From positions 1 through 64,000 of IMG/VR virus record IMGVR_UViG_3300028197_000962: a DNA stretch of 64,000 bases; one strand, 5' to 3'. The notes under the pieces are model-generated. The model worked only from the letters and a program-made list of their open reading frames with translations, searched no databases and was not told the DNA's origin. Source of the stretch: a virus. A program made the translations under genes and the position numbers. Below are positions 1 to 64,000 of the stretch, piece after piece (position 1 is the first letter of the stretch; each line of letters starts with the position of its first letter).

Positions 1-268
1 ACTTCTCATCTGCTAGAAACACCTTAACTCCGACCCTATTGAGAGAGGTGAGCATTCTGTTGAACTCATTAGAAACAGGATAATAACTAGCAGAGTTGGG
101 GTAATTACTAGAAATATCAAGGAGAGTCGTGATTTCTTTGACATCATCTGTGCATTCTTGGAGTAACATACACCCCATTGAATGACTGCTATAATAGTCA
201 TCTTCCTTAATAGGATCTGCCATCACGGGTGATGCTAATAGCAGCAGACTAAGAATCCATTTTTGCAT
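1..268 (-). CDS. Partial exported protein of unknown function (3' end outside window)
   Basis: The reading frame opens with MQKWILSLLLLASPVMADP, a typical signal peptide: a basic residue, a hydrophobic core and an Ala-x-Ala-like cleavage site. A segment with MGCMLLQECTDD follows. It stays open to the left edge, so the C-terminus is missing. The start ATG overlaps the end of the upstream gene. Similar short exported proteins occur in cyanophages, but I know no function. The protein is probably sent to the host periplasm. The 62-residue ORF in another frame of this stretch is a shadow. Confidence 0.7.
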   Translation of the reverse strand, partial: MQKWILSLLLLASPVMADPIKEDDYYSSHSMGCMLLQECTDDVKEITTLLDISSNYPNSASYYPVSNEFNRMLTSLNRVGVKVFLADEK

Positions 269-548
269 AATATGCCTCAAAATACTTTACAATTCCAAAA
301 GAAGTTTTATTTCCTTGTGATACCCAATCATGGGCACATTCATAGATCGATTGTGTAGAATATTTGGGAACACATCCTTCCATCGGTCCACCAAATTTTG
401 AGAGAAGAATTTTTAACACTTCTCCTCTTAACTTTAATCGATCTTCTTCATAACGCCAATCATCGTTATTCTTGGGTTCTTCAACTTTCCAAGATCCGCC
501 AACACCTCCGTCCATATTTACAATAATATTATGTCCAGGATTTTCCAT
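249..548 (-). CDS. Conserved phage protein of unknown function, 99 aa
   Basis: A 99-residue acidic soluble protein with no signal peptide and no motif I recognise. Its last codons overlap the start of the exported-protein gene downstream, and it lies only a few bases after the SleB-like hydrolase gene, so it is probably co-transcribed with both. The ATG start has no clear Shine-Dalgarno. Two cysteines sit in the C-terminal half. The call as a real gene rests on its tight packing in the operon. Confidence 0.6.
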   Translation of the reverse strand: MENPGHNIIVNMDGGVGGSWKVEEPKNNDDWRYEEDRLKLRGEVLKILLSKFGGPMEGCVPKYSTQSIYECAHDWVSQGNKTSFGIVKYFEAYYAKMDS

Positions 549-559
549 TGCTGAATAAG

Positions 560-946
560 TTATTGCCAGTGATAGTGATAGAAATTACCTTTGGGGGAAC
601 ACATAGGATCCTCAGAAGGAACTCTATGTGGAAGTTGTGATTGACCTTTAAAATTAGTCCTGGCACCTATAATACCAAAAGCTTTCAACATATTTTTATT
701 GTTTTTGAGTCTTGCAACAACATCTCGGTTAGCAGCAGGTCTCTTATATAGAAACCCCTCATACTGTCCAGGAGCATACACTACATCCGCAACAGTATTG
801 GGATAGAGAGGAGACTTTACTCGATTAATAATTGATGCTGCAACACAATATTCATCAAAAGAACCAAGATGAGTTTCAACTTGAACCGTTCTGGCCAAGT
901 GATCATAATCAACTGCACTAAGTGCCAGAACCATTTCCAGAATCAT
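560..946 (-). CDS. SleB-like cell wall hydrolase
   Basis: The 128-residue protein resembles the SleB / Hydrolase_2 family of peptidoglycan lytic enzymes: a glutamate near residue 24 (VQVETHLGS) at the position of the family's catalytic Glu, then AASIINRVKSPLYPNTVADV and a PGQYEGF segment. This fold cleaves glycan strands of the cell wall, so a role as endolysin or in wall degradation during lysis or entry is likely. It lacks an obvious signal peptide and would need a holin for export. The start overlaps the end of the GIY-YIG gene by 29 bases. A second in-frame ATG four codons later is an alternative start. Confidence 0.7.
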   Translation of the reverse strand: MILEMVLALSAVDYDHLARTVQVETHLGSFDEYCVAASIINRVKSPLYPNTVADVVYAPGQYEGFLYKRPAANRDVVARLKNNKNMLKAFGIIGARTNFKGQSQLPHRVPSEDPMCSPKGNFYHYHWQ

Positions 947-1391
947 GATAGTCTTTACGGTAGTAACGTCCCAGGATATTGCTATTATAGTATGCAGGGG
1001 TGCCGTCTGTCAAGCTTTCGGAAAGGACAGAATTGATAAAGAGTTGTCGAGTCTCCTCGAAATTAACTCTTCCTTTGGTATCATGTATGGAGATAATTTC
1101 TCGTTTATAAGCGGCATTCCCAATCCGCTTGCGTTCTTCATTAAGTTCATCAGAGCTTCCGTAATATTTTTTCCAGTCGCTCTCACTTGTAACTCTCCGA
1201 CCTCCACTTCTAGGCTTTCGTAGTTGCCAAAAGTATTTGCGGCCGATGTATTGTTTGCCTGATTGCAAATTTGTAATCCGATAGACAAAACCGAAAGACT
1301 TACCGATGCCACTAGTAGTAAACGGTTGATCCTGATACGTCCATGGGTTGTCATAAAGAAGTTCTTCATCCTCAATACCTGTATTCTTCAA
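918..1391 (-). CDS. GIY-YIG-type putative endonuclease
   Basis: The 157-residue frame contains FGFVYRITNLQSGKQYIGRK, which matches the two-strand GIY-YIG signature (here FVY and YIG about ten residues apart) followed by the usual Arg-Lys. A basic segment (RKPRSGGRRVTSESDWKKYYGS) resembles the following part of phage GIY-YIG nucleases. The start is TTG, inside the end of the upstream 53-residue gene; no ATG fits upstream of the motif. It could be a homing endonuclease or a single-domain DNA repair nuclease; there is no intron here to support homing. Confidence 0.65.
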   Translation of the reverse strand: MKNTGIEDEELLYDNPWTYQDQPFTTSGIGKSFGFVYRITNLQSGKQYIGRKYFWQLRKPRSGGRRVTSESDWKKYYGSSDELNEERKRIGNAAYKREIISIHDTKGRVNFEETRQLFINSVLSESLTDGTPAYYNSNILGRYYRKDYHDSGNGSGT

Positions 1392-1533
1392 TGATATTCA
1401 ATACCCGGTCGAGATATTTATGTGCCATATCTCGATCCCCCTGCCATATGGTATCAGGTTCTTCGTATACATCATGTTTTAATTGAAGCACACGATTCTT
1501 CAACTCGTCCTTCGTAAGCATATTTTTAGGCAT
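1372..1533 (-). CDS. Small protein of unknown function, 53 aa
   Basis: A short charged helical protein beginning MPKNMLTKDELKNRVLQLKH and ending IIEEYRY. The start codon shares its A with the TGA stop of the upstream 60-residue gene (TGATG), the translational coupling used throughout this genome. Without this gene a 140-base hole would break an otherwise gapless region. No motif is recognised. Confidence 0.6.
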   Translation of the reverse strand: MPKNMLTKDELKNRVLQLKHDVYEEPDTIWQGDRDMAHKYLDRVLNIIEEYRY

Positions 1534-1715
1534 CAGAGTCTATTACCATAATTATAGTTTTCGTAGTCCAACTTCATTGCTTGAAGTTGATTTGCTTGTG
1601 CGAGGGATTGGGGTCCCTCGGTAAGCAGTTGTACCTGTGATTCAGATAAGATAGCACCTTTCCAAGAGAGATACGCTTCTCTCCATGTACCTTGTCCTTC
1701 ATTTTCAATTAACAT
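1533..1715 (-). CDS. Small protein of unknown function, 60 aa
   Basis: A 60-residue soluble protein rich in Gln, Leu and Tyr, ending NYNYGNRL. Its ATG overlaps the nrdB stop (TAATG) and its stop overlaps the next start (TGATG), so it is embedded in the nrd transcription unit. No known family. Size and position suggest a small accessory gene; any link to ribonucleotide reduction is only positional. Confidence 0.55.
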   Translation of the reverse strand: MLIENEGQGTWREAYLSWKGAILSESQVQLLTEGPQSLAQANQLQAMKLDYENYNYGNRL

Positions 1716-2884
1716 TAGAGTTGGAATCCAGTAAACGTGTTCTTTTTAACATCCTGCTTGATGCCACCAACAACATAAGATTCAACCTCAGTTTCCTGTG
1801 GAGCAACTTGGAGACCCTTAGAAGAGATCCAGTGTTGTGTCCAAGGAAGTGGATTATTCTTAGCTGCAATATCATATACAGGTTTTAATCCAATCGATTT
1901 TAACCGACGATTAGCAATCCATTCAACATATTGATGTAAAAGTTTATCATTCAAACCAATCATGCTGCCATCTTTGAAGAGATACTCTGCCCAACGCTTC
2001 TCTTCATTGACTGCACGATCATATAAAGCATACAACCATTCTTTCTCTTCATTATAAATTTTCTTCATATCCGGATCATCGCCATTTGCCCAGTTCTTAA
2101 TAATGTTTTGAGTCAAAACTAGATGCTGGTTTTCATCCCTAGCGATGAGGGATATGATTTTAGCAGATCCTTCCATGAGTTTGAGCTCACCGAATGCAAA
2201 TGAGCACGCGAAAGACACATAGAATCGTATGCCTTCCAGAACGTTGACATTTGCGACTGCTCGGAAGAGTTTCCGTTTGAGTTCATACCTTTCTTGTTTA
2301 AAAGAACCAGCACCGTCAAGCGCATGTTCCCATGCGTTAGATGAACCATACTGTTGAGCGTCTTTGATAAAGAGGTTATACGCTTCTGTGACACTCTCAG
2401 CGCGTTCTAAGATACGCTGATCTGTTAGGATGGTATCAAACACACTACTGGGGTTTGAATACACATTCTTGATGATGTAAGTGTAGGAGCGACTATGGAT
2501 CATCTCCATAAACTCCCACACAGTCATAGCCGCCTCCAATTCAGGCAGAGAACAGTAAGGAATGAATGCCATTCCTGGACCTCTACCCTGAACACTGTCC
2601 AACATAACTTGATACTTCAAGTTTGAAGTAAAGATATGCTTCTGTTCGGGACGCAATGATTGATAATCACCACGATCTTTTTGTAAAGAGACCTCTTCTG
2701 GTCTCCAAAAATATCCTAATTGCTGAGTTGTCAACCTTTCAAAGACAGGATACTTATATGAATCATATCTTTGGACACCAAGAGGAGCACCAAAGAACAT
2801 CGGTTGTTTTGTAGTGTCAACTGGCGTCTTGTTAAAGACGGTCATACCTTCAATTTTTTTATCGTTGTTTAGTTTGAAATCCAT
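1715..2884 (-). CDS. nrdB: Ribonucleoside-diphosphate reductase beta subunit (class Ia)
   Basis: NrdB houses the diiron-tyrosyl radical cofactor that starts reduction of ribonucleotides to deoxyribonucleotides, supplying DNA building blocks during infection. The 389-residue length fits class I beta subunits. The metal and radical region is visible as EFMEMIHSRSYTYI, with the radical tyrosine in SRSY and an iron-ligand His in IHS, and the second ligand pair lies in RDENQHL. The C-terminal tail (FTGFQL) ends in hydrophobic and acidic residues, as expected for docking to NrdA. It sits 24 bases after nrdA, so the two are co-expressed. Confidence 0.96.
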   Translation of the reverse strand: MDFKLNNDKKIEGMTVFNKTPVDTTKQPMFFGAPLGVQRYDSYKYPVFERLTTQQLGYFWRPEEVSLQKDRGDYQSLRPEQKHIFTSNLKYQVMLDSVQGRGPGMAFIPYCSLPELEAAMTVWEFMEMIHSRSYTYIIKNVYSNPSSVFDTILTDQRILERAESVTEAYNLFIKDAQQYGSSNAWEHALDGAGSFKQERYELKRKLFRAVANVNVLEGIRFYVSFACSFAFGELKLMEGSAKIISLIARDENQHLVLTQNIIKNWANGDDPDMKKIYNEEKEWLYALYDRAVNEEKRWAEYLFKDGSMIGLNDKLLHQYVEWIANRRLKSIGLKPVYDIAAKNNPLPWTQHWISSKGLQVAPQETEVESYVVGGIKQDVKKNTFTGFQL

Positions 2885-2908
2885 TTTTTGTATCTTATAT
2901 TTACTTTA

Positions 2909-5218
2909 TCAAATAGAACAGGACTCGCATTCACTTTCATCAGCATTTTCTAGTTCTGCCATTAGTGATTGTATATTGTCCGGTTTGTCTTCTACCTCAT
3001 CAGTCTTTTGATCGTGAGTATTCTGATAGTAGGAAGTCTTCCAACCGTACTTATATGTAGTTAATAGATCATTTGCCATGACCGATACCGGCACTTCATT
3101 ATCTGGATAGTGCTCCGGATTGTATGACCAATTCCCAGAGATTGCTTGGTCAAAGAATTTCTGCATCATAGCAACAATATTGATATATCCATTGTTGTTA
3201 GGCATCTCCCACAACAGTGTATAATTATTTTTCAAGGTAGCATACTGCGGTACAATTTGTTTAAGAGGCCCTTTCTTGGACTTCTTAATGGACAAGTAAT
3301 CTCGTGGTGGTTCGATTCCATTGGTTGCGTTTGACACAACGGAACTGCTTTCCGATGGCATCTGTGCGGACAATGTTGAGTGTCGTAAACCGAACTCATT
3401 GATAGATGCCCTAAGAGACTCCCAATCATGCTGCAACTCCGGATTTGAAATAGAATCTACATCCTTTTTGTATGTATCAATTGGAAGAATGCCATCAGCA
3501 TACTTAGTACGTCCAAAGTTATCACACCATCCTTTCTCTTTGGCAAGTTCGTTGGATGATTTTAAGAGATAGTATTGGAAAGACTCAGAGAGTTTATGAA
3601 CTGCGTCCCATGCCTCCTGTGAGTCGTAATTATGCCCCAACTTAGCAAGATAGTGTGCAAGTCCAATGAACCCAATTCCAAGCGATCTACGTGCCTTTGT
3701 ACAAATTTCTGCTGCACGTATTGGATACTCCTGATAATCAATCAATTCTTCCAGAGCACGAACTGCAAGGTCACAGAGACCCTCCAACTCTTCATCATTT
3801 CTAATAGTTCCTACATTGACAGCAGAAAGAATACATAAAGCAATCTCACCTAACTCATCATCAATATGATTAAGAGGAACAGTGGGTAGTGTAATTTCTT
3901 GACACAGATTACTCATCTCAATCTTATCCTTGAAGGAAGAATGAGAATTGCAGTGGTCAATATTCATGATATACAGACGACCAGTCTCTGCTCTCTCTTT
4001 CAGAATGTCCAGAAATAGTTCTTGTGCCCCGACAGTCTTCCTTGGAATAGACTGATCTGATTCATAGCCCACATAGCAATCGTCAAATGCATCAGTACCA
4101 AAAGCATCATACAGACCTGGTACGTCATGCGGTGAGAATAAGCTAATCTCTCCATTCGTAATGAAACGTTCGTAGAAAAGTTTTGAAATCTGGATTGAGT
4201 AGTCAAGTTTGCGTACCCGATTGTCTTCTGTGCCTTTGTTATTTTTTAGAACGATGATGTCTTGGATTTCTTGGTGCCAGATCGGGAAGTGGACCGTTGC
4301 CGATCCACCACGGATTCCATTTTGTGTACAGCATCGTACAGTTGATTCAAACTTTTTAAGGAAAGGAACAACGCCAGTGTGCTGCACTTCTCCTCCACGG
4401 ATTCTGCTGTTGATGCCACGGATTCTTCCAGCATTGATACCGATTCCAGCCCTTTGCGCAACATAACGGCCAATGGCCATGTCAGAAGTAAAAATACTAT
4501 CCAAGGAGTCGTCAACATCAACGAGAACACAAGACGCGAACTGTCTGAGAGGAGTTCGTACCCCGGCCATGATTGGCGTTGGGATGTTGATTTTGTGTTT
4601 GCTGATCGCGTCGTAGTACCTTCTGACATATGAAAGACGGGTTTCCTTAGGATAATCTCGGAAGATGGTTAAAGCAATCATGATATACATGAACTGAGGC
4701 GTTTCATATACCTCATTCGTGCTGCGATCTTGCACTAGGTATTTATCCACAACCTGTCTTAGACCAGCATATGTGAATAGGTAGTCCCGATCATGGTCAA
4801 TAAAACTATCAACTTTCTCAATCTCTTCCTGTGAATATTTTGAGAAGATAGTTTTATCATATGGTCCGTCATATGCAAGTTGCGTGATATGGTCAATCAA
4901 ACTTGGCAACTCACTCGTTCTTCCATAGAGAGATTTTCTAAGAGAGAAGAGTAGAAGCCTTGCTGCAACGTATTGATAATTGGAATGATCAAGATCAATA
5001 AGATCAGATGCAGATCTAACAAGGATCTCCTGAATTTCGCCAGTAGTAATTCCATCATAGAACTGAATACCAGATTTCATTTCAACTTGACTCGCAGAGA
5101 CCCCTGCAAGACCCTCACATGCCTTATCAACCATGATATGCATTTTGTCTAGGTCTAGGGATTCAATCCGACCATCTCTCTTCTTAACCTTTGTGCCGTT
5201 GCTCATACCTTTTTCCAA
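2909..5218 (-). CDS. nrdA: Ribonucleoside-diphosphate reductase alpha subunit (class Ia)
   Basis: Catalytic subunit of class Ia ribonucleotide reductase, 769 residues. An N-terminal ATP-cone (VKKRDGRIESLDLDKMHIMV) suggests allosteric activity control. Catalytic residues are all recognisable: active-site cysteines in FASCVLVD and IALCILSAVNVG, the thiyl-radical cysteine in NLCQEITLP, the radical-transfer tyrosine pair in KTSYYQNT, and a C-terminal redox Cys pair in ESECESCSI. It follows primase gene 61 with a short overlap. Cyanophages carry nrdAB to raise the dNTP supply in slow-growing hosts. Confidence 0.96.
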   Translation of the reverse strand: MEKGMSNGTKVKKRDGRIESLDLDKMHIMVDKACEGLAGVSASQVEMKSGIQFYDGITTGEIQEILVRSASDLIDLDHSNYQYVAARLLLFSLRKSLYGRTSELPSLIDHITQLAYDGPYDKTIFSKYSQEEIEKVDSFIDHDRDYLFTYAGLRQVVDKYLVQDRSTNEVYETPQFMYIMIALTIFRDYPKETRLSYVRRYYDAISKHKINIPTPIMAGVRTPLRQFASCVLVDVDDSLDSIFTSDMAIGRYVAQRAGIGINAGRIRGINSRIRGGEVQHTGVVPFLKKFESTVRCCTQNGIRGGSATVHFPIWHQEIQDIIVLKNNKGTEDNRVRKLDYSIQISKLFYERFITNGEISLFSPHDVPGLYDAFGTDAFDDCYVGYESDQSIPRKTVGAQELFLDILKERAETGRLYIMNIDHCNSHSSFKDKIEMSNLCQEITLPTVPLNHIDDELGEIALCILSAVNVGTIRNDEELEGLCDLAVRALEELIDYQEYPIRAAEICTKARRSLGIGFIGLAHYLAKLGHNYDSQEAWDAVHKLSESFQYYLLKSSNELAKEKGWCDNFGRTKYADGILPIDTYKKDVDSISNPELQHDWESLRASINEFGLRHSTLSAQMPSESSSVVSNATNGIEPPRDYLSIKKSKKGPLKQIVPQYATLKNNYTLLWEMPNNNGYINIVAMMQKFFDQAISGNWSYNPEHYPDNEVPVSVMANDLLTTYKYGWKTSYYQNTHDQKTDEVEDKPDNIQSLMAELENADESECESCSI

Positions 5219-6177
5219 GTTGCGAATTTAAGTTGTGCTTCCAACCCTGAATATACGTTGGATTCTACCAGTTTTTGAACGTCATGTCCACACATGACCA
5301 TATCGTTTATGTCCTTATCATCAATATTCGATGGCCAGATTACTACGGAGTCGCCTCTATCGATAGTGCGTCCGATACGCCCGACGATCTCAGTGTTCCT
5401 TGGTTCGTTATCGTAGACCCAAATAGGATTGCTAATCCCCCACCGGCTAATATCAAGATCAGCTCCGCACATAGCAATCGAGTTGCGAATGAACGTGCTG
5501 TCGAATGGTCCTTCTGTGATGTAAACAGGTTCTGATTTGGCAATTTCATCGAGTCCATAGATTTTTGGTGCATCATCATCAAGCATTACAGTAATGTATT
5601 TAACAGGGTTTGGTTTTATAGATCTTCCCTGAAAACCGATTAGGTTTTGATTATAAAACAAAGGAATAATGATGCGAGGTTCGTCATATCTTACATCATC
5701 AAAGGTATGTTTAAGTGAGTTAGTATATTTCTTGAACTCTTCTGCATAGTAAAACTCAGATGGGTTAAGTTGTCTAGACAATAAGTATCCAGAAGCACTT
5801 GGAGATGTGGATGCTTTTGGCAGAGTAATCTTTTTCTTCTTTTTAAAGACCGGTGCTTTAAAATTTAGAATTGGTTTGTCTACAACAAAGTTCTTGCCCG
5901 CAAATCCGTCCTTAAACTTCTCCATCACATATTCTTTGTGAAGAGTGGTATCAATCTTCTTCAAGAAGTTGTTGAAAGACATCGAAGCACCACAATTATG
6001 GCACTTGAAGTTAGTATTTGTCTTTACCTGATAGATGTAACCCCTAGTTTTACTCTTATTCTTCTGCGAGTCTCCACAGATTGGGCATCTAAAATTGTAA
6101 AGATTTGATTTTACCCTCTTAAATTTTTCTAGTCGTGAGGATAGTAGACTAACATATTTTGCATCAACGTGATCCAT
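5203..6177 (-). CDS. 61: DNA primase (T4 gp61-like)
   Basis: Makes RNA primers for lagging-strand synthesis with helicase gp41. The N-terminus has a zinc ribbon, CPICGDS at about residues 34-37 and CHNC about 25 residues later, used to recognise the priming site. The C-terminal part has a TOPRIM-like YITEGPFDSTFI (catalytic Glu) and later aspartates (VYDNEP, DDKDIND). The 324-residue length matches T4 gp61. It overlaps nrdA by 16 bases and the upstream membrane-protein gene by 14 bases. Confidence 0.9.
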   Translation of the reverse strand: MDHVDAKYVSLLSSRLEKFKRVKSNLYNFRCPICGDSQKNKSKTRGYIYQVKTNTNFKCHNCGASMSFNNFLKKIDTTLHKEYVMEKFKDGFAGKNFVVDKPILNFKAPVFKKKKKITLPKASTSPSASGYLLSRQLNPSEFYYAEEFKKYTNSLKHTFDDVRYDEPRIIIPLFYNQNLIGFQGRSIKPNPVKYITVMLDDDAPKIYGLDEIAKSEPVYITEGPFDSTFIRNSIAMCGADLDISRWGISNPIWVYDNEPRNTEIVGRIGRTIDRGDSVVIWPSNIDDKDINDMVMCGHDVQKLVESNVYSGLEAQLKFATWKKV

Positions 6178-6562
6178 CTATGGTGGCGACTGTTGGTGCT
6201 ATCATAGCACCATTCTGCCCCATTAGCAATGGTTTGAGCGTTTTGATTGCCTGTGGGTTACTGATTATCAATACTGCTCCCAGTGCTCCGATGCCAATCC
6301 AAAGTTTCCGTTCCAATAACGATAGTCGTTTAGCAATGATGTCATGATCGCTGTCCATTTTATCACGTAGTTTGTCGATTTTATCAAACAATACTGCGTC
6401 GATTTTTTCTTGCTTCCCGATTCTTTCCTCATGGACGGCTAACATCCTAGACACATTATTATTTACCTCTGCAATTTTTTCAATCGCAGAATCTAAACGA
6501 CCAACCAACTGTTCAAAGTTACCAAGTCTTTCTTCTAAAACAGCAACCTTCGCATTATCCAT
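6164..6562 (-). CDS. Coiled-coil protein with C-terminal membrane segment
   Basis: Residues 1-85 form a heptad-rich charged helix (EERLGNFEQLVGRLDSAIEK and similar). A hydrophobic stretch, WIGIGALGAVLIIS, near residue 95 could span the membrane, and a short tail follows. This layout occurs in phage holin or spanin-like accessories and in membrane tethers. I cannot assign a function. It overlaps primase 61 by 14 bases and the upstream gene by 8 bases, so it belongs to the same operon. Confidence 0.65.
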   Translation of the reverse strand: MDNAKVAVLEERLGNFEQLVGRLDSAIEKIAEVNNNVSRMLAVHEERIGKQEKIDAVLFDKIDKLRDKMDSDHDIIAKRLSLLERKLWIGIGALGAVLIISNPQAIKTLKPLLMGQNGAMIAPTVATIDGSR

Positions 6563-6746
6563 TTTTATTAGGAGTCCAGGTTTTCCTCACTCCTTTGACA
6601 TAGATATATCTTTTTTTCTTTCTTACTGGTGGATCATCACCAGCTTCCTTAGTTCCAGCAATATTTCCACTGCCAACATTAACCGTAGGAGCACCTTCCT
6701 CACGGATAAACGATAGTATTTTACTTAGAATTCTGTCCTTGTTCAT
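6555..6746 (-). CDS. Small conserved cyanophage protein, 63 aa
   Basis: Begins with a short helix (MNKDRILSKILSFIREEG), followed by a Gly/Asn-rich linker (GSGNIAGTKEAGDDPPV) and a basic tail (RKKKRYIYVKG). The linker plus basic tail is a pattern I associate with small conserved proteins of T4-like cyanophages, function unknown. It overlaps both neighbours by a few codons and is clearly part of the operon. Confidence 0.65.
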   Translation of the reverse strand: MNKDRILSKILSFIREEGAPTVNVGSGNIAGTKEAGDDPPVRKKKRYIYVKGVRKTWTPNKNG

Positions 6747-7116
6747 ATTCTATTTGAAGGAGTCTAAAACATTCTATATCTACGTGAATATCATGTATGT
6801 AACTCTTAGGAGTCTGGGGAAACCTATTCAAAAATAATAAAAAAGATTTCATAGTAGGCCAAAGTTCTTTATCAATCTTGTAGAACAAGAGAGGAACAGT
6901 AGCTTCACCAAAAATATTAAAAAGAATAATAAAATGATTGACTAGAAGATGTGATTTTAATACCCCAGTATTTTTGAAGCGTTTTAATAGTCGTTTGACA
7001 TATTTAAAACGCTTCAAATCATCTAGAAAATCTTCTTTGGTTACAGAATGAGGGTTTTCATAATGACGAATTGCGAAAAGCATGAAGTTGTCATCATTTA
7101 ATTCACGGAATATCAT
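6721..7116 (-). CDS. Conserved cyanophage protein of unknown function, 131 aa
   Basis: A helical, largely hydrophobic soluble protein with the features NFMLFAIRHYENPH, FKYVKRLLKRF and a Phe/Leu-rich KSFLLFLNRFPQTP. This family recurs in cyanomyoviruses and pelagimyoviruses without a known role. It starts 7 bases after the virion-like gene upstream and overlaps the 63-residue gene downstream. No catalytic motif or membrane segment is convincing. Confidence 0.7.
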   Translation of the reverse strand: MIFRELNDDNFMLFAIRHYENPHSVTKEDFLDDLKRFKYVKRLLKRFKNTGVLKSHLLVNHFIILFNIFGEATVPLLFYKIDKELWPTMKSFLLFLNRFPQTPKSYIHDIHVDIECFRLLQIEYEQGQNSK

Positions 7117-7122
7117 ACGACA

Positions 7123-7722
7123 TTATGCTTTATAGTTCGGGAATGGTTCGTTACCAGTCTGAATACCAGACATTGCAACTAGAACCTCAGTCTTAACTCT
7201 GAAATTACCATGGTTGTCAGTATAAGTCTGAACACCAACCCAACCAGAATGAGCAGGACGGAACTTAGAGGTCAGGGCAAGACCCAAATTACCATTTACA
7301 AAATCTTCATATTCATTTGCCATGGCAGTAGACCCAACACCAAAGTATCTGGTAGAAGAGATACCAACACTGGAACCAGCTAGATCAACCAAGCTATGGT
7401 GGATCTGATCCACAGCAGCTGGATCCTCATCCAGATAGGTGGCCATCTGCGTTAATGAATATGCTACACCAGCAACAGTGTAGTTTGAATTCATAATGAT
7501 TGCATTGGTATGAGCAATGCCACATGTAGTGGTACTTGCGATACTGACGATCTGAGCGAAACCACACGTGGATCCTAGACCCAATTTAATAATTGGAGTA
7601 TCCGTACCAACACCTGCTACAAAGGGTCCTGGTTGAATTTCGATTGTATTGTTAGTAAGATTAACTGTCGCAACGCCTACCGCGACGTTTGCAAAGTTAT
7701 CCCTATCTCCCCAAAGAGCCAT
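7123..7722 (-). CDS. Putative virion structural protein, 199 aa
   Basis: The protein starts MALWGDRDNF and is rich in Gly, Thr, Val and Ser, with beta-strand-like segments (GVATVNLTNNTIEI, GVGTDTPIIKLGLG). This resembles surface or decoration proteins of cyanophages. It stands behind a perfect TATAAATA late promoter 32 bases upstream and a good ribosome site (AGGAAA). That separates it from the early-type genes around it and supports a virion role. Conserved ends such as GIQTGNEPFPNYKA have no known function. Confidence 0.65.
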   Translation of the reverse strand: MALWGDRDNFANVAVGVATVNLTNNTIEIQPGPFVAGVGTDTPIIKLGLGSTCGFAQIVSIASTTTCGIAHTNAIIMNSNYTVAGVAYSLTQMATYLDEDPAAVDQIHHSLVDLAGSSVGISSTRYFGVGSTAMANEYEDFVNGNLGLALTSKFRPAHSGWVGVQTYTDNHGNFRVKTEVLVAMSGIQTGNEPFPNYKA

Positions 7723-7753
7723 GTCTTTTCCTGAATAAGATTTTCTATAAAGA

Positions 7754-7761
7754 TATTTATA
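7754..7761 (-). promoter_or_regulatory. T4-type late promoter TATAAATA
   Basis: A perfect TATAAATA on the minus strand in the short gap before the 199-residue virion-like gene. T4-like late promoters consist of this one octamer, recognised by gp55-programmed host RNA polymerase. Spacing to the ATG leaves room for a leader with a ribosome site. Confidence 0.7.
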
Positions 7762-7764
7762 AGA

Positions 7765-7968
7765 TCACTCACCCTCGCGAGTCTTAATTGCTTTGGTGAC
7801 AACTTCAAGAAGTTGATCATCCATATCAGTCTTGGTCAGCTTAACTGCCTTAGAAAGAATAATAAGACAGATCTCAACCATTTTCTCACCCAGTTCTTCA
7901 TTTTCTGGGACTTTGGAAACAGCGTCTGTAATAATTTTTGATGCCAGTGGTAATAAAAATGCCAACAT
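7765..7968 (-). CDS. Small conserved protein with hydrophobic N-terminus, 67 aa
   Basis: Opens MLAFLLPLASKIITDAVSKV, an amphipathic or membrane-associating helix, followed by a second Leu/Ile-rich helix (MVEICLIILSKAVKLT) and an acidic/basic tail. It may be peripheral to the membrane. Such proteins occur in cyanomyoviruses with unknown role. Its stop lies just before the late promoter of the next gene. Confidence 0.6.
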   Translation of the reverse strand: MLAFLLPLASKIITDAVSKVPENEELGEKMVEICLIILSKAVKLTKTDMDDQLLEVVTKAIKTREGE

Positions 7969-7989
7969 GGATAATATAGCGATTACACT

Positions 7990-8196
7990 CTATATATCAT
8001 CAAAGTATTTTTCTAAAACGTCTAGACGTTCCTGTTCCTTTGCAATTAGATCAATTTGATCCTGAATAGCACTCATAATATCTGGGTGCTCACCAATACC
8101 AACAGGACTTTTAAAGTAAACCTCGACGTTTATCTTGGCTCTTTTAATATTTCCAATAGCACTTGCTTTAAGTGCATCGATCATTTCTCTTTTCAT
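7990..8196 (-). CDS. Small conserved protein of unknown function, 68 aa
   Basis: A short protein with the pattern MKREMIDALKASAIGNIKRA, then VEVYFKSPVGIGEHPDIM and a C-terminal coiled helix (EQERLDVLEKYFDD). I know this type as a recurrent unassigned family in marine T4-like phages (GIGEH motif). The start follows the stop of the preceding small gene by one base. Confidence 0.65.
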   Translation of the reverse strand: MKREMIDALKASAIGNIKRAKINVEVYFKSPVGIGEHPDIMSAIQDQIDLIAKEQERLDVLEKYFDDI

Positions 8197-8197
8197 G

Positions 8198-8368
8198 TTA
8201 TTTTTTGGTAATGTTACAAGTTAATTCACAATTGTCACCTTCCATCTCCGAATCTGGGATGTAGGGTGTAGATCCACATACAGCACTTCTACACCAACGT
8301 GCCGTGGGACCTTCTAATTTCTCGGAGTGCTTCAAGGTCCATGTTTTTTGTTCCTCCGTCGTAGGCAT
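8198..8368 (-). CDS. Possible small Cys-containing protein, 56 aa
   Basis: An ATG with a good ribosome site (GAGGG, 8 bases upstream) starts a 56-residue frame that overlaps the last 80 bases of the thermonuclease gene and ends just before the next gene. It has four cysteines (WCRSAVCGS, DNCELTCNI). The frame fills an otherwise empty 90-base gap in a gapless region, which supports it, but the long overlap and lack of a known family keep confidence moderate. Confidence 0.45.
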   Translation of the reverse strand: MPTTEEQKTWTLKHSEKLEGPTARWCRSAVCGSTPYIPDSEMEGDNCELTCNITKK

Positions 8369-8762
8369 GAGCATAACCCTCATCAATCATTTGTTCGTTG
8401 AGGGACACACTGTCGTCCCCAATGTAAAGCCAACCCAGAAGACGGCCGTATTTCCCAGTGCCACCAACAAGTTCAGTCCTAACAGACAACTCATCATCAC
8501 CAGCCAACGTGCCTTCGAGTTTTGCTTTGAGCCAGTTGGTTGCTTCGATTCCAAGTTTCTTTTCCTCTAAGTTTCTGGTTCTTTTCTCTGGCGTATCAAC
8601 TCCTGCAACTCTAACTCTTTCTTTCTTGTATAGGTCAAACCCAAGATCAATGGTGACATCAATAGTATCACCGTCAAGAACACGATTGATCTCCGTCACT
8701 CGAAAGTTGTAACAACTTTTTCTGCTTGGGGGTGTCATTGCTGCCACGTTCTTCTCTCTCAT
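8289..8762 (-). CDS. Thermonuclease-like protein (SNase family)
   Basis: A staphylococcal nuclease-like fold: INRVLDGDTIDVTIDLGFD carries the metal-binding Asp after the DGDT motif, VRVAGVDTPEKRT carries the second Asp and the catalytic region, and KYGRLLGWLYIG plus SLNEQMIDEGYAHAYDG give the rest of the family pattern. These enzymes cut DNA and RNA with calcium; in cyanophages the role is unknown, perhaps host DNA breakdown. The start at this ATG is favoured by AGGA 6 bases upstream, although it overlaps the preceding gene by 89 bases. Confidence 0.85.
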   Translation of the reverse strand: MREKNVAAMTPPSRKSCYNFRVTEINRVLDGDTIDVTIDLGFDLYKKERVRVAGVDTPEKRTRNLEEKKLGIEATNWLKAKLEGTLAGDDELSVRTELVGGTGKYGRLLGWLYIGDDSVSLNEQMIDEGYAHAYDGGTKNMDLEALREIRRSHGTLV

Positions 8763-8880
8763 CTATTCCTAATATGTATATGACAACATAAACTGTCATA
8801 GCAAGAGCAAGGATTACCATAATGATAACTGACCATACAGGATCACCTGGAATATCAAGAGGTTTAAGTATGAGATTCAT
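8674..8880 (-). CDS. Small single-pass membrane protein, 68 aa
   Basis: Begins MNLILKPLDIPGDPVWSV, then one strong transmembrane helix (IIMVILALAMTVYVVIYIL) and a charged tail. I chose this ATG over one 23 codons upstream because it lies at the end of the preceding gene, as neighbouring starts do. The C-terminal third overlaps the thermonuclease gene in another frame. Function unknown; small membrane proteins of this sort are common next to cyanophage photosynthesis genes. Confidence 0.6.
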   Translation of the reverse strand: MNLILKPLDIPGDPVWSVIIMVILALAMTVYVVIYILGIDEREERGSNDTPKQKKLLQLSSDGDQSCS

Positions 8881-9037
8881 TATTAAACGGTGCCCAATGC
8901 TGCCATCCATACTTGTGGACATAATGCATACCAATAATAGGTACGACAACTAGTGCAAGACTTAGTGAACCAATCCCAAAAGGATTATTGAGTGTGACAG
9001 CAGCAAAGTGTGCTGCTTTATGTGCAATGTGGGTCAT
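8864..9037 (-). CDS. Small membrane protein, 57 aa
   Basis: Starts MTHIAHKAAHFAAVTLNNPF, with one hydrophobic helix (IGSLSLALVVVPIIGMHYV) and a His/Trp-containing tail (KYGWQHWAPF). A strong ribosome site (GGGGAGG, about 7 bases away) fixes the start, which overlaps the previous stop as ATGA. Histidines before and after the helix are noticeable, but no cofactor site can be claimed. Confidence 0.65.
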   Translation of the reverse strand: MTHIAHKAAHFAAVTLNNPFGIGSLSLALVVVPIIGMHYVHKYGWQHWAPFNNESHT

Positions 9038-9246
9038 AGGTATCCTCCCCAGATTTCCCAAAGATCTCTAAAATAAAAATCAACATCGGTTAAACTTCCA
9101 AGAGGAACTTGTTGATCCTCCGTTTTGGACCACCTATCACAAAATCTAGTAATACATGACTCCGATGCTGCTGGACGAGTACCATACATTCTAGCAAATG
9201 AACTCATTGCAAAGTTGTATCGAAGTTTGATTTCAGATTGATTCAT
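9034..9246 (-). CDS. Small conserved protein of unknown function, 70 aa
   Basis: A soluble protein starting MNQSEIKLRYNFAMSSFARM and ending FYFRDLWEIWGGYL. I set the start at this ATG rather than a non-ATG codon four residues upstream. It is followed by an ATGA overlap with the membrane-protein gene. No motif recognised. Confidence 0.55.
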   Translation of the reverse strand: MNQSEIKLRYNFAMSSFARMYGTRPAASESCITRFCDRWSKTEDQQVPLGSLTDVDFYFRDLWEIWGGYL

Positions 9247-9251
9247 AAGTA

Positions 9252-9428
9252 TTACCAAAAATTGTTTTTAAATAAACCACCACTTGCAGTAATTTTTTCT
9301 TCGTATCTTTTTACAACCTTTAACACATGTTTCCTATCAGTCCCACATGGAGCGTTGTTTAAACAAATAAGAATTAGTTCATCATCAGTGATGGATGGTT
9401 TAATTGTAAAACCATGTTTATCTAACAT
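9252..9428 (-). CDS. Small protein of unknown function, 58 aa
   Basis: Frame MLDKHGFTIKPSITDDELIL ... ASGGLFKNNFW. It fills the gap between petF and the 70-residue gene exactly, which supports it as a gene. It has two cysteines (LICLNNAPCGT) and a helical basic middle. It lies 9 bases after petF and is probably in the same transcript. Role unknown. Confidence 0.55.
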   Translation of the reverse strand: MLDKHGFTIKPSITDDELILICLNNAPCGTDRKHVLKVVKRYEEKITASGGLFKNNFW

Positions 9429-9437
9429 TTTATTAAC

Positions 9438-9728
9438 TTAGTATAGTTCTTCCTCAGCTTCTGCTTTGATGACACAATCAGAAGTTGGATAAGATACACA
9501 TAAAAGTGCAAATCCTGCTTCAAGTTGATCATCATCAAGAAAAGATTGTTCTTCCTGATTTACTGTTCCTTCAAGCACCTTACCAGCACATGAAGAGCAG
9601 GCACCAGCACGACAAGAGTATGGAAGATCAACACCTGCTTCCTCAGCAGCATCAAGAATATATTCGTCCTCGGCACACTCAAAAGAAGATTCTGTGCCGT
9701 CTGTAAGTTGAACCGTAATTTGTGCCAT
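9438..9728 (-). CDS. petF: Ferredoxin, plant-type [2Fe-2S]
   Basis: A 96-residue soluble electron carrier. The four cluster ligands are in place: C39, C44 and C47 in [10 protein letters not shown], and C77 in ALLC, the classic C-x4-C-x2-C-x(n)-C spacing of photosynthetic ferredoxins. The C-terminus (EAEEELY) matches cyanobacterial ferredoxins, which take electrons from photosystem I. The phage copy may redirect reducing power to phage enzymes such as ribonucleotide reductase (through thioredoxin) or bilin reductases. Its start overlaps the petE stop (TAATG), so both carriers are translated together. Confidence 0.95.
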
Positions 9729-10072
9729 TAGTTAACGTGTATAGTACCTGTCATTCCTGCACTCTGATGAGGACCACAGAAAAAAGTGTAGTCACCAGCA
9801 TCTGCAAAGAAAATGTCTTGCGATTCTCCTGGTGAGAACATAAGGGATTCTCTCGAAAGATCAACGCGACCTTCCACAATAATATTATGCGGAGGTAACA
9901 TACTATTCACAAAATGAATAGTGTCCCCTGCATTAATTGTAACATCAGATGGATAAAAAATCAACTGTCCATCTGATCCCATATTCACATCAAGAGCATA
10001 TGCAGACCTAGGTAAAAAGATTACCATAGCCGCAATTGTGACCAGAATTAAAGCGCGAATGAGTTTCATCAT
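9728..10072 (-). CDS. petE: Plastocyanin
   Basis: A blue copper protein that carries electrons from cytochrome b6f to photosystem I in the thylakoid lumen. An N-terminal signal peptide (basic start, hydrophobic core, SAYA cleavage site) is present. The copper ligands are visible: H62 (PPHN), C99 (FFCGPH), H102 and M107 (SAGM). At 114 residues with signal the size is normal. Two start ATGs are adjacent and either may be used. The upstream 63-base gap holds no clear promoter. Confidence 0.95.
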
Positions 10073-10135
10073 GTGAAACGCAACTACACTATCTAGTACA
10101 GTTTGTGAGTTTATCTACTTACTTTGGTTCTGGTT

Positions 10136-10294
10136 TCAAGACACCAAACTAATGACTCCATGAGCATAAAAAGCAAGCAAAATACTACCGATACACGCGC
10201 TGATTACAGTAGCAGTTTTGTTATGTTGATCAATTGCTTTGTCGATCATTTTCTGACACTCATCTTTTGTTATGAGATCAGTCTTTTCGTGCAT
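10136..10294 (-). CDS. Small membrane protein, 52 aa
   Basis: Frame MHEKTDLITKDECQKMIDKA with a hydrophobic helix (TVISACIGSILLAFYAHGVI) near the C-terminus. The start overlaps the end of the DUF3008 gene. It precedes petE, so it may be co-transcribed with the electron-transport genes. A single TM with an amphipathic head; role unknown. Confidence 0.6.
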   Translation of the reverse strand: MHEKTDLITKDECQKMIDKAIDQHNKTATVISACIGSILLAFYAHGVISLVS

Positions 10295-10487
10295 CTTCTA
10301 AAAATTCTTTAAGTTTTTTCTTCTCAGGAAGTCCCTTGTGTTTTGTTTTTGCAAATTTCTTTACGCTGGACTTGGACATGGAGGAAGCAGCTTTGGAAAC
10401 CTCAGACGAGGGGTTTTCCATTTCCCCTTTCTGAGCCGCTCTAACCATCCCGAAGAACCGTTGTTGTTTTTTGGAGACTGCTGGCAT
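10278..10487 (-). CDS. DUF3008 family protein
   Basis: The start MPAVSKKQQRFFGMVRAAQK and the motif AKTKHKGLPEKK are the hallmark of the DUF3008 family, small basic proteins widespread in phages and bacteria. Function unknown. The basic composition and Lys-rich C-terminus suggest binding to nucleic acid or packing in the head. It follows the Lys-rich late gene by a single base, so it is likely also expressed late. Confidence 0.8.
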   Translation of the reverse strand: MPAVSKKQQRFFGMVRAAQKGEMENPSSEVSKAASSMSKSSVKKFAKTKHKGLPEKKKLKEFLEDARKD

Positions 10488-10488
10488 G

Positions 10489-12075
10489 TCACGTTGCTTT
10501 CTTTCTGCGATTCATTTCCTTCGTCACTCTCTTCATCATAAATTGATTGGAAGGAAGACTCTGATCACTGCCACTTACTTGCTTATGCAATGCTGCTAGT
10601 TTTTCATCTGACTGCTTAGCCATCTTAGCATCTTCTTTAATAGCACCCTGACCATGCTTGGCACGGATGCTTGCCTTTACTTTCTCAAGTGCAGACATAC
10701 CATCATAGGGTTTTTTCTTTCCACCACCCATAGCAACATTTTTAGTAGCACTCTTGTAACGGTTGTTGCCGTCAACACCACCACGCTCCATGCGACGATC
10801 TTTCAGAGAATCTTCTGTCTCTTCTTTCCTTAGTGATGCTTTACGTCCTTTAGGATCCTGCATTGCAATCCGACGCTGCATCTGCTTATTGGCCTCCTTT
10901 TCTTTACCATGGTGGGCAGCAACAACTTCCTTAGCATAGGCTTTATCAGACTGACGTGACACCCTTTTCTCCCTTGCAGGAGTCATTGGTTCATATCCTT
11001 CTACCTCAACATCTTCACCCATGTGATCAGCAGCCTTATAACGCTTGTCACCTGCCTTCATCTTTTGATAAGCAACAGTGTTTGCTTTCTTGTCAGCATT
11101 CGTGACAACCATACGGGTGTCCTTTTTCTCTGGTGGAGTTCCACCATAGACTGCTTCTTTGATCATCTCGTAAGTTTCCTCATCGAGTTCGATCAATTCT
11201 AACACCTCACCACCAAGTTCTTGGACAATGTTTTCCAATTTTAAATGTGGATCAATGGTGATTTTATTCTTAACGTTCTTCTCTTTGATCTGCGTCTCTT
11301 CTTCTTTACCATCTCTACCACTAACTTCGGTGAGATCAGATCTCCAATCAGAGAAAGATTCATTATCTTCCTTCACACCTTTCTTAGCAATTGCACTGCC
11401 AATTGCCTTACGGCGATTCATCAGATACTTATCAGTCTTATCCTTCTTACCATCATTGTTGACATCACCGTCTTCTTTGCCGACAGGATCAAGTCCTTCA
11501 TTCTTAGGAGAAGGTTTCCTACCCATTGCGGCTTCATAGTCATCGTCCTGTCTCTTCTTACGGACGGCAGCAGTAGCACCATAGTCATGACCGAAGTCAT
11601 GACCACCAGCAGTCTTGCCCATCTTCTTTCTTTGTGCAACCAATCGCTTCTCGCGACGTGCTGCCATTGCTGCTAACGAATCTGCTTCATCAACTGATTC
11701 AACTTCTTCTTTATACTTCACAAAATTTTTGGATTTCTTGTAGTAAGCAGGGCCAGCGTCAGGCACGATTTTCATACTCTTATCAGAACCCTTTGCCTTA
11801 ATTCTCTTTTCTGCTTCTTCAATTTCAACTTCATGAACTGCTTTATATGCATCAGCAAAAGAATTGACAGAATCCCATCCTTGTTGATTCTCTTCAAAAT
11901 GTGGGTTCTTCATTTGAGGACCCTTAGCAAGTTCCTTACGTGCCTTCTCATTATTCTTCTGACGTTTCTTCATGTCAGGTTCAAGATAAGTATCGTCCTT
12001 TTTCTTATCACCATTCATCTCAGCATAAAGAGAGTTGAGTTCTGCAACTGCCTTACGACTTGCGTGGATATCCAT
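10489..12075 (-). CDS. Large charged late protein, putative virion-associated, 528 aa
   Basis: A Lys/Glu-rich low-complexity protein. The middle has a dockerin/EF-hand-like loop, [20 protein letters not shown], with regular Asp/Asn spacing as in calcium binding. Other recurring pieces are [20 protein letters not shown] and [16 protein letters not shown] late promoter (CATAAATA) sits 25 bases upstream. Several Ile-x-Glu-Ala sites ([17 protein letters not shown]) resemble cut sites of gp21-type prohead proteases. I infer a capsid-interior or virion protein processed during maturation; no enzymatic motif is seen. Confidence 0.65.
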
Positions 12076-12079
12076 GAAG

Positions 12080-13282
12080 TTAACTTTTTTTCTTATTTTT
12101 ATTTATGAAGTTTTTGATTTGTTTAGTTCCAGTCATCTTCATAGCATATCTACGGAACGAATCTGTTCCAACCTCTCTTTGACTAGCAGGCACACCAGAC
12201 ACCTCAGTAAACTCATTGAGATCACGGATCCAAGATTTAAACATAATGTTATCCTCGGTGACACAGATCAAGTGATTTGTGCCACGACGAGTAATCCTAC
12301 CGATCAATCCGTTGTTTAAACTCTCTACAACATCACCTAACTTAAAGATGATACCATTAATATAGTTTTCTCTGAGACCTTTCCAATCAAGTTTAGGTGC
12401 AATCTGCCATGTTTCAGTAACCTTCTTCTTACCCATCTTTTTAACGATGGTATTGAATAGTTTCTGAGCAGATTCGTCATCTAAGGCTTTGGGGACTCCC
12501 TTCTTAAACGCCTCGAAGTCTCCATCAGCAGCTGCTTTTCTAAGCTTAGAGGCAGACATGCCCTCGACACCCTCAGCATCGGGATCTCTTTCCCCCGCTG
12601 AGATAACGTTAATCTCATCAAAGTCGTATAGTTCGCCGTTATACTTAATTGCGAGTTTTTCAAACTCTCCCTGTCTATCAGCACCAACCATGATGTTGAC
12701 ACTACTGTATCCGTCCTCATTTGCTTTCTTTAAAACGTCAAATATGCTACGCATACCATCGTCATTCACAATCCTTTCATCGTGTGTTGGATACATCTTT
12801 CTCATGTACGAAATCTTTTCGTCAGGTGAAAGAGGATTCTTCTTAGGATCTTCTGAACGCGATGGATATATCTTATAATCCCCACCCTTTGCTTGGCGCT
12901 TTGTGGCGTCCAACAATTTCTCATGCCCAGAGGTAGGAGGATTGAACCTTCCAAATGCAATAGTAAGAGCCTCACCCTCTCTTTCCTTTGCACTCTCAGA
13001 TTCTTCTTCACTAGAAGAAGTGTTTGTGTCAGGTCTTGGTTGTTCTGCTTTTTTCTGGCCATCTTCTGGTGTGGCAGCACGTTTTTGTTGCGGTGCTGGA
13101 TCTTCTTTTCCTGGACCTTTTCCTTTACTTAGGAGGAGGTCACCTTTATAAGTCCTACCTTTATATGAACCCTGACGATCATACCAATTTCCATGCCCAT
13201 CCGATACCAATCCCATACGCTTCGCTTTTTCAACGGCGCGTGAGACAACTGCTTCTTGGATGAATGATGAAAAACTTTTCAT
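12080..13282 (-). CDS. Cytidylyltransferase-like protein with capsid-targeting-like N-terminus
   Basis: Residues from about 106 form a nucleotidyltransferase (HIGH-type) domain: [16 protein letters not shown] carries the GRFNPxxxGH nucleotide-binding motif, and [14 protein letters not shown] matches the second motif (SxxxxR) of NMN/cytidylyl transferases. The N-terminus, [13 protein letters not shown], strongly resembles the T4 capsid-targeting sequence (MKTYQEFIAE, then A) that gp21 cleaves; here cleavage would fall after IQE. A late promoter 22 bases upstream and an AAGGA ribosome site fit a virion protein. Residues 40-105 are a disordered Pro/Ser/Glu linker. The C-terminal 120 residues are unassigned. 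Substrate unknown. Confidence 0.8.
12100..12107 (-). promoter_or_regulatory. Late promoter CATAAATA
   Basis: CATAAATA on the minus strand, 25 bases before the start of the 528-residue late gene, matching the cyanophage late consensus NATAAATA. It lies within the last codons of the cytidylyltransferase-like gene. Confidence 0.5.
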
Positions 13283-13302
13283 TTAAGTATCCTTCTTAAC
13301 TA

Positions 13303-13659
13303 TTATTTATTAGATAGAGTGTTTTCCAAATGCCGAAGCTCTTCCAATCTTTCTTCACGAACTTGATCCTTTGTCTTTGGTTTAGGTTTTCTAAAAAATC
13401 TAGCAGCTGATTTTTTGTTAGAGTCAAATGTATTGACCTTTCTATTCTTAGAATCATCACCTTGATCAGTCCATACAAAATCATCTACTATAACCGTTCC
13501 GAGCGGAGCAGAACTCATAGTAATAAATTCTTGTTCACTATTTTGATCAACTTGCGTATAATATCCAGTCGTATTCATTGCGTCATCGAGATCTTTGATC
13601 TTCTGATCAATCTCAACAAGAGGAGTCCTGTATCTTTTTACTCTATTAAATGTGCTCAT
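13303..13659 (-). CDS. Conserved cyanophage protein of unknown function, 118 aa
   Basis: I start the gene at MSTFNRVKRYRTPL, whose ATG lies one base after the TGA of the upstream gene; a non-ATG start four codons earlier is less likely. The protein has a helical N-terminal part, a Thr/Tyr/Gln-rich middle (GYYTQVDQNSEQEF) and a basic C-terminus (FFRKPKPKTKDQ). No known domain. It is flanked by late genes and may be late itself. Confidence 0.6.
   Translation of the reverse strand: MSTFNRVKRYRTPLVEIDQKIKDLDDAMNTTGYYTQVDQNSEQEFITMSSAPLGTVIVDDFVWTDQGDDSKNRKVNTFDSNKKSAARFFRKPKPKTKDQVREERLEELRHLENTLSNK
13304..13311 (-). promoter_or_regulatory. Late promoter AATAAATA
   Basis: AATAAATA on the minus strand, overlapping the last codons and stop of the upstream 118-residue gene and 22 bases from the start of the cytidylyltransferase-like gene. 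Matches NATAAATA. Confidence 0.55.
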
Positions 13660-13660
13660 G

Positions 13661-14980
13661 TCAAATACCAATGTCTCCTTTCTTTATCATCTCTTTAAAT
13701 TCAGGAGTGATACCTGCAAAAAACTGTGGGAATGCTGAAAAATCTCCCTTATATCTCAATTCAATATCAAGAATAGGAGTGTCTCCTTTTGATAATGTAA
13801 AGAAAACTTTTGCTGCATTTTTAGATAAAGTTTTTTGTTTATCCAAAACCATTTTTGTTTCTTCCTTTGAAAGATTTGCCATAGCAATCATAATACTATG
13901 AGCATCTAATACATTTGCCGATCCAACATTTGGAGAGAGATCTTTATTTACGGTGCCAACACCCTCTGCCAAATAAAATCCGAACTCATATTTATCCCAA
14001 ATATCAAGAGTATCCATCAATCCAGTTTTTAAAACTCTTGTTAATAAAATATCAGCAAGTTTATCTTTTACATCATCTTGATTCATAATATCAAGAAATC
14101 CTTGATACAATGGATTCACTTTTCCACCAGTGCTTTGAAGTTTTTTGTTTACAAAGTCTCGAAAACTTATCTGAGATGGATCACTACCTGAGCTTTTAAT
14201 AAGTCCGTTTCTATCTGCTAACTCTGCCTCTGATTTTAAATTAATTAATGGAATTCTTTGAGTCTTACCATCACCCTTATTTCTAATAACCTTTATATCC
14301 CACAATGCTTTCGCATCAGATGTGTTACTAGGATTCATACTAGTAATTTTTTTATTTCCAGAAATCGCAAATCTTTCTAATGGTCCACCAGGACTACATG
14401 CTTCTTTAATAACACCCGCAAAAAATTTAATTCTGTGCGTATTTAATTTTTCTCTTGTTTTTACAAATTCTGGACCATCAATATATGCAGAGAATGCATT
14501 ATTAATAAGTGTTGGACTAGCAGAATTTACTTTTGGTTTTTTCTTTAATGAAATACCAACAAAATCATTTCCGTTTAGTTTTAAAATAACATCGGATGAA
14601 TTATAGTCAGACATCCCGAATGCCTTTACCTTAAAGGGTGCAACATCTGGATGCCATTTATTACCTGTCAAATATACCTTTGAAGGAACTTTATTTTTCC
14701 TAAGTTTTGATCTTGTTCCCAATACAGCAGAAATAGATGCTGCAAGATCTCCATAAATATCCTCTGGTTTTTTAGATGATGTGTTAAGATCAATAATTTT
14801 AATCATGCCATTCTTTGTGGCATTACCAGCAGCATCTAATACTTTGTCACTCTTTAAGTTTTCCAGAGCAACAAAGTATAGTTCTTTAAATTTATCATCA
14901 CTACTCTTTGCTTCTGTTAAAACAGAAGTGGGTACGAAGGATAGTCCGGCATATAATCCTTCTGACGGTTCAAACGCCAT
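13661..14980 (-). CDS. Conserved protein of unknown function, 439 aa, possible nuclease fold
   Basis: Contains MSDYNSSDVILKLNGNDFVG followed by ISLKKKPKVNSASPTLINN: an Asp in a strand, then a strand ending in x-S-L-K-K. This is reminiscent of PD-(D/E)XK nuclease cores with a degenerate middle residue, and a similar motif occurs in the 475-residue late gene elsewhere in the window. Near the N-terminus VLTE before AKS matches the Leu-x-Glu/Ala site of the prohead protease. A TCTAAATA site lies just upstream. The C-terminus has a conserved-looking ELRYKGDFSAFPQFFAGITP. Function unproven. Confidence 0.6.
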   Translation of the reverse strand: MAFEPSEGLYAGLSFVPTSVLTEAKSSDDKFKELYFVALENLKSDKVLDAAGNATKNGMIKIIDLNTSSKKPEDIYGDLAASISAVLGTRSKLRKNKVPSKVYLTGNKWHPDVAPFKVKAFGMSDYNSSDVILKLNGNDFVGISLKKKPKVNSASPTLINNAFSAYIDGPEFVKTREKLNTHRIKFFAGVIKEACSPGGPLERFAISGNKKITSMNPSNTSDAKALWDIKVIRNKGDGKTQRIPLINLKSEAELADRNGLIKSSGSDPSQISFRDFVNKKLQSTGGKVNPLYQGFLDIMNQDDVKDKLADILLTRVLKTGLMDTLDIWDKYEFGFYLAEGVGTVNKDLSPNVGSANVLDAHSIMIAMANLSKEETKMVLDKQKTLSKNAAKVFFTLSKGDTPILDIELRYKGDFSAFPQFFAGITPEFKEMIKKGDIGI

Positions 14981-14994
14981 AGCACATTTTCTAA

Positions 14995-15216
14995 CTATTT
15001 AGACTCTTCTTCCTCCTCATTTACTTTTTTATTAAAACCAAATGGTCCAGCTTTATCTTCTGATCTATTCTTCATAGCAACACCAGCAAGAGACTCCATA
15101 ATTTTAAGGATGTCTTTTGCCTCAGCATCTTCACCAAGTTCTTTGGCAACATACCAATACTTAGGCCAGAATTCTTCACCGGCAATAAGATATTCATTAA
15201 GACTAATTGGTTTCAT
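14995..15216 (-). CDS. Small conserved protein of unknown function, 73 aa
   Basis: An acidic soluble protein starting MKPISLNEYLIAGEEFWPKY, with a helical core (EDAEAKDILKIMESLAGVAM) and a Glu-rich tail. Its ATG overlaps the TGA of the 38-residue membrane gene (ATGA) and its stop lies inside a TCTAAATA site. Family seen in cyanophages; role unknown. Confidence 0.6.
   Translation of the reverse strand: MKPISLNEYLIAGEEFWPKYWYVAKELGEDAEAKDILKIMESLAGVAMKNRSEDKAGPFGFNKKVNEEEEESK
14996..15003 (-). promoter_or_regulatory. Possible late promoter variant TCTAAATA
   Basis: TCTAAATA overlaps the stop of the 73-residue gene and precedes the 439-residue gene by about 16 bases. It differs from NATAAATA at one position. 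The same octamer occurs before several virion genes in this window, but here the stop codon partly dictates the sequence. Confidence 0.3.
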
Positions 15217-15329
15217 TTGAAATACCTATCCATTCTAAGTTTAACATAATACATTCCTAGTAACCATAAGGAAAAAAGGAATCCTTCTCCATAAGTCATA
15301 GTGTTCCAGGCATTAACTGCACCATCCAT
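15213..15329 (-). CDS. Very small membrane protein, 38 aa
   Basis: Frame MDGAVNAWNTMTYGEGFLFS then LWLLGMYYVKLRMDRYFK: one short hydrophobic helix followed by a basic end, as in small membrane peptides. Its start overlaps the mazG stop (TAATG) and its stop overlaps the next start (ATGA), so it is precisely coupled on both sides, which makes a real gene likely despite the size. Confidence 0.6.
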   Translation of the reverse strand: MDGAVNAWNTMTYGEGFLFSLWLLGMYYVKLRMDRYFK

Positions 15330-15754
15330 TAGAGATCTCCCTCTACACGATTTTCAGAATAGTGAACATCAAACTCGCCACCAGGATAACGTGCTTTGAG
15401 TTTCTCTACATTCATAGCAAGAATCTCATCGAACGAAGTATCAAGTGCCATACATGCCTGAGCAAGATACCAACAGATATCACCCAGTTCACGTTTCATA
15501 TGAAACACATTGTCTTCATTATAATCCTTTCCTTGGAAGATAATCTTCTTTACAACCTCAGTAAACTCACCTGCCTCTGCTGACAATCCAAGAGCAGCAG
15601 TCAGGAGTTGAGTAACATTCGTATCATCTTCAAGTTCAAGTTTGTTAGTACGAGAAAGGAAGGCAGCATAATCCAAAGATGGATCACTAGTAACTTCTCT
15701 TACAAATTCAACGTACTTTTCTGTATCAACGAAAGGTCTTTCAGTATCAATCAT
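15329..15754 (-). CDS. mazG: MazG-type nucleotide pyrophosphohydrolase
   Basis: An all-alpha NTP pyrophosphatase of the MazG superfamily. The metal-binding motif is visible as LSAEAGEFTEVVKK (E-x2-E pattern), with the second half as MKRELGDICWYLAQ (E-x3-D pattern). Cyanophage MazG was proposed to lower ppGpp and mimic a well-fed state; for the enzymes tested the preference was for (d)GTP or dCTP-like substrates, so the precise role is open. It overlaps helicase 41 (TAATG), placing it at the end of the replication operon. Confidence 0.9.
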   Translation of the reverse strand: MIDTERPFVDTEKYVEFVREVTSDPSLDYAAFLSRTNKLELEDDTNVTQLLTAALGLSAEAGEFTEVVKKIIFQGKDYNEDNVFHMKRELGDICWYLAQACMALDTSFDEILAMNVEKLKARYPGGEFDVHYSENRVEGDL

Positions 15755-17133
15755 TAGAAATTAAGGGTAGAGAACTTTTTCTTCAAATCAGTTTTATCTT
15801 CATAAGTATACTCCTCATCCTTGCCATTGTCAAGGATATCATTCTGTGCGGTTTGCTCACAGTCATACAATCTCATCTTGGCACGATCAATACCAACTAC
15901 AAATCTCTTATGTACGTTGTTATCATTGTATCGATTCTTCAATTGCTTCACCATAATCTGTCCCAACTCTTCCAATTCCTCTGTTGAAATAAGGGCAAAC
16001 ATAAGATCAGCAGTAGCAGGGAGACCAAAGGACTCACTAGTATCAGTAAGCTCAACATCACTGCTACCATAACCAGAACGAGTGGTCTGGGTGGCAGATA
16101 TGATAGGGACGTTTGCTTCGACAGCAAGTCCTCTAAGCTCCTCAGCAATCGACTTAACAAGAGTATAGGAATTGATATTGGAAGACCCCTTGTAACGCGA
16201 AGAGGCACAAATATTGAGATAATCCACGAATATAATATCAGGTCTAAAAGATTTTTTAAGCGCAAGTTCATTAAGAAGTGACTTAAAATGTCCACTGTGA
16301 GCACTAGCAGTTGGGTATTCTTTAATGATTAACTGACCCTGAGTTTTCTTAGAGATAGCGTTGACCTTCGTATCAAAGATTTGTTTAGGAAGGTCAACGA
16401 GATCTTGAATATTTGTATTCAATAAGTTTGCGTCAATTCGTTCAGCAATTTTCTCCTCTGCCATCTCACATGTAATGTAGAGTACGTTCCTGCCCTGCAT
16501 GAGAGCGGAACTAGCGACGTGGCACATGAATAAACTTTTCCCGACACCTGTGCCAGCAAGAGCGATGTTGAGAGTCTTATTAGGGAGCCCACCTTTGGTA
16601 ATTTTGTTAAGATATTCAAGGTCAAACGGGATTTTTTCTTCTTTTCGATGATAGAGAGCATAGCGTTCTTCGTAATCTTCTAAGTAATTGTGTCCAACAT
16701 GATTATCAAAAGACACTGCTAATGCATCAGATAAGATAGAAGGGATGGCATCACGGCCTTTCCTTTCATCCTTACCTTCTGCAAGAGCAATGGATTCCAT
16801 GAGCGCCAGATATATAGCACGATCACGGCACCATCTTTCTGTGGTATCTAATAACCAAAAGAAATCAGCAGGTTCTTTGTCTAGGTATGAGAGAATCTGT
16901 CCGAGTTCTTTAAATGTTTGCTCAGTCAAGTCCTCTCGATTTTCTACCTCAATAGATATCGCTTCTCTTGTTGGTAATTTATCGTAGTTAATGATGAATG
17001 TTGAGATCTCTTCATACAAAATACGATTTGGTTGGTCCTCAAAGTATTCTTTTTGAATAAAAGGAATAACTTTTCGTGCATACTCTTCATTGTGAATGAG
17101 ATTTTTGAGAACTAGATTCTCAACTTTCTCCAT
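15754..17133 (-). CDS. 41: Replicative DNA helicase (T4 gp41-like, DnaB family)
   Basis: Hexameric 5'-3' helicase of the replisome and partner of primase gp61. The RecA-like core has Walker A ALAGTGVGKSLFMCHVA and Walker B IIFVDYLNI, with a DnaB-like ATQTTRSGY segment after it. I place the start at MEKVENLVLK, because AAGGAG lies 8 bases upstream; an in-frame upstream codon gives a seven-residue longer form. It overlaps the uvsX end by 14 bases. Confidence 0.93.
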   Translation of the reverse strand: MEKVENLVLKNLIHNEEYARKVIPFIQKEYFEDQPNRILYEEISTFIINYDKLPTREAISIEVENREDLTEQTFKELGQILSYLDKEPADFFWLLDTTERWCRDRAIYLALMESIALAEGKDERKGRDAIPSILSDALAVSFDNHVGHNYLEDYEERYALYHRKEEKIPFDLEYLNKITKGGLPNKTLNIALAGTGVGKSLFMCHVASSALMQGRNVLYITCEMAEEKIAERIDANLLNTNIQDLVDLPKQIFDTKVNAISKKTQGQLIIKEYPTASAHSGHFKSLLNELALKKSFRPDIIFVDYLNICASSRYKGSSNINSYTLVKSIAEELRGLAVEANVPIISATQTTRSGYGSSDVELTDTSESFGLPATADLMFALISTEELEELGQIMVKQLKNRYNDNNVHKRFVVGIDRAKMRLYDCEQTAQNDILDNGKDEEYTYEDKTDLKKKFSTLNF

Positions 17134-18127
17134 AACTAAACTCCTTCTTTGCAATTTGATCCAACTTTTCCATTACCTCTGGGGTAAAATATTCATCAGG
17201 ATCTTTCAAGATTGCCTTGGCATAGACCTTCTTGCCATTGATTTCATAGCGACCTGCTACATTTTTCCAAAGTCCTCCAATCTCACCGAGTTCAAGAAGA
17301 CCAAAATATCGATCTAGGCCACGCTCATCATAATACAGACGCACCGTAACAACTTTATTTTCTTTACTTAAACGCGACTTAGCAGTCTTTGCTTTGATAA
17401 GGTTTCCGACAACTTCCGTTCCATCCTTTTCTTTCTTTTTACTGAGATGAATAATAGTAGAAGAGGCATATTTAAGACCAGAACCACCTCCCATCTCCTT
17501 AGTAGGAACATAAGCACCGATGACATCGTAGGTATGATTGGTAACAATCATTGGAATGTTTGCTTGACCAAGTTTAAGTGTGAGCATACGGAATGCTCCT
17601 TTCACCAGTTGGGATTTGGTCATGTCCCGAACTTGTTTATCATCTAACGCATCACGGATCTCCTTCTCTGTGGAAAGCATTCCCAGAGAGTCTAGCACAA
17701 ATATGCAAGGTCTGCGCTCATCAAGAGGTTTCTTTAAATATATATCTACTGCTTTAAGTGCAGCTTGCCTAAACTGCTCAACAGTAACCACTTCCAGACG
17801 AACAAAACGACTTGCGTCTATCCCACGACTCGTAAGTAAAGACCTGTTAACAGCTGCCTCGGTGTCAAAATATAAGCAGTACCCATCAGGATTAGCATCA
17901 AGAAAATTTTTGACAACAGCGAGAGAGAAGAAAGTTTTGCCAGTAGAAGACTCGCCAGCAATGGCAGTAATCTTATTCCCAGAACAACCACCAAATATAC
18001 TACCTGATATGAGTCCGTTAAGAATGAACGAACCCGTGTCCACGTAAGTTTCTGTGTCGTCGATGTCTGATCCAAGTTGGGTAAACTCATTACCTATCTC
18101 TTTTACAATCTCTTTTAAAAAATCCAT
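17120..18127 (-). CDS. uvsX: UvsX RecA-like recombinase
   Basis: Strand-exchange protein for recombination-dependent replication and repair. Walker A is at residues 57-65 (AGESSTGKT), Walker B in CIFVLDSLG, and the DNA-binding loop region follows with VTNHTYDVIGAYVP and a Gly-rich MGGGSGLKYAS. The length of 335 residues is slightly shorter than T4 UvsX. It lies between gene 43 and gene 41 with a small upstream gene, the usual cyanophage order. Its helpers UvsY and UvsW are encoded at 36423-38310. Confidence 0.95.
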   Translation of the reverse strand: MDFLKEIVKEIGNEFTQLGSDIDDTETYVDTGSFILNGLISGSIFGGCSGNKITAIAGESSTGKTFFSLAVVKNFLDANPDGYCLYFDTEAAVNRSLLTSRGIDASRFVRLEVVTVEQFRQAALKAVDIYLKKPLDERRPCIFVLDSLGMLSTEKEIRDALDDKQVRDMTKSQLVKGAFRMLTLKLGQANIPMIVTNHTYDVIGAYVPTKEMGGGSGLKYASSTIIHLSKKKEKDGTEVVGNLIKAKTAKSRLSKENKVVTVRLYYDERGLDRYFGLLELGEIGGLWKNVAGRYEINGKKVYAKAILKDPDEYFTPEVMEKLDQIAKKEFSYGES

Positions 18128-18321
18128 TACAAAACCAAACCAAACTGTTCCCGCGCAATTTTTTTATATGGACCGTGCGGGTGATCATCCATAATTTGTT
18201 GTATGACTTTTAATTTGCCACATAACTTGTCTCGATATTCTTTCTTAGATGGTACTACATGTTCAGAACACACAGCATCAACAATTTCATCAAGTTCATT
18301 TTTGTCGATTGGGAGATCCAT
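18127..18321 (-). CDS. Small conserved protein of unknown function, 64 aa
   Basis: Starts MDLPIDKNELDEIVDAVCSE at an ATG that overlaps the stop of the gene before (TGATG); a GTG three codons upstream is less likely. A helical, acidic-to-basic protein ending EQFGLVL. It sits between gene 43 and uvsX as a similar small gene does in other cyanomyoviruses; role unknown, perhaps replication-linked. Confidence 0.65.
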   Translation of the reverse strand: MDLPIDKNELDEIVDAVCSEHVVPSKKEYRDKLCGKLKVIQQIMDDHPHGPYKKIAREQFGLVL

Positions 18322-18518
18322 CAATTCCACCTAAGTGTATTGAGATATTCTAGCACATCTTTCCTGACATCCATCAATTCATTGTAGCACTTTTGATTGT
18401 GGGCACACTGCCTAAGTGAAGAATCTGGTTTATGCACAGACTCAATAAAGATATCAAGACCACGATTCCATTTTTCTTTTTTTCCCTCACAGTCTTCAAT
18501 ACTATTCTGATCCTTCAT
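18321..18518 (-). CDS. Small conserved protein of unknown function, 65 aa
   Basis: A charged helical protein starting MKDQNSIEDCEGKKEKWNRG, with three cysteines (one in EDCEG and two in RQCAHNQKCYN). Its start overlaps the gene 43 stop (ATGA). No known family; the Cys/His cluster C-x3-Q-x-C could bind metal, but there are too few ligands to claim it. Confidence 0.6.
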   Translation of the reverse strand: MKDQNSIEDCEGKKEKWNRGLDIFIESVHKPDSSLRQCAHNQKCYNELMDVRKDVLEYLNTLRWN

Positions 18519-21028
18519 GAGAAGAATGCCTCCAAGTTAGCGGTTTTTTCAACAGACCATCCGATAGAATCTAAGATGATTTTTAATGGTTCTAAGAATG
18601 CTTTACTAAATTGAAGATCGTAATCGATGTACTGATTCAGATCCAATTCTTTTGGCCACTCATTTATAAATGAAAGCACATTTTCATGAATAGGATTTGG
18701 TTTTTTTAAATACAAAAACTTAATCTTTTCTCCATTCTTAATCAGAGAATATTTATTAGTCAGTTTATTTTGTTTAATATAGAAATTAAACAACAATGCT
18801 CCACGACTATGAATAGGAGTTCCCTTTGAATATATCTGGGAAGATGATTTATACTTCTCTACATCAGATATGGATCGTGGGAAAGAAACATCCTCAGGAT
18901 CAAGACTATTAAACTCGGACCTACACTTATCGATATAGTTAATCACATCATCTTCACTACCGGTCATCATAATTTTGAAAGCATCCTTCAACATCTTTCT
19001 GCAAGGAGCAGGTGTCGATGATTTGACAGCTTCAATACCCATAACTTTTAGTTTAGGTTCAGCATACTGTACACCTTCACTGTTCCAAACATTAAGGATG
19101 TATCGTTTCTTTGCTGTCCAAATACCACGATCAGCGATGTTCTCTCGTTTCATCACCATTTTTTGTTCATATGCCGCAACATAGTCTGCCAACTCCTGGT
19201 AAGACTTCTCGATGAATGGTTCAAATTTATCTTGGCAGATTTTATCAAGTAATTCCACAACTTTAACCTTATCACCAGACTTATTACCAAGAAATTTAGT
19301 AACAAGAGGTCCGAGGTTAAGATAAATTGAGTCAGTGTCGGATGCAATGACGTAATCCTCTTCCTGTGTAGACAAGAGTTTATTTAGATAATCATTCATC
19401 TTATTCTCAATCCATCGGATTGATGCTTGACCAGATAAAGTAATTGCCTCAGCGTTTTCCAACTTATAATATCGGAAATATTGGTTACCAATGGCACCAT
19501 AAGCAGAGTTAAGTTGAATTTTACGTGCCATTTGGATGTTATTACATCTAGACACTTCCTTTTCTAACTCTGATTTAAGATGCCACTCACCATCCGACAA
19601 GTTTTCTATCTTCTGGCTAGCAGTTAGCATCCTCTTTTTATAGATCGTGCGTTCTTGATAGATCTTATCCATCAACTCAGGCAAGAATCCACGTTTGTCC
19701 TTACGATACATAGCACCATTTGCTGCTGTGGCATAACGACCATCAGCAATAAAGGAACCAGACAAAATCTTATCAACAGAACATCGTGGATGTGGTTCAT
19801 CCATCAGAGTTTCTGGTGAGATATTGTATTGCATGATCAAATGCGGATACAGACTATTCAAGTCAAAAGAAACTACCCAATCATAGCTACCCGGAATGGG
19901 TTCTTTGACATATGCACCAGCATACTTTTCATCTTTCTTGGCACCTACCTTGGGTGGAATGACAATGTTTTTCTTTTTAAGGTAATTATAGATGATAGCA
20001 TCCCACATCCTTACCTGATAAAACACATCAGTAAAGTTTACCTTAGCATCATATGCCATTGTGAGTGCCAACTCAATCAACTTCATCTTGTCTTCCAATC
20101 GGTCAACAAGTTCTACGTCTTTGATGTTGTACTCAACAAACTTTTGCCAGTTGCCAGTATAGAAATCCTTGAAAGTATCAAACTCAGAGTGATCTAACTT
20201 CTTCTGACCTAACTCAACATTCGCAATGTGATCTAGACGATATGATTCTTGTGCCTTATATGTAAATTTCTTATACAAATCAAGATAATCTAACTGAGTC
20301 ACACCACCAATATCAATTGATAGGTGCTTTCTACCTTTGATATAGACTTCCTTCTCGGTCACTAGACCCCAAGGAGACAGTCTCTTCATACGCTTCTCAC
20401 CAAGCACCTTCCTGAGGCGTCCAGCGATGTATGGGATGTCAAACAGTTGAAGATTCCATCCAGTGATGACCTCAGGTGGATTGTTTTCCCAATAACAGAT
20501 AAACTTGTTAAGCAAATCAAGTTCATCGAGACACTGAATGTACGTTACATTGCGCTGTTTTACTAAGAATGGGTGAACTCCCCACGTTATAATTTCCTTA
20601 GTGGTGTAATCCTGAATCGTGATCGTTTGTATCTCTTCACGACAGGACTCAATATCAGGGAATCCATATTCAGTGGTGGTCTCAATATCAAGTGTAGTAA
20701 GTTTGATCTTTGAGATATCAAACTCAATATGTTCCTGAGGATACTTATCAGAGATATACTGATAGATGTAACGCTCATTACCATAGATATTGAATCCCTC
20801 AACTCCCTCATACTTTTTAAGGAAGTCGCGACAATCTCTTACAAATCCAGGTTGGACAGGTTCTACTTTTTTACCATCCAAGGTTTTATACTTGGATGTT
20901 GCCTTCTTGCTATCAACAAAGAGTGTGGGGAGATACTCTTCTCTTAAAGAAAAGCTCTCACCATTATCATAACCACGAACCAGAAATTGGTTCCCAACAA
21001 GTTGAACGTTAGTGTAGAATCTCATCAA
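18515..21028 (-). CDS. 43: DNA polymerase (T4 gp43-like, family B)
   Basis: Replicative polymerase with proofreading. The exonuclease I motif TLDIETT lies near residue 114 and exonuclease II is in ITGWNLQLFDIPYI. Polymerase motif A is SFDLNSLYPHLI, motif B is KIQLNSAYGAIGNQ and motif C is ASDTDSIYLNL with its two catalytic aspartates. The C-terminus (LEAFFS) is the expected clamp-binding tail for gp45. At 837 residues it is a little shorter than T4 gp43. It heads a run of replication genes behind a sigma70-type promoter. Confidence 0.97.
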   Translation of the reverse strand: MMRFYTNVQLVGNQFLVRGYDNGESFSLREEYLPTLFVDSKKATSKYKTLDGKKVEPVQPGFVRDCRDFLKKYEGVEGFNIYGNERYIYQYISDKYPQEHIEFDISKIKLTTLDIETTTEYGFPDIESCREEIQTITIQDYTTKEIITWGVHPFLVKQRNVTYIQCLDELDLLNKFICYWENNPPEVITGWNLQLFDIPYIAGRLRKVLGEKRMKRLSPWGLVTEKEVYIKGRKHLSIDIGGVTQLDYLDLYKKFTYKAQESYRLDHIANVELGQKKLDHSEFDTFKDFYTGNWQKFVEYNIKDVELVDRLEDKMKLIELALTMAYDAKVNFTDVFYQVRMWDAIIYNYLKKKNIVIPPKVGAKKDEKYAGAYVKEPIPGSYDWVVSFDLNSLYPHLIMQYNISPETLMDEPHPRCSVDKILSGSFIADGRYATAANGAMYRKDKRGFLPELMDKIYQERTIYKKRMLTASQKIENLSDGEWHLKSELEKEVSRCNNIQMARKIQLNSAYGAIGNQYFRYYKLENAEAITLSGQASIRWIENKMNDYLNKLLSTQEEDYVIASDTDSIYLNLGPLVTKFLGNKSGDKVKVVELLDKICQDKFEPFIEKSYQELADYVAAYEQKMVMKRENIADRGIWTAKKRYILNVWNSEGVQYAEPKLKVMGIEAVKSSTPAPCRKMLKDAFKIMMTGSEDDVINYIDKCRSEFNSLDPEDVSFPRSISDVEKYKSSSQIYSKGTPIHSRGALLFNFYIKQNKLTNKYSLIKNGEKIKFLYLKKPNPIHENVLSFINEWPKELDLNQYIDYDLQFSKAFLEPLKIILDSIGWSVEKTANLEAFFS

Positions 21029-21267
21029 GAAAGAACTTCTTTGTATTTTTCAAGTAGTTGATTATTTGGTTCTGCCATTGTCAGAACTTTGTCAGAACTA
21101 ATCATAAATTCGCTTTGAATAGTATGCTCCATCAACCAAGGAACAATACCAGTTGATTCTACCACATAGGGTTCAATCAACTTACAGTCTGGTTCTCCTA
21201 ATTCAGAACCCACCTCTTCAATCTGTGAGATCAGAATCTGATTTGTCAGAACTAGAAGTTTGATCAT
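21025..21267 (-). CDS. Small protein of unknown function, Sm-like relative, 80 aa
   Basis: Starts MIKLLVLTNQILISQIEEVG, parallel to the neighbour upstream (MIKLAVLKSGEDVIADVSEM), and like it contains a PWL segment and a late DKVLTMAEPN piece that parallels DRVLTISESDN in the gene at 36028-36420. I read these as related small beta-barrel (Sm-like) proteins. It overlaps the upstream gene by 50 bases and gene 43 by 4 bases. Function unknown; the location next to the polymerase suggests a replication-linked or RNA-linked role. Confidence 0.6.
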   Translation of the reverse strand: MIKLLVLTNQILISQIEEVGSELGEPDCKLIEPYVVESTGIVPWLMEHTIQSEFMISSDKVLTMAEPNNQLLEKYKEVLS

Positions 21268-21547
21268 CTTTAATACCTTCTTTATACTTTTGAGTAACTT
21301 GTGGAATGGGATCGACCAGAGTTATAATCCAGTCTGGGGCAACAGGGATTTCTTTCTGACTTGTCAGAGGAATCCATGGGGCGAAAACAATATCTAGGTC
21401 TCGACGTTCATACAACGCCTGAGGATCTAGAAATCTTACTGTGGCAGGATTCTTGAATGTGTATCCGATCACACGCTCTCCCATTAGCATTTCACTAACG
21501 TCTGCGATGACATCCTCACCTGACTTCAATACTGCTAACTTGATCAT
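21218..21547 (-). CDS. Small Sm-like protein, first gene of the gene 43 operon, 109 aa
   Basis: The opening SGEDVIADVSEMLMGERVIG is typical of small beta-barrel proteins that begin with a strand, a sharp turn with Gly-Glu, and a second strand. Then come VRFLDP and FAPWIPLTS, and an acidic Ser-rich tail (SSSDKSDSDLTD) lies at the C-terminus. It is the first gene after a strong sigma70-type promoter. No function is known; the paralogue comparison is my own reading. Confidence 0.6.
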   Translation of the reverse strand: MIKLAVLKSGEDVIADVSEMLMGERVIGYTFKNPATVRFLDPQALYERRDLDIVFAPWIPLTSQKEIPVAPDWIITLVDPIPQVTQKYKEGIKDDQTSSSDKSDSDLTD

Positions 21548-21568
21548 AGGTCAATACATCTCGAATAC

Positions 21569-21597
21569 ATTATAGCAAGAAAAAAGAGGGGCGTCAA
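21569..21597 (-). promoter_or_regulatory. Sigma70-type promoter for the gene 43 operon
   Basis: On the minus strand TTGACG (21592-21597) and TATAAT (21569-21574) are separated by 17 bases, with TGC before the -10 (extended -10). This is close to the host sigma70 consensus. It lies about 20 bases upstream of the 109-residue gene. The -35 element is inside the stem of the terminator that ends the hsp20 transcript, so the two signals share DNA. Confidence 0.7.
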
Positions 21598-21621
21598 CTG
21601 GATTGTGCCAGTTGCCCCTCT
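21580..21621 (-). terminator. Intrinsic terminator after hsp20
   Basis: Minus-strand hairpin: arms AGAGGGGC and GCCCCTCT plus an inner AACTGG/CCAGTT stem, with a three-base bulge and a six-base loop, followed by a run of six T. It lies just after the hsp20 stop and separates hsp20 from the gene 43 operon. Confidence 0.85.
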
Positions 21622-21644
21622 GCGGCGACGATATTCGTTACTAT

Positions 21645-22079
21645 TTAGAACCAGATTTTTTTATTGTGATGCTCTGGTACAATTCTACCAAGTATGATAC
21701 TTAGTAACCCATCCTCAAATACAACTGATCTAACTTCCGTTTCTTCTGCCAGTGTCCAAGTTCTGGTGAAAGATCGTTGAGCCATTCCTCTATGGACATA
21801 TGTTTTTTCTGATTCGATATTCCCCCTTTGTCCTTCGACAAAGAGTTTTCCGTCTTGCGTGTAGACATTAACTTCTTCTTTTTTAAATCCTGCTAGTGCT
21901 AATTCAAGGAGCGACTCTGTGCTACTAACTTGAATTAAATTGTATGGCGGATAATTTGACTGTGTTTCTTGTAGAGTAAACAATTTGTCAAAGTATTGAT
22001 CCATACCAATACTATTCCTATTTATGCGTTCCATCAACGCAGGTAGGTCCGCAACAGTATACCGTGCAAGGTTTCCCAT
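21645..22079 (-). CDS. hsp20: Small heat shock protein (Hsp20)
   Basis: An alpha-crystallin domain protein of 144 residues. The core strands read VSSTESLLELALAGFKKEEV, VYTQDGKLFVEGQR and HRGMAQRSFTRTWTLAEETE, followed by VFEDGLLSIILGRIVP; the I-x-I/V near the end is where small Hsps dock. It acts as an ATP-independent holdase, possibly for virion assembly or stress during infection; almost all cyanomyoviruses have it. The transcript is bounded by a terminator on each side. A strong ribosome site (AAAGGAG) lies in a small hairpin upstream. Confidence 0.93.
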   Translation of the reverse strand: MGNLARYTVADLPALMERINRNSIGMDQYFDKLFTLQETQSNYPPYNLIQVSSTESLLELALAGFKKEEVNVYTQDGKLFVEGQRGNIESEKTYVHRGMAQRSFTRTWTLAEETEVRSVVFEDGLLSIILGRIVPEHHNKKIWF

Positions 22080-22087
22080 GATTCTTA

Positions 22088-22101
22088 GCTCCTTTAAAAG
22101 C
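22088..22101 (-). promoter_or_regulatory. Hairpin covering the hsp20 ribosome site, possible RNA thermometer
   Basis: The leader reads GCUUUUAAAGGAGC, which can fold as GCUUU/GGAGC (with two G-U pairs) around a UAAA loop. This hides the GGAG ribosome site 9 bases before the hsp20 start. A row of U facing AGGA is the layout of fourU thermometers, known to control small Hsp genes. The stem is short, so this remains an inference. Confidence 0.35.
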
Positions 22102-22156
22102 GAGTTTGTGTTTTGTGGACCCCGAAGGCATCCGTAGTATATAGTAGCACATCTTA

Positions 22157-22190
22157 TAAAAAACGGGGTGTTGAACCCCGTAGTTTTTTA
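22157..22190 (-). terminator. Intrinsic terminator after the 475-aa late gene
   Basis: Hairpin with arms ACGGGGT and ACCCCGT and a five-base loop, with a T run after it on the minus strand and A-rich sequence before it; it may work in both directions. It isolates hsp20 from the upstream 475-residue gene. Confidence 0.8.
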
Positions 22191-22215
22191 TTCGGTTATT
22201 CCTATTAAGTGTTTA

Positions 22216-23643
22216 TTATGAAATCTTTGCATGTGGAGCAAATCTATCACCAACTTTCATACCAAGATATAAAATGTCTGTCCAAAACTCTACATTTTTT
22301 GAATTATTTTTTAGTGCATCATAAAAGAAATTTAAAGTCATCAACTTAACAACAGCATTTCTTTTGTCTTTTTCATAAGCAGAAGAAAGGTTGTCTTTAA
22401 ACTCAGAGTATTTTACATTTTTATTTAAATATGTTTTTACTGACTCATACATTTTCAAATACTTATCGGATTCATCAATGTATTCTGAGTAAGATTGTGG
22501 ATACTTATTATGATCATTGACAAATGTTATTCCACTACCGTTCTTTTTCATGAGATTCTCTACCATTTTAACAGGTGCCTGTCCACCTTGAGCAGCAGGC
22601 GTAGATTTAATAGAAGTATTAAAACTTAAATTTTGCCCTGCTCTTGTTATGTTTATAGAATAGTCACTCTGACTTCCAAATTTAATATAGGTGGTCACTT
22701 TATCCCCCACAGAAATATTATCAAAGTCAAAAGAAATATCTGACATTTTGTATTTTTCAATATCACCCAATCTCATCGTTGATATATCAATATTAACAAA
22801 CTTTAAATTAGCAGATTTATTAGATGCAATTTTTTTCAAGGATAATCCAACTAATTTTTTTTCTTCGAATAAATTTATCAACAAATTATTTAATTCAACT
22901 AAGTTTTGAGTCTTTGGATTAATATTTTTTGCAATATCTTTTTTAACCTTATCCATCTCATAGACAGCCCATATATCAGAAGGACTCCAAGTAGTATAAT
23001 TTCCTACTGGTTTTAACGGATCTAGTGACCTGGCGACATTTTTAATTTGTTTAGAAAAAAAAGTAACAAAGTCTTCCTGGCCATAAACAAAAATATCCCA
23101 TTTTGTACTTTGAAATTTTTTTAAAAATTCTTTCTGCTGTTCAAAATAACTATGAGTCCATTCTTCTAATCTATCCTCATATTTTCTACCAAAAAGTTTT
23201 TTCAACTGATCAGCAGTATCTTTATCTGCTAAAATATCTTCTTTCTTATCAAATTTTTTATTCTTATGTATTACCTGGTTTAGTACAACTGTGGTTCCTT
23301 CTTCTTGAATTTTTGTATCTATGACTCCACCACCTGTGGTGCCTGATTCTTTCTTTTGTTTTAAATTTACTTTAATACTTCCACTTCTTCCAGTTACAGT
23401 AATCTCTTTCTTTTTTTTATCAAAAGATGCTCCTCCAAAAATTTCAGTAAAATATGGAACAAGATTTAAAAGATCTTTTTCATAATTTTTATTATACTCT
23501 ACATCAACAACTCTACTTTTTGGAGTTACTACCATCCCATCTTTTATTAAAAGAGTTACTTTAAACTGTTTTAATAATTTGGGAGTAGGTTTTTTTAATT
23601 CATCACTTACAGTGTTTATATTGACAACTCTTTTTGATGCCAT
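22216..23643 (-). CDS. Late protein of unknown function, 475 aa, possible nuclease-like core
   Basis: A Lys-rich soluble protein behind a TATAAATA promoter and bounded by terminators on both sides, so it is a single-gene late unit. In the middle, NYTTWSPSDIWAVYEMD is followed by LNNLLINLFEEKKLVGLSLK; the Asp in SPSD and the GLSLKK strand recall a PD-(D/E)XK core and match the SSD...GISLKK layout of the 439-residue gene. The rest has no motif I recognise. It could be a virion-packaged protein. Confidence 0.6.
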   Translation of the reverse strand: MASKRVVNINTVSDELKKPTPKLLKQFKVTLLIKDGMVVTPKSRVVDVEYNKNYEKDLLNLVPYFTEIFGGASFDKKKKEITVTGRSGSIKVNLKQKKESGTTGGGVIDTKIQEEGTTVVLNQVIHKNKKFDKKEDILADKDTADQLKKLFGRKYEDRLEEWTHSYFEQQKEFLKKFQSTKWDIFVYGQEDFVTFFSKQIKNVARSLDPLKPVGNYTTWSPSDIWAVYEMDKVKKDIAKNINPKTQNLVELNNLLINLFEEKKLVGLSLKKIASNKSANLKFVNIDISTMRLGDIEKYKMSDISFDFDNISVGDKVTTYIKFGSQSDYSINITRAGQNLSFNTSIKSTPAAQGGQAPVKMVENLMKKNGSGITFVNDHNKYPQSYSEYIDESDKYLKMYESVKTYLNKNVKYSEFKDNLSSAYEKDKRNAVVKLMTLNFFYDALKNNSKNVEFWTDILYLGMKVGDRFAPHAKIS

Positions 23644-23656
23644 TATTTTTTTTAAA

Positions 23657-23664
23657 TATTTATA
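23657..23664 (-). promoter_or_regulatory. Late promoter TATAAATA
   Basis: A perfect TATAAATA only 13 bases before the ATG of the 475-residue gene. If transcription starts about six bases downstream, as at T4 late promoters, the leader is very short and holds no ribosome site; the message could be nearly leaderless. Confidence 0.7.
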
Positions 23665-23701
23665 GAATTAAGGAGACTCGAATCGTAGATAATAATATCA
23701 C

Positions 23702-23727
23702 AAAAAAAGACCCCTATTAAGGGGTCT
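23702..23727 (-). terminator. Intrinsic terminator after regA
   Basis: Hairpin with arms AGACCCC and GGGGTCT around a six-base loop, followed on the minus strand by seven T. It closes the 45-44-62-regA block before the late gene. Confidence 0.85.
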
Positions 23728-23774
23728 GCGGGTTTCCGATTGTAGAGTGTGCCGCACGAAAGACACGCAATTAT

Positions 23775-24209
23775 TTATGACTCTGGTGTTGTTTTCTTTT
23801 TGCCAATATTATATTTGGTCTCAAGCGTCCACTCATTTTTTTCTTTGAATGAAAGCACTTTGATCTGATTCAAAGGAGCAATCTCAGTGATAGTCTCGGC
23901 GTTGACTACCTCAATGAGACCCCAATCAGAAAGAAGTTGAGTAATACGATTCCTACGCTGAACGTCGTTAGGAGTAAGATTAGCGTGCTTTCCATCCAAT
24001 GCAAACAACTCTTTAAAGTGAACGATAAAATATCGTCCCTGCTTATGTAGGATGTGACATGACTGATATAACTTCTTCTCTTTACGAGATGCAACACCAA
24101 TACGTGTTAACGTTTCTCTTACTTTAAGAAAATCATCAGGTTCTCTCAACCTAACTTCGATCATTTGGTCTTGTGACCACTGAACTTCAGGCTCTCTCAC
24201 GGTACTCAT
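23775..24209 (-). CDS. regA: RegA translational repressor
   Basis: RegA binds the initiation regions of many early phage mRNAs and shuts off their translation, including its own and clamp loader genes. The 144-residue protein follows gene 62 with an ATGA overlap, the T4 gene order. Recognised segments are MIEVRLREPDDFLKVRETLT, RIGVASRKEKKLYQSCHIL and a conserved KELFALDGKHANLTPNDVQR. A terminator lies shortly after the stop. Confidence 0.9.
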   Translation of the reverse strand: MSTVREPEVQWSQDQMIEVRLREPDDFLKVRETLTRIGVASRKEKKLYQSCHILHKQGRYFIVHFKELFALDGKHANLTPNDVQRRNRITQLLSDWGLIEVVNAETITEIAPLNQIKVLSFKEKNEWTLETKYNIGKKKTTPES

Positions 24210-24580
24210 CTCATTCCTCCAACATCAAGTCGTTGTTTAATGTAATCTAGTTGTTGTTTAGATAAAATTTTTAGTGCCTGAGATGCTTTCTCATTACTAT
24301 AACCATAATACTGTTTAACAATATCAAGGTTTTGTACTTTATCTTTCTTAATCCAAGGAGAGAATCTCTTCCTTTTCCTCAGACTATTTAGATAAAATTT
24401 ATATTGCATGTCTTTGGAGAGATGATGATTAAGATTCATCTCATTGGAGAACATGATACTGTCAACATGACCAGACAGACAACGATTGACGATATATGGA
24501 GGGTAAGAGCCAATTGTTTCATTTGTGGCGATGTCCTCTTTATTGTAATTTATAGAGTTCATCCAATCTTTTAGTTCCAT
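24206..24580 (-). CDS. 62: Clamp loader small subunit (T4 gp62-like)
   Basis: Partner of gp44 in the clamp loader that places the gp45 ring on DNA. The diagnostic part is IGSYPPYIVNRCLSGHVDSI, then MFSNEMNLNHHLSK and a basic YLNSLRKRKRFSPWIKK. The 124 residues are shorter than T4 gp62 but usual for cyanophages. Gene 44 is separated from it by a methylase and two small genes. Confidence 0.88.
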   Translation of the reverse strand: MELKDWMNSINYNKEDIATNETIGSYPPYIVNRCLSGHVDSIMFSNEMNLNHHLSKDMQYKFYLNSLRKRKRFSPWIKKDKVQNLDIVKQYYGYSNEKASQALKILSKQQLDYIKQRLDVGGMR

Positions 24581-24585
24581 ATTTT

Positions 24586-25413
24586 TCAGTAATTCATCAA
24601 GATAAGTTCTTTACGTTCCTTTTGATCTTTCATATACTCACCAACAGAACGCATGGTGTAAGTCAATTCAAATTCTGCTGCTTTCCAATTTTGGAATCTT
24701 TCTCTGATAAGTTGGGACGAATTATAAGATATGAGTTGAGGACTGGTAAATCGATCACAAATGGTAGCAAAATTATCATGATTAAATCCATTATGCATAT
24801 TTCCCTTTCTTCCATACAGGTTGCTTCCAATTTCATATGGGGGATCTAGATAGGTAAAAATATTATCCCTCTCAGGAAGAAGTTGTTCGTAAGACTTATT
24901 AGTAATCTTCCACTTTCTAATTAGTTGTCCGTAGAAGGGCAACTTCTCAATACCCCTTGCTGAGAAGTTGGAGTCAGATGCTTGGGCAGAAAAGGATGAG
25001 GACTCAGAGAGACCAGAAAAAGAGCACTTGTTGACAATATAGAAAGCGACAGCACGAGCCGTAAGGTCACACCCTCCGGGGTCTTTGCCGAGATAGTCTT
25101 TTGAATCCAAGAAAAGGGATTTAGCCGACACGGGGTCAGGGTTCCTTTGTTTAAGTTCTTGTAACTGTCTTTTAATTTCATCACTATTGTCTCTCAGTTG
25201 TGTCCAAAAATTAGTCAGTGGTTCGTACAGATCATTAACCCAAACATCTAAGTTAGGGTATCTTTGTGTGATATAAATTGCGACTGATCCACCACCAAGA
25301 AATGGTTCTCGATATTCAGTATACTTACTAAGATCTGGGAAGTGTGGTGCAAGTTTTTTACATGCACGGGACTTGCCACCAGGATATCTAAGTGGTGTTT
25401 TAAGAGATTTCAT
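24586..25413 (-). CDS. dam: DNA adenine N6-methyltransferase (Dam-like)
   Basis: A class D12 adenine methylase of 275 residues. Near the N-terminus TPLRYPGGKSRACKKLAPHF leads into YREPFLGGGSVAIYITQRYP, the AdoMet-binding motif I. The catalytic motif IV is YLDPPYEIGS. A target-recognition region lies between them (about residues 70-190). T4 also has a Dam that methylates GATC; the target here is not proven. Protection against host restriction or marking of phage DNA is likely. Its insertion between clamp loader genes 44 and 62 implies coordinated expression with replication. Confidence 0.92.
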   Translation of the reverse strand: MKSLKTPLRYPGGKSRACKKLAPHFPDLSKYTEYREPFLGGGSVAIYITQRYPNLDVWVNDLYEPLTNFWTQLRDNSDEIKRQLQELKQRNPDPVSAKSLFLDSKDYLGKDPGGCDLTARAVAFYIVNKCSFSGLSESSSFSAQASDSNFSARGIEKLPFYGQLIRKWKITNKSYEQLLPERDNIFTYLDPPYEIGSNLYGRKGNMHNGFNHDNFATICDRFTSPQLISYNSSQLIRERFQNWKAAEFELTYTMRSVGEYMKDQKERKELILMNY

Positions 25414-25604
25414 AGGTAGTTAGGTTTATCACTTTTATGAAGAAGAACGCCATCAACTTTGTTGAATAATTCTTGCACATCATTATGCAAAATACGATAC
25501 CCAGTACCGACATATAATTGTCCAAGGACCACAGATATTGTGGCAGTGCCCCAGAAAATGTAGTACCACTTAGACTTTACTTGCGCTCTAATTTTAGTTT
25601 TCAT
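25410..25604 (-). CDS. Small membrane protein, 64 aa
   Basis: Starts MKTKIRAQVKSKWYYIFWGT, one hydrophobic helix (YYIFWGTATISVVLGQLYVG), then a charged tail ending SDKPNYL. The stop overlaps the dam start. Conserved small membrane protein of cyanomyoviruses; function unknown. Confidence 0.65.
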   Translation of the reverse strand: MKTKIRAQVKSKWYYIFWGTATISVVLGQLYVGTGYRILHNDVQELFNKVDGVLLHKSDKPNYL

Positions 25605-25616
25605 TTAAATTCATAA

Positions 25617-25934
25617 TCAAAAATAGTATCTACCAGGTGTATCATAAACGGGATGCCTATCATGTTCACCGTGATGACTGTAACCATTTCCATGGCAATG
25701 TCTACCATCCTCATGAATTATACCAGATCCTTGATGAAAATGGAAATGCCTGTGACATACACTAGGACCCTTAGGACGAGGATGATAGTGAGGTTTAGGA
25801 CGCCTAGGACGAGGATGATAGTGATGATGGGCTTGATTACCATCAAATGGTTCCCAGAACTCTTTCCAAGTAATTGCGTTAGCAGGTGCGGCAAGCAGAG
25901 TCAGACCACCAAGGAGAAACAGATACTTTTTCAT
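25617..25934 (-). CDS. Exported His/Pro-rich protein, 105 aa
   Basis: A signal peptide (MKKYLFLLGGLTLLAAPANA) precedes a mature part that is about one fifth His: HHHYHPRPRRPKPHYHPRP, CHRHFHFHQGSG and GYSHHGEHDRHP. The clusters alternate with Pro and Arg, and two Cys are present. This composition suits metal ions such as Cu, Ni or Zn. Function unknown; possible roles are metal buffering in the periplasm or thylakoid lumen (plastocyanin needs copper). It overlaps the gene 44 start. Confidence 0.7.
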   Translation of the reverse strand: MKKYLFLLGGLTLLAAPANAITWKEFWEPFDGNQAHHHYHPRPRRPKPHYHPRPKGPSVCHRHFHFHQGSGIIHEDGRHCHGNGYSHHGEHDRHPVYDTPGRYYF

Positions 25935-26884
25935 TTGAATTCACACTCCACCATAATTTCAGTTAGTGCTGCTATAAGATTTATCTCTTGATCAGCTACG
26001 AACGCAATTTGATATTGATACTTAGCAATAAGCAGCACAGCAGCAGCAATGCTAGGACCTTCAAGGGACTCCACCAGAGCATCATAAACACGACGCAGTA
26101 ATACGCTAGGATCGTTGTCCAAATTAGAAACGACCCACTTACGAACCTCCGTAAAGTTTTTCTCTTTAAGAACTTTGATAAGTTCATTGATGTTTACATC
26201 ACTAAATTGTGCAAGAATTGCTGTATCAATATTGCCTCCGGTAGAATACCGTTGACACTCATTAAGAACACGTCTCCAATCAGGGAAATGCTTATTGATA
26301 AGTTCTATTAGGACTTTTGGATCATATGCAATATTCTCCGTATCCAAGATTGTTTGTAATCTTTTGAAGAACTTGGCAGCGATTGCTGGTTTTTGTTTGT
26401 TTGTAACTCCGAACTCGACCACCGCGCATCGGGAGTGGAGAGGTTCGATAATTTTGTTCTTGTAATTACAGGTGAAGATGAATCGACAGTTGCTATAAAA
26501 CGCCTCAATATTTGCCCGTAAGAGGAGCTGTACATCATGGGTAGTGTTGTCAGCTTCGTCAATAATGATGACTTTGTGCTTTGCGCCAATTGCTTGAAGC
26601 GAAACGGTCGAAGCAAAGTTCTTTGCCTGGTTTCGTACTGTGTCCAGAAATCTTCCTTCATCAGATCCGTTTATGATTATGTAGTCACACCCAAGTTGTT
26701 CACAGAGAGCTCGGGCAATAGTTGTCTTACCACAACCAGCAGGACCTGCTAGCAATAAGTTAGGAATCTCTCCCCCATTCACAAATTCTTGGAATGTCTT
26801 CTTGATAGAATCAGGGAGGATACAATCATCAACTTCTTTGGGGCGATATTTCTCGACCCAAAGAAAATCACTTTTAGGACTCAT
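25931..26884 (-). CDS. 44: Clamp loader large subunit (T4 gp44-like)
   Basis: AAA+ ATPase of the clamp loader. Walker A is at residues 47-54 (GPAGCGKT), Walker B is KVIIIDEADN, sensor 1 is FIFTCNY, and the SRC motif is in LHSRCAVVEF. The 317-residue length matches T4 gp44. It overlaps gene 45 by 11 bases. gp44 with gp62 opens and loads the gp45 ring. Confidence 0.95.
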   Translation of the reverse strand: MSPKSDFLWVEKYRPKEVDDCILPDSIKKTFQEFVNGGEIPNLLLAGPAGCGKTTIARALCEQLGCDYIIINGSDEGRFLDTVRNQAKNFASTVSLQAIGAKHKVIIIDEADNTTHDVQLLLRANIEAFYSNCRFIFTCNYKNKIIEPLHSRCAVVEFGVTNKQKPAIAAKFFKRLQTILDTENIAYDPKVLIELINKHFPDWRRVLNECQRYSTGGNIDTAILAQFSDVNINELIKVLKEKNFTEVRKWVVSNLDNDPSVLLRRVYDALVESLEGPSIAAAVLLIAKYQYQIAFVADQEINLIAALTEIMVECEFK

Positions 26885-27545
26885 AAGTTAGATCAGGTTC
26901 AAGAGCGATATAATAAGTCAGGTTACGATCCTGACTGGTGAATTTTGCAAGACCAGACTTGGAGATAACGACTCCATAAGAACCAGGAATTACCTTGATG
27001 TTTTCAACCTTGAAGTTGAATTCAAACGTTTCCGTAGTTTCACCAACTACAATCTCATAGGTATTGGAAGTATCATTCTTCTTATCACGTGCCACCATCT
27101 TGACAACACCATTGCCGCCAATAGCAGACAGATCAGGCACCTGATAGACACCAGCTGCTTTAAGCAGACGATCTAGGTCTTGTGTACTGAGCACGAAACA
27201 AACGTCCTCAGAGGGCAGTGTGAGAGACTTCTCGGGAGGTGTGATGATGACATTAGGATCAGCAAAGAAATACTTTGATCGTGACTTTCCTTCCCGAACT
27301 ACAACATAACTCTCATTAGTAAAGTCAAGATCAGGAACAGTCCTGTGTAGTTGCATTCCGTTTAGGAACTGATTCAGATCATAGATACCAAAGTCTTTGG
27401 GAAACTCTTCGTCAATAGTTGCCTCCGCAAGAATGTTCTTCATCACACTGATAGTGCGAAGTGAATTGCCTTCCTTGAACAACAAAGACTGATTAATGTT
27501 ACTGAAATTTTTAAGCAGTGAGAGAGTTGAATCAGAAAGTTTCAT
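26874..27545 (-). CDS. 45: Sliding clamp (T4 gp45-like)
   Basis: Ring-shaped processivity factor for gp43; in T4 it also activates late transcription by contacting gp55 through gp33. I start at MKLSDSTLSLLKNFSNINQS; an ATG six codons upstream is possible but gives an atypical N-terminus. The protein shows the two-fold clamp fold with YVVVREGKSRSKYFFADPN and a conserved C-terminal FTSQDRNLTYYIALEPD. Length 223 aa. It overlaps the DUF3310 gene by 14 bases. Confidence 0.92.
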   Translation of the reverse strand: MKLSDSTLSLLKNFSNINQSLLFKEGNSLRTISVMKNILAEATIDEEFPKDFGIYDLNQFLNGMQLHRTVPDLDFTNESYVVVREGKSRSKYFFADPNVIITPPEKSLTLPSEDVCFVLSTQDLDRLLKAAGVYQVPDLSAIGGNGVVKMVARDKKNDTSNTYEIVVGETTETFEFNFKVENIKVIPGSYGVVISKSGLAKFTSQDRNLTYYIALEPDLTYES

Positions 27546-28059
27546 ACGGTTGGGGGTTGTCATTACAGAGACCAGAGAAGTGGTATAGAAGGATGCAATA
27601 GTGAATTGCTTTTAGGATGTCCTGTTTGGACTTTCCATCTTTCTTACCGAAGCGAGAAAGATATTTGATTGCATTGGATCGACAGAATGGTTCTGCATCA
27701 CCAATACCTTCAATGAGATCAAGAGTCTGAGTCTTCGACTCTTTTGAAGTGTAGTGAGAACGATAGGTCATTCCCAAGTAATCACGAACTTCTTTAAGGA
27801 TTACATCTTCATTGTACTTCCATCTTTTGTTGTTGTTATTAGTTGTTGGGAGATCAGGAACTCCTACCTCATCTTGACTAAAATCAAAAGTGATAGCGTC
27901 CTCACCATAATAAGAGGGATACACTTGACCAGCAGCTACCGGTCCATTTTCATCAAAGTTGTATTCAAAGATGTTGGAAGAAGTGTCAGTGTCGGGGAAA
28001 TCGAATTCATTAATTTTGTAGTTCATAGCATCATATAGTAGGGACCAAGAGTTTGTCAT
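27532..28059 (-). CDS. DUF3310 (SaV-like) domain protein
   Basis: The C-terminal half carries the DUF3310 fingerprint: LDLIEGIGDAEPFCRSNAIK, YLSRFGKKDGKSKQDILKAI, HYCILLYHFSG. This small helical domain is present in many phages and has been called SaV-like or a nucleotide-kinase accessory. The N-terminal half is acidic and unassigned. It lies between the CobS-like gene and clamp gene 45. Confidence 0.75.
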   Translation of the reverse strand: MTNSWSLLYDAMNYKINEFDFPDTDTSSNIFEYNFDENGPVAAGQVYPSYYGEDAITFDFSQDEVGVPDLPTTNNNNKRWKYNEDVILKEVRDYLGMTYRSHYTSKESKTQTLDLIEGIGDAEPFCRSNAIKYLSRFGKKDGKSKQDILKAIHYCILLYHFSGLCNDNPQPYETF

Positions 28060-29111
28060 ACAGATTCTACATCAAACTGCACGTCGATGTCAACCTTATC
28101 ATAGAGATCCATGAAAGCTTGTTTGGTTTCATCATCAAAACGATTCAAACATACTTCGATTGATTTTGCTTTGTCTTCAAAGATATCATAGGCATTAACA
28201 ATGTGAACTAGACGGCGAGTGCTAATCAATTCATCAACACCACCATCATAGAAAGTTTTACGAATGATGTCTGCCCAATCACAAAGACGTTTGCAGAACT
28301 CAATATCGTTACAGATCTTTCCAAGAATCTTTTGTTCAGTTACAGCAGTAGGATACTCTTGCTCAAACGTTACTGGGAATCGTTCGAGAAATGCCTCATT
28401 CAAAACATTAGTACCGATGAAACGTCCATCATCAGAACCTTTACCTTTTGTGTTTGCGGTGGCAATTACATTGAATCCTGTTTTGGGAGAGACAAACTTA
28501 CCAATCTTCTTTAAGAAAACTCCCTTACCTTCAAGGATGGACTGCAAGCAAAGAATTTTATTAGATGCAAGGTCCACTTCATCCAAAAGGAGGATTGCGC
28601 CGCGTTCCAATGCTTCAATAACTGGACCGTTGTGCCATACTGTTTCGCCATTAATAAGGCGGAACCCACCAATAAGGTCGTCTTCATCGGTTTCTACTGT
28701 GATATTGACACGGATGAGTTCTCTACCCAATGCTGCACACGCTTGCTCAACTCCGAACGTTTTACCATTACCAGAAAGACCCGTGATGAACGTTGGATAA
28801 AACAGATTGGACTTAATAATTTTTTTAATATCAGCGAAGTTACCAAAGCTGACGAAGGTATCATCTTTTGCGGGGATAAGGTTTTGATCAACAGCAGGAA
28901 TTGCGGGAGGTGCTTGGTAACTTTTTTCCAACTTTTGTTGTAGCGTTAGGTTCCACTTACCACGTCCTACCCTGAACCTTTCAAGACGTTTCGTAACTGT
29001 CTGATATGAAATATCATTCGACATGCAATATCCTCGAACGTCAGCAGCAACAATCTCATTACCGTATAGATCGCGAAGACTGTCAAGAATGTGTTCTGTG
29101 GATTGAGACAT
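28056..29111 (-). CDS. cobS: CobS-like / MoxR-type AAA+ ATPase
   Basis: A 351-residue AAA+ protein. Walker A is at residues 111-118 (GLSGNGKT), Walker B is GAILLLDEVDLA, and the sensor and arginine-finger region is NVIATANTKGKGSDDGRF with NEAFLERFPV. It is close to CobS (cobaltochelatase ATPase) and the MoxR family, which work with von Willebrand A proteins. Such a partner is encoded upstream at 30063-32162. In cyanophages this gene is usually labelled cobS; a role in cobalamin synthesis is not shown, and a chaperone or remodelling role is as likely. The N-terminal 60 residues resemble a DNA-binding or wHTH-like region. Confidence 0.85.
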   Translation of the reverse strand: MSQSTEHILDSLRDLYGNEIVAADVRGYCMSNDISYQTVTKRLERFRVGRGKWNLTLQQKLEKSYQAPPAIPAVDQNLIPAKDDTFVSFGNFADIKKIIKSNLFYPTFITGLSGNGKTFGVEQACAALGRELIRVNITVETDEDDLIGGFRLINGETVWHNGPVIEALERGAILLLDEVDLASNKILCLQSILEGKGVFLKKIGKFVSPKTGFNVIATANTKGKGSDDGRFIGTNVLNEAFLERFPVTFEQEYPTAVTEQKILGKICNDIEFCKRLCDWADIIRKTFYDGGVDELISTRRLVHIVNAYDIFEDKAKSIEVCLNRFDDETKQAFMDLYDKVDIDVQFDVESV

Positions 29112-29124
29112 CTGTTTGATTCGT

Positions 29125-29535
29125 TTACTCCGTAATTATAACTGAGGATGGGTTGCTTTGGGGCGGTGGGTAGTTAGGTTTCCGAAGTGTCACAGTGGGT
29201 TTGTCGTCGAACGGTCTTATGTACTCATGGTGAACCGTCTTGGCAGCATTGAACTTTCCAATCATAAATTCATACCCAACTGTGGGATCACACTCTCCAC
29301 ACACAAAGATATCACATACTGCCATTTGTTTTTCAGGCCAAGTATGAATACTAATATGACTTTCTGCCAACAGAGTTACAGCTGTTACCCCCTGAGGAGT
29401 AAATTGATGTGATACTGTATTTAACCAAGTGGCACCACATTTCACTGAGGTCTGGTATAAAACGTTCTCAATGTATATCCTATCATTAAGAAGGTTCTTG
29501 TCACAATCATAGAGAGTGAATAGAATATGTTTCAT
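29125..29535 (-). CDS. speD: S-adenosylmethionine decarboxylase proenzyme
   Basis: Makes decarboxylated AdoMet for polyamine (spermidine) synthesis. Self-processing occurs between E58 and S59 in LLAESHISIHTWPE, where Ser59 becomes the pyruvoyl group; H64 and C79 (FVCGE) match the catalytic His and Cys of bacterial class 1b enzymes. The 136-residue length fits. Polyamines could neutralise packaged DNA or keep photosystems stable. Such genes occur in many cyanomyoviruses. Confidence 0.93.
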   Translation of the reverse strand: MKHILFTLYDCDKNLLNDRIYIENVLYQTSVKCGATWLNTVSHQFTPQGVTAVTLLAESHISIHTWPEKQMAVCDIFVCGECDPTVGYEFMIGKFNAAKTVHHEYIRPFDDKPTVTLRKPNYPPPQSNPSSVIITE

Positions 29536-29538
29536 TGA

Positions 29539-30066
29539 TTAGACCCACTCCGGTTTACGATCTGGGATACGAAGATAATTATTCGCTACCCAAGGTTTAG
29601 AAGAAATATACATTTTATATGCAGTAAAAATATCTATACTAGTATCATACTTGAACTCATCAGGTCCTGCAAAGACAAAGGGTGTTGTATCCTTTCCACT
29701 GCGACCTTGTACATCTGCTGTGGGAAGTATCTCCTTTGCTGCTAGAAGGGTCTTCTGACAGGTGTGGACCTTACCATAGCGAGCAGTGTACTCATCGCAC
29801 ATAGCAAGTCCATGAGTAAGGAGCCATTGCCAATTGGTCACAAACTCATTCGCCCATTTAGTGCAGGGATGATTACGAAAAGCACCCTTCTCAGTAGCAT
29901 AGGGAGTACCATCTGCTCTGGGAAGACTACCAAACCCATGACCCCATTTGTCAGAGCATACAATAGCAAGCATCTGACAGGTCTCTAATGGCATCTTGAC
30001 AATGTGTTTATCAGGAAGAACCATGGCAGATTGCCAGGGACTAGGGTCAGTCACAAAAATGTTCAC
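29539..30066 (-). CDS. Conserved protein, possible pyrimidine-dimer glycosylase relative
   Basis: MNIFVTDPSPWQSAMVLPDK, followed by HIVKMPLETCQMLAIV and NHPCTKWANEFVTNWQWLLT, CDEYTARYGKVHTCQ, resembles a widespread phage family that is sometimes annotated as a pyrimidine-dimer DNA glycosylase (endonuclease V-like). The identification is from memory of this pattern. UV repair would suit a marine surface phage. It overlaps the VWA gene by 4 bases and sits before speD. Confidence 0.5.
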   Translation of the reverse strand: MNIFVTDPSPWQSAMVLPDKHIVKMPLETCQMLAIVCSDKWGHGFGSLPRADGTPYATEKGAFRNHPCTKWANEFVTNWQWLLTHGLAMCDEYTARYGKVHTCQKTLLAAKEILPTADVQGRSGKDTTPFVFAGPDEFKYDTSIDIFTAYKMYISSKPWVANNYLRIPDRKPEWV

Positions 30067-32162
30067 GCAACTAACTCCACGAACTCTGATAGAATTTTAC
30101 GATTAAACTTGGATTTTGTCAATGATTTTTTGAAGGCAGCACGAATGGTCGCCTTGTTCGCACCCTCAGCAACGTCAAAATCAACAGTGTTATGCATATT
30201 GGATTGATTCATCACAAACATCTTAGCGTAAGCAGGGACATCAACAGCAGCAGATTTTTGTTTTACGAACGTTTTGACATATTTTGAAATCAGATTTGGA
30301 TTTTCAATTTTTCTTTTCAGAAATTTAGTAAACTCATTGGTGCTAGCCAGTCTGATACCAATAATATTTACATCAGGATTTCTATCAGTAAAGTTTTTAA
30401 TCAAATCATCTACACTATCCCACTTTCCTAGTTTGTAAGTTGTCCGAAGAACAGGATCACGAAGATAAACGTTGTCATTAAAATTAAGTGAGGATGGAAC
30501 GCATACTTCATCTCCTTGATAAGTGGTACGCATTCTTCCAAAGGTGAGGAACTGAGATTCTCCATCAGTCAGAATAACAGTATGAACTTTTTGAAGTCTC
30601 TTCTGAGATTTAAACTCAGGAATAATATTATGAAGACACAAAATGACTTCATTAAGAGGAGTACCACTCAAACCAAATCCCATAGGAACATGCATTCGTT
30701 GATATCCTACGGATAGATACCAAAAATTAAGACACTGCTTCTCAAATTCCATGGCATTACAATCACTATTCATAAATTCAAGTAGACGGAAACTCTTTTC
30801 AATCCACAATTCGTTTGGTTTAGGATCATCAAGCAAACTACTGTGATGTCTTTCACCCTCAACATCTTCATGCCAACAGTTTGTAAATGCATAGACACGG
30901 AAAGGAATATTAACCTTACGACAGAACCAAGCAAGATTGAACAATTGCTTTGCAGTGTCCTCAAGACATCCTCCCATAGATCCTGACCAATCAAGAATGA
31001 AAACTAATCCATGATTTTTTCCATCAGGAATAGTAGTTACTTTCTTGAATAAATCTTCATTGAATTTGTAGGTATGAAGTTTACCACAATCCAATACACC
31101 GGTTCTACTGATTGAGGCACGTGAGTAAGATTCTGCTGACTTACGACACTCAAACTCTTTGACCATATAATTTACTTCTTTCTGAACAGACTTTTTATAT
31201 TTTGCATACGTTTCTTTGAGATATATCATTGGATTGCAACTATCATCAATATCACGATACATGATATCCCAAAACAAACTCAATCTCTCATCAATCGATT
31301 TGTTGGGAATGACAACCTTTTCAATAGGAATATCAGGAATTTGAACATAACGACTTTCCTTACCACCAAAACTCGCAAGATTCCTGATTGCTCCACTTTC
31401 AGACTCAGCAGTATTTACAGAAGGCTCAGTAGAATCCTGGCGAATATCAGAATCGTTACTATCCATATCACTTTCATCAGAATTATCCCAGTTATCAATA
31501 GGATCGGACTCAGAGTTATCACTGCTATCACCCCTATTGTCCATATCAGTGCTGTCCCCCATCTCCGATTCCGAAGTAATTTCCTCACTCTCCGAGTCAT
31601 TTTCTTCCTTTGGTTGTTGAGTTTTTTCTTTGTCGAATAAGTAGAGAAGTTTCGCGGCAGTGATGACATCTTCCCAAGTTTCAGAGTTTTGAATAGATTG
31701 AACGATTGGTTGCTCTTCAAGAGAGAACTTGATACCGAGGAAAGGACCAACCTTGAAGTGTAGGTTTACACGATCTGCAAGAGACATCTTGGTAAAATCT
31801 TCTCCCTCAGTAGAGAAGAAGTCCATATCATGAAACTCTTGATATCCTTTGTAGAAAGTTTTAGAAAGACCAGCAAACCTACGTTTGATAAGTTTTTCAA
31901 TACGAACATCTTCCACTACGTTAATAAATCCATGTGGAACATCCTTAGGAGGGTCTACATTAGGAGTATAGAGGGCATGTCCAACCTCATGAGCAACTAG
32001 AAGATCAAAGATCTCTTCGCTTGCACGCTCCCATACAGGGAGAGTAAGAACACGGGTATCTACGTTGAACTGAGCTGTCTCAACATGCTTGTGTTCGACA
32101 ATCAGATTCTCTTGTGCCAGGAGTTTGGCTACCGTGCCCTTGACTTCTAGGTTGACAGACAT
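30063..32162 (-). CDS. Metallopeptidase-like and VWA domain protein (CobT-like partner)
   Basis: A 699-residue protein with three parts. Residues 50-110 hold a zinc-peptidase motif, AHEVGHALY (H58-E59-x-x-H62), with NVVEDVRIE as likely third ligand. Residues about 190-260 are an Asp/Ser/Glu-rich disordered linker. The C-terminal part is a von Willebrand A domain with the MIDAS motif FILDWSGSMGG and a later TDGE. VWA proteins of this sort act with MoxR/CobS-type ATPases. CobT, the partner of CobS in cobalt chelation, has a similar acidic linker and VWA domain but no HExxH that I know of. Confidence 0.8.
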   Translation of the reverse strand: MSVNLEVKGTVAKLLAQENLIVEHKHVETAQFNVDTRVLTLPVWERASEEIFDLLVAHEVGHALYTPNVDPPKDVPHGFINVVEDVRIEKLIKRRFAGLSKTFYKGYQEFHDMDFFSTEGEDFTKMSLADRVNLHFKVGPFLGIKFSLEEQPIVQSIQNSETWEDVITAAKLLYLFDKEKTQQPKEENDSESEEITSESEMGDSTDMDNRGDSSDNSESDPIDNWDNSDESDMDSNDSDIRQDSTEPSVNTAESESGAIRNLASFGGKESRYVQIPDIPIEKVVIPNKSIDERLSLFWDIMYRDIDDSCNPMIYLKETYAKYKKSVQKEVNYMVKEFECRKSAESYSRASISRTGVLDCGKLHTYKFNEDLFKKVTTIPDGKNHGLVFILDWSGSMGGCLEDTAKQLFNLAWFCRKVNIPFRVYAFTNCWHEDVEGERHHSSLLDDPKPNELWIEKSFRLLEFMNSDCNAMEFEKQCLNFWYLSVGYQRMHVPMGFGLSGTPLNEVILCLHNIIPEFKSQKRLQKVHTVILTDGESQFLTFGRMRTTYQGDEVCVPSSLNFNDNVYLRDPVLRTTYKLGKWDSVDDLIKNFTDRNPDVNIIGIRLASTNEFTKFLKRKIENPNLISKYVKTFVKQKSAAVDVPAYAKMFVMNQSNMHNTVDFDVAEGANKATIRAAFKKSLTKSKFNRKILSEFVELVA

Positions 32163-32332
32163 GCAGTTCTCTCAGGTATGTACCCATAATACGACGAAAC
32201 CTCCCGCTTGGGGAGGTTGGTGTACCGCTTCTTAAAGTGGCTCAGTGCTTCACGCCTTGCCCTCATCGCTTGTGGTTTGAGTTTTCTCTTCTGTTGTTTC
32301 TTGCTGTGATGTTGCCAGTTTGGAGTATGCAT
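32147..32332 (-). CDS. Small basic protein, 61 aa
   Basis: Very basic: HHSKKQQKRKLKPQAMRARR, then FKKRYTNLPKREVSSYYGYI and PERTACLST. The end overlaps the start of the metallopeptidase-VWA gene by 16 bases. It overlaps another small gene (32250-32429) by 83 bases in a different frame; a reasonable ribosome site (AGG, 9 bases upstream) exists for this ATG. The REVSSYYGYIPERT end looks conserved in phages, which favours this frame being real. An internal ATG (MRARREAL) could be the true start, shortening the overlap. Confidence 0.5.
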   Translation of the reverse strand: MHTPNWQHHSKKQQKRKLKPQAMRARREALSHFKKRYTNLPKREVSSYYGYIPERTACLST

Positions 32333-32429
32333 TGAGATACCTGTCAGATGCAGGGTGGGTAATTAACGTCATACCATTTTGTTTGAATTCTTTGGAGATG
32401 TCAACTGGACGGCGGATTTGTTCTCTCAT
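32250..32429 (-). CDS. Small protein of unknown function, 59 aa
   Basis: Starts MREQIRRPVDISKEFKQNGM at an ATG that overlaps the gene 46 stop (ATGA), as typical here. The C-terminal half is Gln/Thr/Glu-rich and disordered (TSQQETTEEKTQTTSDEGKA). It overlaps the basic 61-residue frame over 83 bases. The coupled start supports the N-terminal half; the C-terminal half has low-complexity composition that may come from the overlapping frame. Confidence 0.5.
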   Translation of the reverse strand: MREQIRRPVDISKEFKQNGMTLITHPASDRYLNAYSKLATSQQETTEEKTQTTSDEGKA

Positions 32430-34132
32430 GGTGCTTTGCGGGAAAAACCTTTGACTTTCTCGAATCTTAGCACATTTTCAAACTTATCAAACAAAGATTC
32501 TTTATGGGATATGATGAATACATTAGCACCTTTAATGACGTACCGGATGATTTTCAAAAACTCTTCGGTCCCAAGACCATCGAGAGAACTATCAAACACC
32601 TCATCCATAATCAAAAGATTTGTGCTAATAGAATTTTTAAATGCAGCAACCTCACGCCAAGTAAAAAGTAATGATAAGTCAATTCTCATTTTTTCTCCTT
32701 CACTAAAAGAAGCATATGAGAAATTGTCATGTATTGGTGATTGAACTGTCTCATTGAATTCTTCATCAAGAGTAAAGTTGATAAAGAAGTCCATCATTTG
32801 AAGATAACGATTAACTTGTTTGTTGATTAGGGGGAGGTACTGTTTAATAATTTTAGTTTTAACTCCCCCATCCTTCAATAAGGAGTAAGCGAAATCGTGA
32901 TTCTTTATTGATTCAGTTTTAGTTGCTAGATCTTCATACGTCCCCTGTAAAGTTTCATTAAACTCATTTAATTTTTCGTGTTCAGAATTTCTGTTCGCCA
33001 ATTGATCGGTAATTCTTTGAATTTCCGATTCCAAGTCTCGGCACTGACGTTGTAATCCTGAAACCCGAATAGTGTTTTTAGAAACTTCATTGTTTAGGGT
33101 AGATACCTCCTGAGAGAGTTTGTTGTATTGAGATTCTTTTAGTTGCTCCTCACCAATTTTAGAGTCTAGATCAACTAAACCTAAATTGAATTCTTCTATT
33201 GAAGTAACAAGATTCTCAATTCTATTTAATCTAAAATCTTCCTCGATATCCTGAGTGCATGTGGGGCATACCGTATTACTATTGAAAAATTCTAATTCTT
33301 TATTAGTATTCTCATTCTTATTATTAATTTTTACACGAAGATTATTGAGTTTATTTTTTGTAGTTGGTTCCCATTTAATGTTTGCTCTTTCTATATCATC
33401 AATCTCTTCAAGTATCTTTGTGTTGTCACAAATATAATGACTTGCCTCCGATGCAATTATTTTTATTTGATCTTTCTTTTCTGCGATATCATTTTTACTA
33501 GACCTCTCAATTTGCTCAATAAATTCTCTTTGCATTTTGAGTTTATCTTTAACAGAATCTCTCTTCAATTCAAGAGTTCTAACATCATCTCTAATAGCTC
33601 TAATCTTATCTTTGATCAAACTATTCATAGAAGAAAAAATTTTAATGTCTAACAAATCTTCAATAACTTCCCTACGATGTGCTGAGGGAAGTTGCATAAA
33701 CGGGACAAAGGTAGAACTGCCTAGAATTACAATCTGTGTAAAAGACTTAAAGTTTAATTTAAGAATATTTTGTTCTAGTTTTTTCTGCTGATCGTTTGCT
33801 GATGCATCTTGATCCTGCACTTCACCATCTACCCACACTTCAAACTTTGCAGGTTTCAATCCACGTACAATTTTATACTCTTTATTTTTGATATTAAATT
33901 CTACTTCAACAACACAATCTTTCTCATTGACAGTATTGATAAGTTGTGGTTTATTAATTTTACGAAATGGTTTATTGAATAGAGAAAATGTCAACGCATC
34001 AAGAATTGTAGACTTACCAGAACCATTAGTTCCAATAATCATCGTATTTTTATTCTCATTCAACTGAACTTCTGTCCATTGATTACCTGTGGATAGGAAG
34101 TTTTTCCATCTAATAGTCTTAAACGTTATCAT
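32426..34132 (-). CDS. 46: Recombination endonuclease subunit (T4 gp46-like, Rad50/SbcC)
   Basis: ABC-type ATPase of the gp46/gp47 complex that resects DNA ends and degrades host DNA. Walker A is at residues 34-41 (GTNGSGKS). Two long coiled-coil arms flank a zinc hook CPTC (NTVCPTCTQDI) near the middle. The ABC signature is FSEGEKMRIDLSLLF and Walker B is NLLIMDEVFDSSLD. The 568-residue length is normal. The DUF3110 gene lies between it and gene 47. Confidence 0.95.
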   Translation of the reverse strand: MITFKTIRWKNFLSTGNQWTEVQLNENKNTMIIGTNGSGKSTILDALTFSLFNKPFRKINKPQLINTVNEKDCVVEVEFNIKNKEYKIVRGLKPAKFEVWVDGEVQDQDASANDQQKKLEQNILKLNFKSFTQIVILGSSTFVPFMQLPSAHRREVIEDLLDIKIFSSMNSLIKDKIRAIRDDVRTLELKRDSVKDKLKMQREFIEQIERSSKNDIAEKKDQIKIIASEASHYICDNTKILEEIDDIERANIKWEPTTKNKLNNLRVKINNKNENTNKELEFFNSNTVCPTCTQDIEEDFRLNRIENLVTSIEEFNLGLVDLDSKIGEEQLKESQYNKLSQEVSTLNNEVSKNTIRVSGLQRQCRDLESEIQRITDQLANRNSEHEKLNEFNETLQGTYEDLATKTESIKNHDFAYSLLKDGGVKTKIIKQYLPLINKQVNRYLQMMDFFINFTLDEEFNETVQSPIHDNFSYASFSEGEKMRIDLSLLFTWREVAAFKNSISTNLLIMDEVFDSSLDGLGTEEFLKIIRYVIKGANVFIISHKESLFDKFENVLRFEKVKGFSRKAP

Positions 34133-34394
34133 GAAATGGAGTTTGTGGTGGAATTACAATGTCATTTTTGCCAATGATTGCATAGCGAGTAGAAGAAAAT
34201 TCACAAGCCTTTACCATCATATCTGGGTCTATTTCTACAACTTTCATTGATGGGGAATCTTCCACCTCCAACATCATAGCATACCTTGTGGCGTCATCCT
34301 CCTCATCAAAGAGATATATGACGCGATCTCCATCCTCATTTGCTACGGAGTACGCGCCTTCATCTTCTTTTCCATAGGCGGTGAGGACAAACAC
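34119..34394 (-). CDS. DUF3110 family protein
   Basis: The 91-residue protein opens MFVLTAYGKEDEGAYSVANE and continues VIYLFDEEDDATRYAMMLEV, a close fit to DUF3110, a family found in cyanobacteria, plastids and cyanophages. Function unknown. Location between genes 46 and 47 is shared with other cyanomyoviruses. It may have been acquired from the host; it overlaps both neighbours by a few bases. Confidence 0.8.
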   Translation of the reverse strand: MFVLTAYGKEDEGAYSVANEDGDRVIYLFDEEDDATRYAMMLEVEDSPSMKVVEIDPDMMVKACEFSSTRYAIIGKNDIVIPPQTPFHDNV

Positions 34395-35434
34395 TACACT
34401 ACCTCACATGCTTCTTGATAGATGTTTTTAATAATTTTTTTAACTGCTACTTTATCTATATCAGTCTCAGACTCATCAAGGTATCTACTCAGAATAGAAA
34501 GGGTATCTTCTGATTGCTCAATATTAAAATCTTCACCTTCATTAAAAGCAAAATTCTCGACAACCTTTAAATCAAAGACACCAGAGTCCATGAATTTGTC
34601 AACATACTTTTCAAACTCTTTGGGGTTTGTCTTTTTGCGTACAATAAGTTTTACAATCTTATCTTTATACTCACTAGAATCCAATAGAGCTGCTGGATTA
34701 TCATCATAGTACAGTCGATAAAACATCTTAAATGGATTATCAACTGGAGTGTGTTCTTTGGTTTTAGTATCAAAGAGGTGAAACCCACGAACATCTTCTA
34801 GATCATTCCAGTAGATTTCATATGGATTACCAAGATAGTGAATATTATCTTCCTCACTTCTATGATGATAGTGTCCTGAGTAAACTTTTTCAAATTTCTT
34901 ATATGGATGTCTATCATGACCATGCTCCATTAGGTGCATTTTATTGGCATAGAATCCTTGAAGTTCAAGGTGACCCATTACAATAGGACACTTTGATTTT
35001 TTAAGTGATGAATATGTTGACTCTTGATTCTCAGAGTTAATCCAAGGAACAATAGCTATTTTAAGACCTTCAATATTAATTTCTCTATATTCTGATATGA
35101 CTTCAACATTATCATACTCACGAAGAAGAAGGTCTACTGCATTGATACTATTAGTATTTTTATAGTAGGCAGTATGATTACCAACAATAGTATATACTTT
35201 AATACCCATGTCTCTGAGACGATCATAATAATTATCCTTGGCCCATGCTAAGGCAGAATAATTAATCCCCGTTCGATTATCAAACGTGTCTCCCATATCA
35301 ATTACAGTTTTGATATTCTCTTCAACTAACTTTGGAAAGAATATCTCATTATAAAATTTTAAAAAATAATCATGAAAGAGTTTTGAATTCTTACGAGCAC
35401 CGAAGTGCTGATCAGTGATAATAGCAACAGTCAC
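34394..35434 (-). CDS. 47: Recombination endonuclease subunit (T4 gp47-like, Mre11/SbcD)
   Basis: Metallophosphoesterase nuclease that pairs with gp46. Motifs: AIITDQHFG (D-x-H), VIDMGDTFDNR (GD), VGNHTAYY (GNH), VMGHLE and YSGHYHHR. The 346-residue length matches T4 gp47. It overlaps gene 55 by 4 bases. Confidence 0.95.
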   Translation of the reverse strand: MTVAIITDQHFGARKNSKLFHDYFLKFYNEIFFPKLVEENIKTVIDMGDTFDNRTGINYSALAWAKDNYYDRLRDMGIKVYTIVGNHTAYYKNTNSINAVDLLLREYDNVEVISEYREINIEGLKIAIVPWINSENQESTYSSLKKSKCPIVMGHLELQGFYANKMHLMEHGHDRHPYKKFEKVYSGHYHHRSEEDNIHYLGNPYEIYWNDLEDVRGFHLFDTKTKEHTPVDNPFKMFYRLYYDDNPAALLDSSEYKDKIVKLIVRKKTNPKEFEKYVDKFMDSGVFDLKVVENFAFNEGEDFNIEQSEDTLSILSRYLDESETDIDKVAVKKIIKNIYQEACEVV

Positions 35435-35928
35435 GAACGAAGTTTAATGTGTACGTTATCCTTGATGCTATTATAGTTGGAATAGTTGTTTCCGTCAAGG
35501 GTGTTGTTATCGACAAACACCTCGTCAAACCCAGAGCGTTCAAGAATCTTGTTCTTGATCTCCATCTGTTTTTTCTCTCTCTGAATCCGTCTCAGAAAAG
35601 CGTAGTGAATAATCTGAGTAAAGTATGCGAAAGGATTCTGTGACTTTTCTGGATTAAAATTATTAATATATTGAATACAATTTTCAATACCATCACAAAC
35701 CATGTCATCTTTGAACATATAGTTGACAAAGTTTGGTTTGTATGATAGATGAGTTGCAATCTTTAAGAAGCACTCACCAATATAATTTGGAATACGTGGT
35801 TTGGGCAGATCTCTATTTTTTGCTATAACAATCTGATCTTTGTAATCAATGATTGCTGCAAGAAACTCTTTATTATTAACGTAGTGCTCAGATCTTTTAC
35901 GTGTCTTAGGCATGTTAGTTATAAGCAT
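35431..35928 (-). CDS. 55: Late transcription sigma factor (T4 gp55-like)
   Basis: Replaces host sigma on RNA polymerase to recognise the late octamer TATAAATA. The region 2-like core is visible: FLKIATHLSYKPNFVNYMFK, DDMVCDGIENCIQYINNFNP and NPFAYFTQIIHYAFLRRIQR. Two ATGs in frame (five codons apart, the second giving MPKTRKRSEHYV) are both possible starts. A sigma70-type promoter stands right upstream, so it can be expressed before late genes switch on. Confidence 0.93.
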   Translation of the reverse strand: MLITNMPKTRKRSEHYVNNKEFLAAIIDYKDQIVIAKNRDLPKPRIPNYIGECFLKIATHLSYKPNFVNYMFKDDMVCDGIENCIQYINNFNPEKSQNPFAYFTQIIHYAFLRRIQREKKQMEIKNKILERSGFDEVFVDNNTLDGNNYSNYNSIKDNVHIKLRS

Positions 35929-35953
35929 GGTTCATACCATAACAATTAATAAT

Positions 35954-35981
35954 ATTATAGCATACTTTCAGAGCTTGACAA
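35954..35981 (-). promoter_or_regulatory. Sigma70-type promoter for gene 55
   Basis: TTGTCA (35976-35981) and a perfect TATAAT (35954-35959) on the minus strand, 16 bases apart, with TGC just before the -10. It faces gene 55, so the late sigma factor appears to be made from a host-sigma promoter. Its -35 region lies inside a palindrome. Confidence 0.75.
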
Positions 35982-35991
35982 GACTCTGAAA
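35966..35991 (-). promoter_or_regulatory. Near-perfect dyad over the gene 55 -35 element
   Basis: Arms TTTCAGAG and CTCTGAAA enclose CTTG and CAAG; one extra base breaks perfect symmetry. The dyad covers the -35 and could be an operator or an RNA hairpin in read-through transcripts from the upstream Sm-like gene. No T run follows, so it is not a normal terminator. Confidence 0.55.
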
Positions 35992-36027
35992 TATGTGTAG
36001 AATACCTTTGTTAGGGTTGAAGAGAAC

Positions 36028-36420
36028 TCATAGCTTATAGAGTTTTTCTAGTACCTCTTTGGCATCTATCACACTAGATATATAGCCCATTTCTCTATTT
36101 AAAGACTCTCTACTGCTAGATGGATCAAAAGCACTATCTCTAATATATTGTAAGTAAACATTAATAACTTCTAGATTATCACTTTCACTAATTGTAAGAA
36201 CCCTATCAAAATTAATTACGAACATATCATCAGAAGATGTTTTTAACCATGGTTCTACTTTGTATCCAACAGTTCCCCATTTTTTTAATTTAACTTCTTC
36301 AAGTGTAACTGGATTTGATAACACTAATAAAGTTCTATCATCTTCTTCGCAGACAGAAACCTTAGAGAATATTTCTTCTCCTGAAATTAATTTTACTGAT
36401 GCAAAAAAGTCGTCTTCCAT
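36028..36420 (-). CDS. Sm-like small beta protein of unknown function, 130 aa
   Basis: Starts with FFASVKLISGEEIFSKVSVC, similar to the SGEDVIADV opening at 21218-21547, and contains DDRTLLVLSNPVTLEEVKLK, VEPWLKTS and DRVLTISESDN, also matched there. The remaining part is helical. I read it as a third member of a family of small barrel proteins in this genome. It lies 2 bases after uvsW. Confidence 0.6.
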   Translation of the reverse strand: MEDDFFASVKLISGEEIFSKVSVCEEDDRTLLVLSNPVTLEEVKLKKWGTVGYKVEPWLKTSSDDMFVINFDRVLTISESDNLEVINVYLQYIRDSAFDPSSSRESLNREMGYISSVIDAKEVLEKLYKL

Positions 36421-36422
36421 AA

Positions 36423-37886
36423 TTATTTTAAGTTAACTGTGATAATTTCATAATTAAAATTTTCTTCGTTATAGATTTTAATTCTTTCAATTAGGTGATT
36501 TAAAGTATAGTTTTTTTGTGATCTGTAAGTGCAATCATCAGCGATATCAAAGAGAACTGCTTTCACTTTGTTATTCCCCTTTCTAAGAACTCGTCCAATG
36601 CTTTGTAAGTTTCTGATCCTAGACTTACTTGGAGAGGCGAAGATAACATTATGGAGATTTTTAATATTGATACCAGTAGAAAAAGTTCCATAAGAGGCAA
36701 CGATGATAGCGTTGTTTTCTTGTTCTGTAATTTCCCTAACTAGTTCACGCTCAGAGGCATTTACTCCGCCATGGACAAAGAATACCTTTCTGTTTTCACT
36801 TGTTTTTTTATTATTTATTTTATCATAAAGGACTGCTCCGTGGGACTCAACTCTTGAATATAAGATAAGAGTATTTCCTTTTAGATCCAAAGCAAGATTA
36901 GTAACAAAGTTATTTCTTTGTTCATGAGTAATAATATATTGAACTTCGTCTTCAAATGTCTCAAATTTTTGTGGAGAATGTTTTAAGAGAACACAATTAA
37001 TATCTAACTTAGAAAGATAACCTTTCTCCATCAATTCTTCTGTTCTGATAATTTTATATGAAGGTCCAAACAATCCCTCTAACACCCATTTATGCGTCTG
37101 TGTGCCGTCAAGTGTTCCAGTAAATCCAAATCTATGCTTGGCAGTATGCATCTTAGTCATGATCTGAACCAGTGACTTTGATTTAAATAGATGTGCTTCG
37201 TCACCGATTACAACTTCAAATCTTTCAAACCATTTACGATCTAATTTATAAATAGATTGCCACGTGGTAATTACAATTGGCCGACTATCCGTCTTTTCGC
37301 GCCCAGAGTAGATGCGGTGACAATAAGTCTCTGCCTCCCACCCATATTCCTCAAAGTCCTTATACATCTGCTCTACCAGACTGGTCGTGGGAACAACTAC
37401 CAGAATATTTTTCTTGTGCTCTACATAATACCTACAAAGAGAATAAATCATCAGAGATTTGCCTGATGCAGTGGGAGATATCAATAGTCTTCGGTTGTGT
37501 CTTAGAGCATCGTATACTCCCTCGACTTGGTGTGGTCGTGGCTCGTAGACCGCGATCGACTTGATATAATCTTTTACACCCTCATATGAGATAGTCTCAT
37601 TCACTTCAAAGGGTGTACCAAAAAATTTATTATCAACAAACTTATATTCATATCCGTAGCGTTTGCAAAATGATATAAGTTTGTCTAACAATCCAACGTA
37701 GATTTCTCCTGTTGCCGTAGAGAATAAACGAATTTTTCCATCCCAATACTTGTTCCTGTATTGTGGCATGAATTTTGCACCAGGAACCTCAAAAGTAAAC
37801 TCATCAGAGAGTTCCTGATATACATGAGGATCTGCTTGTATTCTTAAAAATACTTCGTTCTTTTTTTCAATACTAAGTTCAACCAT
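36423..37886 (-). CDS. uvsW: UvsW-type DNA helicase
   Basis: SF2 helicase that unwinds R-loops and branched DNA and switches replication from origin-driven to recombination-driven. Motif I is SPTASGKS, motif II is VIGDEAH, motif III TGTL, motif VI QSIGRVLRKG. The N-terminal domain includes VPGAKFMPQYRNKYWDGKIR as in T4 UvsW. I start at MVELSIEKKNEVFL, which overlaps the uvsY end; an ATG 11 codons upstream is less typical. Length 487 aa. Confidence 0.93.
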   Translation of the reverse strand: MVELSIEKKNEVFLRIQADPHVYQELSDEFTFEVPGAKFMPQYRNKYWDGKIRLFSTATGEIYVGLLDKLISFCKRYGYEYKFVDNKFFGTPFEVNETISYEGVKDYIKSIAVYEPRPHQVEGVYDALRHNRRLLISPTASGKSLMIYSLCRYYVEHKKNILVVVPTTSLVEQMYKDFEEYGWEAETYCHRIYSGREKTDSRPIVITTWQSIYKLDRKWFERFEVVIGDEAHLFKSKSLVQIMTKMHTAKHRFGFTGTLDGTQTHKWVLEGLFGPSYKIIRTEELMEKGYLSKLDINCVLLKHSPQKFETFEDEVQYIITHEQRNNFVTNLALDLKGNTLILYSRVESHGAVLYDKINNKKTSENRKVFFVHGGVNASERELVREITEQENNAIIVASYGTFSTGINIKNLHNVIFASPSKSRIRNLQSIGRVLRKGNNKVKAVLFDIADDCTYRSQKNYTLNHLIERIKIYNEENFNYEIITVNLK

Positions 37887-38310
37887 AACCAGCGATGAAT
37901 TTTTGCCATTCAATCGCATTCTTAATTTGGTAAGTTCTATTGTTTATCTGTTTAAGAATGCTCTCAATATAATTTAGTTGAGTTTCATAGTAGTCAATTT
38001 TGAGATTGATCTGACTTAATTTTTCATCAGCATCCATATATTTTTGCATCGTATCTTTGTCACGTATCTTTTTTGGAAAGGGATTCTCTACATAGACCTC
38101 AGGGTCTGACTTTCCAGAAAAGTATTCATACCGTTCGTGACGAATATTTTTTCTCTGTTGCTCTGCCTTCTTCATCAATAAAAGAGTGTTGTTAAACAAC
38201 TCATGATACTTCGCATGAAGAGAAGGAATTTTCAAAGATTCATCGTGTAAGTTATCTTTATCAAGTTGTGAGTCTTTTTCCCACATGCATTGTATAGTTT
38301 CTAAATTCAT
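37879..38310 (-). CDS. uvsY: UvsY recombination mediator
   Basis: Loads UvsX on gp32-covered ssDNA. The 143-residue size fits T4 UvsY (137 aa). A helical protein with AEQQRKNIRHERYEYFSGKS, reminiscent of the LDYYSG segment of T4 UvsY, then KDTMQKYMDADEKLSQIN and ESILKQINNRTYQIKNAIEW at the C-terminus. It lies between genes 3 and uvsW, the standard position in cyanomyoviruses. Confidence 0.85.
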   Translation of the reverse strand: MNLETIQCMWEKDSQLDKDNLHDESLKIPSLHAKYHELFNNTLLLMKKAEQQRKNIRHERYEYFSGKSDPEVYVENPFPKKIRDKDTMQKYMDADEKLSQINLKIDYYETQLNYIESILKQINNRTYQIKNAIEWQKFIAGYG

Positions 38311-38870
38311 AAAGGATTGCCAGCTAAGTCAGTGATATTATAGACAGTATACTTGAAAGTGACCTCTGCTGTAAAGTAGTCAACGTCAGTCGGGGTAGCA
38401 TCAAAGTCAAGAGTTGTCAAGGATGTTGGAAACATTCCACTAAACTTAACTAGAAACTGAGGATTCAATGTGCTGTTAAGAACTTCTAACGTTGCATCAG
38501 AGTAAAAAAGTTCTTCTCCACTAAACTCTCCCTTATATAATTCTCTTGCTCGTGAACCTTCGTTATAAATTTCTTGAAGACTCTCTGGAAATCCAAGACC
38601 TCTCATCCAGTTTTGAATCTGCATGTAATTTTTTAGATCTTCATCAATCAAAAATCTAAGAGTAAAATCAGAGAAATTTAATTTATCTCCTGGTCTTGGA
38701 ATATCATTTAGATAATTGGGTTGTATAGCAACACCAAGATCAATACCTGGAATTTGTGCAGAGTTGGAAAAGAAACTTACCTTTGGACAACGTTGGATTG
38801 TAAAATTAAATCCAGTTGGTGATAAGTAGTTTCTATTCTCAATCTGTTTATCATAGATGGAACGTGCCAT
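38307..38870 (-). CDS. 3: Tail completion / sheath terminator protein (gp3-like)
   Basis: I start at MARSIYDKQIENRNYLSPTG, whose ATG overlaps the previous stop (TAATG). The protein has FNFTIQRCPKVSFFSNSAQI, PGDKLNFSDFTLRFLIDEDL and MRGLGFPESLQEIYNEG; these resemble a tail-tube-like fold used by T4 gp3 and gp54. The slot downstream of gene 23 and before uvsY is where cyanophages carry gene 3. It would cap the tail tube at its head-proximal end. A gp54-like role cannot be excluded. Confidence 0.7.
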   Translation of the reverse strand: MARSIYDKQIENRNYLSPTGFNFTIQRCPKVSFFSNSAQIPGIDLGVAIQPNYLNDIPRPGDKLNFSDFTLRFLIDEDLKNYMQIQNWMRGLGFPESLQEIYNEGSRARELYKGEFSGEELFYSDATLEVLNSTLNPQFLVKFSGMFPTSLTTLDFDATPTDVDYFTAEVTFKYTVYNITDLAGNPL

Positions 38871-39193
38871 TAATCTCTTTGTCTCCAATCATCTGTTTTT
38901 TCGTGTGTAAACCAATCCGCTATATCATCAGCACTACTAAATCCCGTTTTATGATTGGATGGGTCGGGATCACCTAATCCCATCCTATTCAGAAAATCAT
39001 CTGCACTACCTTCTTCGATACTTTGAGATGCTTGGCGTCTTGCCATTTTTATCATCTCATTGGCAGTTGTATTTGCTTTTGCTAGTTTGTTTGCCCAAAT
39101 CATATCATCCAAACTAACATCTTCATCACTAATAATTTTTTCACAGATTGATTCTAGCCGAAGGCGATAAGCAGTCGATAGCATATCATTCAT
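38870..39193 (-). CDS. Conserved protein downstream of gene 23, 107 aa
   Basis: Starts MNDMLSTAYRLRLESICEKI, a helical N-terminal half (ANTTANEMIKMARRQAS), then a loop DPDPSNHKTGFSSADDIADW and a charged end. Family seen after the capsid gene of cyanomyoviruses. It follows the gene 23 terminator, and a TCTAAATA site lies 11 bases upstream, so it likely starts a new late transcript with genes 3 and uvsY. Confidence 0.65.
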   Translation of the reverse strand: MNDMLSTAYRLRLESICEKIISDEDVSLDDMIWANKLAKANTTANEMIKMARRQASQSIEEGSADDFLNRMGLGDPDPSNHKTGFSSADDIADWFTHEKTDDWRQRD

Positions 39194-39203
39194 TCATACA
39201 ACT

Positions 39204-39211
39204 TATTTAGA
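39204..39211 (-). promoter_or_regulatory. Late promoter variant TCTAAATA
   Basis: TCTAAATA lies in the gap between the gene 23 terminator and the next start. Here it is not part of a stop codon, so selection for another function is plausible. It differs from the consensus NATAAATA in the second base. Confidence 0.4.
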
Positions 39212-39212
39212 C

Positions 39213-39238
39213 AAAAAAAGGGGGTCCGAAGACCCCCT
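39213..39238 (-). terminator. Intrinsic terminator after gene 23
   Basis: Eight-base stem AGGGGGTC/GACCCCCT closed by a UUCG tetraloop on the transcript and followed by seven T: a textbook terminator after the major capsid gene. A second smaller hairpin (ACTTCC/GGAAGT, 39244-39262) precedes it and may protect the capsid message. Confidence 0.92.
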
Positions 39239-39267
39239 CTTGCACTTCCTTCACACGGAAGTATATA

Positions 39268-40686
39268 TCACATCAGGTTCGTGACCTTGACGCGACGATA
39301 GTAGCGGTTAGCAGAAGGATTAAGGTTACCGAGACCCTGGTTTGTTCCCTCAGCGAATGGGTTAGCAACGAGACCATAACGGGTCTTGAAGCCAATCTTG
39401 GGCTGGAAGGAGTTCTCACCAACGGCGCGAACCATTTGGAGAGGAACGTAAGGACAGTAGAACAGACCAGCGTCATAAGGGGAAGAACCCTTGTAACCTA
39501 CGACGTAATACTGGTTAGCAGCAACGTTAGCAGCATAGGGGTCAATGTAGACTCTATACTTACCATTGATGGTGCCAGCAAAGGTGTTGCCGGTATCATC
39601 AACGTTGAGGTTTGCGTTGAGCGCAGGGGTGTAATCAAGCACACCAGCCATGGTCAGAGCAGACGCAACGTCGGCACTGGTCATGATGATGTTGCCCTTT
39701 CCGCGACGAGTTCTTTGTGCGATTGCGTTAGCATCACGCTCGATTTGGAAGAGAAGACCCTTGAACTTCTCAACAGACCAACGACCATTGGAGTCAACAT
39801 CAAGGTTGAACTCACCAGCGGTTGCGGTGTTGACGGTTGCACCCACTTCTGCGACCTTGTAGATCGAGCGGATGACTTCACGGTTGATCTCAGCAAGAAT
39901 CTCAGTGGAGAGAATGTTGGCGAGTTCAGCCTCGGCGTTAAGACCATGAATTGCTTTAAGGTCTTGTGCCAGTTCCAAGGAATACTCTGCTTTCAGAGCA
40001 CGTGACTTGGCGGTTACGGTGACTTTCTCGATCGAGAATGCCATTTCGTTGAAAGCCTCAGCACCAGCCTTGGTGTTAAGTGCTTCTGCATCGGCGGTGC
40101 CCATGCCCTGACCAACGTTGTAACTAGCGGAAGAACCGGCAGATACAGGGTTAAGAGCAGAAGGGTTGGGTCCAGACTGTGAAGTAGTACCGAAACCGGC
40201 GGCTACGTCAGAGAAGTAGTCTTGGTTACCGAAGCCATGATTCTGACCGGAGAATGCGGTATCAGCTTCGTCATAGAATGCTTCCTTACCACTCATTCCT
40301 GGGGTGCCAGGAGCGGCGTAGCGGGAGCGCATTGCGAAGATCAGTCCAGTAGGACCGTTCATCGGTTGAACGCCTGCAAGGTCATATGCGACCAAGTTAG
40401 GCATTGCGCGTCTGATCAAGGAGATCAGAACGGGGTCGAAACCAGCAACAGGACCAGTGGCGGCAGCGTCTGCGCTAAAACCGGCAGCTGTGGTGCTGCT
40501 GTTGGTGTTGATTGATGGGGTTTCCATCAGGGACGTGCCTGACGAGAACGCTGCTTCCTCTTTGAGGAATTTTTCTTGGTTTTCGAGCAGAATTGCGGTT
40601 ACAGATCTTCTGTGATTGTCGGTGATACCACCGTCATGATCCAGAAGGGGCTTCCACTTTTCTACCAGATGCTCAGATTGGAACAT
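39268..40686 (-). CDS. 23: Major capsid protein (T4 gp23-like)
   Basis: The 472-residue shell protein. The N-terminal propeptide (HLVEKWKPLLDHDGGITDNH and ENQEKFLKEE) resembles T4 gp23 and should be cut by gp21; the mature core starts with LISLIRRAMPNLVAYDLAGV and QPMNGPTGLIFAMRSRY, nearly universal gp23 motifs. The C-terminus has VGYKGSSPYDAGLFYCPYVP. It is followed by a strong terminator; an AGGTAA ribosome site precedes the start. Gene 22 is just upstream. Confidence 0.97.
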   Translation of the reverse strand: MFQSEHLVEKWKPLLDHDGGITDNHRRSVTAILLENQEKFLKEEAAFSSGTSLMETPSINTNSSTTAAGFSADAAATGPVAGFDPVLISLIRRAMPNLVAYDLAGVQPMNGPTGLIFAMRSRYAAPGTPGMSGKEAFYDEADTAFSGQNHGFGNQDYFSDVAAGFGTTSQSGPNPSALNPVSAGSSASYNVGQGMGTADAEALNTKAGAEAFNEMAFSIEKVTVTAKSRALKAEYSLELAQDLKAIHGLNAEAELANILSTEILAEINREVIRSIYKVAEVGATVNTATAGEFNLDVDSNGRWSVEKFKGLLFQIERDANAIAQRTRRGKGNIIMTSADVASALTMAGVLDYTPALNANLNVDDTGNTFAGTINGKYRVYIDPYAANVAANQYYVVGYKGSSPYDAGLFYCPYVPLQMVRAVGENSFQPKIGFKTRYGLVANPFAEGTNQGLGNLNPSANRYYRRVKVTNLM

Positions 40687-40727
40687 TGGATTTACCTAAA
40701 AGTTAAAAGTTTAAATTAATGTTAAAT

Positions 40728-41813
40728 TCACTTAGTATTCATCTTGCTGAGAATATCCATATAAGATGTCATACCACCAGCACTAGGTGCCTCGGTGTGA
40801 TCAACACCCTCAGAAATTGTATCAGCGGATGATTGAGGTACTGACTTAGTTTCAGAGAAATACGATTCTCTCAGGGTGGTCAGTTTCTCTTTGAACGATT
40901 CTTCACTTTCAAACTCTACACCTTCGGCAAGTGAGGCAAGCTTTTCTTTCTGGGTCTGTGCAAGACCTTCGGATACATCGCCAAGGATACTGGTTGCAAC
41001 AGACTCACCGAGTCTCTTGTTTAAACCAATGTTCTTTTCGATTTGCTCGTTGAGTTTAGTCTCCATGTCATCTAACTTGTCTGTCATTGCAGACAAGACA
41101 TCATATTTTTCTTCAGGGATTGATACATAATGTTCTTCAAATAGTGACTTCATACCTTCCATGAAGGATTCAGTCATTTCAGTTTTAAGGCCACGTTCAA
41201 CAGCCAGTTCATTTTCTTGGAGCCACTCATCAGCGACATATTCCAAGTATGAATCAACACGCTCTTGAAGTTCAACCTTCATTTCTTCGACTTCTTCTTC
41301 AAGTGCAACAGAATACTGTGCTTCTAGTTGCTCTTTAACGTCAGAAATTTTTGATTTAAGTGCGGCTTCAAAGATGGTCTTTGCCTTTTCTCTGAATTCC
41401 TCGGAAAGTTCTTCACCACCAAGGAGAGCATTAACGTCTTCTTCAACGTCAATGGTATCTTCCTCAACAACAACTTCATCAGAGACTTCTTGGTTCTCTT
41501 CAATAGTTGCTTCGGTGTCGAGTTCTTCTTCTTCTTTTTTCATTGCGGGAGTAGAGTCTGCTTTACCAGCACCTTTGTTTACAACATCGGTTACTTGTTT
41601 TAAGCTGCCACCGGGAGTTTTCAGCTTTGCTGAATCATCATCTGGTCTGTAATTATCCGGAGTAGGACCTCCAAGATCTTCCACACCTGCTAATGCGGTG
41701 CCGGGATCTGCCATTTTTGGCATAGAATCACCCGCTTTTGCGCCTGAATTAACAGCGGTGCGGGATTGCTGTGTCTTTACTTCCATTTCTTGTAGTGATT
41801 TTCCACGTGACAT
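40728..41813 (-). CDS. 22: Prohead scaffold core protein (T4 gp22-like)
   Basis: A 361-residue acidic protein with long helices (KSKISDVKEQLEAQYSVALE, EEVEEMKVELQERVDSYLEY, YVADEWLQENELAVERGLKT), the composition of the T4 scaffold that fills the prohead and is degraded by gp21. Flanked by genes 21 and 23 as in T4. A TATAAATA late promoter 45 bases upstream can drive it together with gene 23. Confidence 0.92.
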   Translation of the reverse strand: MSRGKSLQEMEVKTQQSRTAVNSGAKAGDSMPKMADPGTALAGVEDLGGPTPDNYRPDDDSAKLKTPGGSLKQVTDVVNKGAGKADSTPAMKKEEEELDTEATIEENQEVSDEVVVEEDTIDVEEDVNALLGGEELSEEFREKAKTIFEAALKSKISDVKEQLEAQYSVALEEEVEEMKVELQERVDSYLEYVADEWLQENELAVERGLKTEMTESFMEGMKSLFEEHYVSIPEEKYDVLSAMTDKLDDMETKLNEQIEKNIGLNKRLGESVATSILGDVSEGLAQTQKEKLASLAEGVEFESEESFKEKLTTLRESYFSETKSVPQSSADTISEGVDHTEAPSAGGMTSYMDILSKMNTK

Positions 41814-41857
41814 TTGTAGCTACTCCGTAATAAACCTGTATTGGTATTATCTTTATT

Positions 41858-41865
41858 TATTTATA
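41858..41865 (-). promoter_or_regulatory. Late promoter TATAAATA before gene 22
   Basis: TATAAATAAATA on the minus strand contains two overlapping NATAAATA octamers at the end of gene 21, 45 bases before gene 22. Expected for a highly expressed scaffold-capsid pair. Confidence 0.75.
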
Positions 41866-41866
41866 T

Positions 41867-42517
41867 TTAAATGTTTTGCAAGAACTCGTTGAATAAATTT
41901 AATTTATTCTCATCGAGTTTTTTCTGATCAACTAAGGTGTTAATCGTTGCATACGTTTTTTGAGCATACTTCTCACGAAGAATGCTACCATCCCATACCC
42001 AATCCTTTCCTTCCATAATACCCTCAACAAAAGCATCGGGTGCAGAAGGATCGGCAACAATGTCAGCAGCAGTTGCTAACATAAAATCATCGCCAACAAT
42101 ATTGATGCCTTCACGTGTCATTTTTAGAGACCCAATTCCCCGAGAAGAAACACCGAGTTTGACACCTTCTTCTACCAGCGATGCAGCAATCTTACCCATT
42201 GGGGTATTGAGGATTTTTGCCTTACCGATAAAGTTAGATCCATTTTCTCTAAGAGAAATAATCTTATGAGATACTCTATCAAGGTTTACAGTAGGACCTT
42301 CGGGATGACCTAGTTCACCAAGGGCTCTACCTTTGGCAACATGATTCTCATTATATCTACCAACTTCACGACGGAGTGTCTCCATAGGATACATTCTGCC
42401 ATTACGGTTTTTGATGTTTCCTTGGAGGAATACACCTTCAATATACATGGATTTCTTGCCACCTCTCGATTCAACAAGAAACTCAACTGATTCAATTTCT
42501 TCTGTGATGAGTTTCAT
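41867..42517 (-). CDS. 21: Prohead protease (T4 gp21-like)
   Basis: A serine protease of the herpesvirus-assemblin-like group that trims head proteins before packaging. Likely catalytic residues are H71 in GELGHPEGP and Ser124 or Ser125 in LGVSSRGIGS. Recognised segments include VFLQGNIKNRNGRMYPMETL and DFMLATAADIVADPSAPDAF. Length 216 aa. In T4 the cut occurs after (L/I)-x-E; several late proteins in this window contain such sites near their N-termini. Confidence 0.93.
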   Translation of the reverse strand: MKLITEEIESVEFLVESRGGKKSMYIEGVFLQGNIKNRNGRMYPMETLRREVGRYNENHVAKGRALGELGHPEGPTVNLDRVSHKIISLRENGSNFIGKAKILNTPMGKIAASLVEEGVKLGVSSRGIGSLKMTREGINIVGDDFMLATAADIVADPSAPDAFVEGIMEGKDWVWDGSILREKYAQKTYATINTLVDQKKLDENKLNLFNEFLQNI

Positions 42518-43098
42518 TAGGATCCGCCTCCGGCTGCTTGAATTTGAATAAAGTTAACAGTAGAACCAGTACCATCAGAGAAGATGTTGGCTTTTACAGA
42601 ATTTCTAACCATACCACCATTAAATGTCGCAGTGCTAGCACCACCAACAGTAGATGCACTACTGTTATTAGTAATAACAGCACGGGTAGAGAAGACTCCT
42701 TCGGCTGCCGATGAAGCGTTAACTAATATACGCTCAACTGGTTTATGTGTAAAATTTAAGGAGGAAGGAGTAAGTCCAGTAACAGAAACAGTGTCACCAA
42801 CATTAAAAGCACAACCAGTCCCTTCTGGAAAATGAAGAGTGGTTGCTGTTCCGGTAGTGATGCCAATAACTGGTTGAGATTTGGGAGTAAGACTCAGAAT
42901 CTCCGTTTCCTGTTTAGAAACGCTGTAATCATTTGCAGTCGCTGTTGGATTTGTTCCAATAGCTACTGTGACATTTTTAGTGCCGTTATTAGTGATTCTC
43001 AAAGAATCAGTTTTAACTGCCATCGCACTAGATTGTGACGATGCACCACTTGCACTTGCTAATGTAGTTCCACTATCTGTGATTGGATTGTGAGCCAT
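42517..43098 (-). CDS. Virion structural protein between genes 67-like and 21, 193 aa
   Basis: A Ser/Thr/Ala/Gly-rich beta protein (SASGASSQSSAMAVKTDSLR, GTKNVTVAIGTNPTA, STATFNGGMVRNSVKANIFS) with a Gly-rich end. It looks like a head decoration or surface protein. Its start is overlapped by the end of the 67-like gene, and its stop shares bases with the gene 21 start. Cyanomyoviruses carry a structural protein of this kind in the head cluster; the exact role is unknown. Confidence 0.65.
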   Translation of the reverse strand: MAHNPITDSGTTLASASGASSQSSAMAVKTDSLRITNNGTKNVTVAIGTNPTATANDYSVSKQETEILSLTPKSQPVIGITTGTATTLHFPEGTGCAFNVGDTVSVTGLTPSSLNFTHKPVERILVNASSAAEGVFSTRAVITNNSSASTVGGASTATFNGGMVRNSVKANIFSDGTGSTVNFIQIQAAGGGS

Positions 43099-43295
43099 TA
43101 CTCGTCTTCCTCTGTTTCCGTGTCAATTGTGTCTTCAATGTCTTCAACTTCTTCATCATCGAAGAGACCTGCCGATGCATTGGGTTTGAGATTCTCAACT
43201 CGTTCTGCTGCTTTTGCATACAGAATTTCTTTGATTTTATCCGAAACCTCAGAACTAGATTCACCAGTCACCATAAGATCCATTAATTCTTCCAT
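43098..43295 (-). CDS. Small prohead core protein, gp67/68-like
   Basis: A 65-residue protein with an amphipathic helix (SDKIKEILYAKAAERVENLK) and a very acidic tail (DDEEVEDIEDTIDTETEEDE). It sits between portal gene 20 and protease gene 21, where T4 has core genes 67 and 68, and the acidic tail suits a scaffold component. Similarity is positional and compositional. A late promoter spans the preceding stop codon. Confidence 0.6.
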   Translation of the reverse strand: MEELMDLMVTGESSSEVSDKIKEILYAKAAERVENLKPNASAGLFDDEEVEDIEDTIDTETEEDE

Positions 43296-43323
43296 TGTTT
43301 AGTAATATACTAAGACTATAAGT

Positions 43324-43331
43324 TATTTATA
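43324..43331 (-). promoter_or_regulatory. Late promoter TATAAATA overlapping the gene 20 stop
   Basis: A perfect octamer whose TAA is the stop codon of the portal gene; the next gene begins 28 bases later. It can drive the prohead core genes from inside the gene 20 end. Confidence 0.7.
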
Positions 43332-44997
43332 TTTCTCCACCTTCGGGTGCTTCGGTTTTCTTACCTTGCTTCTCTAAATCCGGTTCCATGGGTGTTGCAC
43401 CCAATGCCGGACTACTAGAAACAGCACCTTCTTGTGGTTGACCAGGTTCCATACCATCAACGGCCATTGCTGCCTCTAATGGGTCAACAATAATACCGTC
43501 TTTGATTTCTTGATCGATCTTTGCATCCTCTTCGAGAATGTCAGCATCAGTTTGACGAATGATCTTACGTCTTACATAATCTTGTGAATAGTATTTGCCA
43601 ACATAAGGTTCTGCCAGAGTTGCCAAATTGATTCTGTTCTCCATGAGTTCTGCTTCTTTGAGTTCAGAGAAGTGGTTATCATAGAGGAAGTCAAACTGAA
43701 TATGCTCACTCATCATCTCCCAATCTTCGGGAGTGATAACGTTTTTGAGTAACAGTTGAGTTTTCAGCATGTCCAAGAACATTGCTGAGAATCTTTTTCT
43801 AAGACGACCAACAAACTTACTAAATTTGAGTTCGTCTCTTAGAATCTCAGAAGAACGACCAAGGTTAAATCCACCATCACCCTCAATACGAGAGATGGGA
43901 ACGTTAAGTGCCTTATAGAGTTTCTTCTTGAAATATTCAATATCGGTAATCTCTCCTAGGTTTTGACCACCTGGAAGAGTTGTGATCTCAGTACCACGAC
44001 CACCTTCACGACGAGGTAACCAGAAGTCCTCCATCATCGACATCATCTTTTTATCATCACGAATCTCACCAGTATCAGCATTGTATACTAACTTGTTACG
44101 ATAACGTGACATAACGTCACGCAGATACTGTTCTGCCTTTACCTTAGGAAGATTGCCAACATCAATATAGAAAATTCTACGTTCTGGTGCTCTTGACAGT
44201 CTGTAAATAACAAGACTATCTTCAATCATTCTAAGTTGATTGAGTGCTTTAATTGATTTGTGAAGGTATGATAGAGTTGATCCCTTATTTCTATCAACTA
44301 ATCCTGAGGTGCAATAGGTGATAGAATCTTTTGAAAATTTTACACCCTTTTGATCACTAGATGCTCCCATGTTAGACATGGGTTGATTTAATTTTGGTGT
44401 ATAAACAAAGTATTCTTCTAATTCTGGAAATGCCATATCAACAGAAGACAGTTCCTGCTTCCTGACACCTAGTTCTTTATTCTGTTGCTTTGCATGACGA
44501 ACAAATTTCATCTTTGCTGCGTCAATATAACGAAGTTCTTTGATTCCTTCGTTTGGTGACTTTAAATCAATAACTTTATGGTAATATAATCTACCGTCAA
44601 TATACCAGTTACGATAAATCTCGTGAGATTTTTTATCAAAATCTAAAAGATCTTTAATATTTTTAAATTCTTGTCTAATAGTTTTCTTAATTCCGTCCGA
44701 AGCATTGAGGTTTGATAGTTCAATTTCAACGGGACTATCATTAAGGTCGCTTACAACAGCTTCGTTTACAATATCTTCAATCGCACTATCCACCTCAGGG
44801 TGAAGAGCCATCTCTCTGTAACGACGAATTAAATCAATTTCAGTCTTAAATGTTCCTTCAATATCAACGTAGGATCCAAAAAATCCAGACGTGACGTAGT
44901 GGTCATTCCCATCCTCCTGTGCGGGAGGAACGGGACTGACCACTGATTTAGATTCCTTTTCAGAATCTTCAATAGAAAAACCAAACAGTTTTGCCAT
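43327..44997 (-). CDS. 20: Portal vertex protein (T4 gp20-like)
   Basis: Dodecameric portal through which DNA enters and leaves the head. The 556-residue length fits. Segments recognised: GSYVDIEGTFKTEIDLIRRY, EVDSAIEDIVNEAVVSD, the highly conserved RAPERRIFYIDVGNLPKVKA, LVYNADTGEIRDDKKMMSM and EDFWLPRREGGRGTEITTLP (widely used in cyanophage diversity surveys). It starts shortly after gene 19. Confidence 0.97.
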   Translation of the reverse strand: MAKLFGFSIEDSEKESKSVVSPVPPAQEDGNDHYVTSGFFGSYVDIEGTFKTEIDLIRRYREMALHPEVDSAIEDIVNEAVVSDLNDSPVEIELSNLNASDGIKKTIRQEFKNIKDLLDFDKKSHEIYRNWYIDGRLYYHKVIDLKSPNEGIKELRYIDAAKMKFVRHAKQQNKELGVRKQELSSVDMAFPELEEYFVYTPKLNQPMSNMGASSDQKGVKFSKDSITYCTSGLVDRNKGSTLSYLHKSIKALNQLRMIEDSLVIYRLSRAPERRIFYIDVGNLPKVKAEQYLRDVMSRYRNKLVYNADTGEIRDDKKMMSMMEDFWLPRREGGRGTEITTLPGGQNLGEITDIEYFKKKLYKALNVPISRIEGDGGFNLGRSSEILRDELKFSKFVGRLRKRFSAMFLDMLKTQLLLKNVITPEDWEMMSEHIQFDFLYDNHFSELKEAELMENRINLATLAEPYVGKYYSQDYVRRKIIRQTDADILEEDAKIDQEIKDGIIVDPLEAAMAVDGMEPGQPQEGAVSSSPALGATPMEPDLEKQGKKTEAPEGGEI

Positions 44998-45024
44998 TAT
45001 AATGTTCGTTGACTAGTATATAGT

Positions 45025-45032
45025 TATTTAGT
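45025..45032 (-). promoter_or_regulatory. Possible late promoter variant ACTAAATA before gene 20
   Basis: ACTAAATA covers the stop codon of gene 19, 28 bases before gene 20. Same variant class as the TCTAAATA sites. It may be a coincidence of the stop codon context. Confidence 0.3.
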
Positions 45033-45660
45033 TAAGTGCGCCAGGACCACCAGCGATTTCAAAGAATTGAACTTGGAATTCAACAGTAAATTCTTCGATC
45101 GTGTTCTCAGTGTCATATCCAAGAGCAATCTCAGATACAGCAGTTGGGAAGATATCGTAGAAACGATATGATCTCAGAACGTTTGCTTTGGTTGTTTGAA
45201 TTCTGCCTGCACCTGCATCAGGAACAGCAGTCGTGGTTTCAATCTGACCAGACGAACCTCTACCTAACTGATAGACATAAGCGTCTCTCATGTAAGCAGC
45301 AGGGTTGGATGCACCAGTGTTGTTGGAGAGTTTGCTGAAACCATTCATCCACATTTCCATTGCATGGCGAATCTTGAAGTCCTCATCATTGATAATGGTG
45401 AGGGTCCAAGGATCGAACGTTCTATCGCCAGCAACTTTCAGAGTGCGACCTCTGAAAGGAACATCGATAGATGCAACGTTAGATGCGGGAAGGTTTGCTG
45501 CCTTACACATGAAGGAAAGGTCTTTCAACATCTCACCATCTTTGGTGACATATGAGGGAAACTCGGGAATAGTTACCTCAAACAGATTAGGGCGTGCGCC
45601 GCCCCCTTTAAGATTAGACTTAAAATTTGATAGAGTCTTAATCGTTGGTGATTCAGCCAT
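45028..45660 (-). CDS. 19: Tail tube protein (T4 gp19-like)
   Basis: Forms the inner tail tube through which DNA is injected. The 210-residue protein has NLFEVTIPEFPSYV, then CKAANLPASNVASIDVPFRG and TLKVAGDRTFDPWTLTIIND, the conserved tube-protein beta core, and KIRHAMEMWMNGFSKL. It follows sheath gene 18 with a ribosome site AGGAG. Confidence 0.95.
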   Translation of the reverse strand: MAESPTIKTLSNFKSNLKGGGARPNLFEVTIPEFPSYVTKDGEMLKDLSFMCKAANLPASNVASIDVPFRGRTLKVAGDRTFDPWTLTIINDEDFKIRHAMEMWMNGFSKLSNNTGASNPAAYMRDAYVYQLGRGSSGQIETTTAVPDAGAGRIQTTKANVLRSYRFYDIFPTAVSEIALGYDTENTIEEFTVEFQVQFFEIAGGPGALN

Positions 45661-45703
45661 TTGTTATGCTCCTAGAAATCTTCGTTAAGTGAGGGATTTA
45701 AGA

Positions 45704-47941
45704 TCAGACTCTACCAGCGACTTCCTCGAAGCTGACACCAGTTCTGGTGGCAACGAAGGTGAGGGAGACGTAGTTGATAGACTTGGCGGGTTTCAGGAAG
45801 ATGTCCGCTCTGAACTCGTTGTTGTCAATGATGTCAGGAGTGTTATTTGTTTCGTCACAAATAACGAGGAAGTCATAGATTCCTCTCTTTGCCTGAACGT
45901 CACGTAGATAAGGTTCGACAATGTTTACGAAGTTTGCTCTCGTAATTTCATCGTTGAGTTCAAATAGTTGAGCTTTCGCAGCTCCCTCTAAGGCTTGCTC
46001 CACAGTGAGGAACAGACGCCTAACGTTGATTCTATCGAACGCGGAGGCATAACCAAGGGCAGTCTTATCACCAAAGAGAAGAATACCAATACCAGGTTGG
46101 AATGAAATCGGGTTCACACGTGCCTGATAAAGTTCGTCTCTCTGATTTTGATTAGGATTGAATGCCAGTTTAACAGCATTGTTTAGTACACCACGCTGTT
46201 GACCAGCAGGTGAGAACCAAGGGAATGCTCTAATATTAGTACGGGTCATGAGACCAGCAACGTCACCATTAGTTGGAATATAACGGAAGACGTTATTAAA
46301 GCGGTCATAAGTGTACTTATAACCAGAATCAATGATGCCGTAGGAGGAAGACTTAACTCCGTTGGCAAATTTCAAGATGTTTGAAGTTTGAGTGTCATCA
46401 TCGATAACACCAACAACACCAGATCTGTGAGGAGAAACAACTGCGACACAATCCTGTCTTTGCTCGGCAATCGAGATGAGTCTGTTTGCCTTAGCTTGGG
46501 ACTCTTCAACGCCGTTGATTGATGGACCCATGATGATATAATCAACTTCCAACTCTTCCTTATTCTTGAAGAGGTTGTATGAAGTAATTAGATCACCCAA
46601 CGTTGCTTTATGTCCACCAGTTGCACTGTAATCAGAACCACCACTGAATGCGTAACCAACGTTACCCAAAGCAGCGTAAGTAATGCCCTGAGCGTTCTGA
46701 CCCCAGAGACCTTCGCCAGTCGAAAGAGGCGTGAAGTGTGTAGCGAAACCAGTTGCTCTGGGAACAGTACCCCAGAAAGAATCTTCGTCACTGGATGGGT
46801 TGTAACCAGCGTATGCATATCCAGAGAAATCAGCAAGGAAGTCCTTGTACCAGATTTTCTGAGGAGCATTTACAGAGGAAACACTATCAAGTGCTTTGGA
46901 CAGTGAAGAGAACTTCTCAACAATGTTACCTTGAATACCAGTTACGGCACCGTCATCATCAACGATACAGATATTCATACCATCATTGTAACCTTGACGC
47001 TCAGAAACGTAGTTGTTGGTTACAGGACGTGGAGAAATCGACTTCCAGAACACCGTTCCATTATCGATTGGAAGTTGTTGCTGATCATACCAGTCAACTG
47101 CTGTCTTGGCATCAATACCAGTAGCATAGATGGTGGAGTTTGCAACAGCACCAGTTGCGTTATTAAAGAAGAGATTGTCGTCTGATTGAACAGTGCTGCC
47201 AACGGAGAGAGATGCTGCTGGATCGTTCTTAGCGTATGCAATCCTAACTGAGGTAGATCCAACACCAACAGCGTTAATTCTATCTGTCCACTTAACGTCG
47301 AAGGAAGAGTTGCTACCAGTAGAATCGGTCTTAACACCAGTAACGATACCTTTCAGGTAACCAGTGGTGACTGTGGAAAGCGTACCAGCAGTAGAATTAG
47401 GAACAACTAGGTTCGTAAGACCAACAGTAACACCATAACCAACGGTGATACCCATACCAGCAAGACTGGTAGTAGTAACACCAACAGTTTGGTCTGCAAG
47501 GTCATCAATGAAACAAAGTTTCAGACCATTTGCCCATCTACCAGGAGTTTTAGCAGCGTAGTTCCAACCAGTGTCTGTCTGATAGTTCTCACTATAATCA
47601 TCATAATTTTTAATTTTTAAACTTGTATCCGCATATACATCATTACCAGCGTTAGCGTTGTTAAGAGTTGCGCCATCAGTTCTTACAACTTTAAGGACAC
47701 CGCCGTAAGTAAGGAAGGAACTAGCAGTCATCCAATATTCATATTGGGCATCGGTGCTGATCGGCTTACCATATACTTCAATTAACTCTTGCTCGGTCTC
47801 AACGGTATAGCACTCATCAACAGGACCCTTTGTAAAAGGTCCGCAAATGCCACCAATATTATCTAAAACGTTCTCGGCTCTACCAACAGTGAGGTCAACC
47901 TCTCTAATTAGTACACCAGGAGACAATAATGCTACTGCCAT
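45704..47941 (-). CDS. 18: Contractile tail sheath protein (T4 gp18-like)
   Basis: Forms the sheath that contracts at infection. 745 residues. The N-terminus LLSPGVLIREVDLTVGRAEN and the C-terminal domain (FPWFSPAGQQRGVLNNAVKL, ILLFGDKTALGYASAFDRIN, VRRLFLTVEQALEGAAKAQL) are strongly diagnostic. The middle contains variable surface domains rich in Thr and Gly. A late promoter lies 35 bases upstream. Confidence 0.97.
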   Translation of the reverse strand: MAVALLSPGVLIREVDLTVGRAENVLDNIGGICGPFTKGPVDECYTVETEQELIEVYGKPISTDAQYEYWMTASSFLTYGGVLKVVRTDGATLNNANAGNDVYADTSLKIKNYDDYSENYQTDTGWNYAAKTPGRWANGLKLCFIDDLADQTVGVTTTSLAGMGITVGYGVTVGLTNLVVPNSTAGTLSTVTTGYLKGIVTGVKTDSTGSNSSFDVKWTDRINAVGVGSTSVRIAYAKNDPAASLSVGSTVQSDDNLFFNNATGAVANSTIYATGIDAKTAVDWYDQQQLPIDNGTVFWKSISPRPVTNNYVSERQGYNDGMNICIVDDDGAVTGIQGNIVEKFSSLSKALDSVSSVNAPQKIWYKDFLADFSGYAYAGYNPSSDEDSFWGTVPRATGFATHFTPLSTGEGLWGQNAQGITYAALGNVGYAFSGGSDYSATGGHKATLGDLITSYNLFKNKEELEVDYIIMGPSINGVEESQAKANRLISIAEQRQDCVAVVSPHRSGVVGVIDDDTQTSNILKFANGVKSSSYGIIDSGYKYTYDRFNNVFRYIPTNGDVAGLMTRTNIRAFPWFSPAGQQRGVLNNAVKLAFNPNQNQRDELYQARVNPISFQPGIGILLFGDKTALGYASAFDRINVRRLFLTVEQALEGAAKAQLFELNDEITRANFVNIVEPYLRDVQAKRGIYDFLVICDETNNTPDIIDNNEFRADIFLKPAKSINYVSLTFVATRTGVSFEEVAGRV

Positions 47942-47975
47942 TGTTTACTCCGTTAGGTCCATATTTGTCTAAGAA

Positions 47976-47983
47976 TATTTATT
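47976..47983 (-). promoter_or_regulatory. Late promoter AATAAATA before gene 18
   Basis: AATAAATA in the 82-base gap before the sheath gene. The gap also has a C-rich stretch (near 48005-48012) without a clear hairpin. Matches NATAAATA. Confidence 0.65.
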
Positions 47984-48023
47984 GTTTTAAATGTTTTGAC
48001 GGGGGGAACTGGGACGTGAATAC

Positions 48024-48254
48024 CTACCAATCAGGATATTTCCACTCTTTGAAGTAGTTTTGATTCATCCTATGCTTTAAAACTCTCTTTTTTGTACACT
48101 CCTTACATTCATATGCATATGATGATGGAACAGGACCTTTATCCTTTCTAGTTCTGTAAAATTCCTCAACTAAATTTTTTGTTTCTCCGCAAATTTTACA
48201 AGTTCTATCATTAAGAAGAAAATGCCCAAGACTAATTTGATCGTCTAAGTCCAT
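48024..48254 (-). CDS. Small zinc-finger-like protein, 76 aa
   Basis: Start set at MDLDDQISLGHFLLNDRTCK, whose ATG overlaps the gene 17 stop (TAATG). Two Cys pairs, CKICGETK and CKECTKKR, lie about 30 residues apart and could bind one zinc ion; a basic helix follows (RVLKHRMNQNYFKEW). It resembles the truncated zinc half of HNH nucleases or small DNA-binding proteins. Placement between genes 17 and 18 suggests a packaging or late role. Confidence 0.65.
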   Translation of the reverse strand: MDLDDQISLGHFLLNDRTCKICGETKNLVEEFYRTRKDKGPVPSSYAYECKECTKKRVLKHRMNQNYFKEWKYPDW

Positions 48255-49918
48255 TACAGATAGTTCCACATATAATCAGCACCACCTTGTGCATCACCAT
48301 AGGTGCCATCAAGATGCCATCTTTCACCATCACTATCAACAAAACTAGATTCATCATTTATACCATCATCTAAGAATCCAAATGGTGCCATGTCTTGTTC
48401 AATCTGATTCTTCTGTTCTTCGTAAAGTCTTTTACGAACATCTTGGTCAGTTAGTTCTTTGAAGTAATCCTGTGCTACTAACCAAGCGTAAATAACCAAA
48501 CACATAGCAAGGTCATCATTGCATCCATCTTCTGCTTCAAAAGAATTGCTCTTTGAGATAAAAGTAGTTAGTTCACTAATAACATTGTAGTCTTTAAAAA
48601 GAATTTTATCTGCTTCAATCATGGTCTTCAAATTAAGAGACCCAATCTTTTTAACAGTCTTGGACATCTTGACTCCTAACTGAGTCTTGCTTCCAGAAAA
48701 CCCTTGTCCAACAACCTGACCAGCTCTACCTCTCATAGAACACATCAGTAAATTTTGATATTCCAGATCATATTGCAAAATACTTGCTACCTGATCTCCA
48801 ATGTCATTTACCTCAGTAAGAATAAACGCTTCATTATATGCCTTAGCTGTTGAGTAGATAATATTAGGAAACAACATTGGTTTGATATGATTATCTCTAT
48901 ACTTTGCCACAACTTTATGTGGGAAAGATGTAATATCTACAATGATGAATGCAGAATAGTCCTCTCCAACACCTCTTGCTACGTCAACTGTGCAAACATA
49001 GTCATGATCCTTTTCCGGATCGGCATATACGTCTAAACTATTGTTTGAAGTCTTAGGGGCCTCATATGCCAAACTTCTTAATTTTGCTGGATCAATTAAT
49101 GTATCAACAGATCCTAGAAACTCACACTCAAACTCAACTTTAAACTGTTGTTCTGATGTGTTTTTGACTGTTTGCTCACGCCACTTGGCATCTCTACCTG
49201 GTACTTCTGACCAGTGAACCTGAGTAGGAACATATTCATTCTGCTCTCTTTCCGCATCATGCCACATACGGTAGAAGTGGTTCATACCCTTAGGGGTAGA
49301 TACGATAATAATCTTGGTAGACTTACCAGATGAAATCGTAGGATAAACTGAACTAAAAAAGTCGTCAGCAATATGGTTTGGAACAAACGCAAATTCGTCC
49401 AAGAAGATAATGTTGAACGACATACCACGAACGGCAGCAGCAGATGTAGATGCTGCAAGAATTTTACTACCGTTCTCTAATTCTAAACTACCTTTATTCC
49501 ATGCAAGGATGCCCTGTTGCATCCACTTGGGAAGATTCTCATATGCTGTCTGCAATCTACCCAGAAGATCTCTTGCCGTAGATGCTTTGTTTGCTAGAAT
49601 ACCAATGTTTACATTATTATTGAACACTGCATAATGCAACAAATAAGAAACCGACGTGGTAGACTTACCAGTCTGTCGTGGCATCATGCAGATGTTGAAT
49701 CGATTCTCATGAAATCGATTGATTAGTTTCTCTTGAAATGGCCACATCTCAAAAGGAACAAGACCCTCATCAACGTTGACGATCTTTACATATTTTTTTG
49801 CAAAGTAGACAGGATCAGCCTGACACTTGATCATCTCCTGGACTTGATTCTCAGTATACTCAATCTGAGTATTTGCTTTTTTTAGATTGGGATTACCAAG
49901 ATAGATTCCATTATCCAT
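48254..49918 (-). CDS. 17: Large terminase (T4 gp17-like)
   Basis: ATP-driven motor and nuclease for head-full DNA packaging. Walker A is MMPRQTGKST, Walker B and catalytic Glu are IIFLDEFAFV, motif III follows in IIVSTPKGMNHFYRMW. The nuclease domain has VCTVDVARGVGEDYSAFIIV with its metal-binding aspartates. I start at MDNGIYLGNPNLKK because the upstream Cys-rich gene ends one base before it; the longer form begins with TTG. Length 554 aa. Confidence 0.95.
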   Translation of the reverse strand: MDNGIYLGNPNLKKANTQIEYTENQVQEMIKCQADPVYFAKKYVKIVNVDEGLVPFEMWPFQEKLINRFHENRFNICMMPRQTGKSTTSVSYLLHYAVFNNNVNIGILANKASTARDLLGRLQTAYENLPKWMQQGILAWNKGSLELENGSKILAASTSAAAVRGMSFNIIFLDEFAFVPNHIADDFFSSVYPTISSGKSTKIIIVSTPKGMNHFYRMWHDAEREQNEYVPTQVHWSEVPGRDAKWREQTVKNTSEQQFKVEFECEFLGSVDTLIDPAKLRSLAYEAPKTSNNSLDVYADPEKDHDYVCTVDVARGVGEDYSAFIIVDITSFPHKVVAKYRDNHIKPMLFPNIIYSTAKAYNEAFILTEVNDIGDQVASILQYDLEYQNLLMCSMRGRAGQVVGQGFSGSKTQLGVKMSKTVKKIGSLNLKTMIEADKILFKDYNVISELTTFISKSNSFEAEDGCNDDLAMCLVIYAWLVAQDYFKELTDQDVRKRLYEEQKNQIEQDMAPFGFLDDGINDESSFVDSDGERWHLDGTYGDAQGGADYMWNYL

Positions 49919-49919
49919 G

Positions 49920-50078
49920 TCAAGTCCACTTAGGGGGATTATGTGGGCACCTTGCAAATGGAAATTTTGTTTTAATTTCCATAAAACAATTGCAAATAGC
50001 GCACCTCTTATATTTACCCTTTAAATATTCACAGGATTCACAGATCTTCAATCTCTCCTGAGGAGTCATCCTTTCCAT
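49920..50078 (-). CDS. Small Cys-rich protein upstream of gene 17, 52 aa
   Basis: A frame in the apparent gap before gene 17: MERMTPQERLKICESCEYLK, GKYKRCAICNCFMEIKTKFP, FARCPHNPPKWT. Six cysteines form C-x2-C, C-x2-C-x-C and a late CPH, a pattern I recognise from short zinc-binding phage proteins ending in a CP...W motif. It overlaps the end of the 79-residue gene by 41 bases and stops one base before the gene 17 ATG. An internal ATG (MTPQER) is an alternative start with GGAAAGG just before it. Confidence 0.65.
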   Translation of the reverse strand: MERMTPQERLKICESCEYLKGKYKRCAICNCFMEIKTKFPFARCPHNPPKWT

Positions 50079-50277
50079 ACTTTCTCAAACTAACTAATCG
50101 TTTTTCCCAAGTGTCTCCGATTTCTGATCCGACCATTGGATTGACGCATGTTTCATCGCCAAGATTATTGCACACCAATCCAGCTAAATCAACTTCGCTG
50201 CCAATTTTACCAGTGAACCAATAGTGTTGACCATCTACCCATGTTGCCCCACATTTGGGGCAGGATTTCGTGTCCAT
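50038..50277 (-). CDS. Zinc-ribbon-like protein, 79 aa
   Basis: Starts MDTKSCPKCGATWVDGQHYW; the CPKC pair plus later cysteines (LVCNNLGDETCVNP) may form a zinc ribbon, as in rubredoxin-like small proteins. The rest is FTGKIGSEVDLAG and a charged helix. A late promoter lies 33 bases upstream. Conserved in cyanophages near the terminase; role unknown. Confidence 0.65.
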   Translation of the reverse strand: MDTKSCPKCGATWVDGQHYWFTGKIGSEVDLAGLVCNNLGDETCVNPMVGSEIGDTWEKRLVSLRKYGKDDSSGEIEDL

Positions 50278-50309
50278 ATGAACTATGAAAATTTAGTATA
50301 ATTCCTATT

Positions 50310-50317
50310 TATTTATA
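50310..50317 (-). promoter_or_regulatory. Late promoter TATAAATA before the terminase genes
   Basis: TATAAATAAATA with two overlapping octamers, in the 74-base gap before the zinc-ribbon gene and gene 17. Two direct repeats lie directly upstream. Confidence 0.7.
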
Positions 50318-50319
50318 TG

Positions 50320-50339
50320 TTGGTATCAATTGGTATCAA
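50320..50339 (-). repeat. Tandem 10-base repeat upstream of a late promoter
   Basis: TTGATACCAA occurs twice in a row on the minus strand, two bases before TATAAATA, with a related piece (TTGTATCATT) just beyond. It could be a binding site for a regulator; no such element is needed at normal T4 late promoters. Confidence 0.6.
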
Positions 50340-50351
50340 AATGATACAATA

Positions 50352-51761
50352 TCAGCATTTCCACTTTCTCAATGCAAGTGCTTTACGGGTTGGACGACCC
50401 TTCTCATCCTTCATTGGTCCCTTCATTCCACCCATGCGGGCACAGAAAGATCTTTTTCTAGGACCACCCTCAGGTTGAGGTGCTTTTAAATCAGAACCAG
50501 GATTCTCTCGCTCATAAGACTTACGACCCTTTTCATTGAGACCGCCTTCTTTGTTCTTACCCGCTTTACGTTGCCATGCAGCACTCTTTGCTTCTGTCTG
50601 AACGTTCATGTCAGTCTTTTTATTTGACTTCAATGCTTTTTGTTGAAGTTGAAGTTTCTGACGATTGAGAACAAGTTGTTTACGCTGAATCATTTGATCT
50701 CTACGATCTAGCGAATCATTCTTTCCATCGTTCTGCTCCTCAGCAACTCTGATCAATGGTTGAGTTGGATCAGGACTGGATGGAGAATACTTAGTAACGC
50801 GAGCATCCGGGTATACCTTTTGAACAGCGTCTGTAATCTCTGCTTTACTAGGAACTCTCAGCGATGGGAAGAACAATTGAGTCATATAGAACTTACCTCG
50901 GAAGGTGAGGAAGATTCTCATGACTTGACCATTCTGACGAGGAATGGTAGCTGCTTCTTGTACTTCAAATTCTTCTTTCTTCGTCTTCTTGACACAGTTT
51001 GGATATCTTTTTCCAAACATAGTCTTCATACCTTTTTTCTCATATCCTTTCCAACATGCTTCACCAAGTTTGTTTGTCTCAACAAAACCATTTGCTTCAA
51101 GAGCAGCAATTTGAGAAGGTGAGAATCCTTCTTTCTTAGTGCTATTACCCCAATTAGCAGCACCCTTCTTACGGCACTTTACAAGGGCACCAGAAGCGTA
51201 TGCAGAAGGCCATACAGAGTAACGAGATTTTACTTTATGATAGCAGGCATCTTTTGTCCCACTACCCTTACCTTTCTTATCTGCTTCTGAAAATACTTCT
51301 TCTTTCATTTTCTTTTTATCAGTAGAAACGTAAGTTGGTTTGGCAGCACTAGATTTTGATTGTTGTCCTGGATCTGCTTTCTTTTTGCGACGAGATGCAG
51401 AAAGTCTTTCGGACTTGCTCATGCTCGCTCGTTTTGATGATGAGACACATTTAGGTGTCCCCTCTCCTGGTTTATCACTGGCGCAAGTCCCACCTGTGAC
51501 AACGTTGACCCAACCACCCTTACCATCCTTTGACTTGGATCCTTTGAACCACTTGTTGAGGGAACCTTCGCTAACCCCACCATTAGAGCCCCCATTCCCA
51601 TTTCCATTCCCATTCTTAGTCTCATCATCTACACTATGTCCATTTTCTTTACCTAGCATACCAGACCGGCCAACTATTTTAAATCCTTTGGGGATAGGTT
51701 TACACTTTTTATCAGTGTAGCAATAGTATTGTCCCTCAGGACAGCGACCGTTCTTTTTCAT
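50352..51761 (-). CDS. Basic Cys-containing mosaic protein, putative virion-associated, 469 aa
   Basis: Built from pieces that occur as separate families in viruses: a Cys-rich start (GRCPEGQYYCYTDKKCKPIP), a DUF5872-like module (KWFKGSKSKDGKGGWVNVVT, GGTCASDKPGEGTPKCVSSS), a CYHKVKSRYSVWPSAYASGA module, a middle beta region (MRIFLTFRGKFYMTQLFFPS) and a DUF6321-like end (AAWQRKAGKNKEGGLNEKGR, then FCARMGGM and LRKWKC). It is strongly basic, and its late promoter and position between tail fibre-like and terminase genes suggest a head-internal or DNA-associated role. Family names are from memory. Confidence 0.65.
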   Translation of the reverse strand: MKKNGRCPEGQYYCYTDKKCKPIPKGFKIVGRSGMLGKENGHSVDDETKNGNGNGNGGSNGGVSEGSLNKWFKGSKSKDGKGGWVNVVTGGTCASDKPGEGTPKCVSSSKRASMSKSERLSASRRKKKADPGQQSKSSAAKPTYVSTDKKKMKEEVFSEADKKGKGSGTKDACYHKVKSRYSVWPSAYASGALVKCRKKGAANWGNSTKKEGFSPSQIAALEANGFVETNKLGEACWKGYEKKGMKTMFGKRYPNCVKKTKKEEFEVQEAATIPRQNGQVMRIFLTFRGKFYMTQLFFPSLRVPSKAEITDAVQKVYPDARVTKYSPSSPDPTQPLIRVAEEQNDGKNDSLDRRDQMIQRKQLVLNRQKLQLQQKALKSNKKTDMNVQTEAKSAAWQRKAGKNKEGGLNEKGRKSYERENPGSDLKAPQPEGGPRKRSFCARMGGMKGPMKDEKGRPTRKALALRKWKC

Positions 51762-51784
51762 TCAAGAGAGTAATTACTCGTTAT

Positions 51785-51792
51785 TATTTATC
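51785..51792 (-). promoter_or_regulatory. Late promoter GATAAATA
   Basis: GATAAATA directly after the stop of the coiled-coil protein gene and 24 bases before the mosaic-protein gene; matches NATAAATA. Confidence 0.6.
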
Positions 51793-53743
51793 ATCCATCA
51801 AGTGCCACACTAAGACCAATAGTCATACCAGGTAGTGACTGCCAAGAAGTCCCATCATAAAATTCGAGTTTTAATGATGTTGTATTAAAGATGATAGCAC
51901 CTTGTGAGAAAGATCCAGCATCCCTAGCAGTTGTTGTATATAGAGGTGGATAGAATGCAGTAGAAGCTTTTAAAGTAGCAGCAGTAATAATACCAGTAGT
52001 ATTAATAGAAACTGTTGTACCAATACCAACAGATGCTTCTCTTCCTTGACTATCACTAAAAGCAATTTCTCCTGAGGCATTTTGATGTATTCTAACAGTG
52101 GTTCCTGTACCAATAATTATTTCATCAATACCTTCAATTTTTTTAGCAGTTGGATCTAAGGTAATTGATCCTTGACCAATCGTAAGAATGCCTGTGACTC
52201 TTGCATCACCATTAACAAGAAGAGCCGTTGTAGCAGTGCCTGTGTTAACAATTAAACCGCTTCTAAACGTACCGATGCCAAGAGAATCTACATGCTTGAC
52301 ATCATCATATGTGATTGTTCCTCCAACATTAACATTACCAGTTGCTTCAATATCACCAACAACAAATAATGATGTTCCTGCCTTTGCCTGAGTAGTATTG
52401 ATACCAACAATTCTTGTTGTTGATACACCTACATTATTGGAGAACCAAGTTCCACCAACACCAGTTCCACTGTTAGGAACTGTCAACCACTTTGAACTTG
52501 CAGAATCATATTGTAAAATATATTCATCGTCGAGACCAGTGATATCAACATCATCAAGATCTTTAATAAATCCTGCGCCGCCGCCGCCCATTGTGGACAT
52601 CTGGGTTTGGATTCTATTGATAAAAATTCTATAATGAGATGCAAGATCACTTAGAGTTGCAAACTTTTGATCTAATGGGGTAAGTGGATCTTGTCCAGAA
52701 CCAATATTCTCTGCTTCATCCGGAGGTTCAGTAAGAAGATAATTTTCCTGTAAGTCCTCTACCTTTTCTTGTCTTACTTGAATTTGCTCAACAATCTCTC
52801 TCAGGCTCTCAAAGTTTTTGAGTTCCTTTTTGATTTTTTTGAGTTCTTCTTCGTAATATTTTGGTTTGGGTAAACCACTAAGTTTTGTTTTTAATGATTC
52901 TACTTCTTTATCTAATTTATTTCCAACAAACTCAAACTTTTCATTCAATGAAGTCTGAATACGTTTTACAGTTTCCTCAGTAACTTCTTGTAAATGATCT
53001 ACTTTATTATCTACTTGATCTGAGAATGAAATCTCAAACTCTTTTTGATTTTCTTTAAGTTTCTTTTGGAGTTTCCAAACAATGTCAGACTGTTCCTTTA
53101 ACTGACCATAAATTTGTTCTTTGAGAGAATCTACCCTATTATGTACGTTTTTAAAATCTGTTTTTGATTCAAAAGCAGAAGTATCTTTCTCATCTTGAAT
53201 CCTATTTAATTCTATTTCAACCTGATCTGATAAAGTTTGTACACAATCTTTTATTGAATTAAATCTTTCGTCAACAGTATTAAAAGTTTGTCCTACCCAA
53301 GTAAAATCTGGAACCTCTGATACCTTTTCAATCCATACAGGAAGAGTTGGAATAGATTCTTTTACAGATTGAACCGTCTCCTTAATTGCTTCTAGTTCTT
53401 CTTCGTAATATCTTACTTCTGGAACAACAGGGATGGATTCTCTTACATCATCAATAACTTCACAGAGTGCTTCTAATTCTTTATCATATGATTTAATTTC
53501 TGGAACTTCTGGAATACTTTCTTTAACATCATTGATCAGACGGAGAAGTTCTCCCCATTCTGGTGCCTGAACAAGGTCAGTTACTTCAATACTTGCATTT
53601 CCATCAGCATCATCAATTATCTGTGTTTCTTCTTCTAATTCTTCTACCTCAATAAAATCTTCAACAGAAGGAAGTTCACCCTGCCCTACGACATCCTCAA
53701 TGGATGGTAACTCGTTAATATGCTCTTCGGGCATTTCGGTCAC
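51791..53743 (-). CDS. Coiled-coil fibre-like virion protein, 650 aa
   Basis: Residues 1-60 are acidic; residues 60-160 contain three imperfect repeats of about 32 residues (IPEVPEIKSYDKELEAL, IPVVPEVRYYEEELEAI, IPTLPVW). Residues 160-360 are long coiled coils. From about 395, GFIKDLDDVDITGLDDEYIL and QYDSASSKWLTVPNS match a domain often seen at the neck of phage fibres, followed by repeated beta strands with Gly/Thr (VGINTTQAKAGTSLFVVGDI). The layout indicates a trimeric fibre or whisker. GTG start, or an ATG three codons later. It is placed between small and large terminase genes. Confidence 0.75.
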   Translation of the reverse strand: MTEMPEEHINELPSIEDVVGQGELPSVEDFIEVEELEEETQIIDDADGNASIEVTDLVQAPEWGELLRLINDVKESIPEVPEIKSYDKELEALCEVIDDVRESIPVVPEVRYYEEELEAIKETVQSVKESIPTLPVWIEKVSEVPDFTWVGQTFNTVDERFNSIKDCVQTLSDQVEIELNRIQDEKDTSAFESKTDFKNVHNRVDSLKEQIYGQLKEQSDIVWKLQKKLKENQKEFEISFSDQVDNKVDHLQEVTEETVKRIQTSLNEKFEFVGNKLDKEVESLKTKLSGLPKPKYYEEELKKIKKELKNFESLREIVEQIQVRQEKVEDLQENYLLTEPPDEAENIGSGQDPLTPLDQKFATLSDLASHYRIFINRIQTQMSTMGGGGAGFIKDLDDVDITGLDDEYILQYDSASSKWLTVPNSGTGVGGTWFSNNVGVSTTRIVGINTTQAKAGTSLFVVGDIEATGNVNVGGTITYDDVKHVDSLGIGTFRSGLIVNTGTATTALLVNGDARVTGILTIGQGSITLDPTAKKIEGIDEIIIGTGTTVRIHQNASGEIAFSDSQGREASVGIGTTVSINTTGIITAATLKASTAFYPPLYTTTARDAGSFSQGAIIFNTTSLKLEFYDGTSWQSLPGMTIGLSVALDG

Positions 53744-53754
53744 AACTTTTTTAC

Positions 53755-54171
53755 CTATTTATTTTGGGACTTTTGGGCATCTTTTAGCATCTTAGTTAAA
53801 TCAGCAGTTGACCCAACAAAAAGAGCATTGGTGACATTGGTAGGACCTTTTTGTGTGTCCTCCTCAACATCTTTCAATTTCTTTTGCAAGTCCATTAACT
53901 TGTCAGTTGCATCAGAAACGCTTTTGATTAATTGACCAGCAACTTCATATGCTCTTGGCATTTCACTTTCCTGAGCCAATTCAAGAATACCATTAATTGC
54001 TTCTTGACCTTTCTCAATTATACTATAAAGATTACCTCTCGTATACTCATAATCTTTTTTGACATCTGTCTTTTCTCTATCAAGAGGGGGTTTCATTACC
54101 TTAACCTCTTTTGTTGCTTCGACAATATCGCTTGCAACATCAAATGTATCTTCTAGGTTATCAAACTTCAT
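53755..54171 (-). CDS. 16: Small terminase (T4 gp16-like)
   Basis: A 138-residue helical protein with the gp16 layout: an acidic start, a central hairpin of helices (YEYTRGNLYSIIEKGQEAIN, EMPRAYEVAGQLIKSVSDAT, DKLMDLQKKLKDVEEDT) and a C-terminal NVTNALFVGSTADLTKMLK that parallels the NIQNATVFMGSPTELM segment of T4 gp16. It recognises phage DNA and stimulates gp17. It lies after gene 15 with an ATGA overlap. Confidence 0.8.
   Translation of the reverse strand: MKFDNLEDTFDVASDIVEATKEVKVMKPPLDREKTDVKKDYEYTRGNLYSIIEKGQEAINGILELAQESEMPRAYEVAGQLIKSVSDATDKLMDLQKKLKDVEEDTQKGPTNVTNALFVGSTADLTKMLKDAQKSQNK
53756..53763 (-). promoter_or_regulatory. Late promoter AATAAATA over the gene 16 stop
   Basis: AATAAATA includes the last codons and part of the stop of gene 16, 13 bases before the GTG of the fibre-like gene (22 before its ATG). 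Matches NATAAATA. Confidence 0.55.
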
Positions 54172-55196
54172 GACATGTCCGTGCTAAAATCTTGATAGAA
54201 TGAAGTTGTCTCATTGAAACCAAAGTCATCTCCGATTTCAATGAGAGCATCATCAGCAGTATTCAAGATATTAACACCAGAACCTTGAACATGATCCACA
54301 GCGATTGTTCCATCTTGACCTCTTCTTACTTTCAGATTATTGCCAGTGATAGATTCAATAAAGAGTTCTTCACTATTGATAGTTACATAGGTTTCTTCAC
54401 TAAACGGTGTTGTTGTAGTGAGAGTGAGAATAGTCTCTGTGGATTCGATGTCTTCGTCTAAGTATGCAGATGCATCTCCAACGTAGTTTTTGGTTGCTCT
54501 TGGCGTAACAGTGTAGCGAAGTTCCCTTCTGGGATTCTTCACATCTATGTTCGTCATGTAATTGAGAGTAGCCTTCTTGATAATACCAGTGGTCTGATCT
54601 GGTGTAGGACCGAACAGATAAGTTTTAGCAGTAAATCTTAGAGTATAGATCAGTGCTCTTCTAGAAGAGAAGTCACCTTCATAATCATCAGTAAAGTTTA
54701 CTGAATCTAGAATGATTGGAATATCTCTCTTCTCATTAATCTCACCAACCATCTGAATGGTAACATTATATGATGGTTGAAAATATGGTAAAATTTGTTC
54801 AATAATTTGAAGAGCATCATCATTCAACTTAGTCATGATGCTCAACTCAAATGCCATGTTATAAGGAACTGGCATGTATGCTTTTTTGATAGTCGAAGTT
54901 GAATCGACTTTTTTAGATAAGAATGTTTGAGTTTGAGAAACTTTTCTACTGGGATCATAAGTCAAACCAGTAAACTCAAATGACATCCTTGGTAAAGTAA
55001 TGGATGTTGGTTTATTGAGTTGAGGTGTTTGCTCAATTCTTGCTAAGAACTTCTGTGTTGGTCCATATGCCAATGGAACCTTCATAACACTTACAATGGA
55101 TCCACTGTCAAAATGTTTGATGGTAATGTCATTGAATAGCGTGCCGAACCCAATAACGGTTCTTCTCAACACCTCATTGTAAAAGTATTCAAACAT
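54168..55196 (-). CDS. 15: Tail completion protein (T4 gp15-like)
   Basis: Forms a ring at the head-proximal end of the sheath and joins it to the neck. The first 230 residues match gp15: FYNEVLRRTVIGFGTLFNDI, KFLARIEQTPQLNKPTSITL, PRMSFEFTGLTYDPSRK and VPYNMAFELSIMTK, plus RALIYTLRFTAKTYLFGP. The C-terminal 100 residues add a beta domain (TILTLTTTTPFSEETYVTIN) also seen in other cyanophage virion proteins. Confidence 0.9.
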   Translation of the reverse strand: MFEYFYNEVLRRTVIGFGTLFNDITIKHFDSGSIVSVMKVPLAYGPTQKFLARIEQTPQLNKPTSITLPRMSFEFTGLTYDPSRKVSQTQTFLSKKVDSTSTIKKAYMPVPYNMAFELSIMTKLNDDALQIIEQILPYFQPSYNVTIQMVGEINEKRDIPIILDSVNFTDDYEGDFSSRRALIYTLRFTAKTYLFGPTPDQTTGIIKKATLNYMTNIDVKNPRRELRYTVTPRATKNYVGDASAYLDEDIESTETILTLTTTTPFSEETYVTINSEELFIESITGNNLKVRRGQDGTIAVDHVQGSGVNILNTADDALIEIGDDFGFNETTSFYQDFSTDMS

Positions 55197-55218
55197 TTTT
55201 ACAGTCCATTGTTATAGT

Positions 55219-55226
55219 TATTTAGA
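55219..55226 (-). promoter_or_regulatory. Possible late promoter variant TCTAAATA before gene 15
   Basis: TCTAAATA contains the stop codon of gene 14 and lies 23 bases before gene 15. Same octamer as before the gene at 38870-39193. Confidence 0.3.
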
Positions 55227-56586
55227 CTTCTCCGAATGGATTCCTTTGAGTAAAGTCTAAAATACCATCAGCTTCTGTCTGAATATTGTCATTATCTGCA
55301 TATGCATCGATAAGATCATCTGTATTAACTATTGATAACGTTCTTATAGCACCAGAATCTTGACCTGTAATTGTTTCACCGGAAGTAAATGTTCCATTGG
55401 CAATGGATACTCTAAGTTCTCCGGTAGAAGAGATCCACTTCTTAACTCTTGCCTTAGTTCCAGTTGTTCCACCAGTAACGATTTCGTTATAAATGTAGTC
55501 TCCACTACCAACTAGTGAAGGATTACCGATTGTAAGTATCGGAGAAACAGTGTATCCATAACCAGCATTTGAAATACGAATAGCAGTTACAGTTCCATCA
55601 GAATTTATTACTGCTTTACCAATAGCAGTTACACCAGTTCCGGGAGAACTAAACGTGACAGTTGGAGTAGTTGAATATCCATTTCCACCATTAGTTAGAG
55701 TTACTATACCAACACCACCAGTTGTAGCAATACCAACCGTTGTAGCAGCACCAGCACCACCACCACCAACAAGAACCACAGATGGTGGAACTGTATATCC
55801 AGCACCTGGATTAGTTAGTAAGATTTCTTTTACAGATGATGCTGTACTAAATCCAGTTGCTGACGTTGTAATAGCAACAGCAGTTGCTTGAATACCTGGT
55901 GAAGATGATATAGCAACTTGTGGAGTAGAAGTATAACCCTGCCCCTGATTTGTTAAATTGATGAATCCTATACCACCATTTACAAAAGTCGCTGTGGCGG
56001 TTGCAGTCTGTCCAACTCCAAGAAGAGTAAGTGTCTCTGCATATCCAGCATCTGCCATGCTGTCATCAATATCTTCAATTCCAGTATCAATTACTTCATC
56101 TTCATAACGGAAGACTTCACATCTCAGTTCATATGTATAGAGATCTTGTAACTGATAGAAAGGGTCAGCATATTCTACAAACTTAATCTCATACAATCTA
56201 TCATCAAGAGGAAAATAGATTAAGTCTCCGCCCTTTGGTCTGGATGCTAATTTAATATCTTTTTCGTTTTGAATTAGTGGTTGAATATATGTTTCCCATC
56301 TCTCCCTTGAAATAATTAATGTGACATCATCTTGTTGTTGCACACCAAATTTTGACATGAGGATACCAGCACCCTCATATGAATCCGATTTTACATATGC
56401 TTCAATTGGGTAAGCATCATCAAATTTAGACTGAATTACTTCTTTAATTACAGTATTTGATGTTAGATATTTTCTGGGAATATAATGAACATCAACTCCA
56501 TATGTACGAAGTTGCTCATTGATCAGATCTTGTACAAGACTCTGCTCACCACGTGTTCCCTGAGTAAAATATGGATTAAGTGCCAT
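55222..56586 (-). CDS. 14: Neck protein (T4 gp14-like) with Gly-Tyr repeat insert
   Basis: The N-terminal 185 residues match gp14: MALNPYFTQGTRGEQSLVQD, LINEQLRTYGVDVHYIPRKY, FYQLQDLYTYELRCEVFRYE. Residues about 190-390 are an insert of repeats with the signature G-x-G-Y-(T/S)-x-x-P-x-(V/L) (GQGYTSTPQVAI, GAGYTVPPSVVL, GNGYSTTPTVTF, GYGYTVSPILTI). The C-terminal end returns to the gp14 family (DNDNIQTEADGILDFTQRNP). At 454 residues it is nearly twice T4 gp14. It forms the neck with gp13. Confidence 0.9.
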   Translation of the reverse strand: MALNPYFTQGTRGEQSLVQDLINEQLRTYGVDVHYIPRKYLTSNTVIKEVIQSKFDDAYPIEAYVKSDSYEGAGILMSKFGVQQQDDVTLIISRERWETYIQPLIQNEKDIKLASRPKGGDLIYFPLDDRLYEIKFVEYADPFYQLQDLYTYELRCEVFRYEDEVIDTGIEDIDDSMADAGYAETLTLLGVGQTATATATFVNGGIGFINLTNQGQGYTSTPQVAISSSPGIQATAVAITTSATGFSTASSVKEILLTNPGAGYTVPPSVVLVGGGGAGAATTVGIATTGGVGIVTLTNGGNGYSTTPTVTFSSPGTGVTAIGKAVINSDGTVTAIRISNAGYGYTVSPILTIGNPSLVGSGDYIYNEIVTGGTTGTKARVKKWISSTGELRVSIANGTFTSGETITGQDSGAIRTLSIVNTDDLIDAYADNDNIQTEADGILDFTQRNPFGEV

Positions 56587-57425
56587 TATCCGATGAGATC
56601 AAGAGGTGGAATTTCGTATGTAGACATCATTTGATCGTTAATATCCTTCAACTCTTGTAATGCATCGTCATAGATTTGTCTACCATTGAGTTCAATTCCA
56701 CCAGGAAGTTTGACTCCTTGAAACTTAATCAAATTCATACCCCACTGTTTTTTCATGATAGCAGTTAAGTATTTTTTGATAAACCTATCATTATAAACTT
56801 TGCTAGTATCATTTGGATCAAGAGCTCTCCAACAATCAATAATGATGTAATCACCCTCTGTAAAATCATTCCAATCACAATCTAGATATAACTTTCCTTC
56901 TCTAATATTGTATCGAATTTGTTTTAGTGGATTTAATAAGAAATCGATAGTTTCCAATTTACTCTTTACCATAGAGTAAGTTAATAATTCTAATGAACTA
57001 TAATTGTAAAGATCGTTCAACATCAATTGATATTTGATATTGAACATTCCAGATCCCATTGTTTGAGAACCATGGACCCTATAAATTTTATTGACTCCAA
57101 TGATAGAGTCGGGTAATGGAATATAGTTACTATTCTCTAAGTATTTAAATGTACTGGCAGCACCAACTGTTTCTGATACAGTAGATGTTGTAATACCAGA
57201 AAATCCACCGGCCGGTGCCTTACCCCTAGCAATATCATCAGCTCGCATCTGATATTTCAGAGGCGTTTGTACGACACCATCATAGTGTCTCTCTTGAAAA
57301 TATTGAATAGCATCGTCAACCAGATCATCGATCTGTTCATCAGCAATATTAATTTCTAATACAGGAGCACCAAGTTGCCTGAGGCAATAATCGATTAGAC
57401 CTTGGCGATTAGACGGTTTAGACAT
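56586..57425 (-). CDS. 13: Neck protein (T4 gp13-like)
   Basis: Joins the portal to the tail. 279 residues with NRQGLIDYCLRQLGAPVLEI, IADEQIDDLVDDAIQYFQER, YIPLPDSIIGVNKIYRVHG and DCDWNDFTEGDYIIIDCWRA, typical gp13 segments. A strong ribosome site (AGGAGG) precedes the start. Its stop and the gene 14 start overlap by one base. Confidence 0.92.
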   Translation of the reverse strand: MSKPSNRQGLIDYCLRQLGAPVLEINIADEQIDDLVDDAIQYFQERHYDGVVQTPLKYQMRADDIARGKAPAGGFSGITTSTVSETVGAASTFKYLENSNYIPLPDSIIGVNKIYRVHGSQTMGSGMFNIKYQLMLNDLYNYSSLELLTYSMVKSKLETIDFLLNPLKQIRYNIREGKLYLDCDWNDFTEGDYIIIDCWRALDPNDTSKVYNDRFIKKYLTAIMKKQWGMNLIKFQGVKLPGGIELNGRQIYDDALQELKDINDQMMSTYEIPPLDLIG

Positions 57426-57444
57426 ATTAGGAATCCTCCTATGT

Positions 57445-57452
57445 TATTTAGA
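57445..57452 (-). promoter_or_regulatory. Possible late promoter variant TCTAAATA before gene 13
   Basis: TCTAAATA includes the stop of the 126-residue gene and lies 20 bases before gene 13, with AGGAGG in between. It could drive the neck genes. Confidence 0.35.
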
Positions 57453-57828
57453 CAGAGGATGTAACTCCCGCTCGAACCATCACGTCTCCTTCTACAATTC
57501 TATACACAGTGGTTCCACTACTTACTAAAACATCATATTTATATCTACCATCTCTAAGACCCTTTGTTGCAGTTGCTCCCATACCAAGATTGATTACTCC
57601 TGTCAGAGTATTGATTCCAACAGCAAAAGTTCTTAACGCATGTAAAGAGGATCCAATACTAACTGATTTAATAAGACTAGCTGCACCACTGTAACCATCC
57701 AGGTTAAAAGCAGTTCCTCCAATAGTTGTTACAGAGTAAGCTGCTGCAAAACTAGCACCAGTGGAGATTGTTTGATTAACTGCTTGTGCGACCCCTGAGG
57801 ATGGGTCAAAAGTAAAACTAGCGTCCAT
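57448..57828 (-). CDS. Putative virion structural protein, 126 aa
   Basis: A beta-rich Ala/Gly/Ser/Thr protein: FTFDPSSGVAQAVNQTISTG, then GLRDGRYKYDVLVSSGTTVY and RIVEGDVMVRAGVTSSV. It looks like a small head or tail decoration protein of cyanomyoviruses. Its start overlaps the stop of the 70-residue gene. Role unknown. Confidence 0.65.
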   Translation of the reverse strand: MDASFTFDPSSGVAQAVNQTISTGASFAAAYSVTTIGGTAFNLDGYSGAASLIKSVSIGSSLHALRTFAVGINTLTGVINLGMGATATKGLRDGRYKYDVLVSSGTTVYRIVEGDVMVRAGVTSSV

Positions 57829-58040
57829 TATTTTTCTGCAAGTTTAAGTAAAAGTTCTTTGATCGATGATATATCTTCTTTCAATGAATTGATATCATTT
57901 TTCATGGTATCAAATTCTTCACTTTCTTTTGAGTTTTTATTTCTAAGATGGAGATAATTTTGATAGGCGTTGTGATTAGTATTAACCACAGCGCCTGTAT
58001 TATCATTCCTTCGAAGATTTGGGTGTCCTTCGACTTTCAT
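57828..58040 (-). CDS. Small conserved late-block protein, 70 aa
   Basis: Begins MKVEGHPNLRRNDNTGAVVN, then TNHNAYQNYLHLRNKNSKES and a C-terminal coiled coil (MKNDINSLKEDISSIKELLL). Similar small genes lie near gene 13 in cyanomyoviruses. The position between virion genes and the coiled coil suggest a structural or assembly role. Confidence 0.65.
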   Translation of the reverse strand: MKVEGHPNLRRNDNTGAVVNTNHNAYQNYLHLRNKNSKESEEFDTMKNDINSLKEDISSIKELLLKLAEK

Positions 58041-58041
58041 A

Positions 58042-61000
58042 TTATTTTACTGCAATAGCGCGAAGGTTTTTAACAATAGGTGGTTTTGCTTGATTTGTAC
58101 CTGACAGTACAATCTTCAATTGGAATCCAACAAAATCAGGAAGGTCATCAACAGAGAATTCATAATCTTTAAATTGATTTCTTCTTGCACTTGGAGGAAC
58201 AAACACATTTGATCTGCCATTGTTGTTAGCAACATCAATAACGTTACCTAAATCATCGATGTTTTCATATCCTGGGAATAAGTTATATGGAGTAGAATCA
58301 ATATCTGAATCATCAGTAAAGATCTTGTAAAGAACTCTGATTTCAGCACTTTGATCCCTATAACATTCAAGAAGAACTCTGATTGAATTGGCAGGATTTG
58401 CCAATTCAACTTTCTTAGTAATGTAGATAGCAGCGTTTGGATCTTCACCAGTTACACTAACTCTCTTATCAGCAGCAAAATCAGTAACTGCATTATTTAA
58501 TCTATTAGAAGTAAGAACCATATTGACTCTATCTAGGTCAACCACTGGTGATATGAAGGAATTTGTAGAAGAGAATTCCATATCAAGAGTCAGTGACTTA
58601 TTACCAGGGAGATCTGATAGTAAGGTGCCCTCGTTTGTAGCAGAGGCTAGAATTCTTGGAGTCTCTAAGTTATTTGGAGATCCAATAGTAATTGATTCAT
58701 ATCCCTCATCAAGGAATGAAATTTCATTGCCATCAATACTAGTGCCTGAAACTGTTCTAATGCTTGCATTTAAAGAAGTTCCTGGCAGAATCATTGTCTG
58801 AACATTCGGTGTGATAGTTTCAAACTGAATGTTGTTGCCACCACTTACTGTATCGCCACCAACTTTCTTAGTGGAATTAAATCCAAGTTTAGGGAATGAA
58901 GTATTAGCAGATCTATTAATGCCATCTGCCGACATATCAATCTTAATTGCATAGGAATCAAGAGTTCTTGGTCTAGTAGTGGAAGCATCACTAAGCACAT
59001 GATCACGGTTGATTCTTCTTAGAGAAACACCATTGAGTTCATACTTGGCAATTAAATCACTAGTGTTGTGTGCAAAGGTTCCTTTCGCATCGATATTTCT
59101 AGTGATGCCAGTAAGAGTGCTTCCATTCACTCCAGTGTAAGCAATCAATTCATTTCCAATAATCGCATATCCAGGATTGGTTGTTCCAACTCCGACGTTT
59201 TCAAATGTATCAAATTTAGAAGTATCTGCAAGTCCGATGTTTCCGGATGAAGTAGCACTAATATCCGCAATCAAACTAGTAGGACGCATATCAGGTTTAA
59301 CATTGTTAATAGAAACAGTGTTAGTTCCAGAATTCATTGCATGATTTCTATGTCTTACATTGAGATGGATTCCATCAAAATTAGCATTGCTTGTTGTAGC
59401 ATCGGCATTAACTCCTGTTAATACTCCAACAGCACCAGTTTCTTGAACAACATATGTCATTGTTCCGGCAACGCCAGTTATAAATTGTCCTTGAACATTA
59501 TCAAGAACAACAGAATTAATTGCAGAGATAATACCAACACTAAATCTTGCATTCCTTCCTAAGGTAGTGCTGCCAAGAGTTGTAATTCCAAGTTCATCGC
59601 CAACACCATATCCAGTACCACCATTTGTAACGAAGCAAGAAGTAATGCCACCAGAACTTACAGTAACTTTGCCAACCGCACCAGAACCAGATCCAGAAAG
59701 AGTGGTTAAGTTTGTCGTATAAGTTCCAAAACCAATGGACGGTGTATATCCAATACCAGAGTTAATAACATCAACAGAATTACCAATACCAATTGATCCA
59801 AGAGTGTTGATTACTACACCAGTTGCTGTTGGATTGTTAACTTGAGAAAGGTTAACGCCAGGAATAATTACAAGTTCCTGAGACGCAGCAAGTGTAGATC
59901 CTAGTCCAACAGTAGACTTTTTGGAGACAGTCTGAACTGGATTTGCACCAAGTTTAGTGATACCACCATTAGAAACACCCATATCTGGGTTATAGAAAGT
60001 GACATTACCACTAGTACCAGTGGTAAATTGTGCTCTAAACATCGTAAACTTAATATCTTCAAACTGACTTGGATCCCAAGTAGAACCGTTTTGTGACTTA
60101 AAGCATGATCCAAGTAAAGGTTGTTGGGAAATAACAGCTCTTGTAGCATCGCTTGATGTCAAAGAATTAGTAATATCTGTTTCACCCATTCTAGAAATCC
60201 AGGCACCATATTGAGGGGTATCTGATAGGAGAACAAATGCATACTCCTGACCACCTTTAAGGAATACCGGGGATGGGAAAATAAATCTAGTTGGAACTGA
60301 TGCATCATCACTAATGTTAACTTGTGATGGCAAAAGATCGAGTTCAGCAAATGGTAGAACAGTTGTAGTTGGAATACCATCTCTCATTGTTCTGATCTGA
60401 ATCGTCACTGGTAATGTAGTGTCCTTAGTTTGGAAGTAACATTCAATAGCAGTAACAAACATACCATCGGCAGAAGTAACAAAGAATGATTGTGCCAAAG
60501 GATCTCTTCCTCTCGCACATTTAGACGTGGAAGCTGTTGTTGTGCTACCAAGATTAGCAGTCGCAATTAAATTACCACTTCTATCAAAGTTGTAAGATCT
60601 TCCTCCGCCTCCTCCACCGGAACGACCTCCTCCACTACGTCGTGAACTAGGAGCCCGATTAAAACTACGACTGCCGCCTCTGTTGCTACGGCCAAGATTT
60701 CTACCGGTGTATGATCTGTTCGATGTTCCAGCATTTCTATCAGAAGTGTAAGTTGCTCTTCTGCCAGAATTGAGCCTTCCTGTTGAAATCAACACACCAT
60801 TCTGGTCGAAATGCCACGTTCTTCCACTTCTTCTGCTTCTAGATCTACTAGATCTTCCGCTTCTCCTTTGGGGTGCTGATCTTGCTTGGCGACGACTACT
60901 TCTTCCGCCGCCACCACAAGAACTAGGAGCACCTGGACGTGTCAAAAGAACAGCAGTATTATAGATTAAATTTTTCTCGTAATCACCAACAGCACGTGCA

Positions 61001-64000
61001 TATGCAGTGTACGAACCATAACCATTATTAACAGCAGTGGTGTATGCAACATAACGAGCATCACAGTTACCAGATGGTCTCCCCCCACTAGCTGGTTGAA
61101 CTTGCCTTACGTTTCTTAGAATAGTGTCCGCAGAATTTTCACTAATAACATTGCTGGTTGCACCAAGAATATTTTCAGCAGTGGTATTCTCTTGGAACAC
61201 TGTTTTGTGTAAAGCAGTTGCTCTTACAGAAATAACACTTTCTTCTGTAAACTCTAATAAACCATTTGCTTGGAAAGTTGCTTCCGCAGATGTTTGATTT
61301 AGTGAAGAAATAAATGATGTCTGAGGAATTGAAGTAAGTTTAACAATCTTAGTTCCAGTAATGAATTGAGGATTGCCTGGTTTAGATGGATCTGGGATGT
61401 AAATACAACCAATGACACCACCTACTTCATCAGTTACCAATCTAATATCAGAAACTGTTGCTTGTGCTCCACTTGTCAACCCTTTGAGAATCATTCTTCT
61501 ACGAGGATGTCCAAAGAAGTCTCCACTAGTTTGTGCTGCCAAAGAAGTAGTATCAATGTTCAATACTGATGATACAGATGAGTAGTCATCCGGTAGAGTT
61601 TCATCGTTATTGTATGGGTTTAATGTAAATGTAGAACTAGGATCATCATAAGCGCCAGATTTGTGATTTGCGGTTGCAAGTCTAAATTTAAAAGTTCCAG
61701 TTGCTTCATTTGGAAGTGGATTGATTTGAGTATTACTCTGTGCCATCGATCCAATTACAGTTTCACCAACAGTAAACGTACCAGCAGTCATGGAAATTTC
61801 CAATAACTTAGGTGCCATATAATCAACCATATTCTGATTATCCAGAATAGGATAGACCTGAGTTCTGGGTCTTAATCTAGTTCCTGTAAATTCAATATTA
61901 CGAGATCTCATGTAGAGAATGCTGGATCTATTCAGAACTCGGCTACCAACAGTTTGTTTTTTGATATGAGGTGATTTTCTGATTGCAACCCCATCTCTTG
62001 TCTTACTGAGAAGTTGAACATCAGTTGTTGTTCTTACAACCTTAGTTGTTGTTGTAGTAACATCATCTGTCGCATTAAGTTGTTTTGTTGAAGATGATGT
62101 TGATGTGACATCAACTGGTCTTGCTTCTCTACCAATAACTGTGTCTACCCAAGATCCCCACTCAATCTCAGCAAATCCTTTTGCCTCATCAATTCCAATT
62201 GTTTGTGTTGATGCCATAAAATCTGGACCATTGACATCAAATTCAGATGTTTTGATTACTTTTTGATCAACCCAAATATCAGAGGATGGGTAAAGATGTA
62301 ATGTTCCTGTCCAGTTAGTGACTAAAAATGGGTTTACAGACTCAACACGTGATGCAAAAATATTTTGCATGTAAACCAGATCTGCGTAGTTAAGAGTAAC
62401 TAAATCACCAGTCTTTCTAACATTTGGATCTGTAAGTTGATCGTTGAAACGTTGATCTAGTGTAGATGGTGCAGATACACCAATACCACTAATTGCAGCA
62501 GTTGCAAGTACCATGTCAATTGACGTGGTATAGTGGGATGGTCTCATTTCACCATTATAGGTATCAATAGAACAACTAAAATCCTCGTTGCTTTGATCTT
62601 GAATTTGATGAGTTTTAAAATTATCAACAAAGAAACCACTCTTAAATCTATCAAGACCCTTAGCATCTTGAATTGTGAGTGCCTCAGTTTCTTTCTCTAA
62701 TAAAGAGAGAGCTGTATAATATTCTAGACTAGTGATCCTAGTATCAAGATCACCAATATCTTTCATAGTATATCTCTTATGCTCTATCCTTTGAATAGAT
62801 GCACTATCAAGAGAGAATAAGTATGGAGGAAGATTAATTGTTGCAACTTCCAAACTACCATCTAATCCATTAGGTAGTTCTGGATTTTCAGAAGGAACGC
62901 CATTGACAATATTAAAATTACCAACAGAATCTAAGAATACTCTATCAATTCTACCAAGATAATATTCATAATTAAGAACCAAATTTTCATTTGATACTAA
63001 GATATTTGAGGTTGACTGTCCACTTTGAGTAAAGTTTCTAGTTGCAAAATCAAATGGAGATAATGTGGAGGTTGAATCGTAATCACCAACCCTTGGTCTG
63101 ATATCAATTATATCAGTATTTCTTATACCATTGAAAGATGGAATGTCATTTGAATATAGTTCATTTTCATAACTTTCTGACGTAAATACATCTCCACTAT
63201 CAGCCGCAGCAACAACAAAATTTTGGAAGATAATTCTTAGTTTTCTTCCTGCACTTTCTCTACCTTTTCTTCTCTTAATTCTTCCATAATCATAGAAAGA
63301 ATTTCTTTGACCATTATCAACAAGGTAATCCCCAGTGACATTTTTATCTGCTTGACCTAATGTTGTAACTGTTGCAGCAGTATTGGATGTTTGCCCAATA
63401 ACTCTTTCGTCAAAGGCAAATTCTTTCCCATTTAAGTAAACAAGTTCTACAATTGTTCCCGAAACTGCCGAGACGAATCTAGCAACTGCTTTGGTATCCT
63501 CACCAATAATTTTTTCTCCAACAATAAAATCAGATGTAGACTGATTAGGACCACTAATGGAGGTTAAAGTTGCAGTAGGAAGATTGGGATCATTTTGATC
63601 GTCAGATTCAAATACACCAAGAACTCTAAGAACATCTGGTTTGTTTAGAGAAATCTCTTTGTCTTGTACCCTGGTTCCATATACATTACTATACGTCAAT
63701 CCATCATTAAGAGTGGTTGAACCAATTCCAGAAGATGTATCACTAGATCGAGTAATTACAACAGAGGAGACGTTATTAAGGGATTTTTGTTTCTGAACAA
63801 CTTTGTTTTTATTAAGAGTTACAGCAACTCTAATATTTGTTTCTTCTTCTCTTGCCAGACCACTAATAGTAACTGTTTTTGAATTAATGGCTGGTACAAC
63901 CATATCATCTGTTAAAGGTTGGATCGTGCCATCTCTATAAGCAACATGATATCTCTCCTCATCAAACGGGAGATAGAATTCATTATCAGCAGCTGTTGGT
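58042..64000 (-). CDS. Giant baseplate/tail virion protein, partial (DUF4815-like)
   Basis: The frame is open through the right edge; upstream residues read DNEFYLPFDEERYHVAYRDG before the first Met in the window, so the true start is outside. At least 1986 residues. Family-typical parts: IKRRKGRESAGRKLRIIFQN, GIRNTDIIDIRPRVGDYDST, HKRYTMKDIGDLDTRITSLE and YYTALSLLEKETEALTIQDA, as in the large DUF4815-containing tail proteins of cyanophages. About residues 990-1115 (from the first Met) are an Arg/Ser/Gly-rich insert. C-terminal regions show IGYTPSIGFG and GGTGYGVGD turns like those in gp14. It lies upstream of the neck genes. Confidence 0.85.
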   Translation of the reverse strand, partial: PTAADNEFYLPFDEERYHVAYRDGTIQPLTDDMVVPAINSKTVTISGLAREEETNIRVAVTLNKNKVVQKQKSLNNVSSVVITRSSDTSSGIGSTTLNDGLTYSNVYGTRVQDKEISLNKPDVLRVLGVFESDDQNDPNLPTATLTSISGPNQSTSDFIVGEKIIGEDTKAVARFVSAVSGTIVELVYLNGKEFAFDERVIGQTSNTAATVTTLGQADKNVTGDYLVDNGQRNSFYDYGRIKRRKGRESAGRKLRIIFQNFVVAAADSGDVFTSESYENELYSNDIPSFNGIRNTDIIDIRPRVGDYDSTSTLSPFDFATRNFTQSGQSTSNILVSNENLVLNYEYYLGRIDRVFLDSVGNFNIVNGVPSENPELPNGLDGSLEVATINLPPYLFSLDSASIQRIEHKRYTMKDIGDLDTRITSLEYYTALSLLEKETEALTIQDAKGLDRFKSGFFVDNFKTHQIQDQSNEDFSCSIDTYNGEMRPSHYTTSIDMVLATAAISGIGVSAPSTLDQRFNDQLTDPNVRKTGDLVTLNYADLVYMQNIFASRVESVNPFLVTNWTGTLHLYPSSDIWVDQKVIKTSEFDVNGPDFMASTQTIGIDEAKGFAEIEWGSWVDTVIGREARPVDVTSTSSSTKQLNATDDVTTTTTKVVRTTTDVQLLSKTRDGVAIRKSPHIKKQTVGSRVLNRSSILYMRSRNIEFTGTRLRPRTQVYPILDNQNMVDYMAPKLLEISMTAGTFTVGETVIGSMAQSNTQINPLPNEATGTFKFRLATANHKSGAYDDPSSTFTLNPYNNDETLPDDYSSVSSVLNIDTTSLAAQTSGDFFGHPRRRMILKGLTSGAQATVSDIRLVTDEVGGVIGCIYIPDPSKPGNPQFITGTKIVKLTSIPQTSFISSLNQTSAEATFQANGLLEFTEESVISVRATALHKTVFQENTTAENILGATSNVISENSADTILRNVRQVQPASGGRPSGNCDARYVAYTTAVNNGYGSYTAYARAVGDYEKNLIYNTAVLLTRPGAPSSCGGGGRSSRRQARSAPQRRSGRSSRSRSRRSGRTWHFDQNGVLISTGRLNSGRRATYTSDRNAGTSNRSYTGRNLGRSNRGGSRSFNRAPSSRRSGGGRSGGGGGGRSYNFDRSGNLIATANLGSTTTASTSKCARGRDPLAQSFFVTSADGMFVTAIECYFQTKDTTLPVTIQIRTMRDGIPTTTVLPFAELDLLPSQVNISDDASVPTRFIFPSPVFLKGGQEYAFVLLSDTPQYGAWISRMGETDITNSLTSSDATRAVISQQPLLGSCFKSQNGSTWDPSQFEDIKFTMFRAQFTTGTSGNVTFYNPDMGVSNGGITKLGANPVQTVSKKSTVGLGSTLAASQELVIIPGVNLSQVNNPTATGVVINTLGSIGIGNSVDVINSGIGYTPSIGFGTYTTNLTTLSGSGSGAVGKVTVSSGGITSCFVTNGGTGYGVGDELGITTLGSTTLGRNARFSVGIISAINSVVLDNVQGQFITGVAGTMTYVVQETGAVGVLTGVNADATTSNANFDGIHLNVRHRNHAMNSGTNTVSINNVKPDMRPTSLIADISATSSGNIGLADTSKFDTFENVGVGTTNPGYAIIGNELIAYTGVNGSTLTGITRNIDAKGTFAHNTSDLIAKYELNGVSLRRINRDHVLSDASTTRPRTLDSYAIKIDMSADGINRSANTSFPKLGFNSTKKVGGDTVSGGNNIQFETITPNVQTMILPGTSLNASIRTVSGTSIDGNEISFLDEGYESITIGSPNNLETPRILASATNEGTLLSDLPGNKSLTLDMEFSSTNSFISPVVDLDRVNMVLTSNRLNNAVTDFAADKRVSVTGEDPNAAIYITKKVELANPANSIRVLLECYRDQSAEIRVLYKIFTDDSDIDSTPYNLFPGYENIDDLGNVIDVANNNGRSNVFVPPSARRNQFKDYEFSVDDLPDFVGFQLKIVLSGTNQAKPPIVKNLRAIAVK

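Follow-up and report, generated by a model that had tools for sequence, protein, structure and literature searches.

A conserved two-hairpin leader of the cyanophage hsp20 gene as a probable ROSE-type RNA thermometer

The hsp20 gene of a T4-like cyanophage is preceded by a short leader of two hairpins, the second of which holds the ribosome-binding site, and this leader is probably an RNA thermometer of the ROSE type. The comparison of leader sequences across phages firmly supports a conserved structured RNA of ROSE type; the evidence comprises the sequence itself, the architecture, covariation, conservation across phages and the association with a small heat shock gene. Temperature sensing is the most likely role of this leader; an opening that depends on temperature, the start and timing of transcription, and a benefit to the phage are inferred. 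The element belongs to a known class of RNA switches in a new setting, the hsp20 gene of cyanophages.

The hsp20 leader and its surroundings

The stretch of DNA analysed here (the window, 64,000 nucleotides) was taken from a virus record of 100,189 bases, in which hsp20 is surrounded by genes of T4-like cyanophages, including those for a DNA polymerase, RegA and a clamp-loader subunit. In a comparison of 16 T4-like cyanophage genomes, hsp20 was listed as a core gene (PMC3037559). The gene starts with an ATG at 22079 on the minus strand, and the leader reads, from 5' to 3' in the RNA, as hairpin 1 (22133-22117), a short spacer, hairpin 2 with the Shine-Dalgarno (SD) sequence (22104-22089) and the start codon (Table 1).

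Table 1. Features of the hsp20 region in the window
Feature	Position	Strand	Evidence
hsp20, small heat shock protein of 144 aa	21645..22079	-	ORF; PF00011 (HSP20) E 2.4e-14; phrog_432 (PHROG 432) E 8.4e-50
Two-hairpin ROSE-like leader element	22087..22136	-	Covariance model R1 (window excluded) 51.4 bits, E 8.6e-16; ROSE_3 sub-threshold
Shine-Dalgarno AAGGAG, 9 nt 5' of ATG	22089..22094	-	Sequence
Hairpin 2 (proposed sensor), CUC[G]CUU-UUA-AAGGAG, bulged G22101	22089..22104	-	Sequence; pairs form in 249-263 of 263 distinct leaders
Hairpin 1, GGAU[G]CC-UUCG-GGGUCC, bulged G22129	22117..22133	-	Sequence; stem covaries in relatives
Possible late-promoter variant ACTATATA	22138..22145	-	Lies about where relatives have TATAAATA; use putative
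Terminator-like hairpin, 3' of the upstream gene	22163..22181	-	Consensus match only

The initial annotation of this region had described a hairpin before hsp20 that hides the SD sequence and resembles a thermometer, a description that is supported here with the addition that the hairpin forms the 3' half of a two-hairpin leader. The letters of the proposed GCUUU/GGAGC stem around a UAAA loop are as claimed, and G22101-U22097 can pair with G22092-C22088. The second, upstream hairpin with a UUCG loop was also correctly recognised; its sequence, GGATGCCTTCGGGGTCC, sits exactly at 22117-22133 and forms part of the same element as the SD hairpin. Within the window, the UUCG hairpin occurs once (at up to 3 mismatches). 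The idea that it is a leader hairpin repeated before many genes of the phage was rejected on account of this single occurrence and because the fetched phage DNA has 1232 other ORF starts, none of which parses as a two-hairpin leader.

Published descriptions of ROSE elements name the motif U(U/C)GCU and a bulged G as hallmarks (PMC3669281, PMC9450479, PMC11182007). The leader in the window lies directly upstream of a small heat shock gene, and its 3' hairpin carries UCGCU (22099-22103, within the anti-SD arm 22098-22104) opposite AAGGAG (22089-22094). By sequence and comparison, the pairing with the SD sequence is predicted to be imperfect, with a bulged G. The number of hairpins, two in the window, falls within the two to four of the class; an extra 5' or middle hairpin is seen by eye in some phages.

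In most relatives, a motif resembling the T4-type late promoter stands just upstream of the leader. The cyanophage late promoter has been given as NATAAATA (PMC2984593), and of the 402 leaders, 267 carry its TAAATA portion in the 30 nt 5' of hairpin 1, 66 more carry one of four related hexamers there and 69 lack any; in random 30-nt stretches, TAAATA was found in 259 of 8060 and any of six hexamers in 592 of 8060. In 282 of 333 leaders, the motif stops 3-4 nt short of the first paired base of hairpin 1. Many leaders without the motif have an extra hairpin 5' of hairpin 1, according to 60 leaders that were read individually. Such an extra 5' hairpin was observed in many ACG-2014j-type and some S-RIM2-type leaders (L085, many of L177-L256, some of L097-L176), with sequences of the form GUGAGAGG...GGGG...CCCC...CUYUYACGC or GGUUCG...CGAACC between the late-promoter motif and hairpin 1, which gives the impression that a third module has been added to the leader. 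An apparent extra hairpin between hairpins 1 and 2 was noted in some Melnitz-type leaders (L322, L328, L333, L418, L419).

Some further features of the region were recorded. A strong sigma-70-like promoter match (TTGACG-17-TATAAT with TG) lies on the minus strand at 21569-21597 of the window, just past hsp20 and before an ORF of 109 aa (21218-21547). In P-SSM2, a manA RNA (RF01745, 128.4 bits; L084, positions 1-151) lies upstream of purL and hsp20, its 5' end cut by the locus border.

Conservation and covariation among relatives

For comparison, 416 hsp20 loci were fetched by protein similarity, not by their leaders, giving 417 with the window. They comprise 400 IMG/VR loci (five queries, best 80 kept each) and 16 hand-picked stretches of phage records; since each protein scan contributed the best 80 of 161-590 loci and the phage records were chosen by hand, the set is weighted. 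Enough leader was available at 408 of the 417 loci, nine being too short. The parser looks for Y-G-CY...GG-G in hairpin 1 and for [CU]GCU facing GG before the start, taking the best of up to four start codons. Because [CU]GCU and YGCY are demanded, both bulged Gs are invariant by construction, and what was measured is that 403 of the 408 usable leaders satisfy this two-hairpin architecture. With a stricter cut-off (three or more outer pairs in hairpin 1, five or more in hairpin 2), 402 of 408 leaders remain, and at this cut-off 1 of 5100 shuffled leaders and 0 of the 1232 other ORF starts in the same DNA pass, the latter count staying at 0 with up to four start codons each. When the arms of hairpin 1 were exchanged between phages and the leaders reparsed, a mean of 11.3 (maximum 20) of 51 passed, compared with 50 of 51 observed.

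Five leaders did not parse; four of them (L374, L375, L396, L397) show a compact hairpin 1 by eye, and the fifth is that of S-TIM54 (L094). The leader of L165 parses without outer hairpin 1 pairs. Across the close set of 80 loci the leader is nearly invariant and the sequence 5' of the promoter motif varies. Between the S-RIM2 phages and the window, the leader is about 85% identical over 60 nt and the protein about 33%. The loop of hairpin 1 is UUCG in 147 of the 263 distinct leaders, with UAAC, GUAA, GAAA, GCAA and others in the remainder.

A covariance model (R1) was built from an alignment of 18 relatives (A5), with the window left out. Within the window, R1 finds the hsp20 leader at 51.4 bits (E 8.6e-16), followed by a next match of 6.1 bits. 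Of the 16 phage records, 14 match at E <=0.1, in every case with the top-scoring match immediately before hsp20; among these top matches that of ACG-2014f is the weakest (E 5.3e-5), and the Syn19 leader reaches 72 bits. Neither Atu_ph07 nor S-TIM54 gives a match at E 0.1 or better; the Atu_ph07 leader nevertheless parses, and the hsp20 of S-TIM54 shares 28.5% identity with that of the window. Weak matches in Syn33 (140311-140348) and P-RSM6 (138565-138607) lie inside annotated coding sequences and were taken as chance; further weak matches occur in ACG-2014f (partial, E 0.08) and once each in S-PM2 and S-PM2d (E 0.8). For P-HM2 (L083 523-1020, GU075905.1), the start of hsp20 is annotated at locus position 523, before the leader, and the R1 match lies directly before the gene only for the ATG at 595. 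The annotated start looks 72 nt too early, because the SD sequence and the hairpins point to the ATG at 595. A cyanophage-type hsp20 leader of 60 bits was also observed on a contig titled Nonlabens xiamenensis (L452, NZ_RMVE01000006.1), which may be a co-assembled cyanophage.

What the relatives conserve is the pairing CUC[G]CUU/AAGGAG, in which one G is bulged. Among the 263 distinct leaders, the first, second and third outer pairs of hairpin 1 are each present in 262, variously as G-C, U-A, A-U and C-G; 262 can also make all three outer ROSE pairs at once, and compensatory changes are seen. Covariation is seen at several pairs of hairpin 1 and mainly at one of hairpin 2. That pair, C22104-G22089, is C-G in 205 of the 263 distinct leaders, G-C in 52, U-G in 5 and unpaired in 1; the 52 G-C leaders are all 51 of the ACG-2014j group, where the SD sequence is AAGGAC and GUC/GAC takes the place of CUC/GAG, and one other. 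Mapped onto a protein tree of 51 phage representatives, this pair must have changed 4 or more times, wobble changes counted. The remaining pairs of hairpin 2 are nearly invariant or changed on one side.

Covariation was scored on the 18 ungapped leaders of equal length in A5, and the MAFFT alignments A1 and A4, in which parts of hairpin 1 were misplaced, were left out of the counts. For the ROSE structure, 96.6% of cells are paired and covariation scores 0.342. Shuffling gives a mean of 0.130, with 0 of 500 shuffles reaching the observed value, and sliding the structure gives 0.085 at most. Five pairs show a double change, a number reached by 51 of 500 shuffles.

Proposed mechanism and alternative readings

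The initial annotation had assigned the SD hairpin to the fourU class, in which a run of U pairs with the SD sequence, here in the register GCUUU/GGAGC. The SD-hiding hairpin is better explained as ROSE, and a fourU-type thermometer is improbable. A fourU element pairs four consecutive U with AGGA, whereas the GCUUU/GGAGC fold pairs three U with GGA. All five of its pairs form in 52 of the 263 distinct leaders and in 5 of the 51 representatives (<85% identity); by group, the full stem is available in 35 of 38 window-type, 17 of 56 S-RIM2-type and 0 of 169 other distinct leaders. Among the 18 aligned leaders it has 71.1% of cells paired and a covariation of 0.000, and the ACG-2014j group (GUCGCUU/AAGGAC) is unable to form it and keeps the ROSE register. 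The compensatory changes in relatives that had been suggested as a check are present in the ROSE register and lacking in GCUUU/GGAGC. On this conservation and lack of covariation, the fourU register was rejected as a general structure, although the close relatives of the window can form it and both registers are possible within the window's own close set.

Folding energies bear on the same choice. In RNAfold, the isolated stretch has GCUUU/GGAGC as its fold of lowest energy (-3.1 kcal/mol), and in the isolated window hairpin this register is favoured by 1.0-1.6 kcal/mol, with the ROSE register at a population of 0.05-0.19. Taken alone, these isolated-hairpin energies speak against the ROSE reading. 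In the window leader both registers are populated, with ROSE going from 0.61 to 0.75 and GCUUU/GGAGC from 0.39 to 0.24 between 15 and 35 C. At 15-30 C, stem stability, which the initial annotation had asked to see upheld at ocean temperatures, was computed at -3.1 to -5.2 kcal/mol (ROSE) and -4.4 to -6.8 kcal/mol (GCUUU/GGAGC). As many as 56 of 200 shuffles do as well as the isolated stretch and 125 of 200 fold as well as the 81-nt leader, so that folding of the window sequence alone is not above chance. In the window, RNAfold places hairpin 1 mostly in an adjacent register that contains a G-G mismatch.

Computed melting is weak in the window, as it is for E. coli ibpA. With ViennaRNA, the unpaired fraction of the window SD sequence is 0.11 at 15 C, 11-13% over 15-35 C and 0.17 at 47 C, and the same calculation for E. 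coli ibpA, which the literature recognises as a thermometer, gives 0.06 rising to 0.23. Among the 51 representatives, SD opening has a median of 0.14 at 10 C and 0.31 at 47 C; it rises clearly in Melnitz-3 (0.18 to 0.85), is flat at 0.30 in P-HM2 and falls with temperature in P-SSM2. The ROSE register has a low population across most of the temperature range in S-RIM2 and ACG-2014f. Across the representatives, the energy of the bare ROSE hairpin at 25 C has a median of -0.96 kcal/mol (10-90% range -3.3 to +2.2). These melting numbers decide little, because the nearest-neighbour model omits the non-canonical pairs reported for ROSE.

Under the ROSE reading, the mRNA would probably start just 5' of hairpin 1, at a T4-type late promoter suggested by the position of the motif. 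Hairpin 1 would serve as a stable scaffold, and the arm CUC[G]CUU of hairpin 2 would mask the SD sequence AAGGAG through an imperfect helix in which a G is bulged. In the cold, hairpin 2 would keep ribosomes off; warming or another disturbance would loosen it and allow synthesis of the phage chaperone late in infection. Because the sea stays at nearly the same temperature over a single infection, a signal other than temperature may matter more. A tentative extension, drawn by analogy, would make the leader a core regulatory RNA among T4-like cyanophages, acting less as a simple thermometer than as a load sensor: Hsp20 would bind its own ROSE leader and repress itself, and unfolded or overproduced late proteins such as capsid would occupy the chaperone and release the leader. 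E. coli IbpA has been reported to repress itself via its own ROSE leader (review PMC8155344). If the load-sensor reading were true, a single switch would be opened by heat as well as by assembly load.

Two other readings would explain the conservation without a thermometer. The leader might be a structured RNA in which hairpin 1 protects the 5' end of a late mRNA and hairpin 2 does no more than dampen translation or serve as the binding site of a protein, putatively RegA. The short distance between the late-promoter motif and hairpin 1 fits this, as do the weak computed melting, the position of the RegA gene (two genes upstream of hsp20 in the window and next to it in S-PM2) and the mRNA stabilisation by hairpin I that is discussed in PMC3669281. 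Nevertheless, the conserved features of hairpin 2 are those of a ROSE sensor and not of a bare stem, and the absence of the hairpin pair from all 1232 other ORF starts of the fetched phage DNA is unlike a general 5' stabiliser, and we regard this reading as unlikely. Far more remote is a DNA operator, namely a Pho box for host PhoB, as was proposed at the same place in S-PM2d, where ATTCAAACTCGCTTAAATA upstream of S-PM2d130 (Hsp20) is printed as a putative Pho box (PMC10976474, Table 2). The same source reports neither PhoB binding nor differential expression at low phosphate for the S-PM2d hsp20, and the Pho box reading was rejected on these published binding data. In S-PM2 (NC_006820.1, L505), ATTCAAACTCGCTTAAATA occupies 96163-96181 within an R1 match at 96154-96189 (E 3e-6), with the hsp20 start at 96194; this stretch includes the anti-SD arm and extends into AAGGAG, its end lying 12 nt from the start codon, and covariation with the SD arm points to RNA pairing. 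The ROSE reading would also offer an identity for the S-PM2d stretch printed as a Pho box without PhoB binding.

Origin and comparison with known thermometers

Cyanophage small heat shock proteins (sHSPs) have been placed nearer to bacterial class A sHSPs than to those of their hosts (PMC3827213). Bacterial loci from a genome scan with the Melnitz-3 group (the best 80 of 183, including contigs that look phage-derived) are mostly from Alphaproteobacteria, among them Pelagibacteraceae. In 70 of these best 80, [CU]GCU faces AGG before the start, with the next two outer pairs present in 65 and 48 of the 70; R1 picks up 43 of the 80 (E <=1) as well as E. coli ibpA (E 0.018). It is likely that the gene and its RNA switch moved together from class A bacteria and then stayed under the phage late promoter.

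Among the entries listed by searches of open-licence papers, there was no report of this ROSE-type element in a cyanophage, nor was an experiment on the temperature response of the hsp20 leader found, and the consulted portions of published work on cyanophage sHSPs, including PMC3827213, make no mention of thermometers. The hsp20 leader would be the first ROSE-class element in a virus found by this literature search. With a ROSE element before most cyanophage hsp20 copies, a direct test of warming against phage chaperone output and yield is possible.

The leader shares with the phage thermometers of lambda cIII, SPbeta blyA and a gut phage sigma70 that they are temperature-linked leaders of phage genes, although blyA and sigma70 are fourU elements and cIII uses alternative folds in which heat lowers expression; none of the three is described, in the parts of the sources consulted, as ROSE or as preceding a small heat shock gene (PMC4166951, PMC10586365, PMC11182007).

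Among Rfam families, none reaches its gathering score in the window. ROSE_3 (RF02523) aligns to the leader over its full length (1-69 of 69; window 22074-22137) at 19.2 bits and E 0.095, with both hairpins and the start codon in register and an unpaired G in both model hairpins; for Melnitz-3 the match has E 0.0018. Searched over the whole phage record, ROSE_3 gives no match at E 0.001. Unlike ROSE_3 members, the phage leaders score 19.2-34.1 bits where listed, the window lowest and the best phage highest, and all Rfam ROSE matches fall below gathering, which is 43 bits for ROSE_3; the window leader is therefore not filed as a member of RF02523.

The closest published parallels are the ibpA leaders of bacteria. 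The ROSE elements of Pseudomonas ibpA have two hairpins in 61-62 nt and are over-stabilised by deletion of the motif G (PMC3669281, Krajewski 2013). Like these, the phage leader is about 60 nt long, consists of two hairpins with U(U/C)GCU opposite the SD sequence in the 3' one, has a stable hairpin I and precedes a small heat shock gene (PMC3669281). It differs in lying in the DNA of phages of cyanobacteria, in having a late-phage promoter motif instead of sigma-32, and in a hairpin 1 with its own bulged G and loops that differ between phages. E. coli ibpA, unlike the window, has three to four hairpins (PMC3669281), and its SD hairpin is 1.1-1.4 kcal/mol more stable (20-42 C) than the best window fold. 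The core of the two SD hairpins is nevertheless nearly the same, CUCGCU...AGGAGCUA, with ACUCGCUUUUAAAGGAGCUA in the window resembling UCUCGCUGAUUUCAGGAGCUA in E. coli ibpA, and the two behave similarly in computation.
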